Shown piece by piece: positions 1-40,830 of a stretch of DNA of 40,830 bases (the first letter of the stretch is position 1; each line of letters begins with the position of its first letter). The stretch is taken from assembly GCA_002084805.1 (NCBI GenBank), contig NBMC01000031.1, positions 1-40,830 on the forward strand, given 5' to 3'. Made by a program: the position numbers and the translations under genes. The notes beneath the pieces are model-generated. The model saw nothing but the letters and a program-made list of their open reading frames with translations, had not been told where the DNA came from and did not search any database. The stretch comes from Spirochaetaceae bacterium 4572_59. GTDB taxonomy: Bacteria > Spirochaetota > Spirochaetia > DSM-2461.

Positions 1-10
1 GTGAAAACAT

Positions 11-39
11 TTGCCAAAGCAGAAAAACCATAGTATAAC
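11..39 (+). promoter_or_regulatory. Sigma-70-type promoter for the aldo/keto reductase remnant
   Basis: TTGCCA at 11-16 and TATAAC at 34-39 are separated by exactly 17 bases, each matching the consensus at five of six positions. The predicted start is near 46, about 47 bases before the ATG at 93. The promoter looks intact although the gene it serves is broken. Seen directly; activity is inferred. Confidence 0.55.
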
Positions 40-92
40 AGATTCATATATGCCAAGTGTTCTAACACACTAAAACTGTTAAAGAGTATGAT

Positions 93-741
93 ATGTCAAC
101 AGAAATAAGAACAGACTTTTCCATAGCGGCTGACGGGATAGATCCCAAAACCGTGCCAATGAAAAAATTATTTAATGGGACAGAAATGCCCGGTATCGGT
201 ATGGGAACATTCGGTTCTCCCGGTATCGGTATGGGAACATTCGGTTCTGACCGTTTTGCACTTGAAGATATTGCCAATGCGGTAGTAGGAGCCGCAGAAG
301 TCGGTTTCCGTCATTTTGACTGTGCCTCGGTTTATGACAATGAAACCCTGATCGGACAGGCATTTCAGACCATTATGAAAGGCAGTATACCCAGAGAAGA
401 GCTGTGGATCACATCTAAAGTATGGAACGACATGCATGATGATGTTATTAAATCCTGCAAACAGTCTCTGAAAGACCTGCAACTGGATTACCTGGACCTG
501 TTCCTGGTACACTGGCCCTTCCCCAACTATCATGCTCCCGGATGCGATGTAGATGCCAGAAGTCCCGATGCTAAACCCTATATCCATGATGTTTTCATGA
601 AAACATGGCGTCAGCAGGAACTCTTTGATTTTGCACTGGAAAATAAAATACAACCCATCGGATTCTGTCCCATCGGGTCCCCCACCCGGCCAGACTTGGG
701 AAGATCTCTGGGATTTGAATGGTGAAGTAACAGCACCATAA
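93..741 (+). pseudogene. Aldo/keto reductase, decayed by internal deletions
   Basis: The family comprises NADPH-dependent carbonyl reductases of about 310-330 residues; only 210 codons are open here. Visible family parts are GMGTFG near the N-terminus, FDCASVYDNE (the Tyr-containing catalytic strand), ELWITSKVWN (strand with the catalytic Lys) and LDLFLVHWP (with the catalytic His). After MKTWRQ the frame jumps straight to QELFDFALENK and then GFCPIGSP. In intact relatives a stretch of roughly 50 residues lies between these, including the IGTSN strand. After SPTRP a second loss occurs with a frame change. The normal C-terminus (WEDLWDLNGEV) is readable in another frame and stops at 739-741. 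A 30-bp in-frame duplication near the N-terminus is a third lesion. A promoter and a terminator still flank it. A short functional protein is very unlikely because the cofactor-binding C-terminal half is gone. Confidence 0.85.
189..248 (+). repeat. 30-bp perfect tandem duplication
   Basis: Bases 189-218 are repeated without change at 219-248, in frame inside the aldo/keto reductase remnant. They encode the ten residues PGIGMGTFGS twice. The family normally has one GxGT(F/W) strand here, so one copy is extra. Because the copies are identical, the duplication is recent or artefactual. Confidence 0.95.
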
Positions 742-752
742 AACTTTTTTTA

Positions 753-787
753 CCGGCTCCTGAATTTCTGGAGCCGGGTTTTTTTCG
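753..787 (+). terminator. Rho-independent terminator
   Basis: An 8-bp perfect stem, CCGGCTCC (753-760) with GGAGCCGG (770-777), encloses a nine-base loop and is followed by a seven-T run. It lies just after the original stop codon (739-741) of the aldo/keto reductase remnant, so it is that gene's terminator. Confidence 0.9.
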
Positions 788-961
788 ATCCAGGATTTTA
801 TTTTCCCCGTTCAGCTATCCTTTAATCATCTTTTGAGCGGCCATAATCTATATTTTTATATAAACCACAGATATACTGAGCTAATGAAAAAGCGAATTTC
901 GGATATGGTAGTCCTTAGGGTTTCCTGGCAGCTATGACTATTGGTGAAATACGGAAACAGA

Positions 962-2509
962 ATGACTGAAATATCAACAGAAGAATCAGCCCTTTCCCGC
1001 TATAAAAGAAAAGCAATCGGTGCCTTTTTCACACCGGCAGTTCAGGCGGATTATATGGTTCGTCGCAATGATCTGCATAAAAAATGGGCAAAAGGAGCTT
1101 CGATTCTTGATCCCACCGCCGGAAGAGGATCCCTTCTTGAATCCTTAATCCGGGTATCCAGAGAAGAAAAAATAGAAATAACCCCTCTTATGCTGAAGCA
1201 TCTTCACGGTGTTGAGAGAGAAGAGGAATTTCCCATGGGATTTCCTGAACGTATGAGCCGCACCTGGGGTGTAAACTTCTCTGATAATCCCATCAGGAGG
1301 GGGGACATCCTTTCAGAAGAGTCTGATGAGAAGGCGGATATTATCTTCGGAAATCCTCCCTGGGTGAATTTTACAGATCTACCTGATAAGGAAAAAGATG
1401 AGATCAAACCATATTTTCTGAAATATGGACTGGCTCAGTCAGCAGGCACTCTCCTGCTGGGCAACTCTCGTATAGATCTTGCCGCCCTGATTATAATGAA
1501 AACACTTCATTCAAACCTTAAAAGAGATGGCGAAGCCTACTTTTTTATTCCCCTCTCCCTGATTCTGAATGAAGGTGCCCATAATGTGTTTCGAAAGGGG
1601 GAACTGAAGAATAACTGTTTTTCTCTCCGGGAGATATGGGACTACAACGGATTTGAGATTTTTCCGGGGGTGACAGCACGCTGTGGACTGATTCATCTTA
1701 AAAATGGCATAGCCATGGAAGAAAAGCCTATCCCCTACCACAGTATGAGAAAAAACAGCTGTTGGAAGGACCTTCTGGCTTCTCCCATTGCCGGTCGAGG
1801 CAGCGCCTATATAAGCAGAGATCCCCGTAAAAAAGCACTTCCCCCTGTCCCGCAGATAGGTATACCTAAAGAATCAATCCCCCGGCAGGGTGTCAATACG
1901 GGAGGAAGAAATTCACTCTTCATTTTTAACAGCTGTATTCCCGGAGAGAACGGTCTCTGCACCCTTTCCAACAAGGAAAGAGAGGTCCTTCTGCCACAGG
2001 AGCTGATCTATCCCCTGCTTACGGCCAAACAGTTCAAAGACCAGGCGGCCCCCTGCCGTTATATCTTTATGCCCTATTCTTCTGAGGGCAGGGTCCTGTC
2101 CAGCGAAGAGCTTAAGCTATACCCATCAGCCCTTAAGTATATTGAAAATAACAGAAAGCTACTTATAAGCCGCAAAGGTGTTATGCTTCAGAGTCAGATA
2201 AAAAAAGGGACATACTGGAGCTTAATGGGAGTCGGCGCATACACATTTTTTCCATGGAAGATAATATGGGAGGCCTATGGAAAAAAAGAGTTTACTCCCT
2301 GCCTGTTCGGAAAAAAAGATGAAAAGCCATGGATTCCCAACCAGGCTCTACAGGCATTCTGTCCTTTCAAAGAAAAAGAGACGGCTCTGAAGTTTTTGAA
2401 AGAGTTTAAAAATCCGGCAATCAACATTCTCCTGCAGAATCAGAATATGCAGGGAACCTGCAATTGGGCCCAACCGGGACGTATTAAGGTTTTTCTGGAT
2501 ATTCAGTGA
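962..2509 (+). CDS. Orphan N6-adenine DNA methyltransferase (Eco57I/TaqI-like)
   Basis: A protein of 515 residues predicted to transfer a methyl group from S-adenosylmethionine to adenine N6 in DNA. Motif I (SAM binding) is DPTAGRGSLL at about 50-59, preceded by the typical GAFFTP 'motif X' at about 20-25. The catalytic motif IV is NPPW at about 131-134. The remaining ~350 residues would hold the target-recognition part; I see no clear nuclease motif. No restriction endonuclease or specificity subunit flanks it, so it is an orphan methylase here. The frame is also open from a TTG at 941, but the ATG at 962 has a GGAAA at useful distance and starts right before the conserved region. Its last seven bases overlap the convergent exported-protein gene. 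The recognition sequence cannot be predicted. Confidence 0.8.
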   Translation: MTEISTEESALSRYKRKAIGAFFTPAVQADYMVRRNDLHKKWAKGASILDPTAGRGSLLESLIRVSREEKIEITPLMLKHLHGVEREEEFPMGFPERMSRTWGVNFSDNPIRRGDILSEESDEKADIIFGNPPWVNFTDLPDKEKDEIKPYFLKYGLAQSAGTLLLGNSRIDLAALIIMKTLHSNLKRDGEAYFFIPLSLILNEGAHNVFRKGELKNNCFSLREIWDYNGFEIFPGVTARCGLIHLKNGIAMEEKPIPYHSMRKNSCWKDLLASPIAGRGSAYISRDPRKKALPPVPQIGIPKESIPRQGVNTGGRNSLFIFNSCIPGENGLCTLSNKEREVLLPQELIYPLLTAKQFKDQAAPCRYIFMPYSSEGRVLSSEELKLYPSALKYIENNRKLLISRKGVMLQSQIKKGTYWSLMGVGAYTFFPWKIIWEAYGKKEFTPCLFGKKDEKPWIPNQALQAFCPFKEKETALKFLKEFKNPAINILLQNQNMQGTCNWAQPGRIKVFLDIQ

Positions 2510-3561
2510 GAATATGTAAGCTGTAGTCCCATGCTCCAGGCACTGAGGACCTGTATATCCTGGGCGGTACTGACAAGACGTCCTGAAACACCAAGACGGA
2601 AGCCTGGAGAAAACTGATAAGCCAACACAGCATTGGAACGAATCATATAACTGTTTTCCGATTGAGTCAGATAGTAGTAATCCATTCCAATATCAAACAT
2701 GAGCTTTCTGAAAAAATTGGATTTCCGGAAGATATGTCTGAAAAGAGCATCCGAGTAGAAAACTCCGAATGTTAAGGCATTGGCACTTACGAGATCCTTT
2801 ACTGACTCCTTATATTCATTCAGAAATAACAAGCTTACTCCAAAACGGAATCCCATAGAGGACCGGGCTTCCTCAGACTCCAGAAAAAACCCTCTCAGCA
2901 TGATGCCAAGATCCATCTGATGAAACAGAATATCTCCATACTCTGGATTATAGAGGTTTCCATAATAACGGGCATTGACACCGAGAGCACGGTCTACACT
3001 TTTAAGGTAATATTGAAGATCTCCGAACAAGCCAGGAGTCGGGCTCATAGTCCCTATGGAATCATGCTGATACAGGGCATCATCTTCGAGATAAATCGAT
3101 CGTGATTCCTCCCACTGTCCGCCAATTGAGACAATAAAAGCATCCCGAGCCTCCTCAAAAGATGTTATTTGACGGCTTTCAACCAGTTCTTCCACAAAAT
3201 CAGGTGACTCTATAATTGCTTCATCCCCGGGATTCTCACCCGGTGAACCGGGTTCGTAGAAAACATACTGGTCCGTATTAAGCAGCGTTGGGACAGTCTC
3301 TTTTTCACTGAGAATCTGTAACTCCCGAACGGAAACTCTCATATCCTGCAGGAGGGAATCCTGAGGAACTAAAACAATAGCAGCATCAAGGATTTCCAGA
3401 GCTTCCGTAAAGTCACCCTGGCTGAGGGCATCCAGAACCTGTGTTTTCATAACATCCACATAATACTGCCGTTCCAGAAGACCAGAAGAATTATCATAAG
3501 ATAGCTGGGCAAACAGAGGAGAAGAGCATAACAGCAGAAAAAGTATATATAGAAATCTCAT
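2503..3561 (-). CDS. Exported protein with short TPR-like N-terminus, possible outer-membrane barrel
   Basis: 352 residues. It begins with a clear signal peptide (MRFLYILFLLLCSSPLFAQ), so it is exported. Residues ~30-80 form a TPR-like helical pair (QGDFTEALEILDAAI). The second half (from about 150) alternates aromatic and hydrophobic residues and glycines, as in beta strands of a membrane barrel (MGFRFGVSLLFLNE, FRLGVSGRLVS). It does not end in the aromatic residue that most barrel proteins carry. I do not recognise a named family. It sits one base after aat on the same strand and may be the last gene of the clpS-clpA-aat transcript. Its 3' end overlaps the methyltransferase gene by seven bases. 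Confidence 0.6.
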   Translation of the reverse strand: MRFLYILFLLLCSSPLFAQLSYDNSSGLLERQYYVDVMKTQVLDALSQGDFTEALEILDAAIVLVPQDSLLQDMRVSVRELQILSEKETVPTLLNTDQYVFYEPGSPGENPGDEAIIESPDFVEELVESRQITSFEEARDAFIVSIGGQWEESRSIYLEDDALYQHDSIGTMSPTPGLFGDLQYYLKSVDRALGVNARYYGNLYNPEYGDILFHQMDLGIMLRGFFLESEEARSSMGFRFGVSLLFLNEYKESVKDLVSANALTFGVFYSDALFRHIFRKSNFFRKLMFDIGMDYYYLTQSENSYMIRSNAVLAYQFSPGFRLGVSGRLVSTAQDIQVLSAWSMGLQLTYSH

Positions 3562-3562
3562 G

Positions 3563-4309
3563 TTATACAGCAGCTGTGAGGCTTAGCCAGGAGTCAGAGG
3601 CCGGAAAGTCCTTATATAGTTTTCCCCAATTCCCCCTACTCGTAGGAGTTTGAAGAGCCTGCTGCAGCTCTGCCAGGAAGTCTGACCGGGGAACATCAAT
3701 GGCACCCAGCGCCCCGAGATGGTCCGTATGTTGCTGACAGTCTACAAAGGCAAAACCCTGCTGTTCCAGCCATAAGGTTATAGCAATCAGAGCAGTTTTG
3801 GAGGCATTCGCTTCCAGGGCAAACATGGATTCACCGAAAAAACAGTTTCCCAGAGAAACCCCGTATAATCCTCCCACCAGAGCATCTCCGTTATAGACCT
3901 CTACAGAATGGGCAAATCCAAGATCATGCAGGCGGGTATAGGCGTCTTTCATATCCTGGCTGATCCAGGTACCGTCCTCACCCTTTCGGGAGATGGCAGA
4001 ACAGTTATCCATAACAGCGGGAAAATTCCTATCAGCAGACAGGGTAAAACGCCCGGATTTCAAGACCTTTTTCATACTCTTTGAAACCCTCAGATTTTTG
4101 GGATAAAGAATAAAACGCGGATCAAGGCTCCACCATAGAATCTCCTCCCCTTCATTAAACCAGGGAAAGATACCCTGTGCGTAAGCTGAAATCAAAAGAC
4201 CCGGAGAGAGATTACCCCCCACCCCTACAATTTCCTCCTCCCAGCTGTCGGGAGAGGGAAAGGGGAAATAATCTTGCACTTCCAACCAGGGAAAGACATC
4301 ATCACTCAC
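3563..4309 (-). CDS. aat: Leucyl/phenylalanyl-tRNA--protein transferase
   Basis: 248 residues, normal length for the family. The enzyme moves Leu or Phe from aminoacyl-tRNA to the N-terminal Arg or Lys of proteins, creating a primary N-degron for ClpS/ClpAP. Hallmarks are AYAQGIFPWF (~43-52), WWSLDPRFIL (~59-68), GLYGVSLGNCFFGESMFA (~148-165) and FVDCQQHTDHLGALGA (~188-203). It overlaps the end of clpA by eight bases and follows clpS-clpA on the same strand, so production, recognition and unfolding of N-end-rule substrates are encoded together. Assignment is secure from the motifs. Confidence 0.96.
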   Translation of the reverse strand: MSDDVFPWLEVQDYFPFPSPDSWEEEIVGVGGNLSPGLLISAYAQGIFPWFNEGEEILWWSLDPRFILYPKNLRVSKSMKKVLKSGRFTLSADRNFPAVMDNCSAISRKGEDGTWISQDMKDAYTRLHDLGFAHSVEVYNGDALVGGLYGVSLGNCFFGESMFALEANASKTALIAITLWLEQQGFAFVDCQQHTDHLGALGAIDVPRSDFLAELQQALQTPTSRGNWGKLYKDFPASDSWLSLTAAV

Positions 4310-6584
4310 TATCCAGAACCTCTATAACCACATCCCCGTCTTTGATATCAGCCCTGGCTTTTCCGCCCTTGGAAAGATCACCGAAAAGCACCTGATCCAC
4401 AAAGAAAGTCTTGATTTTATCATCCACAAGACGGGAAATATTACGAGCTCCATATTCGCGGGAATAGCCCTTTTCCGCCAGCCAATTAATACAGTCATCG
4501 CTAATTGAGAGAGAGACTCCTTTGGGGGTCAGTTGGGCTTCAAAGGATTTGAGTTCCTTCCGGACGATAGACTGCACAACCTCATCGGGCAAGCCGTTAA
4601 AATTGATAATCTTATCCAGACGGTTTCTGAACTCCGGAGTGAAGATATTTTTAACAGCACTGTTCACAGCCTCGCCAGAAATCATATCATCACCGAAACC
4701 GATAACAGATTTACCCAAATCACGGGCTCCCGCATTGGATGTCATAATAATAACAGCATGACGGAAGTCAGCCTTACGGCCCATATTATCAGTTACAGTT
4801 GCATAATCCATCATCTGAAGAAGGATATTAAACACATCTGGATGAGCTTTTTCTATTTCATCCAAAAGCAATACCGCATGGGGATTCTTCCTGATCGTAT
4901 CGGTCAGCAGTCCTCCCTCTTCATAGCCCACATAACCGGGAGGAGAACCGATCAGACGCGAAACAGTATGTTTTTCCTGGTACTCACTCATATCGATCCT
5001 GTGAAGGGAAACTCCCAGTTCGGAAGCCAGCAGACGAGCCAGTTCTGTTTTCCCCACACCGGTGGGTCCAACAAAGAGAAAAGAAGCGATTGGCTTATTC
5101 TCCTGACGGAATCCAGCCCTTGAGCGTCTGATAGCAAGGGCAACAGCATCCACCGCTTCATCCTGACCGAAAAGATTCTTTTTCAATGCACTATCCAGAT
5201 CCCGCAGTTTATCTGTTTCATTGGAGGAGACGCTCTTTTCAGGGATCTTAGCAATTACAGAAACGACCTTTTCCAAATCCTTTTCTGTGATAAGGAGTTC
5301 CTCTCCGAACCTTCCATCCTTTTCGGCCTTTAAGCTCTTCCACGCACCGGCTTCATCGATAAGGTCAATAGCCTTATCAGGCAGGTGTTTTTCATTTAAG
5401 TACTGATCTGATAGTGTAACAGCAGCATCAAGAGCCTCATCACTGTATTTAACTCCGTGATGATCCTCATATACACTCTGCAGCCCCTTCAGGATCTCTT
5501 TTGTTTCCTCCACAGTTGTTTCGGGAACATCTATTTTCTGGAAACGCCTTGCCAGAGCATGGTCTTTTTCAAAGTGTTTCTTAAACTCATCATAGCTTGT
5601 GGAACCGATACATCGCAGCTTTCCACGAACAAGAGCCGGTTTCAACAGATTGCTGGCATCCATACTGCCTCCCGAAACTGCTCCGGCTCCTATAATGGTA
5701 TGGATTTCATCTATAAAAAGAATCACATTCTCTTCACTTTCAAGTTCCTGTAGAACCTTTTTAATACGCTCTTCAAAATCACCGCGGTAACGGGTTCCAG
5801 CCAGCAGGCTTCCCATATCAAGAGAATAAATCCTGGCTCCCTTAAGAAAAGTTGGAACATTCTCCTGAAACACCCGCAAGGCAAGCCCCTCAGTAATTGC
5901 AGTTTTACCCACACCGGGATCTCCCACATGAATGGGATTATTCTTCAATCGGCGGCTTAAGACCTGAATGGTTCTCTCCAGAATTGCTTCTCTGCCAATC
6001 AGAGCTTCAAGCTTTCCCTGTTCCGCCAGTGCAGTCAGGTCAGTTGTATAGGAATCTAGTGCTGATTTCTTTTTGGATTTCTTGCTTGAAAAGCTTTTGC
6101 TTTCCTCATATTCATCCTCTCCCCCCGGATCTTCCTCTCCGCCAAAAGGATCATCATCCTCAGCGGGTTCGATCTGGGACACAGCAGTCAAAAGATCCAG
6201 ACGACTGACTCCGGATTTTTTCATATAGTAGGCGGCAAAACTGTCCGCCTCCTCAAGAATGGAAACAAGAACATCTCCAATATCTATAAGATCACGCCCT
6301 GCAGCACTCATATGGATCATGGTCCGCTCTATGACACTCTGCAAACCTTCCGTCTGAACTGGTTCCGGTCCGGCGACAATTGTAAGGTAACGGGAAAAAT
6401 ATTCTTCCAGCTCAGACTTGATCTCATCCGGATCCGCACCGCAGTACTCAATAATCTCTCTGGGATCGGTAAATTCCAGAGATGTAAATAATAGATGCTC
6501 AGGTGTAAAATATTCATGATTCCGGCTGCGGGCTTCCTGATAAGCCGTATTAACAATAATCTGCAGCTCCTGACTAATATCCAT
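4302..6584 (-). CDS. clpA: ATP-dependent Clp protease ATP-binding subunit ClpA
   Basis: 760 residues from the chosen ATG. An AAA+ unfoldase that feeds substrates to ClpP. The N-domain (~1-140) is followed by an acidic, low-complexity linker, then AAA1 with Walker A GDPGVGKT and Walker B ILFIDEIHT, and AAA2 with GPTGVGKTE and VLLLDEIEKAH. An IGF tripeptide (SVIGFGDD) matches the ClpP-docking loop, and there is no ClpB middle coiled coil, which separates it from ClpB. The frame is open to 6608, but the ATG at 6584 lies two bases after the clpS stop with GGAG upstream, and MDISQELQ is the usual ClpA start. No clpP is present in the window. The usual VGEAGVGK is VGDPGVGK here, which keeps the P-loop pattern. 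Confidence 0.95.
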   Translation of the reverse strand: MDISQELQIIVNTAYQEARSRNHEYFTPEHLLFTSLEFTDPREIIEYCGADPDEIKSELEEYFSRYLTIVAGPEPVQTEGLQSVIERTMIHMSAAGRDLIDIGDVLVSILEEADSFAAYYMKKSGVSRLDLLTAVSQIEPAEDDDPFGGEEDPGGEDEYEESKSFSSKKSKKKSALDSYTTDLTALAEQGKLEALIGREAILERTIQVLSRRLKNNPIHVGDPGVGKTAITEGLALRVFQENVPTFLKGARIYSLDMGSLLAGTRYRGDFEERIKKVLQELESEENVILFIDEIHTIIGAGAVSGGSMDASNLLKPALVRGKLRCIGSTSYDEFKKHFEKDHALARRFQKIDVPETTVEETKEILKGLQSVYEDHHGVKYSDEALDAAVTLSDQYLNEKHLPDKAIDLIDEAGAWKSLKAEKDGRFGEELLITEKDLEKVVSVIAKIPEKSVSSNETDKLRDLDSALKKNLFGQDEAVDAVALAIRRSRAGFRQENKPIASFLFVGPTGVGKTELARLLASELGVSLHRIDMSEYQEKHTVSRLIGSPPGYVGYEEGGLLTDTIRKNPHAVLLLDEIEKAHPDVFNILLQMMDYATVTDNMGRKADFRHAVIIMTSNAGARDLGKSVIGFGDDMISGEAVNSAVKNIFTPEFRNRLDKIINFNGLPDEVVQSIVRKELKSFEAQLTPKGVSLSISDDCINWLAEKGYSREYGARNISRLVDDKIKTFFVDQVLFGDLSKGGKARADIKDGDVVIEVLDSE

Positions 6585-6586
6585 AA

Positions 6587-6901
6587 CTAAGTCTTCTCCA
6601 TAACACATTTCAGAGGAAATTCCCTCTGAAGAGACATGTCTTTGACCTGTTTAACCTTGGTCAGAGCAAGATCGTAAGGATACAAGCCTACAATACCCCG
6701 ACCTTTCTTATGTACGTCCAGCATTATACGGGTCGCATCCACCGCTTGTTTATGAAAAACTGTAACCAGAATTTCTACTACAAAATCCTGACTTGTATAA
6801 TCATCATTTAACAAAAGAACCCGGTACATACGGGGTTCTTTCAATCCTTCTTCCACTTTTTCAAGTATTTCACCATCAAAGTGATTTTGTCCTTCTGCCA
6901 T
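6587..6901 (-). CDS. clpS: ATP-dependent Clp protease adaptor ClpS
   Basis: 104 residues. It binds destabilising N-terminal residues and delivers proteins to ClpA. The signature is RMYRVLLLNDDYTSQDFVVEIL (about 24-45; the DD pair lies in the N-degron pocket), followed by the H and K of the HKKGRGIVG segment and a C-terminal REFPLKC strand. The length is typical. It is the first gene of the minus-strand clpS-clpA-aat group and ends two bases before clpA. Confidence 0.95.
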   Translation of the reverse strand: MAEGQNHFDGEILEKVEEGLKEPRMYRVLLLNDDYTSQDFVVEILVTVFHKQAVDATRIMLDVHKKGRGIVGLYPYDLALTKVKQVKDMSLQREFPLKCVMEKT

Positions 6902-6984
6902 TATATTAATGTACTGATTTTTTTTAATCCTATCAATATTTATTAAGCTTTAATCAATCTAACTGTTTCATCACATCAAGATGA

Positions 6985-7013
6985 TTTACTTTTAGAGCTA
7001 AGGGGATTATATT
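6985..7013 (+). promoter_or_regulatory. Promoter for the exported protein at 7056
   Basis: TTTACT (6985-6990) and TATATT (7008-7013) are separated by 17 bases. The predicted start near 7020 leaves about 36 bases to the ATG, including a GGGAG ribosome site at 7044-7048. It lies in the divergent gap between clpS and this gene. Confidence 0.5.
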
Positions 7014-7055
7014 AAAGACAGGAGAATAACGAACAGCTATAAACGGGAGTATCCT

Positions 7056-7745
7056 ATGAAAAAAAGACATCTGATTACAATATTAATGCTGATTTGCACT
7101 ACTCTTATTGCTTCAGCCGATAACTTTTATGAATCCTATCCGGAATCGGAAAGGCTGATGATAGCCGATGCCTATCTTGCGGTTTCAGAAAACTACAAAG
7201 ACAGGGGAGAAACAAAAAAGGCGGAATCCTTTAAAAGAATTGCCCTGGAAGTTTACCCGGAAATTAAAGCAATCAGAGATTCCGGACAACTGTCTACTCA
7301 TCCGGAAACAACCGGAGCTGTATCTCAACTTACCACAGCCACGCCACAGAGACCCGTAGGAAAAGAACCTGCAGCTGTACGATACTATTTTTCAAAGTTA
7401 TTAAGAGCTGTCTTTACTGAAAACAGCAAAAAAGTACTGTCCATGATCTCAACCCGCCTCTACCTGCCGGGGTATGAGCAGGGTGTTTCTAAAGAGGAAG
7501 TGGCAATGTATCTTGATATGGCCTTTGAAAAATATCCTTTGGAATCAAGCGATCCCGCTTTAATCTACAGCTTCAATCGCTACTTTATTAAAAAAGAAGG
7601 CTCTGCCTGGACAGTTAAAGTCAATCTGACTCCCAGAGGTATCAGCATAATGAATGAAGAACTGTCCTTTCCGGGAGAAGCCCATATCTTCTACTTCAGA
7701 GAATACAGAGAAGGGTGGCGACTGATCGCAATTAATGGGGAATAA
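7056..7745 (+). CDS. Exported hypothetical protein with helical repeat
   Basis: 229 residues with a signal peptide (MKKRHLITILMLICTTLIASA), so predicted periplasmic or surface-exposed. Residues ~35-70 form TPR-like helices (LAVSENYKDRGETKKAESFKR). The C-terminal half (~110-229) is mixed alpha/beta and ends in a strand-rich segment (AHIFYFREYREGWRLIAING) like small NTF2-type or lipoprotein folds. I do not recognise a named family. It has its own promoter and faces the YkgJ-like gene, with eight bases between the two stop codons. Confidence 0.6.
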   Translation: MKKRHLITILMLICTTLIASADNFYESYPESERLMIADAYLAVSENYKDRGETKKAESFKRIALEVYPEIKAIRDSGQLSTHPETTGAVSQLTTATPQRPVGKEPAAVRYYFSKLLRAVFTENSKKVLSMISTRLYLPGYEQGVSKEEVAMYLDMAFEKYPLESSDPALIYSFNRYFIKKEGSAWTVKVNLTPRGISIMNEELSFPGEAHIFYFREYREGWRLIAINGE

Positions 7746-7753
7746 TTCTGATT

Positions 7754-8068
7754 TTAAAAAGATAGCCAGTGGCCCTGTTTAAAGCGGGGCCGTATTTTGT
7801 TCCGCACATTTTCAACATAACCACAATCGGGAGGCAATGCCGGTGAGAATAGAGCCGTCCAGAGCGTAATTTTTCGGCACTCCTTGCAGGCGTTAAAACG
7901 ATTGACATACACATTACACTTTTTTGTATCTTCATTAAGAAAACGGCATGGTTTACTGTAATCTGTAATCAGTATACCTCCAGGAAGATACTCCTTTTCA
8001 TAGCAGCATTTCCCGCAGCATTTGCAATATCCTTCCCAGCGGGCTTTCCATTTTTTAAAGAGCTTCAT
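7754..8068 (-). CDS. YkgJ-type cysteine cluster protein (UPF0153-like)
   Basis: 104 residues with ten cysteines. It starts with CKCCGKCC at about 16-23, continues with SKPCRFLN and KKCNVYVNRFNACKECRK and ends with PPDCGY. This spacing is typical of the YkgJ family of small proteins thought to bind zinc or an iron-sulfur cluster; the biochemical role is unknown. No signal peptide or membrane segment is visible. It is the last gene of the minus-strand group and starts two bases after the preceding stop, which implies translational coupling. Confidence 0.75.
   Translation of the reverse strand: MKLFKKWKARWEGYCKCCGKCCYEKEYLPGGILITDYSKPCRFLNEDTKKCNVYVNRFNACKECRKITLWTALFSPALPPDCGYVENVRNKIRPRFKQGHWLSF
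7771..7800 (+). terminator. Probable terminator after the 7056 gene
   Basis: GGCCCTG (7771-7777) pairs with CGGGGCC (7785-7791) with one G-U pair and a seven-base loop, followed by the short T-rich GTATTTTGTT. It begins 25 bases after the stop codon. It lies inside the 3' part of the convergent YkgJ-like gene, so part of the base pairing may be coincidental. Confidence 0.4.
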
Positions 8069-8070
8069 TA

Positions 8071-10128
8071 TCAGTATTCCAGAGGTCCAAAATATCCAAG
8101 CTCATCTCTTCCACTTTTTCTGACATAATTTACTTCCAGAGTAATGGGAATATAGGATTGACCAAAATTGGTATTGCTTATGGCATTATAACTTATAGTA
8201 TAGAATCCGTTTCCTCCCGACCGGGCATCTTCCATGAGGGGCAAGATTCCCCGGGGCTGCAGAAGATATGCGGAATTCCCACCTGTTTCTCTGGCAATAT
8301 AGTCAAGTTCGGGGTTTCTGTAATCCGGGTCCAGATAAACCGGATAGAAACGGATTCCGTTATTACTCATATATTGAGCCATATCCTGAAGCCCGTATTC
8401 TACAAATGTCTCAGGATGGATCCTCCCGTCAGTCAGAAAGATCATTATCTTCCGCTTACGGTTGGGAATCAACTGTGAAGCACCCAGACGCAGTCCAGAA
8501 GCAATATCCGGATGATCCGACCATCCGGAAGAAAGAAGCGGCAGAACATCCACAAGACTATCTCCCGGCTCCAGGAGTAACTGAGGAGAATCTTTTATGC
8601 TCACCAGATAGGCATCATCCCCGGTCTCAAGATCCTTGAAAATGCTCCTGATCCCATCCTGAATCAGATTTTTACGGTCCCGTAGGGCCCTGTTATTATC
8701 TACCAGCACAGAGACAATCAAATCATTATTATTGTAACCCGTGTAGGAGAGATCAAATCCTTCGATTGTCTGATCATTCTCCCGCAGGAAGAAATTCTTC
8801 TGATCAAGACCTACAACAGCTTTCCCCCAACGATCTTCAACAGTAAAGTCTACATGAAGGAGAGGATACTCCTCTGTAGCAATCCGGTTGATCCTCAGAA
8901 AAAGTCCGGCATACAGAGTCGCCAGATCGGTCATAACAGAAACAGAATTACCGTCAAAATCAGCCGCTACAATATTGCCGTTCCCATCTTGAGTAATACT
9001 GAGAACCCGTTTCCCCGATCCTCCCAGATCAGATGAGACGGAGAGAACATCATTTACAAGATCATATACAAGGATCTGACCCTCATCAGCGATGAGAAGA
9101 GAATCATCATCCACAAACAGTAAATCCTCCGGTGCTTTCAGCCCTTCACGGATCAGTGTCTGTATAAAGTTCCCACTCTCATCAAAAACCTCAACCCGGC
9201 CATTCATGGAATCGGCTACATAGACAAGGCCATTTCTCAAAACAAGGCCGCTGGGACCCCTCAGTCCCGAGAAATCGGATCGTGGCCGTCCGAATGAGAG
9301 GATAAACTCCCCTTCCAGATTAAATTTACTGACCCGGCGGTTTCCCCATTCCGTAACATAGATATATCCGTCTTCCGATACAGCCAGATACTGCGGCCCC
9401 AGAAGCTGACCATCTCCGGTACCCCGCTCTCCTATGGATTTAATCCTAAAACCGCTTCTGGAACAGATGGAGACTCGGTCTGCACCGTATTCAGAAACCA
9501 GCAATTGATCATCCGGCAGAAAATCCAGATCAAAGGGCTTATCAAATCCCAGAACACCACCACTCAGAACATGATTAATCCGACCGGTAGTGCTGATCTT
9601 AAGAAGATCGCCATTCAGGTAGGATAAGAGATAAAAACTTCCGTCACCGTCGGGAGATGCCGAAACAGAGACAGGTCTATTATAAAAAGTCAGACCATCC
9701 TGTTCCCGGGGAATATCATATAGTTCAACCAAGCGATCACTGGATTTCAATTCTCTTGAGAGGCCACGGCGGTCCGACACTATTTCAGCAAAACTGATAA
9801 GAGCGGAGTCTGCCTTATCATGATTGATAAGGTTCTGCCACTCGTTTAAGGCAGCTTCTTCAAAACCGGATTGATAATAACTCCGACCCAACCAGAAACG
9901 GGTTCTGAAATTATCGGGATCAAGGGCAAGTGATTTTTCCAGGGATAAAATAGACTTATTGAAAAGCCCCTCATGAAAAGAGATAACACCCCAGCGGAAC
10001 TCCTCTACAGCCTGAATCGCTTCTGAATTTACAGAACCATTCTGCTGTGCCGTCAAGCTTAAACTGATAAGTAAGAACAGGATTGAAAAAAAAAGAATTT
10101 TAGAACTTGTCATATCGTTCCAGTACAT
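8071..10128 (-). CDS. Exported TPR-NHL-VWA protein
   Basis: 685 residues. A signal peptide (1-28) leads to two TPR-like helical pairs (~35-105). A beta-propeller of NHL-type repeats follows (~150-410; for example GPQYLAVSEDGYIYVTEWGNRRV and GPSGLVLRNGLVYVADSMNGRV). A von Willebrand A-like domain occupies ~465-640. The first metal-site motif of the VWA domain, normally DxSxS, reads D477-N-N479-R-A481, so both serines are missing and metal-dependent binding is doubtful. It probably acts outside the cytoplasmic membrane as a protein-interaction scaffold. The ATG at 10128 has AGGGAG seven bases upstream, which favours it over the ATG at 10113; this start lies inside the end of the upstream TPR gene, so the two are coupled. 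Confidence 0.75.
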   Translation of the reverse strand: MYWNDMTSSKILFFSILFLLISLSLTAQQNGSVNSEAIQAVEEFRWGVISFHEGLFNKSILSLEKSLALDPDNFRTRFWLGRSYYQSGFEEAALNEWQNLINHDKADSALISFAEIVSDRRGLSRELKSSDRLVELYDIPREQDGLTFYNRPVSVSASPDGDGSFYLLSYLNGDLLKISTTGRINHVLSGGVLGFDKPFDLDFLPDDQLLVSEYGADRVSICSRSGFRIKSIGERGTGDGQLLGPQYLAVSEDGYIYVTEWGNRRVSKFNLEGEFILSFGRPRSDFSGLRGPSGLVLRNGLVYVADSMNGRVEVFDESGNFIQTLIREGLKAPEDLLFVDDDSLLIADEGQILVYDLVNDVLSVSSDLGGSGKRVLSITQDGNGNIVAADFDGNSVSVMTDLATLYAGLFLRINRIATEEYPLLHVDFTVEDRWGKAVVGLDQKNFFLRENDQTIEGFDLSYTGYNNNDLIVSVLVDNNRALRDRKNLIQDGIRSIFKDLETGDDAYLVSIKDSPQLLLEPGDSLVDVLPLLSSGWSDHPDIASGLRLGASQLIPNRKRKIMIFLTDGRIHPETFVEYGLQDMAQYMSNNGIRFYPVYLDPDYRNPELDYIARETGGNSAYLLQPRGILPLMEDARSGGNGFYTISYNAISNTNFGQSYIPITLEVNYVRKSGRDELGYFGPLEY

Positions 10129-10771
10129 TAAGATGCTCCCTTATATCAGGATTATCATTGGTATTTTTCAAGGCTTTTTCAAGAAAAATCCGGGCCTCGT
10201 CCATATTTCCGGTTTTAAAGAGCGCCCATCCCAGTGAATCCTGATAGTTTCCATTTTCTGAATTCAACTTAAGAGCCTTACGGCAGTATTCTACCGCTTT
10301 TTCAGGATTGATACTCTCCTCGGCCATTATATATCCCAAAGAATTCAGAGTGTTGGGATTATCAGAATCGATTTCCAAAGCTCTGGTCAGATAATCTATG
10401 GCTTCAGAAACATTCCCCTTGCTCCACAGGGTATAACCAAGAGAGGTAAAAACCTGGGAGGATTCAAAACCATCATTCAGAAGCTGCCTTAACTGCAGCT
10501 CCGCTGCGGAAAAGTTGCCGGAAACATTATAGATATAGGCCAGAACCATCCGAATCTGGAATGCCCTCAAAAAGGAACTGTCCTCTTCCAGAGATTTTTC
10601 AAGATAGAAAACCGCAGCATTATACTCACGGGTCCGGGTGTAACAGAGACCTATGAAATATGCCAATTCCGGATCTTCAACGGGATCCACATCTTCAGAC
10701 ATAAAGGCATCCAGAGCATCTTCATACAGAGCGTTTTCATAAAGGGTCAGTCCATCTTCCCGGTGTGACAT
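10100..10771 (-). CDS. TPR-repeat protein
   Basis: 223 residues made almost entirely of tetratricopeptide repeats. At least five units are visible, such as PELAYFIGLCYTRTREYNAAVFYLEKSL and PNTLNSLGYIMAEESINPEKAVEYCRKAL. No signal peptide or membrane helix is present, so it is probably a cytoplasmic protein-binding adaptor. Its start codon shares a base with the surE stop (TGATG), and its end overlaps the NHL-VWA gene by 29 bases. That tight coupling suggests coordinated production with the exported partner. The exact role is unknown. Confidence 0.75.
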   Translation of the reverse strand: MSHREDGLTLYENALYEDALDAFMSEDVDPVEDPELAYFIGLCYTRTREYNAAVFYLEKSLEEDSSFLRAFQIRMVLAYIYNVSGNFSAAELQLRQLLNDGFESSQVFTSLGYTLWSKGNVSEAIDYLTRALEIDSDNPNTLNSLGYIMAEESINPEKAVEYCRKALKLNSENGNYQDSLGWALFKTGNMDEARIFLEKALKNTNDNPDIREHLNVLERYDKF

Positions 10772-11520
10772 CAGTGGCTGTACCCCGCACTTTCTGTAAG
10801 TTTACCCACATGAGGAATGATAAGCGGTGAAACACAAACGGCAGAAATAGAAACATTCCCACGTTTTATGGCGAGGACATCCGATCCTTCCTCATTCTGA
10901 GAGCTTACCGTGCTTCCTTTTAGAAAACAATAGGTTCCCTCTCCTCTTGGTGGAGTAAACTTAACAAGCTCATCATCATAAATACGTCTGGCGGGCCAAG
11001 TCCATTCCAGATGGGTGTCGTCATCCATCTCTTCGGGAAAATTCATATTTAAAAAGCAGTTTTCCTCCCAGAGATTCACAAGTTCCTCTAAATGAGAAGC
11101 TACAAATTCTGAAACATCCTGAAAACAGTAAGGAGGCCGGAATTTATCAAGGGAGACGGCAATAGCCGGGAAATTATGCAGTGCAGCCTGCCGGGCAGCG
11201 GCAGCTGTCCCTGAATACAGCAGATCTGTGCCAAGATTCGGTCCGAGGTTAATTCCCGAAAGAACTACATCTAAATCCTCAGGCAGAAAACCTCCCGTAC
11301 CAAAAACAATACAATCAGTGGGAGTTCCACTGCAAGACCAGACCTGATCCTCTATGGATTCAATCTTAACCGGATCTTTGAGGGTAATAGACTGAGAGCT
11401 TCCACTACGATCCCCACTGGGAGCCATAACCCACACATCATGATCCTTTGACAGGACCTCTTTGAGATTTTGTAATCCGGGACTATTTATCCCATCATCA
11501 TTTGTAATTAATATTTTCAT
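10771..11520 (-). CDS. surE: 5'/3'-nucleotidase SurE
   Basis: 249 residues, the usual size. It removes phosphate from nucleoside monophosphates and is metal dependent. The metal-site motif is TNDDG (6-10), followed by the conserved APSGDRSGSSQSIT (about 38-51) and, further on, VLSGINLGPNLGTDLLYSGTAAAARQA (about 85-111). Other family marks are NFP (N of the active site) and the SG pair. It is read from the galK-like gene side with a 24-base gap and overlaps the TPR gene by one base. The assignment is secure; its link to the other genes in the operon is not evident. Confidence 0.95.
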   Translation of the reverse strand: MKILITNDDGINSPGLQNLKEVLSKDHDVWVMAPSGDRSGSSQSITLKDPVKIESIEDQVWSCSGTPTDCIVFGTGGFLPEDLDVVLSGINLGPNLGTDLLYSGTAAAARQAALHNFPAIAVSLDKFRPPYCFQDVSEFVASHLEELVNLWEENCFLNMNFPEEMDDDTHLEWTWPARRIYDDELVKFTPPRGEGTYCFLKGSTVSSQNEEGSDVLAIKRGNVSISAVCVSPLIIPHVGKLTESAGYSH

Positions 11521-11544
11521 GATTTCTGTACTCTTTGGGCAGTA

Positions 11545-12687
11545 TTATTGATACTTAACACCCGAAACAGGTTCGCAAATAAAATGGTCAGCTTTGAAAC
11601 CGAAAATCCGATCATATTCTTCCAGATGTTCATCGTACAATGTAATATTATTAACATTTATCAGGTTAATTGTACAACCACCGAAGCCGTTCCCTACCAT
11701 TCTTGAACCAAAGACACCGTTTGTCTCATTGGCTCTCTTTACTAACCAGTCCAATTCAGGACAGGATATTTCAAGCTGATCCCTCAAGCTTTCATGGGAA
11801 CGGTTCATCAATTTGCCTACGGTCATCAGGTCCTTTGCTTCCAAGGCAGTGCGCATCTCCATCACACGTTGATTCTCCTGAACCACATGAATACAGCGTC
11901 TCCGAAGATGTTCAGGATAGCTTTCAAGACCAGACCTCAAATCATTATAGGAGAGATCTCTCAGAGACTGATTCTTTCTTATTGTATTTAAAGCATCCAG
12001 ACACTCTTCATTGTTCTTGGCAAGATCTTCTGTTTCACCATAACCGTTTCCATTAGGAACGTGAGAATCTGTGATCAAAAACACCATGGGAGAGAAATCC
12101 AAATCAATATAGTACATATCCTGGGATTTGGTATCCATCAGCACGGCCTGTCCGACCTTACCATAAAAAGAAATAGTACAAGCGGTTATTCCGGGATCTT
12201 TATTCATAAATTTCATCTCCGCCAATCTGGCGGTTTCAACCAACTGAATATCTGAAATATCAAAATTATAGAATATTTTAAGGGCGTTGACCACAGCCAG
12301 TGTCAAAGCGGAAGAGGATCCCAATCCCACCTGTTCAGGAATTTCACTGAACACAGTAATATCAAGACCTCTGACGGGACAACCTAACTGCATCATTACG
12401 GAGATAGCTCCTTTGATATAGTTGGCCCAGCGATCCTCTCTCTTATATTTAAGACCTGAAAGAGAGGATTTCTTTCTTTCTTTATAGTTCTCAGAATAGC
12501 AACGAACCGAATTATCCAGCCGTTCTGAAAGAGATACATAAAGATATTTGTTTACGGCTACAGAAAGAACTAATCCCTCAAAGTACTCCGTATGCTCTCC
12601 CATAAGATCTAGCTTCCCGGGAACCTTAACCACAAGTTGTGGATCGTTTCCATGAGCATTTTTATGGTGAATCTGAATTTCTTCCAT
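11545..12687 (-). CDS. Galactokinase-like GHMP kinase lacking the catalytic Asp
   Basis: 380 residues, galactokinase length. Seen: sugar-binding motif GKLDLMGEHTEYFEG (24-38; the usual HTDY is HTEY), ATP loop VGLGSSSAL (120-128) and C-terminal GNGFGGCT. The family motif GIMDQFxSxFGK aligns without a gap to GITACTISFYGK (166-177), which places Ala169 where the catalytic-base aspartate and Cys170 where the following glutamine should be. So the fold is that of galactokinase (galactose + ATP to galactose-1-phosphate), but catalysis is doubtful. It may be a sugar or ATP sensor, act on another substrate, or be a diverged kinase. No galT or galE is nearby; surE follows in the same direction. Start ATG at 12687. 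Confidence 0.8.
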   Translation of the reverse strand: MEEIQIHHKNAHGNDPQLVVKVPGKLDLMGEHTEYFEGLVLSVAVNKYLYVSLSERLDNSVRCYSENYKERKKSSLSGLKYKREDRWANYIKGAISVMMQLGCPVRGLDITVFSEIPEQVGLGSSSALTLAVVNALKIFYNFDISDIQLVETARLAEMKFMNKDPGITACTISFYGKVGQAVLMDTKSQDMYYIDLDFSPMVFLITDSHVPNGNGYGETEDLAKNNEECLDALNTIRKNQSLRDLSYNDLRSGLESYPEHLRRRCIHVVQENQRVMEMRTALEAKDLMTVGKLMNRSHESLRDQLEISCPELDWLVKRANETNGVFGSRMVGNGFGGCTINLINVNNITLYDEHLEEYDRIFGFKADHFICEPVSGVKYQ

Positions 12688-12725
12688 AATCCTAGTCCTG
12701 TAACACTGGTGTAAAATCCACTTTC

Positions 12726-12754
12726 ATAGTAAGACATGTTACCTAATATTTCAA
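12726..12754 (-). promoter_or_regulatory. Promoter for the galK-like / surE operon
   Basis: On the minus strand TTGAAA (12749-12754) and TACTAT (12726-12731) are 17 bases apart. The predicted start is about 30 bases before the ATG at 12687. No terminator is visible between the following genes, so it may serve the whole group down to the YkgJ-like gene. Confidence 0.5.
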
Positions 12755-12858
12755 TAAAAATTCCTAATAGAAGAATTCAACTCTATTTTAGCCCACTCTA
12801 ATCAACAAAAAATCATTTTTTAGGCTCTCGGAGTCTCCAATAAAACTAGGGTTGAGAC

Positions 12859-12886
12859 AAAAAAAGCCGTTGCTTTCGCAACAGCT
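12859..12886 (-). terminator. Terminator of the rho-rpmE transcript
   Basis: Read on minus, AGCTGTTGC (12878-12886) and GCAACGGCT (12865-12873) form a nine-pair stem with one G-U pair and a GAAA tetraloop, followed by seven Ts. It starts 28 bases after the rpmE stop codon. Strong intrinsic terminator. Confidence 0.9.
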
Positions 12887-12913
12887 ATTATTTTTCGTTC
12901 AAACCAATAAAGA

Positions 12914-13123
12914 TCAGTCTTTAGTTTTAATACCGTATTTTTTGTTGAATCTTTCAACACGGCCGGCAGTATCAACCAGTTTCTGTTTTCCAGTGTAAAA
13001 AGGATGACAGGCGCTGCAGATTTCTACTTCCATATCACCACGAGTAGAACGTGTCTCAATTACATTACCACAAGCACATTTTATTGTGGCTTTTTCATAT
13101 TTAGGATGAATTCCTACTTTCAT
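12914..13123 (-). CDS. rpmE: 50S ribosomal protein L31 (zinc-binding form)
   Basis: 69 residues, normal length for bL31. It keeps the zinc ligands CAC (16-18) and CSAC (37-40) and the HPFYTGKQK segment, so it is the zinc-containing paralogue rather than the C-minus form. It starts [10 protein letters not shown] with GGAGG eight bases upstream. It follows rho by 47 bases and is closed by an intrinsic terminator. The rho-rpmE pair is a common bacterial arrangement. Confidence 0.97.
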
Positions 13124-13170
13124 AATTTATATCCTCCAAGAAATCTCCACTTCAAAGATCCCATTATTCA

Positions 13171-15063
13171 CTAATTTCGATCCTGACCTGTATTCATAGA
13201 CTTCAGGAACGCCTCATTATTCTTGGTTTTACGCATTTTGTCAACAATCATCTCGGTAACTTCCAGATCATCCATGGGACTAAGGACTTTTCTGAGTACC
13301 CACATTTTATTAAGCTCTTCACTGGTAAGGAGAAGATCTTCTTTTCTAGTACCGGATTTTCCAATATTGATGGCAGGAAAAGTCCTCTTGTCAGCCAGAC
13401 GACGGTCAAGAACAAGCTCCATATTACCAGTACCCTTAAACTCTTCAAAGATAACCTCATCCATACGACTTCCGGTTTCAATCAATGCAGTGGCCACAAT
13501 AGTCAGGCTTCCGCCATCCTCTATATTACGGGCCGCACCAAAAAATCTCTTGGGTTTATGAAGGGCATTGGAATCCACACCACCGGAAAGAATCTTACCT
13601 GAGGTGGGAACGGTCTGATTGTAAGCCCTGGCCAGTCTCGTAATAGAGTCCAGCAAGATAACAACATCTTTTTTATGCTCAACCAGCCGACGGGCTTTTT
13701 CCAGAACCATTTCAGCAACCTGTACATGCCTGCTGGCCTGTTCGTCAAAGGTAGAAGCAATAACTTCACCCTGAACACTCCTCCGCATGTCTGTAACTTC
13801 TTCAGGACGCTCATCTATAAGAAGTACAATCAACTGAACATCAGGATGATTTTCTGTGATGGCATTTGCAATTTTCTGCAGGATAACAGTTTTACCTGTA
13901 CGTGGGGGAGACACAATAAGACCACGCTGTCCCATTCCGATAGGGCAAAACAGATTGATCATTCGTGTAGAAGGATCAGGAATCTTTGTTTCCATATTCA
14001 GTCTGCTTGTAGGATACAGGGGAGTCAGATTTTCAAAAGAAACACGGGTCTGAGCAACGCTGGTATCGTCAAAGTTAACATTGACAACCCGTAGCATAGC
14101 AAAGAATCTCTCCCCTTCTTTGGGAGAACGGATCTGACCGTATACGGTATCACCGGTCTTCAAATTGAACAGTCTTATCTGCGAAGGTGAGATGTAGATA
14201 TCATCACCACCGGGAAGATAGGAGTTCTGGGGAGATCTCAGAAATCCATAACCGTCAGGCAGGATTTCCAGGGCGCCGTAGGCAAAAATGACACCATTCC
14301 TCAGTTCAATATGAGCTTTCAGGATAGAAAAAATTACTTCCTGTTTTTTAAATGTAATTAAATCGTCCCCACCGAGTTCCAACTCTTCAGCAAAGATTCT
14401 TAACGCGGGCATAGTCATTAGGGAAAGATCATTGATAGTAAGTCTTGGCTGATCATCCGTAGGCAGAACTGCCTGACGCGGATTCCTCCCCTGTTCTCTG
14501 CGGGATTTTCCATTTTTACGTTTGTTGTAAGGTCCACCGGGACGTCTGTTGTTATTGTTACTTTTAAACGGTTTTTCTTCTGACGACGCTTTTGTTTCGC
14601 GGACTTCTTGCTTTTCAGGGCTACCGGAGGAATCTACTGCTACTGCGACTGCTGCAAGAGGTTTAGCCGGCTCATTCACCGTTGCAGGACTTGCCACCGT
14701 TGCAGGACTTGCCACCGTTGCAGGACTTGCCACCGTTGCAGGACTTGATTCGTCTATCTTTTTCTTCCGGAGACGTTTCCTGGGAACAACAACTTTTATA
14801 TCCTCTCCGCTACTGTCTTTTTCGGCCATAGCTACTTTTGCAGAAATATCAGATTCCACTTTTTCTTCACTGTCTTTCTGTATATCAGCTTTTTTCTTTA
14901 CGATGGGTTTTTTTACTTTAACTGTTCGGGATTCGCTTTCGGCAGTATTGTCGCCGGCGGATTCTGTTACGGGATCCAAGCCAAGTTCTTTCTGAGCATT
15001 ACTTTCAGGGGCTGCAGATTGATCGACCTGGAGATCAACCAGATTTTTCCGGATAATCGCCAT
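13171..15063 (-). CDS. rho: Transcription termination factor Rho with long N-terminal extension
   Basis: 630 residues, about 210 longer than E. coli Rho. The RNA-dependent helicase core is complete: Rho_N helix region (~210-255), cold-shock RNA-binding domain ([26 protein letters not shown], ~260-330), P-loop SPPRTGKT (~385-392), Walker [17 protein letters not shown] and the Q/R-loop [14 protein letters not shown]. Residues ~1-205 are a disordered, highly charged extension rich in Lys, Glu, Ser, Asn and Arg. It contains four SPATVA repeats at ~107-130 and a basic RRPGG...KRKNGKSRR stretch that probably adds RNA contacts. The start ATG has GGAG six bases upstream. Transcription appears to begin from a near-consensus promoter at the end of pncC, leaving a ~115-base leader that could allow autoregulation. 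Confidence 0.97.
14677..14748 (-). repeat. Four tandem 18-bp repeats inside rho
   Basis: Four copies of an 18-base unit (14677, 14695, 14713, 14731) encode SPATVA in the Rho extension. They are identical except for the outermost base of the copy at 14731-14748. The near identity points to recent expansion by slippage. The unit is a multiple of three, so copy changes keep the frame. Confidence 0.95.
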
Positions 15064-15185
15064 ATGTTCTCCAAATTAAAATTTATTGTTAGTATTTATT
15101 TAAAGCTAAGTCTTCAAAACTCTTTAGTATATTTAAAATAAAATTGAAGATTCAGACTTGATTTCTAGGGGGCTTCTATTTTACA

Positions 15186-15214
15186 AATATATGATGTGGA
15201 TTATTTGCTGTCAA
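15186..15214 (-). promoter_or_regulatory. Strong promoter for rho-rpmE
   Basis: On minus, a perfect TTGACA (15209-15214) and TATATT (15186-15191) are exactly 17 bases apart. The -35 box lies in the last codons of pncC and its TAA stop lies in the spacer. The predicted start near 15180 gives a ~115-base untranslated leader before the rho ATG. Confidence 0.75.
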
Positions 15215-15701
15215 GACAGGAATCATTTAAAATAATATTTTCTGCCATTTTGACTGCGGTCAGAACGGTTTTTTCCCGAACAAACTGACGATTCCCATCG
15301 AATAAATACTTACGGATATCATAAGCATACCCTTTTAAAGCGACGCCAATCCATACAGTGCCCACGGGTTTCTCAGGAGTTCCTCCCCCAGGTCCTGCCA
15401 CACCAGAGACAGCAATAGACAATTCGGTACCACTTTTAACAAGAGCAGCGTCCAGCATTTGCCGGACAACCTCTTCGGAAACGGCACCTTTTGTTTCCAA
15501 TGTATCCTCTGAAACTCCTAAAATCGCAGATTTAGCCTCATTTGCATAGGTAAGAAATCCACCCCAGAAGATATCAGAACTTCCGGAAAGATCAGTCAAG
15601 GCTCCGCCAATAAGACCGCCGGTACAGGATTCGGCTGTAACTATCCGAATCTTCTTTCCCCGGCAAAGATCAATAAGAGACTGAACGTTATCCAAGCTCA
15701 T
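15201..15701 (-). CDS. pncC: Nicotinamide-nucleotide amidohydrolase PncC (CinA C-terminal domain)
   Basis: 166 residues, a stand-alone CinA C-terminal domain. It converts nicotinamide mononucleotide to nicotinic acid mononucleotide in pyridine-nucleotide recycling. Family marks: TAESCTGGLIGG (19-30, with the catalytic Ser), FWGGFLTYANEAKSAILGV, KGAVSEEVV, and AVSGVAGPGGGTPEKPVGTVWIG (about 97-119). It overlaps the preceding bactofilin gene by 14 bases, indicating translational coupling. No COG1058 N-terminal domain is attached. Confidence 0.93.
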   Translation of the reverse strand: MSLDNVQSLIDLCRGKKIRIVTAESCTGGLIGGALTDLSGSSDIFWGGFLTYANEAKSAILGVSEDTLETKGAVSEEVVRQMLDAALVKSGTELSIAVSGVAGPGGGTPEKPVGTVWIGVALKGYAYDIRKYLFDGNRQFVREKTVLTAVKMAENIILNDSCLDSK

Positions 15702-16095
15702 TATGATCTTGTTTTAGTTGAGGCACTGCTGCGGAAAAGACATCGATACTTTCATGATCACTGATCATATCACATTTCCCTTCAAAGCGGACCCCATCAG
15801 CGATTTTCAGTTTAGCCGTTCTGATGTTCCCTATAACCTGCCCGGTTTCAAGCATCTCCAACTTCTCGGAGGCTTCAATGTCCCCATAGACGATACCGCC
15901 TACAACGATAGAACCGACTTTAATATCCGCACGAACCTCAGCACCTTCTTCAATATACAGAAAGCCTTCCGATTCAATATTTCCGTCATATTTTCCATCA
16001 ATTTTGAGTGGGTTACTGAACTTCATAGTTCCTTTGAAGACAGTTTCACTGCCTAATATGGTTGAAATGGATTCAATATCTTTAGGTAATGTCAT
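15688..16095 (-). CDS. Bactofilin (copy 1)
   Basis: 135 residues with the central right-handed beta-helix of the family: a repeating GxI / V-x-G pattern (FKGTMKFSNPLKIDGKYDGNI, IKVGSIVVGGIVYGDIEASEKLEML, GNIRTAKLKIADGVRFEGKCDM). Bactofilins polymerise without nucleotide into membrane-associated filaments that position cell-wall and motility machinery. Short unstructured tails flank the core, as usual. A second copy lies at 20401-20814, next to a LytM peptidase. This copy sits between a TPR protein and pncC, ten bases after the former's stop. Confidence 0.9.
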   Translation of the reverse strand: MTLPKDIESISTILGSETVFKGTMKFSNPLKIDGKYDGNIESEGFLYIEEGAEVRADIKVGSIVVGGIVYGDIEASEKLEMLETGQVIGNIRTAKLKIADGVRFEGKCDMISDHESIDVFSAAVPQLKQDHNELG

Positions 16096-16105
16096 GATAA
16101 TCCTA

Positions 16106-16327
16106 TTATTTTGTTTTCATTGTAAAAACACCGTCCCATTCAGGTGGTGGTGGATTTTCCAGATACAACTTGCATCTGGCATAGTATACTTTAGATGGAC
16201 CATCTTCATTATCAATCTTCAGGGCTTCAGCAAATTTCTTCATTGCATCAGAAAAACTTCTCTGTTTATAGAGTTCCCGCCCCTGAGCAAATACTTGAAG
16301 AACCTTTTGTTTTTCATCAGAGATCAT
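16106..16327 (-). CDS. Small single-TPR protein
   Basis: 73 residues. One TPR (FAQGRELYKQRSFSDAMKKFAEALK) is followed by GPSKVYYARCKLYLENPPPPEWDGVFTMKTK. From memory this is the module found at the C-terminus of many spirochaete and other bacterial adenylate/guanylate cyclases, here standing alone with its own start and no cyclase next to it. It overlaps lnt by four bases (ATGA), so the two are coupled. It could be a protein-binding adaptor; its function is unknown. Confidence 0.7.
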   Translation of the reverse strand: MISDEKQKVLQVFAQGRELYKQRSFSDAMKKFAEALKIDNEDGPSKVYYARCKLYLENPPPPEWDGVFTMKTK

Positions 16328-17988
16328 ACTGTCCCCCTGTCATATACCTGTTTCTCTATTTTCCTACTTCTGTACTGTATTGTCAATCTTCTAAGGAATC
16401 CCATTAACAATCCCAGCAGAGCAACAATCAAACAGCCCCAAGCAAACCAGTCACCCCACAATGTATACAAGGTACGTGAATTTGTATAGACAGGAACATC
16501 AACTACAAGTACATCAAGGATAAAAGGAGGAAGTTCCTCCTGTATAACTCCATTAGGGTCCACCCAGGCTGTTATCCCCGAATTGGTGCTGCGGACCATG
16601 GTCCTTCTGTTTTCTCCCGCCCGGAACACACTCAACATAAAATGCTGTCTTTCAGCCACAACAGAACCGGACCAGGCATCATTTGATACATTGACGATAA
16701 TATTTGCACCAGCATTTACAAAGGCTCTACTGATATATCCGAAGGTATCTTCAAAACAGATAGGAGTTCCGATTTTAAACTTTCCCACATCAATAGTACT
16801 GAAAGCATCCCCTTTTTTCCAGAAGTGCGTATCCGCATCTAGAAGCATCTGATACACAAGAGGGAACTCCTCTTCATAGGGAAAATGCTCCGTAAAAGGC
16901 ACAAGATGCTTCTTACGGTATAAATCCTGCCATCCATGGTCATACAGCAGCAGTGCATTGTAATCGACCCTTTCCAGATCAGCACTTTTTTTAGAAAGTT
17001 CCTTACGGGCATCATCATTCCCTAATAGATAAGGAACTTCCTGAGTGGATAAAAAATCTTCCAGGTCCTCCACAAGAGAGAGGGATAGTTGATTCTGCTT
17101 ATATGTTTTATGGTAATAAATGCTCGGAACAAAGGCTGTTTCTGGCCAGACGATCAGATCAGGATCTTTATGTTCCTGTGATTGAAGACTTAAGTCCCGC
17201 AATGCAAGATAATTTGATTTGTATGCTTTATACCCACCCTGCCAGGAATCGGCATTATGTTGAGTTAAAGCAATCTGAAAATGGGGGGAATCACTATAAT
17301 CTACAGCAGAAAATGTTCCATACAATACCAGAACAAGAGCATAGATGGCGATTCCGCCCCCCGCTCTCTGATAAAAACACCACTCTTTCAAACTCTTGCA
17401 GACCTTTTTCAGATCAAAGGCATTGCCTAGCCAAGCACCTGTGACAACAGCCAGAAAAGATAATCCCCAGATACCAGTCAGAGAGGCCGAACGGACCAGT
17501 ACAGGCCATTGATAAAAGGCGGAACCAACGGTCCCATAGCTATAAGCGAGAAAGCCCTTGGATTTCACAAACTCATACCCTGTCCAGATCAAAGCCTGCC
17601 ATAAAAATCCAGACCGGGGAAACAAAGTCACCCCAGCTTTCAGCAACGGAAACAGAAAGCTGTAATATCCGACATAAATCAGTGGAACAATAATAATTGT
17701 AAGGGGATGAAAATCAGCCAACCAATAATTAAACAGAACATAACTGACAGATGCGTGAATCCATCCGTATAGAACCGAAGCAGTCCATGAACATTTCTGC
17801 AATACCGGTACCAGGGGAATAAAAAAAAGGAATGCCATCAAGGGCATTCCTTTTTCTGAAAAAAACCCGGGGAAAGACAGTGAAAAAAAGAATGCAGACA
17901 AAACAACCATTACAGTATTTCTAAACACTGACAGGATAGCCTGTTTTTTTTCCTCACCGACTCTCACAATTATTTTCTCAGCGGCCAT
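16324..17988 (-). CDS. lnt: Apolipoprotein N-acyltransferase
   Basis: 554 residues. A membrane enzyme that adds the third acyl chain to the N-terminal Cys of lipoproteins. About six N-terminal helices span ~22-225. A nitrilase-like periplasmic domain follows, with the catalytic triad visible as Glu283 (VWPETAF), Lys359 (YRKKHLVPFTEHFP) and Cys411 (GTPICFEDTFG). A last helix (~515-535) closes the protein. Presence of Lnt implies triacylated lipoproteins, as expected for a diderm spirochaete. The first 19 bases overlap the end of the HU gene. Confidence 0.95.
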   Translation of the reverse strand: MAAEKIIVRVGEEKKQAILSVFRNTVMVVLSAFFFSLSFPGFFSEKGMPLMAFLFFIPLVPVLQKCSWTASVLYGWIHASVSYVLFNYWLADFHPLTIIIVPLIYVGYYSFLFPLLKAGVTLFPRSGFLWQALIWTGYEFVKSKGFLAYSYGTVGSAFYQWPVLVRSASLTGIWGLSFLAVVTGAWLGNAFDLKKVCKSLKEWCFYQRAGGGIAIYALVLVLYGTFSAVDYSDSPHFQIALTQHNADSWQGGYKAYKSNYLALRDLSLQSQEHKDPDLIVWPETAFVPSIYYHKTYKQNQLSLSLVEDLEDFLSTQEVPYLLGNDDARKELSKKSADLERVDYNALLLYDHGWQDLYRKKHLVPFTEHFPYEEEFPLVYQMLLDADTHFWKKGDAFSTIDVGKFKIGTPICFEDTFGYISRAFVNAGANIIVNVSNDAWSGSVVAERQHFMLSVFRAGENRRTMVRSTNSGITAWVDPNGVIQEELPPFILDVLVVDVPVYTNSRTLYTLWGDWFAWGCLIVALLGLLMGFLRRLTIQYRSRKIEKQVYDRGTV

Positions 17989-18272
17989 GCCAGTTTTTTC
18001 AATTCCTTACCGGGTCTGAAAACAGTAACACCGTGGCTTTCCACAGGTACGATCTCTCCGGTTTTAGGATTACGGGCTTTTTCTCGGCCTTTTCTGGTTC
18101 GAATCTCAAAAGTTCCGAAACCTCTAAGCTCAACAACCCTATCATCTTCAAGAGCCTGTTTAACTTCTTCAAAGAAAGAATCAATCACGTTGTGAATATC
18201 TTTCCGGCTAATTCCCGACTCATCATAGATGTGTTCGATGATTTCAGCCTTAGTTAGCTTATTCTCTGTCAT
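17970..18272 (-). CDS. HU/IHF-family DNA-binding protein
   Basis: 100 residues. A small basic dimer that bends and compacts DNA. The family pattern is complete: TKAEIIEHIYDESGISRKDIHNVIDSFFEEV (dimer helices, ~7-37), VELRGFGTFEIRTRKGREKARNPKTGE (arm, ~42-68; the RNPKTGE signature contacts the minor groove) and VTVFRPGKELK. Position 63-66 reads ARNP, so the intercalating Pro is present. It lies between rpsT and lnt on the same strand. Confidence 0.93.
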   Translation of the reverse strand: MTENKLTKAEIIEHIYDESGISRKDIHNVIDSFFEEVKQALEDDRVVELRGFGTFEIRTRKGREKARNPKTGEIVPVESHGVTVFRPGKELKKLAWPLRK

Positions 18273-18309
18273 ATCACTTCTCTATGGATATAGATTTAGA
18301 TTTCTTTTT

Positions 18310-18573
18310 TTATGCCAGTCCGGCGAGAACCTTATGAAGCCTGGACTTCTTTCTGGCTGCCGTGTTTTTGTGATACAATCCTTTGCCCGCAGCAGTATCA
18401 ATCAGTTTTACAAACCGCGCATAAGATGCTTCGGCCACGGCCTTGTCATCTTTCTTCACAGCCGCTTCAAAAGATTTAATACTGGATCGGACAGTACTTT
18501 TCATAGAACGATTATGCGCTCTGGCTTTAAGACTCTGACGAAGTCTTTTTGCAGCATCATTAGAATTAGGCAC
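18310..18573 (-). CDS. rpsT: 30S ribosomal protein S20
   Basis: 87 residues from a GTG start at 18573. The frame runs open to 18642, but AGGAGG eight bases before the GTG and the family start (PNSNDAAKRLRQSLKARAHNRS) fix the start. S20 marks: AKRLRQS near the N-terminus, RSxIKSFE, and GLYHKNTAARKKSRL near the C-terminus. S20 with a non-ATG start is known in other bacteria, where it lowers translation. It is the first gene of the rpsT-HU-lnt run and has its own promoter. Confidence 0.95.
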   Translation of the reverse strand: MPNSNDAAKRLRQSLKARAHNRSMKSTVRSSIKSFEAAVKKDDKAVAEASYARFVKLIDTAAGKGLYHKNTAARKKSRLHKVLAGLA

Positions 18574-18612
18574 TGTCTTTACCTCCTGATAATAATCAAA
18601 TTTAGTTTGTTG

Positions 18613-18642
18613 AAAATAACAGATAACCCTCCACAGTGTCAA
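18613..18642 (-). promoter_or_regulatory. Promoter for rpsT
   Basis: On minus, TTGACA (18637-18642) and TATTTT (18613-18618) are 18 bases apart, and a TG one base before the -10 gives an extended -10 element. The predicted start is about 35 bases before the rpsT GTG. Confidence 0.55.
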
Positions 18643-18691
18643 GACTTATCTCAACACGAAGAAGGAAATCAACAATAAAAGCGAATTCAAC

Positions 18692-18865
18692 TTATTTAAA
18701 ATCGCTGGGTCTTCTTTCCTGACGTTTACACTTTTCGCATTCACATACATGTCTCATCCTACCACTGGAAAAGATAGACCGCATTTTAACTTCGCCGCCG
18801 CAGTCACTACATAAGAATTTATGTGTTCCTGAACCAAGACGGGCATTCTTACTAACTCCTGCCAT
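18692..18865 (-). CDS. 57-residue zinc-ribbon-like protein
   Basis: Translated from the minus strand: ATG at 18863-18865 with AAGGAG eight bases before it, and TAA at 18692-18694. It is short, basic and cysteine-rich: CSDC at 19-22 and CECEKC at 41-46, with His40 adjacent, a plausible four-ligand zinc site. The N-terminus is MAGVSKNARLGSGTHKF and the C-terminus KRQERRPSDFK. It sits between ricT and rpsT and has its own promoter. The size, charge and ribosomal neighbours suggest a ribosome- or RNA-associated factor, but I recognise no named family. Confidence 0.8.
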   Translation of the reverse strand: MAGVSKNARLGSGTHKFLCSDCGGEVKMRSIFSSGRMRHVCECEKCKRQERRPSDFK

Positions 18866-18894
18866 ATTCGACTCCTTATATCATTAGCAGTGGG

Positions 18895-18924
18895 ATATTA
18901 ACAAAGATATTGAGGGCCTGTCAA
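18895..18924 (-). promoter_or_regulatory. Promoter for the zinc-ribbon gene
   Basis: On minus, a perfect TTGACA (18919-18924) and TAATAT (18895-18900) are 18 bases apart, with TG one base upstream of the -10. It lies between the ricT stop and the ATG at 18865. The layout (18-base spacer, extended -10) matches the rpsT promoter 280 bases further on. Confidence 0.55.
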
Positions 18925-18934
18925 CAAGACAAGT

Positions 18935-19834
18935 CTAATTTTCGACAGGATTTAGCTTCCACCCTTTGGATTCTTTATCAAATTCAACTTCGGCTGTAGA
19001 AAGATCCAAAAAACGACCGTCGTTTCCAGACAGCTTTATTTTTTTTGAAAATATATTCACTTCGACAACTTTAAAGGTGGCACCATCCCAATGAATGCGG
19101 CTCCCCTCTGAGGGCAATTTCCTTTTCTCTTCCTGATAATATTCATATTCATAGGAAAGACAGCAAAGCAGCCTTCCGCAGGGACCCGAAATTTTCATGG
19201 AATTAAGAGAAAGATTCTGCTCTTTCGCCATTTTAATTGAAACAGGACTCAGATGATCAGTCAAGCCATGACAACAGTAATCTCTGCCACAGACTCCCAA
19301 ACCACCAAGAACACGGGATTCATCCCTGACTCCAATCTGGCGCAGCTCAATCCGCATCTTGAATATGGAGACCAGATCTTTTACCAGTTCTCTAAAGTCA
19401 ATCCGGTTTTCCGCTGTAAAAAAAAACATAACTTTTGGTTCATCCAGAAGATAATGAGCGGAAACTAGAGCCATATCCAGTTTTTGTTTATCAATTTTTT
19501 CCCGACAAATTTTAAAAGCTTCATCCTCTTTGGCTTTCAAAGATTCAGATTTTTTTACATCATCCGCTGTAACCCGGCGAACAACACTTTTCATATCGCC
19601 TTTTCTCACATGGCTAAGATCGTTAATTTGGCCAAGAATAGAAACCATATCATTCCCGTATCTGGTTTTAACGATAATCTGGTCCCCGGGTTCATAGCTT
19701 TCTCCATCGGGAGGCGTAATAACCTCTGTTTCGCTGGAATGTAGGATTTTGGCCCGAAATAAGCCATTGGGATATTGACCGGGATCTAAAGGTCCACCGG
19801 ACTTTTGATGATCCTTATGTTTGTCAGCACTCAT
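18935..19834 (-). CDS. ricT: RicT/YaaT-like PSP1-domain protein
   Basis: 299 residues. PSP1 C-terminal family: in B. subtilis RicT works in the iron-sulfur RicAFT complex that promotes RNA maturation by RNase Y. The conserved cysteines are present as GGLGVCGRDYCCHG (~173-186) and GPCGRLLCCLSYE (~215-227). VMFFFTAENRIDFRELVKDLVSIFKMRIELRQIGVRDE is the conserved middle. The N-terminal ~35 residues are a variable hydrophilic tail. A YaaR homologue precedes it, as yaaR and yaaT are close in Bacillus; RicA and RicF partners are not visible here. Confidence 0.88.
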   Translation of the reverse strand: MSADKHKDHQKSGGPLDPGQYPNGLFRAKILHSSETEVITPPDGESYEPGDQIIVKTRYGNDMVSILGQINDLSHVRKGDMKSVVRRVTADDVKKSESLKAKEDEAFKICREKIDKQKLDMALVSAHYLLDEPKVMFFFTAENRIDFRELVKDLVSIFKMRIELRQIGVRDESRVLGGLGVCGRDYCCHGLTDHLSPVSIKMAKEQNLSLNSMKISGPCGRLLCCLSYEYEYYQEEKRKLPSEGSRIHWDGATFKVVEVNIFSKKIKLSGNDGRFLDLSTAEVEFDKESKGWKLNPVEN

Positions 19835-19892
19835 AATGAGTTACTCCTTAATTTCATTTTTTGTGGCGTTCTATCGCCTTCAAGAACTACTA

Positions 19893-20393
19893 TCACCGCT
19901 TCAGATCTACAAGAATACCATACAATTCATCAACTTTTTTCAGGATATCCAACTGATCTTTCTGGTTTTGGAGAACACATGCCCCCAGCCGCTCCAGTTT
20001 TTCATCAATTATCGCAATCAATGTGTACTGTTTTCGCGACATTGTCCTGGGATTTAAGCGCCCGCTTACACGGTCTGCCTCCAGACTATGATTTATTACA
20101 TATTTATAAAAACGTTTAACTGAAGATTTATATCTTTTCAACGCAGCCAACGTGGTATCTTTTTTCAAAGCTTCTCCAAGTTGATTTACATCATCAAGAA
20201 GCCCTTCTACTGTTTCGGAACCATCCAAAACATTGGCAATTCCGTTTAAAGCAATCTCAGATTCATCGCGCTTATCATCCAGGCTATGCTTAAATGAAAG
20301 CGCCCGACTCTTCTTCTCTTTTTCTACTTTTTTATCTGGCTTTTTGCCGGGATGGGGAACATAGTGACTTCCGACAATCCCCAGTTTATCCAT
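19893..20393 (-). CDS. yaaR: YaaR/DUF327 family protein
   Basis: 166 residues, all-helical, no signal peptide. The DUF327 pattern is visible in the second half: YKSSVKRFYKYVINHSLEADRVSGRLNPRTMSRKQYTLIAIIDEKLERLG. The N-terminal ~50 residues are Lys-rich and probably disordered. Biochemical role unknown. Neighbourhood with ricT is seen in Firmicutes too, which suggests a functional link. It sits seven bases after the second bactofilin and 58 bases before ricT. Confidence 0.82.
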   Translation of the reverse strand: MDKLGIVGSHYVPHPGKKPDKKVEKEKKSRALSFKHSLDDKRDESEIALNGIANVLDGSETVEGLLDDVNQLGEALKKDTTLAALKRYKSSVKRFYKYVINHSLEADRVSGRLNPRTMSRKQYTLIAIIDEKLERLGACVLQNQKDQLDILKKVDELYGILVDLKR

Positions 20394-20400
20394 TAGCTAG

Positions 20401-20814
20401 CTAGTCCTTTTCCCATTCAACTGAATAGCTTCCACTGGAACTCAGGACCTGTGCCCCGGGGGAACTCTCTGTATCATTGATAATCTGGCAGTTTCCATGA
20501 AGAAGGACTCCCTCTTCTATTACAAGCCGGGGAGCATGAATATTCCCGATAACCATACCGGTTGAAAGAATCACTACTTTTCCGGAAGAAAAAATATTTC
20601 CCTGAACAACTCCACCGACAACAACAGTACCGGCAATGATATTACATTCGGCCCTTCCGGACTTTCCGACAAGGACTTTACCTGTGGTTTCAATGCTGCC
20701 GGAAAAATCTCCGTCAATTCTGAGTAACCCATCCAGAACCAGTTCGCCACTGAAACGGGTTCCTTCTCCAATAATGGAATTTATAAAAGAATGGCTTTTT
20801 AGATAATCGCTCAT
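20401..20814 (-). CDS. Bactofilin (copy 2)
   Basis: 137 residues. The beta-helix core is clear: INSIIGEGTRFSGELVLDGLLRIDGDFSGSI, then GRAECNIIAGTVVVGGVVQGNIFSSGKVVIL and GNIHAPRLVIEEGVLLHGNCQI. It has the same fold and size as copy 1 but clearly differs in sequence. It is 18 bases downstream of the LytM peptidase gene. That pairing is the shape-determining arrangement known from Helicobacter (Csd1/CcmA) and from other bacteria, so this copy is the likelier cell-shape scaffold. Confidence 0.92.
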   Translation of the reverse strand: MSDYLKSHSFINSIIGEGTRFSGELVLDGLLRIDGDFSGSIETTGKVLVGKSGRAECNIIAGTVVVGGVVQGNIFSSGKVVILSTGMVIGNIHAPRLVIEEGVLLHGNCQIINDTESSPGAQVLSSSGSYSVEWEKD

Positions 20815-20832
20815 GAGAAGTACCTTTTGAAA

Positions 20833-21873
20833 TTATTTGTATTTTTGCAGATTCCGTGTAACCCGTGTAAAGACATCGCTTTTATCTGTCATATTGATAT
20901 ACTTGGTCGGGTCTACAACCTGAGAACCAATCCGGACTTCATAATGAAGGTGAGGCCCAGTAGAGAGACCGGTATTACCCATGGTTCCGATAACATCTCC
21001 CTGAGAGATATCCTGACCAGGTTTTACATACATTCTCTGCATATGACCGTATTTAGTATAGAAACCGTATTTATGTCGGATTACAACAAAATTTCCATAC
21101 CCCTTTTCATCACTACCTACTTCAATAATCTTACCATTGGCAGTGGATACAATAGGGACACCATAACCGTAGGCAAGATCGAGTCCTTTATGGAGATACC
21201 ACTGCCCTGTAAAGGGATGAATAGAGGGACCAAATATGGCGGTAACATGTCCCTGTACGCCCTTAAGGGGCCACAAAGAAGGAATATCAGAAAGCAGATC
21301 TTTCTGACTGCTCAGAATCCGCCCTATTTCGTCCAAGGAAGTAATGGAATTATCCAGTGATGCCTTCAACTTCTGGAGCTCTATGGTTTCACTCAAGGAT
21401 CCGCTCTCAGACTGTTCTACATTAAAAAAAGATGTAAGGTCACCACCGCTGGATACCATACCGTCACGAATGGCTGTTTCCATCCCCAGCTCTCCCATTG
21501 TCTGGGCAAGTGTATTTTGAAAACTATCTGTAGAGTTGATCAGTTCACTAACTTCGTTCCTAAGTATTTCCAGGCTGGCTTCACTATGCTCAAGATCCTG
21601 CGAACGGGATGTAAGAAGATCATTTGTTCCGGAAAAATCAGCTGTTAACCATATAAAAGTTACAACAAGAGAGACAAGAAGCACAGAGAAAAAGGAGAGG
21701 GCAAACAGAGAAATCTGAAAGTTGAAAACCTTCTTCTCTGAGTGGGGAATAAGCATTATAGTGATTTTTTGACGACCCGACTGGATAAATTTACCGAGAA
21801 AACGGTTCGAACCGCCGGATCTGGAGGCTGAACCATCCTTTCTGGGGGAACGCCGCCCTTTTCTGCTCGCCAC
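20833..21873 (-). CDS. M23 (LytM-type) peptidoglycan endopeptidase
   Basis: 346 residues from a GTG start with AAGGAG before it. A basic cytoplasmic tail (~1-40), one membrane helix (~50-72) and a coiled-coil stretch (~80-190) precede the C-terminal M23 domain. Zinc ligands are HKGLD (H and D, ~227-231) and the H of HLHYEV (~306-311), with YGHM between them. All needed ligands are present, so it should be an active D,D-endopeptidase cleaving peptide cross-links, anchored to the cytoplasmic membrane and working in the periplasm. A bactofilin gene follows 18 bases later. A TATAAT at 21895-21900 (minus) may belong to its promoter, but no good -35 is seen. Confidence 0.93.
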   Translation of the reverse strand: MASRKGRRSPRKDGSASRSGGSNRFLGKFIQSGRQKITIMLIPHSEKKVFNFQISLFALSFFSVLLVSLVVTFIWLTADFSGTNDLLTSRSQDLEHSEASLEILRNEVSELINSTDSFQNTLAQTMGELGMETAIRDGMVSSGGDLTSFFNVEQSESGSLSETIELQKLKASLDNSITSLDEIGRILSSQKDLLSDIPSLWPLKGVQGHVTAIFGPSIHPFTGQWYLHKGLDLAYGYGVPIVSTANGKIIEVGSDEKGYGNFVVIRHKYGFYTKYGHMQRMYVKPGQDISQGDVIGTMGNTGLSTGPHLHYEVRIGSQVVDPTKYINMTDKSDVFTRVTRNLQKYK

Positions 21874-22220
21874 GAAAACTCCTTGGACACTGTTATTATA
21901 TTTTCGTACAATCTACACTATTTCTAAAGGACAAGACAAGATGAAAAGCATGAAATGCCGGTTTTCGTGCGTGTTACTTTCTATTAAAGTAATAAGATTA
22001 TACATCTGAATACTAAAAATCTCAATTTCATTTATCTGAAAACAGTTAATTCTTATTAAGTGCTATGAAAAAAGCTCATAAATCAACTCTAGTAACAATA
22101 AACAACATACTTTTATAGATAATTAAATCTAATTTTTTCTATTTTTCTTTTTTTTACGGTTTTTGAGAACTCTAGGTTATACGGGGAGGGTGGGTCTTTA
22201 GTATGTATGATTGACTTGCC

Positions 22221-22244
22221 ATGTTTGTATATGATAAACATATA
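22221..22244. promoter_or_regulatory. Palindrome overlapping the tatD promoter
   Basis: TATATG (22228-22233) and CATATA (22239-22244) are a perfect inverted repeat with a five-base centre. An overlapping one, ATGTTT (22221-22226) and AAACAT (22236-22241), has a nine-base centre. Both cover the -35 box, so a repressor operator is possible; no regulator is identified. Confidence 0.4.
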
Positions 22245-22259
22245 GAAGATTTTTATAAT
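22231..22259 (+). promoter_or_regulatory. Promoter for tatD-dus
   Basis: ATGATA (22231-22236, four of six) and a perfect TATAAT (22254-22259) are 17 bases apart. The predicted start near 22266 leaves ~25 bases to the tatD ATG. Confidence 0.5.
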
Positions 22260-22290
22260 CTTTCTAATCTTAATTAAAAGCGGTATCCAC

Positions 22291-23067
22291 ATGCAATTTT
22301 TTGATACTCATGCCCATATTGGTCTTATACATGAAGATCCGATTGAGCAGCTAATTATAACTCAGGAAGCTCGTCAGGAAAATGTTAGCTACATTATGAG
22401 CATTTGTAATAACCTGTACGATTTTTTTGATCTTTACAATAACCTATCCTCCGCATCAAATGTGGTATTTGCTATTGGTGTGTCCCCTTCTGAAGTTCAG
22501 AATCCCGGTCCCGACTGGGAACAGAAGATATCTGAAGGTCTGCAGATGGACAAGGTTGTAGCTCTGGGTGAAACCGGTTTGGATTATTATAGAAAATTCG
22601 GCGATAAAAGTTCTCAGGTTGAACTATTTATTTCACAGCTTGAAATTGCTGATCAGAATGATAAGCCTGTTATAATTCATAACAGAAATGCCGGTAAAGA
22701 TATCCAGGAGATATTGAGCACCCGTATGCCTTCTAGAGGTGGTGTTCTTCATTGCTACTCTGAAGACTGGGAATATGCCAGAAAGATCCTGAATCAGCAT
22801 GATAATATGTATTTTTCTTTTGCAGGAAATGTAACCTACCGTAATGCCAGAAATCTGCATGATACAGTTCGCTATCTTCCTCTGGATAGAATTGTTATAG
22901 AAAGCGAGAGTCCTTTTATGGTGCCTGCCGCCTACAGGGGAAAGAGAAATAAACCAATGTATCTGCCGTCTACGGCTGATTTCATCGCCTACCTCCGGGA
23001 AGAACCGGAAGAAGAGGTGTATCAGGCTCTGTATGACAACTCAAGGAACCTTTTCGGACTGGAATGA
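22291..23067 (+). CDS. tatD: TatD-family metal-dependent hydrolase
   Basis: 258 residues, normal length. TIM-barrel hydrolases of this family include DNases and D-aminoacyl-tRNA-related enzymes. Metal ligands: H7 and H9 (DTHAHI), E94 (LGETGLDYY), H130 (VIIHNRNA) and H154 (LHCYSE). The last ligand is normally Asp in the motif ETDSP; here the motif reads ESESP (204-208), so Glu206 replaces it. This could change metal use. The gene overlaps dus by four bases (ATGA). Confidence 0.88.
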   Translation: MQFFDTHAHIGLIHEDPIEQLIITQEARQENVSYIMSICNNLYDFFDLYNNLSSASNVVFAIGVSPSEVQNPGPDWEQKISEGLQMDKVVALGETGLDYYRKFGDKSSQVELFISQLEIADQNDKPVIIHNRNAGKDIQEILSTRMPSRGGVLHCYSEDWEYARKILNQHDNMYFSFAGNVTYRNARNLHDTVRYLPLDRIVIESESPFMVPAAYRGKRNKPMYLPSTADFIAYLREEPEEEVYQALYDNSRNLFGLE

Positions 23068-24077
23068 AATCTCTCTATAGACCTTTAAAAATTGGAAATG
23101 CTGTTGTCAAAGGAAATATTTTCCTGGCTCCACTGGCAGGCTATACGGACCGGGCTTTCCGGTCCGTTTGTACTTTAATGGGTGCAGACCTGGCCTATAC
23201 GGAAATGGTATCCTGCGAAGCTCTCATCCGGAACAGCGAAAAAACCGAGGGTCTTCTTGCAAAAGCCGACGCCGAAGAGTACTACGCGGTACAGGTTTTT
23301 TCCGGCAATGCTCAAACAGCTGGAGAAGCTGTCAAAAAAGTCAACAAACATAAACCCCTTATCATTGATCTCAACTGCGGTTGTCCCGTACCCAAGATTA
23401 TCAAATCTGGTGCCGGATCGGCTCTTATGCAAAACCCTGAAAAAGTTGCAGAAATTATCAGAGCCATGAAGGACAATACGGATATTCCCGTAACAGTGAA
23501 AATCCGGACAGGCTGGGATGCCAACTCCCTCAACTATCTGGAGGTGGCAGAAAAAGCTGTAGAAGCCGGAGCGGCCCTTGTCTGCATGCATTGTAGAACC
23601 CGCAGTCAGGCCTACGGCGGTACAGCCGACTGGAGCCATCTGAAAAAGCTGAAAGAGGCATTGGGAGATCTGCCGGTACTCGGTTCCGGAGATATGTTTT
23701 CTGCAAAAGCAGTTAAACAAGTTATGGAGGAAAGCGGTATCGATGGCGTCATGTTGGCTCGGGGTGCCATAGGAAATCCCTTCCTGTTTCGAGAAATACG
23801 GCACTACCTGCAGACCGGAGGGCTCTTACCCCCCCCTTCTCCCGCTGAGAAAATGGATATCGCCTTTCAGCAGCTCAAACTGTCTGTGAAATACAAAGAT
23901 GAAAAAACCGCCGTCAATGAAATGAAAAAGCAGATGTGCGCCTATACCAAAGGTCTGCCCGGTTCTTCAGAGATCAGAAACAAGATGGTCCACTCCGACA
24001 GTTTCCAGACATATGAGGCGATATTTGAAGAATATATGAAAATGCTTCAGACCCGCAGAGATTACATAGAATTCTGA
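23064..24077 (+). CDS. dusB: tRNA-dihydrouridine synthase, DusB-like
   Basis: 337 residues, FMN-dependent. It reduces uridines in tRNA. Marks: APLAGYTDRAFR (22-33), Cys107 in NCGCPVPKI (catalytic acid), SGAGSALM, VTVKIRTGWD, MHCRTRSQAYGG and LARGAIGNPFLF. These point to the DusB group, the usual bacterial form. Its start overlaps tatD's stop by four bases. A decayed VOC gene follows with no gap to spare. Confidence 0.93.
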   Translation: MKSLYRPLKIGNAVVKGNIFLAPLAGYTDRAFRSVCTLMGADLAYTEMVSCEALIRNSEKTEGLLAKADAEEYYAVQVFSGNAQTAGEAVKKVNKHKPLIIDLNCGCPVPKIIKSGAGSALMQNPEKVAEIIRAMKDNTDIPVTVKIRTGWDANSLNYLEVAEKAVEAGAALVCMHCRTRSQAYGGTADWSHLKKLKEALGDLPVLGSGDMFSAKAVKQVMEESGIDGVMLARGAIGNPFLFREIRHYLQTGGLLPPPSPAEKMDIAFQQLKLSVKYKDEKTAVNEMKKQMCAYTKGLPGSSEIRNKMVHSDSFQTYEAIFEEYMKMLQTRRDYIEF

Positions 24078-24101
24078 TCCCCGTCCTACTGCTTCACAGC
24101 A

Positions 24102-24401
24102 ATGGATACTCCCCCTCTACCGGGAAGTACTGGGATGTTCGGATACAGCAGTATCGAACTGCTTCAGTGCACCGACAGAACCCCCGAAAAAGTTTTCAAA
24201 GACCGCTACTGGGGTGAGGCGGCAGGCCGATTTACCTATATTGAAGATCCCGATGGAACATTGCTCGAGTTTATAGAGCCCCATAAGATTCCTATTATGA
24301 AAAAGTGAGGATGATATCTGAATCTGCAAAAGCGGAATCCTGAAAATCCTCTGTCCCAGTGGATGTTGAAGATTCTGGGACTGGGAAGAATCAAAGACTG
24401 A
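24102..24401 (+). pseudogene. VOC (glyoxalase-fold) gene remnant
   Basis: Two fragments of a vicinal-oxygen-chelate protein are joined: FGYSSIELLQCTDRTPEKVFKDRYWG (the segment ending one half) and EAAGRFTYIEDPDGTLLEF (metal Glu strand of the other). In intact members these are separated by roughly 40-60 residues, so an internal deletion occurred at the GGTGA shared by the two contexts. The frame then meets TGA at 24306 and again at 24312, and continues as YLNLQKRNPENPLSQWMLKILGLGRIKD to a TGA at 24399-24401. That tail is the usual C-terminus of these proteins. The 5' half of the gene is also missing, and there is no ribosome site before the ATG. Dead gene. Confidence 0.8.
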
Positions 24402-24428
24402 CAGCCGGGACTTTTGAGGATCAGGTTC

Positions 24429-27400
24429 TTACAGAATTTCCAGCAATCCACCCGCTGAGGTAAATCCTCCGCCGAATGCTGTCAGTCCCAGGGTATGACC
24501 CGAAGGTTCTTTTTTTATAAGAGACTCCAGACAAAAAGGGATTGTACAGGAGGAAGTATTCCCATTGTAACGGATTTCGCTATAGATCTGATCCTCGGAA
24601 ATCTTCAATCTCTGACGAACAGCATTAATGATACGCTGATTAGCCTGATGAGGAACAATCAAAGAGACATCTGTTATATCCTTATTTTCCTGAACACAGG
24701 CATTATTTAACTGAGTGATCATACTTGCAACTGCCTCCAGATAAACCTTGGGACCATGCATGTATATATGCTGTGCCGGATCGGCAGGGACCATCAGGAT
24801 ATCTCCGGGTTCTCCACAGGCTGCCGTAACAGGACGGAAAACCCGTACTCTTCCGCTCTTCTTAAGGGGATGATCTATACCGGCAATCAAGGAAGCGGTG
24901 GCACCATCACCAAAGATGGGTGAGGTAGACTTATCCGCCTTATCCACCAGTGGAGAGAGGACTTCCGCAGTGATAAGAAGGACCAGTCCCCGGGATTGAC
25001 TGTTCAGAAAATCCCATGAGGATTGAAGGCCGTAAATATAACCCGAACAGGCCGCATTGATATCAAAAGCTGGACAGCCAGGCTCCCTTTTCCCATCAGG
25101 CATAAGGGAGTATTGAATGCGGGTCGCCAGAGAAGGTGTCATCTGACCGGGAGTTCCACTGGATACCAAGATCAGACTGAGATCCTTCAGAGTCAGATTA
25201 TTCCGGCTTAGAACTTTCAGAGCAGCTGTTTTTGCCAGAGAGATAATATCTTCCCCTTCTCCGATCCAGTTCCGTTTTTCAATACCGGTCATTTTGAGGA
25301 TTTCGCCCTCTTCCCAGCCGGGACAAAACTTCATAATTTCCGCATTGTCAACTTCACGGCTTCCCCGGGCACCAGCCACATCCACCAGATAAGGCCTGCG
25401 GTCCGCAACGGGGAGAGCATTTGAAAGCTCTGCAGCAGGTGCAATGTTTAAACCTGTGATAACAGGTTCTCCCGGATTTTCCTTTGTCCGGGGTTTGAGA
25501 GAGATCTTTATATTTTCACTTGTTTTGACTTTCAGGGCGGGAGCTCCGATCTCAACGGCCTCTCCCTCTTCCAGGATGAGTTCTTCAACAATACCGGAAA
25601 CGGGCGACTTCATCTCTGCAACCGCCTTATCCGCCTCAATTTCAGCAAGGAGATCACCCTCTTCGATCAGATCCCCCACTTCAACTTTCCACTCTATGAC
25701 CGAAGCTGTCTCATCTGCCGGACTGGTACCGATGATTTCGACAATAACAGATCCGGACTGAACCAGATCCTCTTTTTTCCATAAGATAGAACCCTGTAAC
25801 ATCTCTACAGCCGCTTCAAGAACCCTCTGATAGGATGGCAGTACGGCCAGCTGACAGTCAAAATTACAAGGAACGAAGGTATCCTCCCGGGTCAGGCGCT
25901 TGATAGCAAGCTTCCTGTCAGATTTCTCTGCCAGGAAAGCCGCCACCTCCGATGAAATGGAGACGGTTTTATTCTCTTCATGAACAATAATCACACGACC
26001 GGTTTTTTCAGCCGATTCCAGAACCAGCTCCTGATCCCAGGGAGAAATGGAACGGAGATCGATAATATCACAGTTCACCCCCTGCTCTTTCAGGACATCC
26101 GCCGCTTTCTGGCAGAGCTTGATTGTATTACCATATGAGATAAAAGAGAGATGCTCACCCTCGCTGACCTTCCGGGCGACTCCGAGGGGAACGAGCTGAC
26201 GGGAGACGTCCGCACTGGTTTTCCCCTGTGCTTCGTTGAGGCAGACTTTGGGATAGAAATATATGGTCGGTCGTCCGGATTCGAAAGCCATATTCAGAAG
26301 CCCTGCCGCATCTCCCGCCGTGGAGGGCATCACCACATCCACTCCGGGAATATGAGCGGCCAACGCCTCCATACTGGAAGCATGAAAAGGACCGATTCCG
26401 GGCTTATAGGCACCACAGGAGACCATTACGATCATAGGACACTCCCATCCGCCATCGGTCCGCCAGTACATACTGCCCGCTTCTGCCCACAGTTGATTAA
26501 AAGCGATAGGAAGAAAGTCGGCAAACTGCAGGAAGGCTACAGAATGTTTTCCCGCCAGGGCCCGACCGATAGAGAGACCGACAATGGAGGCTTCAGCCAG
26601 AGGACTGTTTTCCACCCGTCCGGGAAACTGGGTAGAGAGGGTTTTGGTTAAACCGAATACGTCGCCCTTCGGGTCTTCCAGATCCTCTCCAAACAATTCC
26701 ACCGCCGGATTCCGATCTAGGTGAAAACGCAGGGTTTCCCGAATTGCCTCAATCATGGTCAGCTCTTCCTTCCCGGGGGTACCGCGGTACTCTTGTTTAC
26801 GGTCGCCGAGATGAGAGGGAATCTCCTTTTTGGCAGTGAAAATAGGTTCCGGTTCGGGGGAGAGCTGGGCCTTATGCGCCTTCTCCTTGAGACGGGCGAT
26901 AATTTCTTCACGCTCCGCTGCCAGTTCTTCTTCCGAAATACCCTGGTCCAGAAGCCAGCTGTGCATCTGGTCTACAGGGTCGCCCGATTCATGAAGAGCT
27001 TTGATCTCTTCTTCTGTCCGGTAAACTCTGTGATCATCCGCATTGGTATGACTATGAAGACGTTCTACGGAGAATACGATAATGGCAGGTTTACCGCTTT
27101 CACGTATTCCGTCGACGACCTCTTTCATTGGCCGGTAAAGGTTCTGAGGATAGCGGCCGTCAAGTCTGGTAATGGGTATGCCGTAGAAGGAGTCTGCCTC
27201 TCCGTCAGGACGGGAAAAGAAAGTTTTACCCTTCGTCTTGGTTGAGATAGCAAAGCCATTATCCTGCACAAAAAACAGAACCGGCAGCTCTTTCCGGACA
27301 GCATGGGCTATGGCTTCGAGAACATCGCCCTGCTGACTCATCCCATCACCGAAAGAACTGAGAACGATCGGACTGCCGGCCGTTCCCTTCACTACTTCGG

Positions 27401-27767
27401 CGATACCTGCCGCATGAAGATTGCTGTTCCCCACAGGACCGGTCATACTGAGAATATTTCTGTCGGGATCACTCATATGAGCGACCATCTGCCGTCCTTT
27501 TGAATGGGATCCTTCTTTATTGAAAAGGGAATTAAAAAACATTTCGGGATCGATGCCCCGGGCCATCATCAGGGCTTTGTCTCTGTAGTGACAATGGAGC
27601 CAATCCTGCTCCTCTAATAAGCTATTTAAAATGCAACTGCCTTCATGGCCCGCACCGGAGACATGAAAGAAGGCTTCTCCTCTTCCTGTATAACTCTGCT
27701 CCAGAAGATCCATTTCCCGGGCGGTTACCATATACCTGAAGTATTCTCTGATTGATTGCAGTTCCAC
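24429..27767 (-). CDS. Fusion of 2-oxoacid dehydrogenase E1-alpha, E1-beta, lipoyl domain and ketoacyl-ACP synthase III
   Basis: 1112 residues from a GTG with AGGAGAGGGAA before it. E1-alpha is ~1-310: HYRD (60-63), TPP motif GDG (140-142) to N170. E1-beta is ~335-660: GEDL, catalytic Glu392 in SPLAEASIVG, and FHASSMEAL (461-469). Lipoyl domain ~670-748: EADKAVAEM with the lipoylation Lys714. KAS III ~780-1112: Cys907 (INAACSGY), His1040 (VPHQAN), Asn1070 (YNGNTSSCTIP), glycine-rich end GGGFTSAGG. The E1 parts resemble branched-chain 2-oxoacid dehydrogenases. There is no E2 acyltransferase core and no E3. Inference: decarboxylation and reductive acylation of the lipoyl arm, then the KAS III takes the acyl group and condenses it with malonyl-ACP, giving starter units for branched fatty acids or another product. 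Neighbours are broken genes, so partners are unclear. Confidence 0.93.
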   Translation of the reverse strand: MELQSIREYFRYMVTAREMDLLEQSYTGRGEAFFHVSGAGHEGSCILNSLLEEQDWLHCHYRDKALMMARGIDPEMFFNSLFNKEGSHSKGRQMVAHMSDPDRNILSMTGPVGNSNLHAAGIAEVVKGTAGSPIVLSSFGDGMSQQGDVLEAIAHAVRKELPVLFFVQDNGFAISTKTKGKTFFSRPDGEADSFYGIPITRLDGRYPQNLYRPMKEVVDGIRESGKPAIIVFSVERLHSHTNADDHRVYRTEEEIKALHESGDPVDQMHSWLLDQGISEEELAAEREEIIARLKEKAHKAQLSPEPEPIFTAKKEIPSHLGDRKQEYRGTPGKEELTMIEAIRETLRFHLDRNPAVELFGEDLEDPKGDVFGLTKTLSTQFPGRVENSPLAEASIVGLSIGRALAGKHSVAFLQFADFLPIAFNQLWAEAGSMYWRTDGGWECPMIVMVSCGAYKPGIGPFHASSMEALAAHIPGVDVVMPSTAGDAAGLLNMAFESGRPTIYFYPKVCLNEAQGKTSADVSRQLVPLGVARKVSEGEHLSFISYGNTIKLCQKAADVLKEQGVNCDIIDLRSISPWDQELVLESAEKTGRVIIVHEENKTVSISSEVAAFLAEKSDRKLAIKRLTREDTFVPCNFDCQLAVLPSYQRVLEAAVEMLQGSILWKKEDLVQSGSVIVEIIGTSPADETASVIEWKVEVGDLIEEGDLLAEIEADKAVAEMKSPVSGIVEELILEEGEAVEIGAPALKVKTSENIKISLKPRTKENPGEPVITGLNIAPAAELSNALPVADRRPYLVDVAGARGSREVDNAEIMKFCPGWEEGEILKMTGIEKRNWIGEGEDIISLAKTAALKVLSRNNLTLKDLSLILVSSGTPGQMTPSLATRIQYSLMPDGKREPGCPAFDINAACSGYIYGLQSSWDFLNSQSRGLVLLITAEVLSPLVDKADKSTSPIFGDGATASLIAGIDHPLKKSGRVRVFRPVTAACGEPGDILMVPADPAQHIYMHGPKVYLEAVASMITQLNNACVQENKDITDVSLIVPHQANQRIINAVRQRLKISEDQIYSEIRYNGNTSSCTIPFCLESLIKKEPSGHTLGLTAFGGGFTSAGGLLEIL

Positions 27768-27795
27768 TTCCCTCTCCTGACTATTTTTTATTTTG

Positions 27796-27808
27796 ACACT
27801 TATAGTGT
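27796..27808. promoter_or_regulatory. 13-bp palindrome upstream of the E1-KAS III gene
   Basis: ACACT-TAT-AGTGT is a perfect inverted repeat, 28 bases before the GTG start, inside a wider TGACA...TGTCA pair (27794-27815). It is placed where a repressor would block transcription start. The bound protein is unknown. A TATAAT-like box with no good -35 occurs at 27832-27837 (minus). Confidence 0.4.
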
Positions 27809-27887
27809 TTTTGTCATTTTAATAACTACAGATTATAATCTTTTTTCTGGTATGGAAAGGGGAAATTCTTAAAATAGTGTGAAGATA

Positions 27888-28175
27888 CTAGGATTTTGAG
27901 GCCGGATAGTTATCTTTTAGGGGATATTTCATACATAAATAAACAGGAAGACGCGACTGAGCGGGATAATCTGGTAGTGCACAAGGAACTGTAAGAAATA
28001 ATGGATGCTCAGCGCAGCTCCCGCCAATGAGTCGTACCGCAGTTACTTTGTGACGAGGAACGAGCTCAAATACAGCCAAGAACTGTTTGAGCAGAAGTAT
28101 CCTTCTTGTGTTGTCAACATTCCTCTCGAAGAGAGATGTCATCGGGCTCTGATTGAAAAACAGAAACCCGATCCT
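27888..28175. other. Unassigned segment between two acyl-CoA-type genes
   Basis: This stretch lies where the C-terminal half of the oxoamine synthase should be. Both strands show open frames: minus 27888-28142 (84 codons, MTSLFERNVDNTRRILLLKQ...) and plus from 28005 (MLSAAPANESYRSYFVTRNE...). Neither resembles a family I know, and no ribosome site supports either start. It is either unrelated DNA brought in by rearrangement or a badly eroded gene. Confidence 0.4.
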
Positions 28176-28661
28176 TCACATCAGGGCTTTGACATAAACC
28201 ATGGGAAGACTCTTGGCAAAAACCTGAGTACGGGAGTTGTAGGCAATCCAGTCGATAATTTCCTGGTCTGCCGCACAGTATCCACCGATGGATGCAAAGG
28301 CTTTAGCAAAAGTACCAAAATAGATATCAATCCTGTCCTGTACAGCAAAGAAATCACCGCTTCCCCGACCATGTTCACCCATAACACCAATACCATGAGC
28401 ATCATCAATAAAAAGACGGGCATTATATTTTTCTTTCAGATCACAGATTCCGGGCAGATCCGCAAGATCCCCAGTCATTCCATATACACCTTCAATCAGA
28501 ATCATAACACCGCCTTCGCGGGTTTTGTTTACACTCTGAAGAACCTGTTCCAGATCATCCATATTATTATGTTTGAAATAACGAATTTTAGCACCGGCAG
28601 CACGGTACTTACCAAAATATCCACCGTCTCCCCTACACTTATCAAAAATATCAACACTCAT
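28176..28661 (-). pseudogene. Alpha-oxoamine synthase (KBL/AONS-like) with internal deletion and lost C-terminus
   Basis: 161 residues of a PLP enzyme that is normally ~390-400. The ATG at 28661 has GAGGAG ten bases upstream, and MSVDIFDKC is a typical N-terminus. After ~10 residues it jumps to KIRYFKHNNMDDLEQVL, which normally starts around residue 150, so ~130 residues are gone. The core that remains is IDDAHGIGVMG (with the PLP-contacting Asp and His) and TFAKAFASIGGY, where Lys120 is the PLP lysine. The match ends at MVYVKALM, and the C-terminal ~150 residues are absent. Family members condense an amino acid with an acyl-CoA (KBL, BioF, serine palmitoyltransferase). Because it lies upstream of the E1-KAS III fusion on the same strand, a former shared pathway is possible. 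Confidence 0.85.
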
Positions 28662-28831
28662 TTTTTAATACTCCTCTGTCTGCCGCCCCTGGGGAAAGCA
28701 GATCTTTATTTGAATAATGCTATTTCTGCTTCTCGCCATCCCCGATTCCTGTACAGATTATTCCTGAATTTTTATAATGGGGATCAATAAGTACTGGATT
28801 ATAGGAGAGATTTTTATCCATGATATACAAT

Positions 28832-28873
28832 AAAAACAGAAAGCTGCTTGAATTGCTTCAGGGCAGCTTTCTG
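28832..28873 (-). terminator. Rho-independent terminator after the GlcD remnant
   Basis: CAGAAAGCTGC (28837-28847) pairs perfectly over 11 bases with GCAGCTTTCTG (28863-28873), with a 15-base loop. On the minus strand it is followed by TTTTTATT. It lies 40 bases downstream of the GlcD stop codon. Confidence 0.85.
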
Positions 28874-28912
28874 CCAGGAGTTAATATCTTAAAAAAGAAT
28901 TATTAAATAACA

Positions 28913-29383
28913 TTAGACAACCTTACCGGGATTCAACAGGCATTTTGGGTCAAATGCTTTTTTTATATTTCTAAGGAGTTCCATCCCGGAACTCCCCATA
29001 CTTTCATTCAAATAGCTTTTTTTAGCATAGCCTATTCCATGTTCACCGGAAACTTTACCCCCATACTGAGCAGCCCGCTCATACAAGTCATGAAACACTT
29101 CGGTGAGCTTCTTTTCCCAAAGTTCCCGGGGCAATTCATCCCTGAGAATATATATATGAAGATTGCCATCACCTGCATGGCCAAAACTTTTAATCCGGAT
29201 TTGATGTTTTTCTTTTAATTCATTCGTATAGAGAATAAAGTCGGCCACATGTTTACGGGGAACAACTACATCACACTCATCCATCTCTGTAGTTGAAGCT
29301 TTAATAGCTTCCAGAAAGGCTCCTCTTGCAGACCAGATAGATTCCTGCCGTTCCTGAGTATCTGAAATAAGAACATCATTTGT
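28913..29383 (-). pseudogene. GlcD-type FAD-linked oxidase, C-terminal remnant
   Basis: Only the last ~156 codons of a ~460-residue glycolate/lactate-type oxidase survive. Visible are [32 protein letters not shown], then [12 protein letters not shown] (a metal/substrate His pair) and SGEHGIG. The ending [12 protein letters not shown] is the family C-terminus. An internal ATG at 29282-29284 could start a shorter frame, but the family match continues upstream to a TAG at 29384. The FAD-binding half is missing, so no oxidase activity is expected. A terminator still follows. Confidence 0.88.
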
Positions 29384-29530
29384 CTATTAAAAAAGCTTAA
29401 ACCCAGATATCTTACTTGTCAACTGGTAAGACCACTTATGGGTTGCGGATGTCATCTGCTTGTTATTTAAATCCGTTTCTTCTCACTACTGGATCGATAC
29501 AAGCCATCCACCAGGTCTGCTCCCTGTGAT

Positions 29531-30178
29531 TTAATCTTGAAAACTTGTAGCAATCTGATCATCCCCGAGGACTTCCAGCCAGTGATGAACATTCAGCAAT
29601 GAAAGAGATCCCAGAAAAAAAACGAAGATCCCAATGCCAGTTACAAGTGAAACAATAAGAATAGAAACCTTGAACAATAAAAAAAACATGGAGTGTCCTA
29701 ACTTCGTTACCGTCAGGAACAAGGACTGTACTATCCCTTCTGAGAATGAAGATTCCCGGTCAAGAGCCATAATAGGATAACGATAAAGTGAAGACATCCA
29801 ATAAACCAGGTCAAACCAGATGAACAGAGAAGAGATTATCCTTGAGAACTTTGAGGCTTCAGGAATAATCAATGAGCGTAGTGTACAAATGGTGAGCCCC
29901 AGTACAAGAATATCGAGAATCCCCATGAGAAAACAGTTTCTCGCTTGTTTTGAATGAAAGTATTCGGATATCTCGATTTTCAGTTTTATTCTATAACCCA
30001 CGGATCTCCGGTAACTGACAACATGGCCGAACCCGTAAGCAAATCCCCAGGTAATAACAGGAATGGAAAGCAGAAGGATAATCAGGCTTGTTTGAATCCA
30101 GGAACCGGGATCTTTACTGATCTGAGTAACCCATCGCTTAAAAGTTCTGGGATATGCCTGCACGAAATTCAGTTTCAC
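29531..30178 (-). CDS. YesL-like (DUF624-type) membrane protein
   Basis: 215 residues with four to five hydrophobic helices (~31-55, ~78-100, ~110-130, ~165-195). It resembles the YesL/DUF624 proteins that accompany CUT1 sugar transporters, although sequence similarity is weak by eye. Its ATG overlaps the end of the preceding permease gene by four bases. Likely role: membrane accessory to the transporter; substrate unknown. The family call is tentative; the membrane protein call is firm. Confidence 0.6.
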   Translation of the reverse strand: MKLNFVQAYPRTFKRWVTQISKDPGSWIQTSLIILLLSIPVITWGFAYGFGHVVSYRRSVGYRIKLKIEISEYFHSKQARNCFLMGILDILVLGLTICTLRSLIIPEASKFSRIISSLFIWFDLVYWMSSLYRYPIMALDRESSFSEGIVQSLFLTVTKLGHSMFFLLFKVSILIVSLVTGIGIFVFFLGSLSLLNVHHWLEVLGDDQIATSFQD

Positions 30179-31026
30179 CCCTTCAGTCCTGTCATGACAA
30201 TCCCCTCAACAACATACTTCTGGCAGAGGATGTATACAAATATCAAGGGCAATGAAGCAACACTGAGAAGGACCATAACTTGATTCCATGGAACAGCAGA
30301 AACAGTTGCAGTATATATCTGTACCATCAATGGCCAATGATCCTTGCCAGGAAGGAGCATTAGAGGAACCATAAACTGGCTGTACACAACATTGAAAGTA
30401 TTGAGTATTCCGATTGAAAATACGGGAAGAGAGAGCGGAAGAACCAGACGGAAGAATATGGTCATATTACCTGCACCATCTATTGTAGCGGCTTCAATGA
30501 GAGAATCAGGAATCCCATCAAAAAAGTTCTTGAAAAGGAATACCATCCATCCCCAGGCTGAAAATGCCAGGATTACCGACCAATAGTTATTAATGAGGTG
30601 AAAGCTGTTCATCATCAGAAATGTTGGGATAATTGTTGCCTGATTGCTTATCATCATGGTTCCTATGAAAAATAACAACATGTTGTTTGCACCTTTTAAT
30701 CTCAGTTTCGATAGACCAAAGGCACAAAGAGAACTTATTGATATTTGTACAAGGATAGTTCCTAAACATATTATAAACGTACTTTTAATGTTACCCCATA
30801 GATGGAATCGTTCAAATGTCTCCGGAATATTCCGCCAGAGAAAAGTGGAAGGGAACAGGGTTGGAGGAAATTTAATCACCTCCATTTTATCTTTGAACAT
30901 CCCCATGAACATCCAGAAATGGGGCATCATTTGAATAGGGATCAAAATAATGAGAATAATGATTATGGATCTATGAAAAAATTTTCCACTTCCTTTTTGT
31001 ATCTCAGATTGTTGCAATATGGACAT
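30175..31026 (-). CDS. Sugar ABC transporter permease, MalG type
   Basis: 283 residues, six predicted membrane helices, cytoplasmic N-terminus. The EAA loop for ATPase contact is IEAATIDGAGNMTIFFRLVLPLSLP (~190-214; EAA---G---------I-LP pattern). The C-terminus ends in the CUT1-typical YVVEGIVMTGLKG. It is 12 bases downstream of the MalF-type gene and overlaps the YesL-like gene. No ATPase gene is present; CUT1 systems often share one ATPase encoded elsewhere. Confidence 0.93.
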   Translation of the reverse strand: MSILQQSEIQKGSGKFFHRSIIIILIILIPIQMMPHFWMFMGMFKDKMEVIKFPPTLFPSTFLWRNIPETFERFHLWGNIKSTFIICLGTILVQISISSLCAFGLSKLRLKGANNMLLFFIGTMMISNQATIIPTFLMMNSFHLINNYWSVILAFSAWGWMVFLFKNFFDGIPDSLIEAATIDGAGNMTIFFRLVLPLSLPVFSIGILNTFNVVYSQFMVPLMLLPGKDHWPLMVQIYTATVSAVPWNQVMVLLSVASLPLIFVYILCQKYVVEGIVMTGLKG

Positions 31027-31038
31027 TTCATCTCCCTC

Positions 31039-31923
31039 CTAACTATCTATCTTTCGCTGCAGTTTCAGCTGAATTGCAGTAAGAAGAAACACTATGACAA
31101 AACAGATCGTCGTGATAGCAATAGCATAGCTGTATTCATAATCTGTATATGCCTTATCAAAAGCATATAAGACCAGTGTTTCTGTGGAGTTGGCAGGACC
31201 ACCTCCTGTCATTATCTTTGGCTCATCAAATAGATTAAAGATATAAATGGTATTCGTGATCAGAAGCATACTTATGGTACTCTTTATGTATGGAAGCGTA
31301 ATAGACCGTAAGCGGCGCCAGAATCCACAGCCATCAATCTGAGCCGATTCATATATTTCATGGGGAACGTTATTGAGAGCTGCCAGATAGATAATAAAAT
31401 CAATTCCTGCTGACAATCCCCCCATGATAACCAGATAAGGGATTCTCATGCACCATTTCACAAGTGCAGTTGAATTAAGCCAGAGCTGCTGTTCCCCTCC
31501 CAGAATGCTTAAGAAATAATTTGCGAGGCCATAATCAGGTTGCCAGATATACTTCCATAATACTGTCAGCACTACAGAAGGAAGAATTGCAGGGATATAG
31601 AAGCACGTTCTGATGAATCCTTTATATTTTCGTACTTCCCCAACCATTATTGCCAGTGCAAGGGGTACCCAGAAGTTAATCACCATCATGATTAGCCAAA
31701 ATTCAAAATTGTTTTTTAAAGCATTAAGTACATACTTATCATGAAAAGCTCTAACATAGTTAGAAAGACCAATAAAGTCTCCAGGGGGATTCATAATCTG
31801 ATATTTAAAGAATGAAACGAAAATTCCCATTCCTATCGGAAGATATTTAAACAGTAAAAAAGCTATAATCGCTGGTAGAACAAAAAACCATCCGGTATTA
31901 AATTTTCTTTTTTCGAGATCCAT
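31039..31923 (-). CDS. Sugar ABC transporter permease, MalF type
   Basis: 294 residues, six predicted membrane helices. The N-terminus (KRKFNTGWFFVLPAIIAFLLFKYLPIG) is typical of the MalF/LplB group. The EAA loop is YESAQIDGCGFWRRLRSITLPYIK (~196-219). Together with the MalG-type protein it forms the membrane channel of a CUT1 oligosaccharide importer. It starts 70 bases after the binding-protein gene, with a stable hairpin between them. Confidence 0.93.
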   Translation of the reverse strand: MDLEKRKFNTGWFFVLPAIIAFLLFKYLPIGMGIFVSFFKYQIMNPPGDFIGLSNYVRAFHDKYVLNALKNNFEFWLIMMVINFWVPLALAIMVGEVRKYKGFIRTCFYIPAILPSVVLTVLWKYIWQPDYGLANYFLSILGGEQQLWLNSTALVKWCMRIPYLVIMGGLSAGIDFIIYLAALNNVPHEIYESAQIDGCGFWRRLRSITLPYIKSTISMLLITNTIYIFNLFDEPKIMTGGGPANSTETLVLYAFDKAYTDYEYSYAIAITTICFVIVFLLTAIQLKLQRKIDS

Positions 31924-31942
31924 TATTTATCCTCATAAAATT

Positions 31943-31965
31943 CTAGCAGGGGACGTCCCTGCTAG
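31943..31965 (-). promoter_or_regulatory. Intercistronic hairpin between binding protein and permeases
   Basis: CTAGCAGGG (31943-31951) and CCCTGCTAG (31957-31965) form a perfect nine-pair stem with a five-base loop. The downstream side has no T-run, only AATTTTA. Such hairpins after the binding-protein gene commonly protect its mRNA or cause partial termination, raising its level over the permeases. Confidence 0.65.
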
Positions 31966-31993
31966 TCATAAAATAATTTAAAATCTACTTCTA

Positions 31994-33373
31994 CTATTTC
32001 TTAAAAGAATCAGGATATGTTGAATAGACCTCGTCTGCTGCCTCTGTAAGTATCGCCCGTGCTTCACTGCGTGTAATATTCTCGTCCAGAAGGATTTCCT
32101 GTAGATATGGTGCAAAGATGTTCTTAAGTCCGTTCCAGTCCGCACACCAGGGCTCCATAATCGCTGCCTTGGATATGACCGCAGCTTCTTCCGACCAACC
32201 TTCGGGCCAGCTGGTAGCCAGGGCAAATTTCTGATCGATCATATCAGCTCTAGGAGGAATCCTGTTCGTAAGTCCACTGATAGAATTTTCATATTTCCAT
32301 TTTTCAATCTGAAATTCTTCATCATAATCAAACAATTGTATAAATTTCCAGGCTGCCTCCAGTTCTTCGGGAGTAGCTTTAGGACTGAATACCCAAGCAT
32401 TACCACCAGCAATAGCCGTTTGCTTGTTAGTTCCGTCTTTTGCAGGAAGCGGCATAATACCAAAGGTTTCAGGTGTAATTCCATACTTTTTCTCCGCTTC
32501 ATCTACATAGTGGTCAAGTCTTCCGAAAGCAAACACACCGCGTCCGCTGTGCATATCATCCCTGAGGTCATTCCAGGACTTAAGAACATCTTTCTGTGTC
32601 ATCCCATATTCCCAGATCATGTCATGCCAAAGCATTGCCACATCCACACCTGGTTCATCACTGAATCCGACTCGATATGATCCATCGTTATTGGGATAAA
32701 CCATATCTCCACCTGCAGACCAGATCCATGGGGTAAAGGGCCATGCATTCCAATCCTGTCCCAGCAGTAAGTATGCAAACCTTGGAGCTGCCTTATCGCT
32801 TACCATTTTTCCAGTTTTTACAAAATCTTCCCAGGTAGAAGGCAGATTCTCAGAATCACCACCACCTGCTTCAAGAGAGGCCTTATTGTAGACCGTGCCG
32901 GCTAGATAGATGTAATCCATGACTCCATACCATTTGTCTTTATACAGCAAGGCCTTATCCATGGCATCATTGACTTTACCCTCTTTTTTCAGGTCCCAGT
33001 TCTCTACATATTTTGAAATATCGGCAATTGTTCCATTCGCTGCTCGAGACTGTACATCAACATAGGGAAGAAGGTTTGTAACAGTTGGTTCATCACCAGC
33101 CATCAATGCCTTATCATACTGCTGACGATAATCTGTCCCCGCTGGAGAAAAAACACTCTCAATTTCGATTTCGGGATATCGACGTTTGAATTCCTCAACA
33201 CAGAAAGTCCAGGACTTTTTTTCTGCATCACTGTAATTTTCGAGGGGGCCCCACACAGTTATTTTAACTGTATCTTCTTTGACGGAAGCCTCTTTTTCGC
33301 CTTTAGCAAATGTTGAGGGTACCATAAGAGTAAAAATTACAAGAACAAAGAATAGTACTTTAGTTTTCTTCAT
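31994..33373 (-). CDS. Sugar ABC transporter substrate-binding protein
   Basis: 459 residues. The signal peptide (MKKTKVLFFVLVIFTLMVPSTFA) is followed by KGEKE, a junction style typical of spirochaete binding proteins. The mature part has the family-1 (MalE-like) layout: KITVWGP at the start of the first lobe, FEEFKRRYPEIEIE-like segment, YNKASLE, WEDFVKTGK, and AGGNAWVFSPKATPEELEAAWKFIQ. It should capture an oligosaccharide in the periplasm for the adjacent permeases. The ligand cannot be read from sequence. A good ribosome site (AAAGGAG) precedes the ATG. Confidence 0.93.
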   Translation of the reverse strand: MKKTKVLFFVLVIFTLMVPSTFAKGEKEASVKEDTVKITVWGPLENYSDAEKKSWTFCVEEFKRRYPEIEIESVFSPAGTDYRQQYDKALMAGDEPTVTNLLPYVDVQSRAANGTIADISKYVENWDLKKEGKVNDAMDKALLYKDKWYGVMDYIYLAGTVYNKASLEAGGGDSENLPSTWEDFVKTGKMVSDKAAPRFAYLLLGQDWNAWPFTPWIWSAGGDMVYPNNDGSYRVGFSDEPGVDVAMLWHDMIWEYGMTQKDVLKSWNDLRDDMHSGRGVFAFGRLDHYVDEAEKKYGITPETFGIMPLPAKDGTNKQTAIAGGNAWVFSPKATPEELEAAWKFIQLFDYDEEFQIEKWKYENSISGLTNRIPPRADMIDQKFALATSWPEGWSEEAAVISKAAIMEPWCADWNGLKNIFAPYLQEILLDENITRSEARAILTEAADEVYSTYPDSFKK

Positions 33374-33458
33374 ATCAGACTCCTTTTATTTAGATTAACT
33401 TCATGATAAGGCTGATTTAATCTCATCGATACCTGAAATATTCTACGAAATACCGGTT

Positions 33459-33464
33459 ATTATA
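33459..33464 (-). promoter_or_regulatory. -10 box ahead of the binding-protein gene
   Basis: A perfect TATAAT on minus, 86 bases before the ATG and just past the response-regulator stop. No -35 match exists at the right distance, as expected for a promoter activated by an AraC-type regulator such as the one encoded upstream. Confidence 0.4.
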
Positions 33465-33490
33465 TCTTTTAGGGGATGTACATTGATGAA

Positions 33491-35083
33491 TCAGGAGAAA
33501 TTCTGCAGGAAAGTTGATGGAGTTACTCCTACCACTTCTTTAAATACCTTTGAAAAATATTCTGTATTGTTGAAACCTACCTTATCGGCCACTTCATAAA
33601 TACGGTACTTCCCACTATTCAGAAAGTCTTTTGCTTTTTCTATCCTGAAATTTGTAAAATATTTTGAAAAGCTCATACCATAGTGTTTGGAAAAAACTGT
33701 AGAGATATAATTAGGAGACATGTGCAGTTCATCAGCAATGATATTTAAAGTAATGTTCCTTCCGTAGTTTTCCCGAACAAACTCTATGACCATTTGAATA
33801 ATTTTATAGTTCTTAGAATTTTGTTTATCTTTTAACAGATCAAAAAGATAATCAATAAACTCCAATAACCTGTTTCTTGTTTGAGCTAAAGTCTGGTTTT
33901 TCTCCACCAGATCAAGAATCTTTTGAGAATCAATCTCGACTCCCATCTTTAAAAGCGATGTGGAAATAGTTCCTAAAAGTTCAAATAAGACTGGCAGGGT
34001 ATAGTTATCCCATCCGGAAGGAATAGCCGAAAGTTTCTGGAATATCCCATCTATCTGTTTCTTTGTATCTTCATGATTCCCACTGATGATATCATTAATT
34101 AACATGGTGCTCTCAGTATCAGGCAAATGCACTTCAAGAGGATGGAATTTTCTGAATTCAGAATAGAACACAACAAGATTATTATCCCGACAGTCCCGAA
34201 TACAGATAGAAGCATTCCTATAACTTTTTGGAAGATCAATCAAACAGTCCACCTGCTGGCCAACCCCTATTGCCGATTGAATATCGAGATTATTTAAACA
34301 AAATGCAACAATGGAATGCGCCCATTGAAGAATCCTTTTCTGATCATTATCTTTATCAACAGGAATAATAAAATAGCAGCTATTTTCATGGAATCCACTG
34401 GATATGGTTTTTTCAGGAAGAACTTTCTCAGCTGTAGAAATAATTTGATAGAGAATAAGAAACTGTTCCTCTATCGAAACAGTACTGAATTTCTTGAATG
34501 TATTAAGAAGAGCAAGGCCCATAACAAACCAGGATTTTCCAGAAATATTCAATCCTAATATATCACTACGCTCCCGGCATTCCTCATTATCAGGATATCT
34601 ACCAGTAAGAAGTTCCCAGACAAACTGGGGCAAAAGCATCTTCTTGTTTTCCTCAAAACGACTTCTAATCTTTTCTATTTCAAGACGATTATTCCGTTCC
34701 TTCCTGAATCTCTTTGCTGTAGTATCAAGGGTTTCTTCAATCTCTTCATTGAATGAGGGTTTCAACAGATAATCCAGGACACCACAGGAAATTGACTGTT
34801 TTGCATACTCAAAATCATCGTATCCGGAGTACACAATACAGTAGGAAGATAGTCCTTCTTCCTTCAATCGGGAAATCATTTCCAGACCATCCATTTCAGG
34901 CATATAGATATCAGTGATAATAATATCCGGATGCAAAATCATGGCCTTTTCATATCCGCTCTGACCATCAGAAGCCTCCCCTATGATATTCAACCCGAGC
35001 CTCTGCCAGTCAATATGCTTCTTTAATCCTTCAATAACATAGTGTTCATCATCTACAATAAGCACATTCAGGACTTTCTGCAT
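33491..35083 (-). CDS. Response regulator with AraC-type DNA-binding domain (YesN-like)
   Basis: 530 residues from the ATG at 35083, chosen because AAGGAGG precedes it; the frame opens at 35101. The receiver domain (1-120) has DDE (11-13), phospho-acceptor Asp58 (ITDIYMPEMDG) and Lys in LLKPSF. A long helical middle (~130-420) is followed by two HTH motifs of the AraC type (~430-530: NITLNIIADELHMSPNYISTVFSKHYGMSFSKY and YRIYEVADKVGFNNTEYFSKVFKE). The start overlaps the sensor kinase end by 16 bases. It presumably activates the transporter genes directly downstream in response to an extracellular sugar. Confidence 0.93.
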   Translation of the reverse strand: MQKVLNVLIVDDEHYVIEGLKKHIDWQRLGLNIIGEASDGQSGYEKAMILHPDIIITDIYMPEMDGLEMISRLKEEGLSSYCIVYSGYDDFEYAKQSISCGVLDYLLKPSFNEEIEETLDTTAKRFRKERNNRLEIEKIRSRFEENKKMLLPQFVWELLTGRYPDNEECRERSDILGLNISGKSWFVMGLALLNTFKKFSTVSIEEQFLILYQIISTAEKVLPEKTISSGFHENSCYFIIPVDKDNDQKRILQWAHSIVAFCLNNLDIQSAIGVGQQVDCLIDLPKSYRNASICIRDCRDNNLVVFYSEFRKFHPLEVHLPDTESTMLINDIISGNHEDTKKQIDGIFQKLSAIPSGWDNYTLPVLFELLGTISTSLLKMGVEIDSQKILDLVEKNQTLAQTRNRLLEFIDYLFDLLKDKQNSKNYKIIQMVIEFVRENYGRNITLNIIADELHMSPNYISTVFSKHYGMSFSKYFTNFRIEKAKDFLNSGKYRIYEVADKVGFNNTEYFSKVFKEVVGVTPSTFLQNFS

Positions 35084-36828
35084 TCGTCCTCCTTGATACA
35101 CTTGAAAGAAAATGAAATAACCGCACCCCGTTCTGACGGGATTAGATGGAATCCGGAGAATTCATTATCACTACAGATATAGGAAATCCTCTGGCTGGTA
35201 TTTCTCAATCCAAACCCATGATTTTCATTTCCTGACAGCTTACCCTGCAATGCCTGTTTAAACGTATCAGGGTCGACCCCTTTCCCATTATCACGAACGG
35301 CGAATTCCAAAAACCCTGCATTCTTGGTTATAGTAATTACTATTTCTGCATCAGTAAATTTACGTCCGAAACCATGCATAATAGCATTCTCAACAAGTGG
35401 CTGGAGAATAAATTGAGGTATCATAAAGTTATTGAGTTCTTCATCATATTCAATTCGATATGAGAACATTCCATTATACCGGGTTCTAAAAATCTCCAGA
35501 TAAGAACTGACATGAGCAATCTCAGATTTCAGTAAGCATTTAAATTCGTTGGAAGAAAGGCTTATTCTCAGGAATCGGCTCAGAAGTGTCAGCATACGTG
35601 CTATTTCCGGTGTATTACTGTCCTGGGCTTTCCAATTGAGGTAATCAAGTGAATTATACATAAAATGGGGATTTATCTGGGCTCTGAGGGTCCTCAACTG
35701 ATTCAGTCGCTCCTCTTCCATGAGTTCTTTCTGTTTATCCATCAGCCGGTTTATATTCTTCGTCATGTCAGTATAACTGCGATACAACAGCCCAACCTCA
35801 TTAGGAAGACTCAGGTACTCTTCAACCAACTTAGCTGATAAAGGATCACTACTGTTCATGACAGTAACAAGTTGTTCAATAGGTTTGGTAAAGCTGCGGG
35901 AAATCCATATTGTTGTAAGTACCAATCCAGAGAATAATATAAGACAGATTATCAAATTCAATATTGTATACTGTCTCATATCCACTACATCGGATATTGG
36001 TGTAAGTTCAATCACCTGCCAATCAAGACTTGTAGGATGACTCCGGGTTACGATATATTCGATTTCTGCCATTGAAATTATCTCTATATTAAGGAATGGA
36101 TTCCTTTTCAGATCTTCTGCAGTCTGCAGATATTTTTTTTCTAAATCTCCACTACCATAATAACAAATCATCTGCTTACCTGAATCAATAGCAAAAATGA
36201 TTGAATTACTGGTCGAAAGCCCTGGTGCAAGACATTGATCATATAACGCCTGCTGTGATAATTCAAAAGAAAGATACCCTATAGCTGTTCCTCCTTTTCC
36301 CTCAATTCGTATCAGGGAAAGAATATTAAAAACACTGTTTCCCCTTACTATTGATTCACTACACTGGATAATCATTCCCCGCTGGTTCCCAAGTTTATCA
36401 ATCCAGCCATGGTTTTCTGCATATGATAAACTACTGATACCATTTGCAGTTTTACAGACTCCGTCAGCTTCTGGAAGATACAGAACCGCTCCATTTATTT
36501 CGGGAGAGGTTATCCATAACTCATCCAGATAGTTTCTGATACTGTACTTAATATGAACTCTATCAGCATCGAATTCAGCATAATCAACTATCATATTTTT
36601 CAGCTTTTGATCAGAAGCAACAAAAAACGATATTGCAGATATTGAACGAAAAAGCTTATTTATCGATACAGTTGATCCATCGACAAGTTTTTTTGTATTT
36701 TGATAAGCAGACTCTACAGTTGCTCGTTTTAATGTAGAGGAAAACAGGAATACAGAGATCATAATCATAATAAGAAAGGACATACTAAGAGTTAGGATCA
36801 ACCTTGAAGAGATAGAACCTTTTTGCAT
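35068..36828 (-). CDS. Sensor histidine kinase (YesM-like)
   Basis: 586 residues from the ATG at 36828; a TTG at 36858 is an alternative start. Membrane helices at about 10-30 and ~285-305 bracket a ~250-residue extracytoplasmic sensing domain. A HAMP-like linker (RSFTKPIEQL) follows. The phospho-acceptor His is in LRAQINPHFMYNSLDYLNW. The ATPase part has PLVENAIMHGFG (N box), VRDNGKGVD and HGFGLRNTSQRI. It belongs to the His_kinase (YesM/LytS) group that pairs with AraC-type regulators; the partner overlaps it by 16 bases. Confidence 0.93.
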   Translation of the reverse strand: MQKGSISSRLILTLSMSFLIMIMISVFLFSSTLKRATVESAYQNTKKLVDGSTVSINKLFRSISAISFFVASDQKLKNMIVDYAEFDADRVHIKYSIRNYLDELWITSPEINGAVLYLPEADGVCKTANGISSLSYAENHGWIDKLGNQRGMIIQCSESIVRGNSVFNILSLIRIEGKGGTAIGYLSFELSQQALYDQCLAPGLSTSNSIIFAIDSGKQMICYYGSGDLEKKYLQTAEDLKRNPFLNIEIISMAEIEYIVTRSHPTSLDWQVIELTPISDVVDMRQYTILNLIICLILFSGLVLTTIWISRSFTKPIEQLVTVMNSSDPLSAKLVEEYLSLPNEVGLLYRSYTDMTKNINRLMDKQKELMEEERLNQLRTLRAQINPHFMYNSLDYLNWKAQDSNTPEIARMLTLLSRFLRISLSSNEFKCLLKSEIAHVSSYLEIFRTRYNGMFSYRIEYDEELNNFMIPQFILQPLVENAIMHGFGRKFTDAEIVITITKNAGFLEFAVRDNGKGVDPDTFKQALQGKLSGNENHGFGLRNTSQRISYICSDNEFSGFHLIPSERGAVISFSFKCIKEDECRKS

Positions 36829-36866
36829 AAAATGTATGCCCTTATGTCTACTTGTCAATTGTTTAC

Positions 36867-39800
36867 CTACTCACCCCCACCATAACATAGGTCTCTCAAT
36901 GATAGATAGAATTTTTTTCTTGCCTCTTCAGGCTTTGCAATAAAACAATCAAAGAATGGTGTTGCTGCAAAGTATCCATAATCTTTCTGTATCAAACCTG
37001 CTTTCAATAATTCATCGAGTTCAGAGAGAGCGTTCCTTCCTTCCTCCTTTTCTCCAAGTTCAAAAAGAGCTTTCCCCCGGTAAAACCTATATGAAAGGTC
37101 ATACATATCAGTAAAGTAGTCTACGGGAAAAGATACAGCCTTGTTAAAATTCTCTTTTGCTTTTATCCCATTGCCAAGGTCTCGGTAACAGAGGCCGATA
37201 TAATACCAGAATGGAGCAAGTTTTACCTGATGCCATACTCCCCCTCCAAGATTCTGAGGAATCGTTAAAGCAGATTTAAAGACTGATAATGCTTTCTTAT
37301 ATTTCTTTTCTCTGTAATGTATTTTTCCAATTTCTCGTTTGGCTACTAGATATTCATCGGCAACGGCATGCTCCCCCCCTTCACAAGGTGTGAATTCATA
37401 GTCGGATAGTAATTTGAGCGCATACTCATTTTTGCCAGCAAGGTTTGCGGCATGAATCCCTTGAATGTATATATCATCCCTCTTCGATGTGTATACTCTG
37501 TTATCTTCCCAGAACTTCAGAATCTCTTCAGGATCCTTTTCCTTAAGAAAACACAGTATCTGGTATTCATAGATCAGTTGAAGGTTCCCGGGATGTTCCT
37601 TCACCAGATTCTCCATGATCTCGATAGATTCCGGGTCAGCAGAATCAATATGATAGATGACTACAGCCAGATTCCTTAATGCTTCCACCGAAAATCCGGC
37701 TTTCCTGAAGCAGGATAACGCACCATTTTCATCTTCACATTTCCCATATAGCAAATCGCCCAGTAGTAAGTTTATAACGTGATTATCCGGATGTTCACGT
37801 ACAGCTCTCTTGAGAGCGGACAGCTCCCACCTGCTGCTGGGAAAACAGGGCTCTTCTGACAGGATTGTCGTATCGAGCTGTTCCTCATTAAAACAGGATA
37901 TCAATATAGGGAGTATGGGACTGGTAGTTTTCAGCCCTTGTAATACAGCAACAGCTTCATCCATGAATCCTGCATCTGCATACTCTTCAGCAAGATCAAT
38001 CGCTGTGCGAAGAGCGTTATTCTTCCAGTCATTCAGATCCAGTTTTCCCTTTTCATGCAAAGCCAGCAGATCAAATGGGTTCAACCTCAGGCATCTTTCT
38101 ATTTGGGATTGATGGGCTTTTCCCTTTCCTAGTTTTCTATAAATAACAATGAGAAGTTCTTCTGCAGGGAGATTCTGGCCCCCATATTTTAACAACCATT
38201 CTATATGTTCTTCAGCCTTTTCGTAATCGTGCCTGATACAATCAATCTGAGCCATCATTAACCCAGCCTTAGCTATCTGATCTTGACTCCATATCGCTTT
38301 TCCGAATACCTCATAGGCTTCATCGTATCGTTTCTGTTCCTTTAGAGATATCCCCAACAATGTATACGCTTCAGTATCCCGAGGGTTGGCATTATATCTT
38401 GTCAAAACATCAATTGCTTTCCCGGCCCACTCTTCAGCATCATTAAACTGGAATTTTTCCAGATAATACTGGGATAGTCCAACCATACACGGCCAGAAAT
38501 CCCATTGCAGTTTCAGCCCTTGGATAAAATAGGGTTTGCAATCAACTTTCGGGTCTCTGTATTGGGCAACATGTACCCCTGTAAGGTAACATCCCGAAGC
38601 ATCCTTGATTTTATCAGGATAGGGAAAATCCGTTTCAGGGTGTGGAATCTCTTGAGAATTCTCAGGTTTCCGATACTTTAAAATCACCTTTCCCTTACTA
38701 TCGGTCACCGTAATTAAACTGTTTTCATTCATTCCGGAAATACTGATCTCCACACTATTGGACGCAATTAAGTCTACTTTGACCTTTTCGGCTTCCACAT
38801 GGATCATTGCTCCTTCTATTGTTTGTACAGGGTATAGTAGAAGTTTTCCTTCCAGAAGTTTTACAGCAAGAAAAAGATTCGCACAATCTACAGTACCAAT
38901 ATCGGTATAGGGATACCAATATTGGCTGAATTCCTTTGTCTCATATGGCTCAATCCAGCTAAGATCCGGTTGATTGTCACTATAGCTTGATGCCATCAAT
39001 TCAGCATATGGCCCATCAGTATCTGTTAAAGCTTTCTCCCATGCCTTTTCCATCTGCCCATATCCCCAGGTAAACATCTTCGCTCCTGTAGAAATAGTAT
39101 GCGGAGCATAATGAATCACACCACTTTTTAGATTTCCATCCCACCCTCCGAAAAAATCGCCTTTGGTAACTCCGCTGAAATAGGAAGTTGCACTTGTTGT
39201 ATTCTTATGCTTTCGTATGTCATTTCCACCCCTGTTATCCATAGTATTAAAAAAACTATTCATAACAGGGTAAGCTCCCCGAGTCTTCTTATAATGGAAA
39301 TCTACGTATGATACATCGTGGGGGAAAAAGATTTCATAACTCTCATTGACCGGGACTGCTGCGTTCTCCCACCACATAAAACTCTTAGCAAGAGGATTGA
39401 TGTTCGTGATTCTGCCTATTGTTTCAAAAAAAGCTTTTCCGGGAGATATGCTGATTCCAAGCTGTCCCTCTATCCGGTCAAGTAGATCCCTGGAACCCAA
39501 CCAGACGATCACCGTTCCATCCGCTTGTGTTTCGACATGATACTCAACAGGAAAAAAGCCGGCTGGATTATGGTGTACCGGCCAATTGAACTCCAACCCA
39601 CCAGACACCCAAAGACCCAACATGCCAATTAGTGCAGGCTTTATAACATGCTGGCGGTAAAAAAAATCATAGCCATTCTTTTTATTCTGAGCACTGAATA
39701 TCCTCCCCCCGATTTCCGGAAGGATTTCAAGTTTTATAAATTCATTTTCAAGAACAATCACAGTATATTCACGATCTGTTATGGTATCGCGTCTAACTTG

Positions 39801-39941
39801 ATTAACAACAGGATTGGGATAGGGATTACCGCTCAATCGCTGATGTATCCTGTTTTTTGCAAACATGGGAAGCTCTTCACAATCTGCCCAGGAATAGGTT
39901 GGAATTTTTTTCTGTATTACTTGTACTTCTACTTCAGACAT
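36867..39941 (-). CDS. DUF5107 domain protein with TPR repeats
   Basis: 1024 residues from the ATG at 39941, preceded by AGAGGG; a GTG at 39947 opens the same frame. The N-terminal DUF5107 region (~1-350; EIGGRIFSAQNKKNGYDFFYR, SGGLEFNWPVHHNPAGFFPVEY) resembles the galactose-mutarotase-like beta-sandwich fold, followed by a beta-rich segment (~350-460). TPR units occupy ~490-1000 (EAYTLLGISLKEQKRYDEAYEVFGKAI, PFWYYIGLCYRDLGNGIKAKENFNKA). No signal peptide is visible, so it is probably cytoplasmic. Such proteins occur next to sugar-uptake loci and probably act on or sense sugars. Nine bases before the kinase coding frame it ends, so they are likely co-transcribed. Confidence 0.88.
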   Translation of the reverse strand: MSEVEVQVIQKKIPTYSWADCEELPMFAKNRIHQRLSGNPYPNPVVNQVRRDTITDREYTVIVLENEFIKLEILPEIGGRIFSAQNKKNGYDFFYRQHVIKPALIGMLGLWVSGGLEFNWPVHHNPAGFFPVEYHVETQADGTVIVWLGSRDLLDRIEGQLGISISPGKAFFETIGRITNINPLAKSFMWWENAAVPVNESYEIFFPHDVSYVDFHYKKTRGAYPVMNSFFNTMDNRGGNDIRKHKNTTSATSYFSGVTKGDFFGGWDGNLKSGVIHYAPHTISTGAKMFTWGYGQMEKAWEKALTDTDGPYAELMASSYSDNQPDLSWIEPYETKEFSQYWYPYTDIGTVDCANLFLAVKLLEGKLLLYPVQTIEGAMIHVEAEKVKVDLIASNSVEISISGMNENSLITVTDSKGKVILKYRKPENSQEIPHPETDFPYPDKIKDASGCYLTGVHVAQYRDPKVDCKPYFIQGLKLQWDFWPCMVGLSQYYLEKFQFNDAEEWAGKAIDVLTRYNANPRDTEAYTLLGISLKEQKRYDEAYEVFGKAIWSQDQIAKAGLMMAQIDCIRHDYEKAEEHIEWLLKYGGQNLPAEELLIVIYRKLGKGKAHQSQIERCLRLNPFDLLALHEKGKLDLNDWKNNALRTAIDLAEEYADAGFMDEAVAVLQGLKTTSPILPILISCFNEEQLDTTILSEEPCFPSSRWELSALKRAVREHPDNHVINLLLGDLLYGKCEDENGALSCFRKAGFSVEALRNLAVVIYHIDSADPESIEIMENLVKEHPGNLQLIYEYQILCFLKEKDPEEILKFWEDNRVYTSKRDDIYIQGIHAANLAGKNEYALKLLSDYEFTPCEGGEHAVADEYLVAKREIGKIHYREKKYKKALSVFKSALTIPQNLGGGVWHQVKLAPFWYYIGLCYRDLGNGIKAKENFNKAVSFPVDYFTDMYDLSYRFYRGKALFELGEKEEGRNALSELDELLKAGLIQKDYGYFAATPFFDCFIAKPEEARKKFYLSLRDLCYGGGE

Positions 39942-40050
39942 ATTCACCCTCTATGATGTTGTTAACTTGAAGTATTATAGGCCGTGATATTTTTCAGAGA
40001 TACCCATATAATTCTACGGTTCACCCAGAGAAAACCTGTTTTATCTACTA

Positions 40051-40737
40051 TTACTCACCGAATAGTTTCTTTTTCTCAAGGGCACGACAAGAGAAAAATT
40101 TATTTATCAGCTCCAACAACTCCTGCCTGGAACTACATTTTGATAAATCTATCATCCGGCGGATTCTGTACTTCAGTGTATTTTCACTCATATTAAGGTT
40201 CTCGGACAGATTACTATACCGGATCCCCTCCTCAAGACCTTTGAGAATACTCACATCACATTTCCTGCATTGGGTAAACAGTTCTTCCAGTCTGATCAGG
40301 TCTTTAATATCTTCGTCCATATAAAAAGAGCTAATCCCATTTCCTGTTATGTCTTGCCTGGAGTCCGCGGTATTAATACCTGAATCTCCATCTGTATCAT
40401 CGCCCCTATCTTCCCAAAATCCGGTAGAAGTCCCTGGTTCTATTTTGAAATCTATTGACATACTAATAGAGGCAAGTTTCGGATTTCTATTTAGAAGCAT
40501 ACAGGCTTTAACAGCATGTCTCCCAACTGAATAATAGTCACAATCAATACTGGATATAGATGGATCCATTAACTCGCCAATGGAAGTATGTCCAAACCCG
40601 ATAATCCATACATCATCAGGCACTATGACTCCCTGTTTCACCAAAACTTTGCATAAAAGGACACTAACAAGACTATTGTGTTCCCCGCCAGCTGACCTTT
40701 CCGATGTATTCCCAAACTTAACAGACAAGGTTACCAT
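40051..40737 (-). pseudogene. Regulator fragment: LacI-like ligand lobe plus C-terminal HTH
   Basis: 228 codons. Residues ~20-110 match the last part of a LacI-family ligand-binding domain (VIVPDDVWIIGFGHTSIGELMDPSISSID). A low-complexity Asp/Gly linker follows, then a helix-turn-helix (~175-215; YSNLSENLNMSENTLKYRIRRMI) of LuxR/Fis type. The ligand domain lacks its first ~2/3 and the frame begins right after a TAA, with no well-placed ribosome site, so the 5' part is lost. It may be a relic of the sugar-locus regulator, or a diverged short protein; I favour the relic. A terminator-like hairpin lies immediately upstream. Confidence 0.6.
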
Positions 40738-40769
40738 TTAAAGACAAATAGAGTTCCTGTCGTTGACAG

Positions 40770-40818
40770 AAAAAGAGAAGAAGATACCTCTACACCAATA
40801 GATTACGGTATCTTCTTC
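40770..40818 (-). terminator. Terminator for a minus-strand gene beyond the window
   Basis: GAAGAAGATACC (40777-40788) pairs perfectly over 12 bases with GGTATCTTCTTC (40807-40818), with an 18-base loop. On minus the stem is followed by TCTCTTTTTCT, a pyrimidine-rich tail. It would end a gene located to the right of the window and insulate the regulator fragment from it. Confidence 0.7.
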
Positions 40819-40830
40819 ATCAATAAAAAT

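Follow-up and report, generated by a model that had tools for sequence, protein, structure and literature searches.

According to the standard scheme, fatty-acid synthesis is initiated by KAS III, which condenses an acyl-CoA with malonyl-ACP. One gene in the stretch of DNA analyzed here (the window: 40,830 nucleotides of contig NBMC01000031.1, from Spirochaetaceae bacterium 4572_59) raises the question whether this step can be fed directly by the lipoyl arm of a 2-oxoacid dehydrogenase. The gene, 24429..27767 on the minus strand (the sequence-only reading of this DNA gave no strand), is a single uninterrupted reading frame of 1112 amino acids with a GTG start, its stop codon included and no internal stop. 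Six Pfam domains, all above cut-off, lie along the chain (Table 1), and together with the open frame they bear out the proposal of that reading that E1-alpha, E1-beta, a lipoyl domain and KAS III are joined in one polypeptide. The hallmarks of E1, namely three E1 domains, the TPP motif and the catalytic Glu of E1-beta, are present, as is the Cys-His-Asn triad of KAS III. In contrast to complete E1-E2-E3 complexes, neither an E2 acyltransferase domain (PF00198) nor an E3-binding domain (PF02817) was found in this lipoyl-bearing chain by Pfam search at E <= 0.001. An AlphaFold2 model of the chain has a mean pLDDT of 90.3 and a pTM of 0.69.

Table 1. Features of the fusion gene and of its degraded neighbor, in window coordinates.
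Feature	Position	Strand	Basis
E1-alpha (E1_dh, residues 12-308)	26844..27734	-	Pfam PF00676, 139 bits; TPP motif G140-D-G142...N170
E1-beta pyrimidine-binding domain (Transket_pyr, residues 335-507), Glu392	26247..26765	-	Pfam
E1-beta C-terminal domain (Transketolase_C, residues 529-636)	25860..26183	-	Pfam PF02780
Lipoyl domain (Biotin_lipoyl, residues 687-743), EADKA with Lys714	25539..25709	-	Pfam PF00364, 56.9 bits
Lys714 codon, predicted lipoylation site	25626..25628	-	Position from translation; invariance
KAS III domain (residues 790-1112), Cys907/His1040/Asn1070	24432..25400	-	Pfam ACP_syn_III (residues 901-962) and ACP_syn_III_C (residues 1027-1110)
Alpha-oxoamine synthase remnant, internally deleted, cut short	28176..28661	-	PF00155

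The active-site residues said to be kept in every part of the protein are indeed conserved: Asn170, Glu392, Lys714, Cys907, His1040 and Asn1070 are all invariant both in a 27-sequence alignment and in a cross-phylum one of 63 sequences, and the GDG motif is invariant in these alignments only at its two glycines, G140 and G142.

A trivial explanation would be a chimeric assembly or two genes read through as one, and the sequence-only reading had named a pair of separate genes in related genomes as grounds for abandoning the fusion. A scan of genomes with the single protein as query found no relatives; with an alignment as query it gave 292 matches, of which the best 80 were used. At 79 of the 80 loci taken from other assemblies the chain is encoded in one open frame (934-1199 amino acids, and at least 1080 in 77); the exception is L054, where ORF calling gave no such frame. 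Furthermore, of the 120 best homologues listed, a set that includes the protein of the window, 118 contain all six Pfam domains, and the two exceptions are shorter, partial sequences. Among the homologues listed, the carriers belong to Spirochaetota, Planctomycetota, Verrucomicrobiota/Kiritimatiellota and Lentisphaerae, with some from other groups, and include Marinobacter halodurans and Pontiellaceae bacterium B12227, which by their titles are not metagenome bins. Thus, the fusion is a family spread across several phyla and not a one-off, and an artefactual origin retains next to no probability. A 409-amino-acid lipoyl-KAS III protein of one genome (G002), considered as a natural split, was rejected as such, since the contig ends within what is another fusion gene of that genome (L126).

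One indication of how the two halves work together comes from the KAS III domain. We compared 181 distinct fusions (18 of 199 rows were dropped as near copies) with 39 standalone KAS IIIs from fusion genomes, taken one per genome (G026 contributed two and three genomes contributed none), in E. coli FabH numbering; KAS III subfamilies with unusual donors lie outside this comparison set. Trp32 and Arg151, which in FabH clamp the CoA adenine, are found in 38 and 36 of the 39 standalone enzymes, respectively, and in none of the 181 fusions, in which position 32 is mostly acidic (Asp in 136, Glu in 25) and position 151 holds 11 different residues. Five more KAS III paralogues of the fusion genomes have both clamp residues. 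In place of the Trp32 and Arg151 of E. coli FabH, the window's protein has Glu and Lys, the latter of like charge to Arg. The catalytic machinery is kept throughout, with Cys112, His244 and Asn247 in all 181 fusions and Asn274 in 180 (one gap), and so is Arg249 (179 of 181). Residue 87, at the acyl pocket, is Thr or Ser in 180 of 181 fusions, as against Phe in 23 of 39 standalone enzymes, which suggests an opened pocket. The fusion KAS IIIs form one clade, divided from the standalone enzymes by a single branch (100/100), so the loss of Trp32 and Arg151 may be a single retained event and not 181 independent ones. The window's fusion also falls below the NCBIfam cut-offs for FabH (NF006829, 220.4 against 249 bits; TIGR00747, 187.3 against 292.1), whereas the standalone FabH of the same genome exceeds that of TIGR00747 (356.6 against 292.1); one Marinobacter and one Pirellulaceae fusion lie above the NF006829 cut-off and below that of TIGR00747.

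With the triad and Arg249 kept, the disappearance of the clamp points to direct transfer from the lipoyl arm to KAS III, and makes a domain that accepts only acetyl-CoA, an outcome raised in the earlier reading, less likely. The principal alternative is a conventional pair of enzymes on one chain, in which the E1-lipoyl part feeds a separate E2, the resulting acyl-CoA primes KAS III as in FabH, and the fusion brings mere proximity. Arg36, another CoA contact, fits such a scheme, being retained in 152 of 181 fusions (19, the window's own among them, have Met), but the absence of both Trp32 and Arg151 from all 181 does not.

The origin of the E1 half also speaks to this alternative. A single chain of the type E1-alpha/E1-beta/lipoyl/E2 (locus L127), which shares the fusion's domain order up to the lipoyl domain, groups with the fusions in the E1-beta tree at 100/99, and PF00198 is present in 119 of 120 listed homologues of this chain. 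The nearest E1 relatives thus bear an E2 acyltransferase where the fusion family bears KAS III, which further favors direct transfer: E2 looks replaced, not outsourced. One source often titles these E2-ending chains '2-oxoisovalerate dehydrogenase E1 component'; the named records come from Planctomycetaceae and Verrucomicrobiota.

The gene content of the carriers bears on the conventional pair in both directions. E2 catalytic domains are present in 40 of 41 fusion genomes, and we accordingly rejected an argument from a general lack of E2, which stands only for one bin (G035) that has the fusion, E3 and lipoyl synthase (LipA) and no detected E2, its completeness not being given. The window's own genome encodes both E2 and E3, in a separate E1-E3-E2 operon whose E2 contains PF02817, so acyl-CoA could be made elsewhere in the cell. 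Weighing these points, we regard the conventional pair as unlikely. Direct transfer, in turn, is in line with the occurrence of E3 and of LipA each in 40 of 41 fusion genomes, the window's own included for LipA, whose presence is only permissive for lipoylation of Lys714.

A second alternative is that the KAS III domain acts as an acyltransferase: it would carry the acyl group from the lipoyl arm to ACP, or to some other thiol, and skip the condensation, a behavior shown by certain KAS III-like enzymes of polyketide pathways. Of the residues of the basic ACP patch of FabH (Lys214, Arg249, Lys256, Lys257), Lys214 is present in 10 of 181 fusions (20 of 39 standalone enzymes) and Lys256 in 18 (19 of 39), while position 257 is Arg or Lys in 170. 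The two mostly lost lysines are compatible with an acyltransferase, or the malonyl-ACP site may differ; together with the retention of Arg36 they lower our confidence in the direct hand-off a little. There are precedents for the loading of an acyl carrier protein by TPP-lipoyl systems: the TPP-enzyme halves and lipoyl domain of QncN/QncL/QncM and SclQ1-4 pass an acyl unit towards a carrier protein, providing glycolyl units for peptide natural products (PMC6335953). These systems, however, work with a ketose phosphate, their acyltransferase domain is of the E2 type and no ketosynthase is part of their chain, whereas the fusion has KAS III and no PF00198 beside its lipoyl domain. Since the Cys, His and Asn of the decarboxylative condensing triad are conserved in 181, 181 and 180 of the 181 fusions, respectively, we rate pure acyl transfer as quite improbable.

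We therefore propose, as a probable if far from certain reading, that the fusion is a single-chain starter enzyme that passes the acyl group of a branched 2-oxoacid through its own lipoyl arm to the KAS III cysteine and condenses it with malonyl-ACP without acyl-CoA. The E1 halves with TPP would decarboxylate the 2-oxoacid, likely 4-methyl-2-oxopentanoate in the window's lineage, and reductively acylate lipoyl-Lys714; the S-acyl-dihydrolipoyl arm would then reach into the tunnel of KAS III and transfer its acyl group to Cys907, standing in for acyl-CoA; and His1040 and Asn1070 would support condensation with malonyl-ACP, the resulting iso-branched 3-oxoacyl-ACP being passed on to FAS II. Channelling by the lipoyl arm, suggested in the sequence-only reading, thus gains support from the loss of the clamp, the retained residues and the E2-bearing relatives. 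The 'NADH-independent' assay put forward with it needs amendment: the dihydrolipoyl arm must be re-oxidized, most likely by free E3 with NAD+ (genes for E3 and lipoyl synthase are present), and an assay without re-oxidation is expected to halt after one turnover. Straight chains would be started by the separate housekeeping FabH. An ordinary FAS II operon is present, and the possibility that the fusion is the sole KAS III was rejected, as at least 37 of 40 fusion genomes have a standalone one.

The closest known route, BKD with a branched-chain-acyl-CoA-specific FabH, likewise combines 2-oxoacid decarboxylation, a lipoyl arm and KAS III condensation with malonyl-ACP, but distributes them over four bkd-operon proteins and FabH that are joined by acyl-CoA (PMC5658922). 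The fusion differs in being one chain without an E2 domain and with a KAS III devoid of the CoA-adenine clamp; relative to FabH itself, it combines this loss and the Thr/Ser at residue 87 with attachment to a 2-oxoacid module. A literature search found no lipoyl arm acting as the acyl donor of a KAS III. If the proposal is correct, fatty-acid synthesis has a further way to begin, in which a single lipoyl arm takes the 2-oxoacid to 3-oxoacyl-ACP and CoA is bypassed; chain starting would be coupled to amino-acid-related 2-oxoacids and, via E3, to NAD+, and the balance of branched and straight chains would be set by two KAS IIIs with different donors. It predicts that Lys714 is lipoylated, that CoA is not needed and that expression in E. 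coli yields iso chains. The enzyme could also be a compact tool for branched fatty acids, compared with the four-gene bkd operon and chosen FabH used so far (PMC5658922).

We consider a branched 2-oxoacid the probable substrate. The best E1-alpha matches in PDB are the human branched-chain E1-alpha (1dtw_A, 115.7 bits) and the T. thermophilus chain 1um9_A (110.8), with the best PDH chains at about 76 bits and P. putida BCKDH (1qs0_A) at 51.6. The same lipoyl hand-off with pyruvate or 2-oxobutanoate, that is, a CoA-free start of straight even or odd chains, has to be considered given that E1-beta scores as high with pyruvate E1s as with branched-chain E1s, showing no clear preference, and that, among the 25 NCBIfam models listed, no equivalog cut-off is reached and the best-scoring E1 models are pyruvate ones, far under their cut-offs. 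Moreover, the carriers include Pirellulaceae and a Marinobacter, which are not known for iso fatty acids. Against an unbranched substrate, which we hold to be a minor possibility, stand the E1-alpha scores, the apparently opened acyl pocket, the leuA-leuB genes that adjoin the fusion and the iso acids reported for the genus and for Kiritimatiellales, an order among the fusion carriers. Iso-C13:0 and iso-C15:0 are reported for the Oceanispirochaeta isolates M1 and M2 (PMC11129491) and even iso acids for the Kiritimatiellales isolates Pontiella and Kiritimatiella (PMC7356697, PMC10880615). The idea of an iso-branched starter, already voiced in the sequence-only reading, is strengthened by the leuA-leuB adjacency and by these isolates; its choice of 2-oxoisovalerate agrees with the even iso acids of Kiritimatiellales, whereas for the window's lineage 4-methyl-2-oxopentanoate, giving isovaleryl and odd iso chains, fits better.

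Gene neighborhoods add a lineage-specific context. In 3 of 6 genomes of the window's genus leuA-leuB accompany the fusion, in two of the three together with cysteate-synthase (sulfonolipid) genes: L039 and L155 have the order leuA-leuB-cysD-cysN-cysteate synthase-oxoamine synthase-cysH-fusion, L156 the part of it from cysD to the fusion, and L149 leuA-leuB-fusion. With slightly more confidence than doubt, we extend the proposal to a broader picture, in which a CoA-free start by a lipoyl arm serving the ketosynthase of the same chain arose when an E1-E1-lipoyl-E2 chain swapped E2 for KAS III, spread across phyla, and in Oceanispirochaeta supplies the iso-branched chains of membrane lipids and probably those of a sulfonolipid. 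When the flanks of the window's locus and of 79 relatives (80 loci in all) were clustered, no common biosynthetic partner emerged, and none outside the genus, so an operon conserved over all carriers was rejected; the two commonest neighbor clusters, named by eye, are a divergent aconitase-like gene and, just beyond it, another gene, each in 19 of 80 loci. Cysteate synthase occurs in 9 of 41 fusion genomes, which are 9 of the 18 spirochaete ones, the window's own not among them. An even sample of the phylum contains 15 genomes that match the fusion at E <= 1e-150, 11 of them over the whole chain in one alignment and 4 over part of it; cysteate synthase is present in one of the 15, against 8 of the 377 other genomes, so a phylum-wide link was rejected and the association is limited to the genus. 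One of the four partial matches, G251 (39%), may be an E2-type chain. The window itself retains only a broken remnant of the oxoamine synthase that neighbors the fusion in its relatives: 28604-28182 is 80% identical to the L039 enzyme over residues 151-291 of the latter, and the start of the remnant weakly matches (44%) residues 1-43.

A domain search for further chains of the E1-alpha/E1-beta/lipoyl/KAS III architecture recovered all six Pfam domains in 118 of the best 120 homologues listed (the window's protein counted), and querying species genomes with the alignment yielded 292 relatives. The sequence-only reading had named two genes in related genomes, split at a sequencing error, as its refutation; however, the loci of the best 80 of the 292 relatives have a single open frame in 79 cases and at least 1080 aa in 77, which dispels this concern. 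Record titles place these 80 in Spirochaetota, Planctomycetota, Verrucomicrobiota, Kiritimatiellota, Lentisphaerae and Sumerlaeota, together with one Armatimonadota bin, two Accumulibacter bins, a Xenococcus bin and Marinobacter halodurans. At a threshold of E <= 1e-150, the fusion matches 15 of 392 genomes in an even sample of its own phylum (whole chain in 11) and 32 of 146 in the class to which the Pontiellaceae genome G040 belongs (whole chain in 30). All six genomes of its genus carry it, one copy being cut by a contig end, and none of the 19 genomes searched from the rest of the family, several of them incomplete, does. Given this patchy distribution, the fusion probably moves between lineages. 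The spirochaete genome G002 also encodes a second, diverged paralogue (L126).

The KAS III half of the fusions lacks the CoA clamp. Trp32 and Arg151 (E. coli FabH numbering), which in FabH sandwich the CoA adenine, are absent from all 181 distinct fusions (199 aligned), whereas among 39 standalone KAS IIIs, all from fusion genomes (38 from 37 genomes and one from the genome under study), 38 have Trp32 and 36 have Arg151; five additional standalone paralogues have both. Most fusions (161 of the 181) have an acidic residue, Asp or Glu, at position 32 (Glu in the window's protein), and position 151 holds eleven different residues (Lys in the window's protein), as expected for a site no longer needed. 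Cys112 and His244 are invariant (181/181), Asn274 and Arg249 nearly so (180 and 179), and residue 87, the position that narrows the acyl pocket of the E. coli enzyme, is Thr or Ser in 180. Two observations count against the reading: 152 of 181 fusions retain Arg36, a further residue that contacts CoA (Met in the window's protein), and two lysines of the ACP patch are mostly lost, Lys214 and Lys256 being present in 10 and 18 of 181 fusions versus 20 and 19 of 39 standalone enzymes. In a tree of 40 fusion and 40 standalone KAS III domains, the two groups lie on opposite sides of one branch (100/100), so the loss of Trp32 and Arg151 may be a single ancestral change that was retained. The linker between the lipoyl and KAS III domains (residues 758-770) carries a short conserved motif, K-P-x-T-x-E-x-P-G-x-P, of which Lys758, Thr761, Glu763, Gly766 and Pro768 are invariant among 27 aligned sequences.

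We propose that the lipoyl arm, predicted to be carried on Lys714, hands its acyl group directly to Cys907 for a predicted condensation with malonyl-ACP. The nearest E1 relative, chain L127 from the fusion genome G034 (Blastopirellula sp.), has an E2 acyltransferase at the C-terminal place after the lipoyl domain, where the fusion has KAS III. It belongs to a large family, with the E2 domain in 119 of the best 120 of 3362 matches and named records from Planctomycetaceae and Verrucomicrobiota. An unrooted E1-beta tree was built from fusion-genome sequences only: 25 fusions, L127 and 21 further E1s. In it, L127 groups with the fusions on a long branch (100/99); calling it their sister presupposes that the root lies among those further E1s. 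On the most economical view, an E2 passing acyl groups from lipoyl to CoA would have been exchanged for a KAS III taking them from lipoyl onto its own cysteine.

The genome under study also encodes a fatty acid synthesis operon (L087) with a separate FabH (TIGR00747, 356.6 bits, above cut-off), FabG, FabF and FabV above their cut-offs, a FabD-like gene below its own and a FabZ-like gene named by eye, as well as a separate E1-E3-E2 operon (L086; E3 above cut-off) and lipoyl synthase. Across 41 fusion genomes (this one and 40 of unstated completeness), E3 above cut-off, LipA and an E2 domain are each present in 40, the exceptions being G033, G010 and G035, respectively; G035, a Lentisphaerae bin, has the fusion, E3 and LipA. 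A Pfam search found no E3-binding domain in the fusion chain, so E3, the predicted recycler of its lipoyl arm, would act from solution. The component parts belong to known families; their junction, in which a lipoyl arm would serve a ketosynthase, did not appear in the literature searched, most subscription journals being outside its reach. The nearest precedents, QncN/QncL/QncM and SclQ1-4, load an acyl carrier protein (PMC6335953, in part).

With respect to the substrate, branched 2-oxoacids are predicted: the E1-alpha part is nearest to branched-chain E1-alphas (human, 115.7 bits; T. thermophilus, 110.8), the best pyruvate E1-alphas scoring near 76 bits. On the other hand, P. putida BCKDH reaches no more than 51.6 bits, and the E1-beta scores favor neither class. 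LeuA and LeuB lead to 4-methyl-2-oxopentanoate in the leucine pathway, and its decarboxylation gives isovaleryl and thence iso-C13:0 and iso-C15:0. Both enzymes score above cut-offs in L039, L155 and L149. At the level of the genus, Oceanispirochaeta strains M1 and M2 have major iso-C13:0 and iso-C15:0 beside C14:0 and C16:0 (PMC11129491, in part). In cultured Pontiella and Kiritimatiella, the major acids include i-C12:0, i-C14:0, i-C16:0 or i-C18:0 (PMC7356697 and PMC10880615, in part), for which isobutyryl from 2-oxoisovalerate would be the starter; genomes of Pontiellaceae and of Kiritimatiellales carry the fusion (L080 and L084, among others), a family- or order-level match to these strains.

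Coordinates and content of the loci discussed
Locus	Position	Strand	Content
L039	512-13579	one strand	leuA, leuB, cysD, cysN, cysteate synthase, oxoamine synthase, cysH, fusion
L155	4468-18502	one strand, except one gene after leuB	same order as L039
L156	2036-10797		cysD to fusion, cut by contig end; leuA-leuB absent from contig
L149			leuA, leuB, fusion alone
L006			different upstream neighbor of fusion; cysteate synthase on another contig
Window	about 25458-25496		lipoyl-KAS III linker motif
Window	28176-28661	-	alpha-oxoamine synthase remnant, upstream of fusion
Window	28913-29284	-	FAD-linked oxidase fragment (PF02913), 123 aa, C-terminal part only; second broken gene upstream of fusion
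L126	5199-6428	-	diverged fusion paralogue, cut by contig end
L127	1796-4903	-	1035-aa E1-alpha, E1-beta, lipoyl, E2 chain

Genome context is informative only within the genus, whose sixth fusion locus is the window; phylum-wide, no association with cysteate synthase was seen (1 of 15 fusion-match genomes versus 8 of 377 others). L155 (encoding protein P0007, which one source assigns to unclassified Oceanispirochaeta), L039 and L156 resemble a sulfonolipid locus, combining genes for sulfate activation and reduction with cysteate synthase (above cut-off in L039 and L155), an oxoamine synthase that reaches no NCBIfam cut-off, and the fusion. To our knowledge, sulfonolipids are otherwise known from Bacteroidota; one of them, capnine, has an iso chain. 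Given this chain and the neighboring cysteate synthase, the fusion probably supplies a sulfonolipid as well in this genus. In Chryseobacterium gleum, the first two steps of sulfonolipid synthesis are catalyzed by cysteate synthase and cysteate fatty acyltransferase (PMC11211663, in part); the literature covered, partly as excerpts, contained no report of capnine in Oceanispirochaeta.

In the window, neither cysteate synthase nor cysH was found, and the former was not found in the genome (93.5% complete) either. Compared with the intact enzyme of L039, the oxoamine synthase remnant retains residues 151-291 (80% identity) and a weakly matching start, the remainder being missing. Thus, the sulfonolipid branch has apparently disappeared from this lineage while the fusion was kept, which argues for a role of the fusion in its own right.
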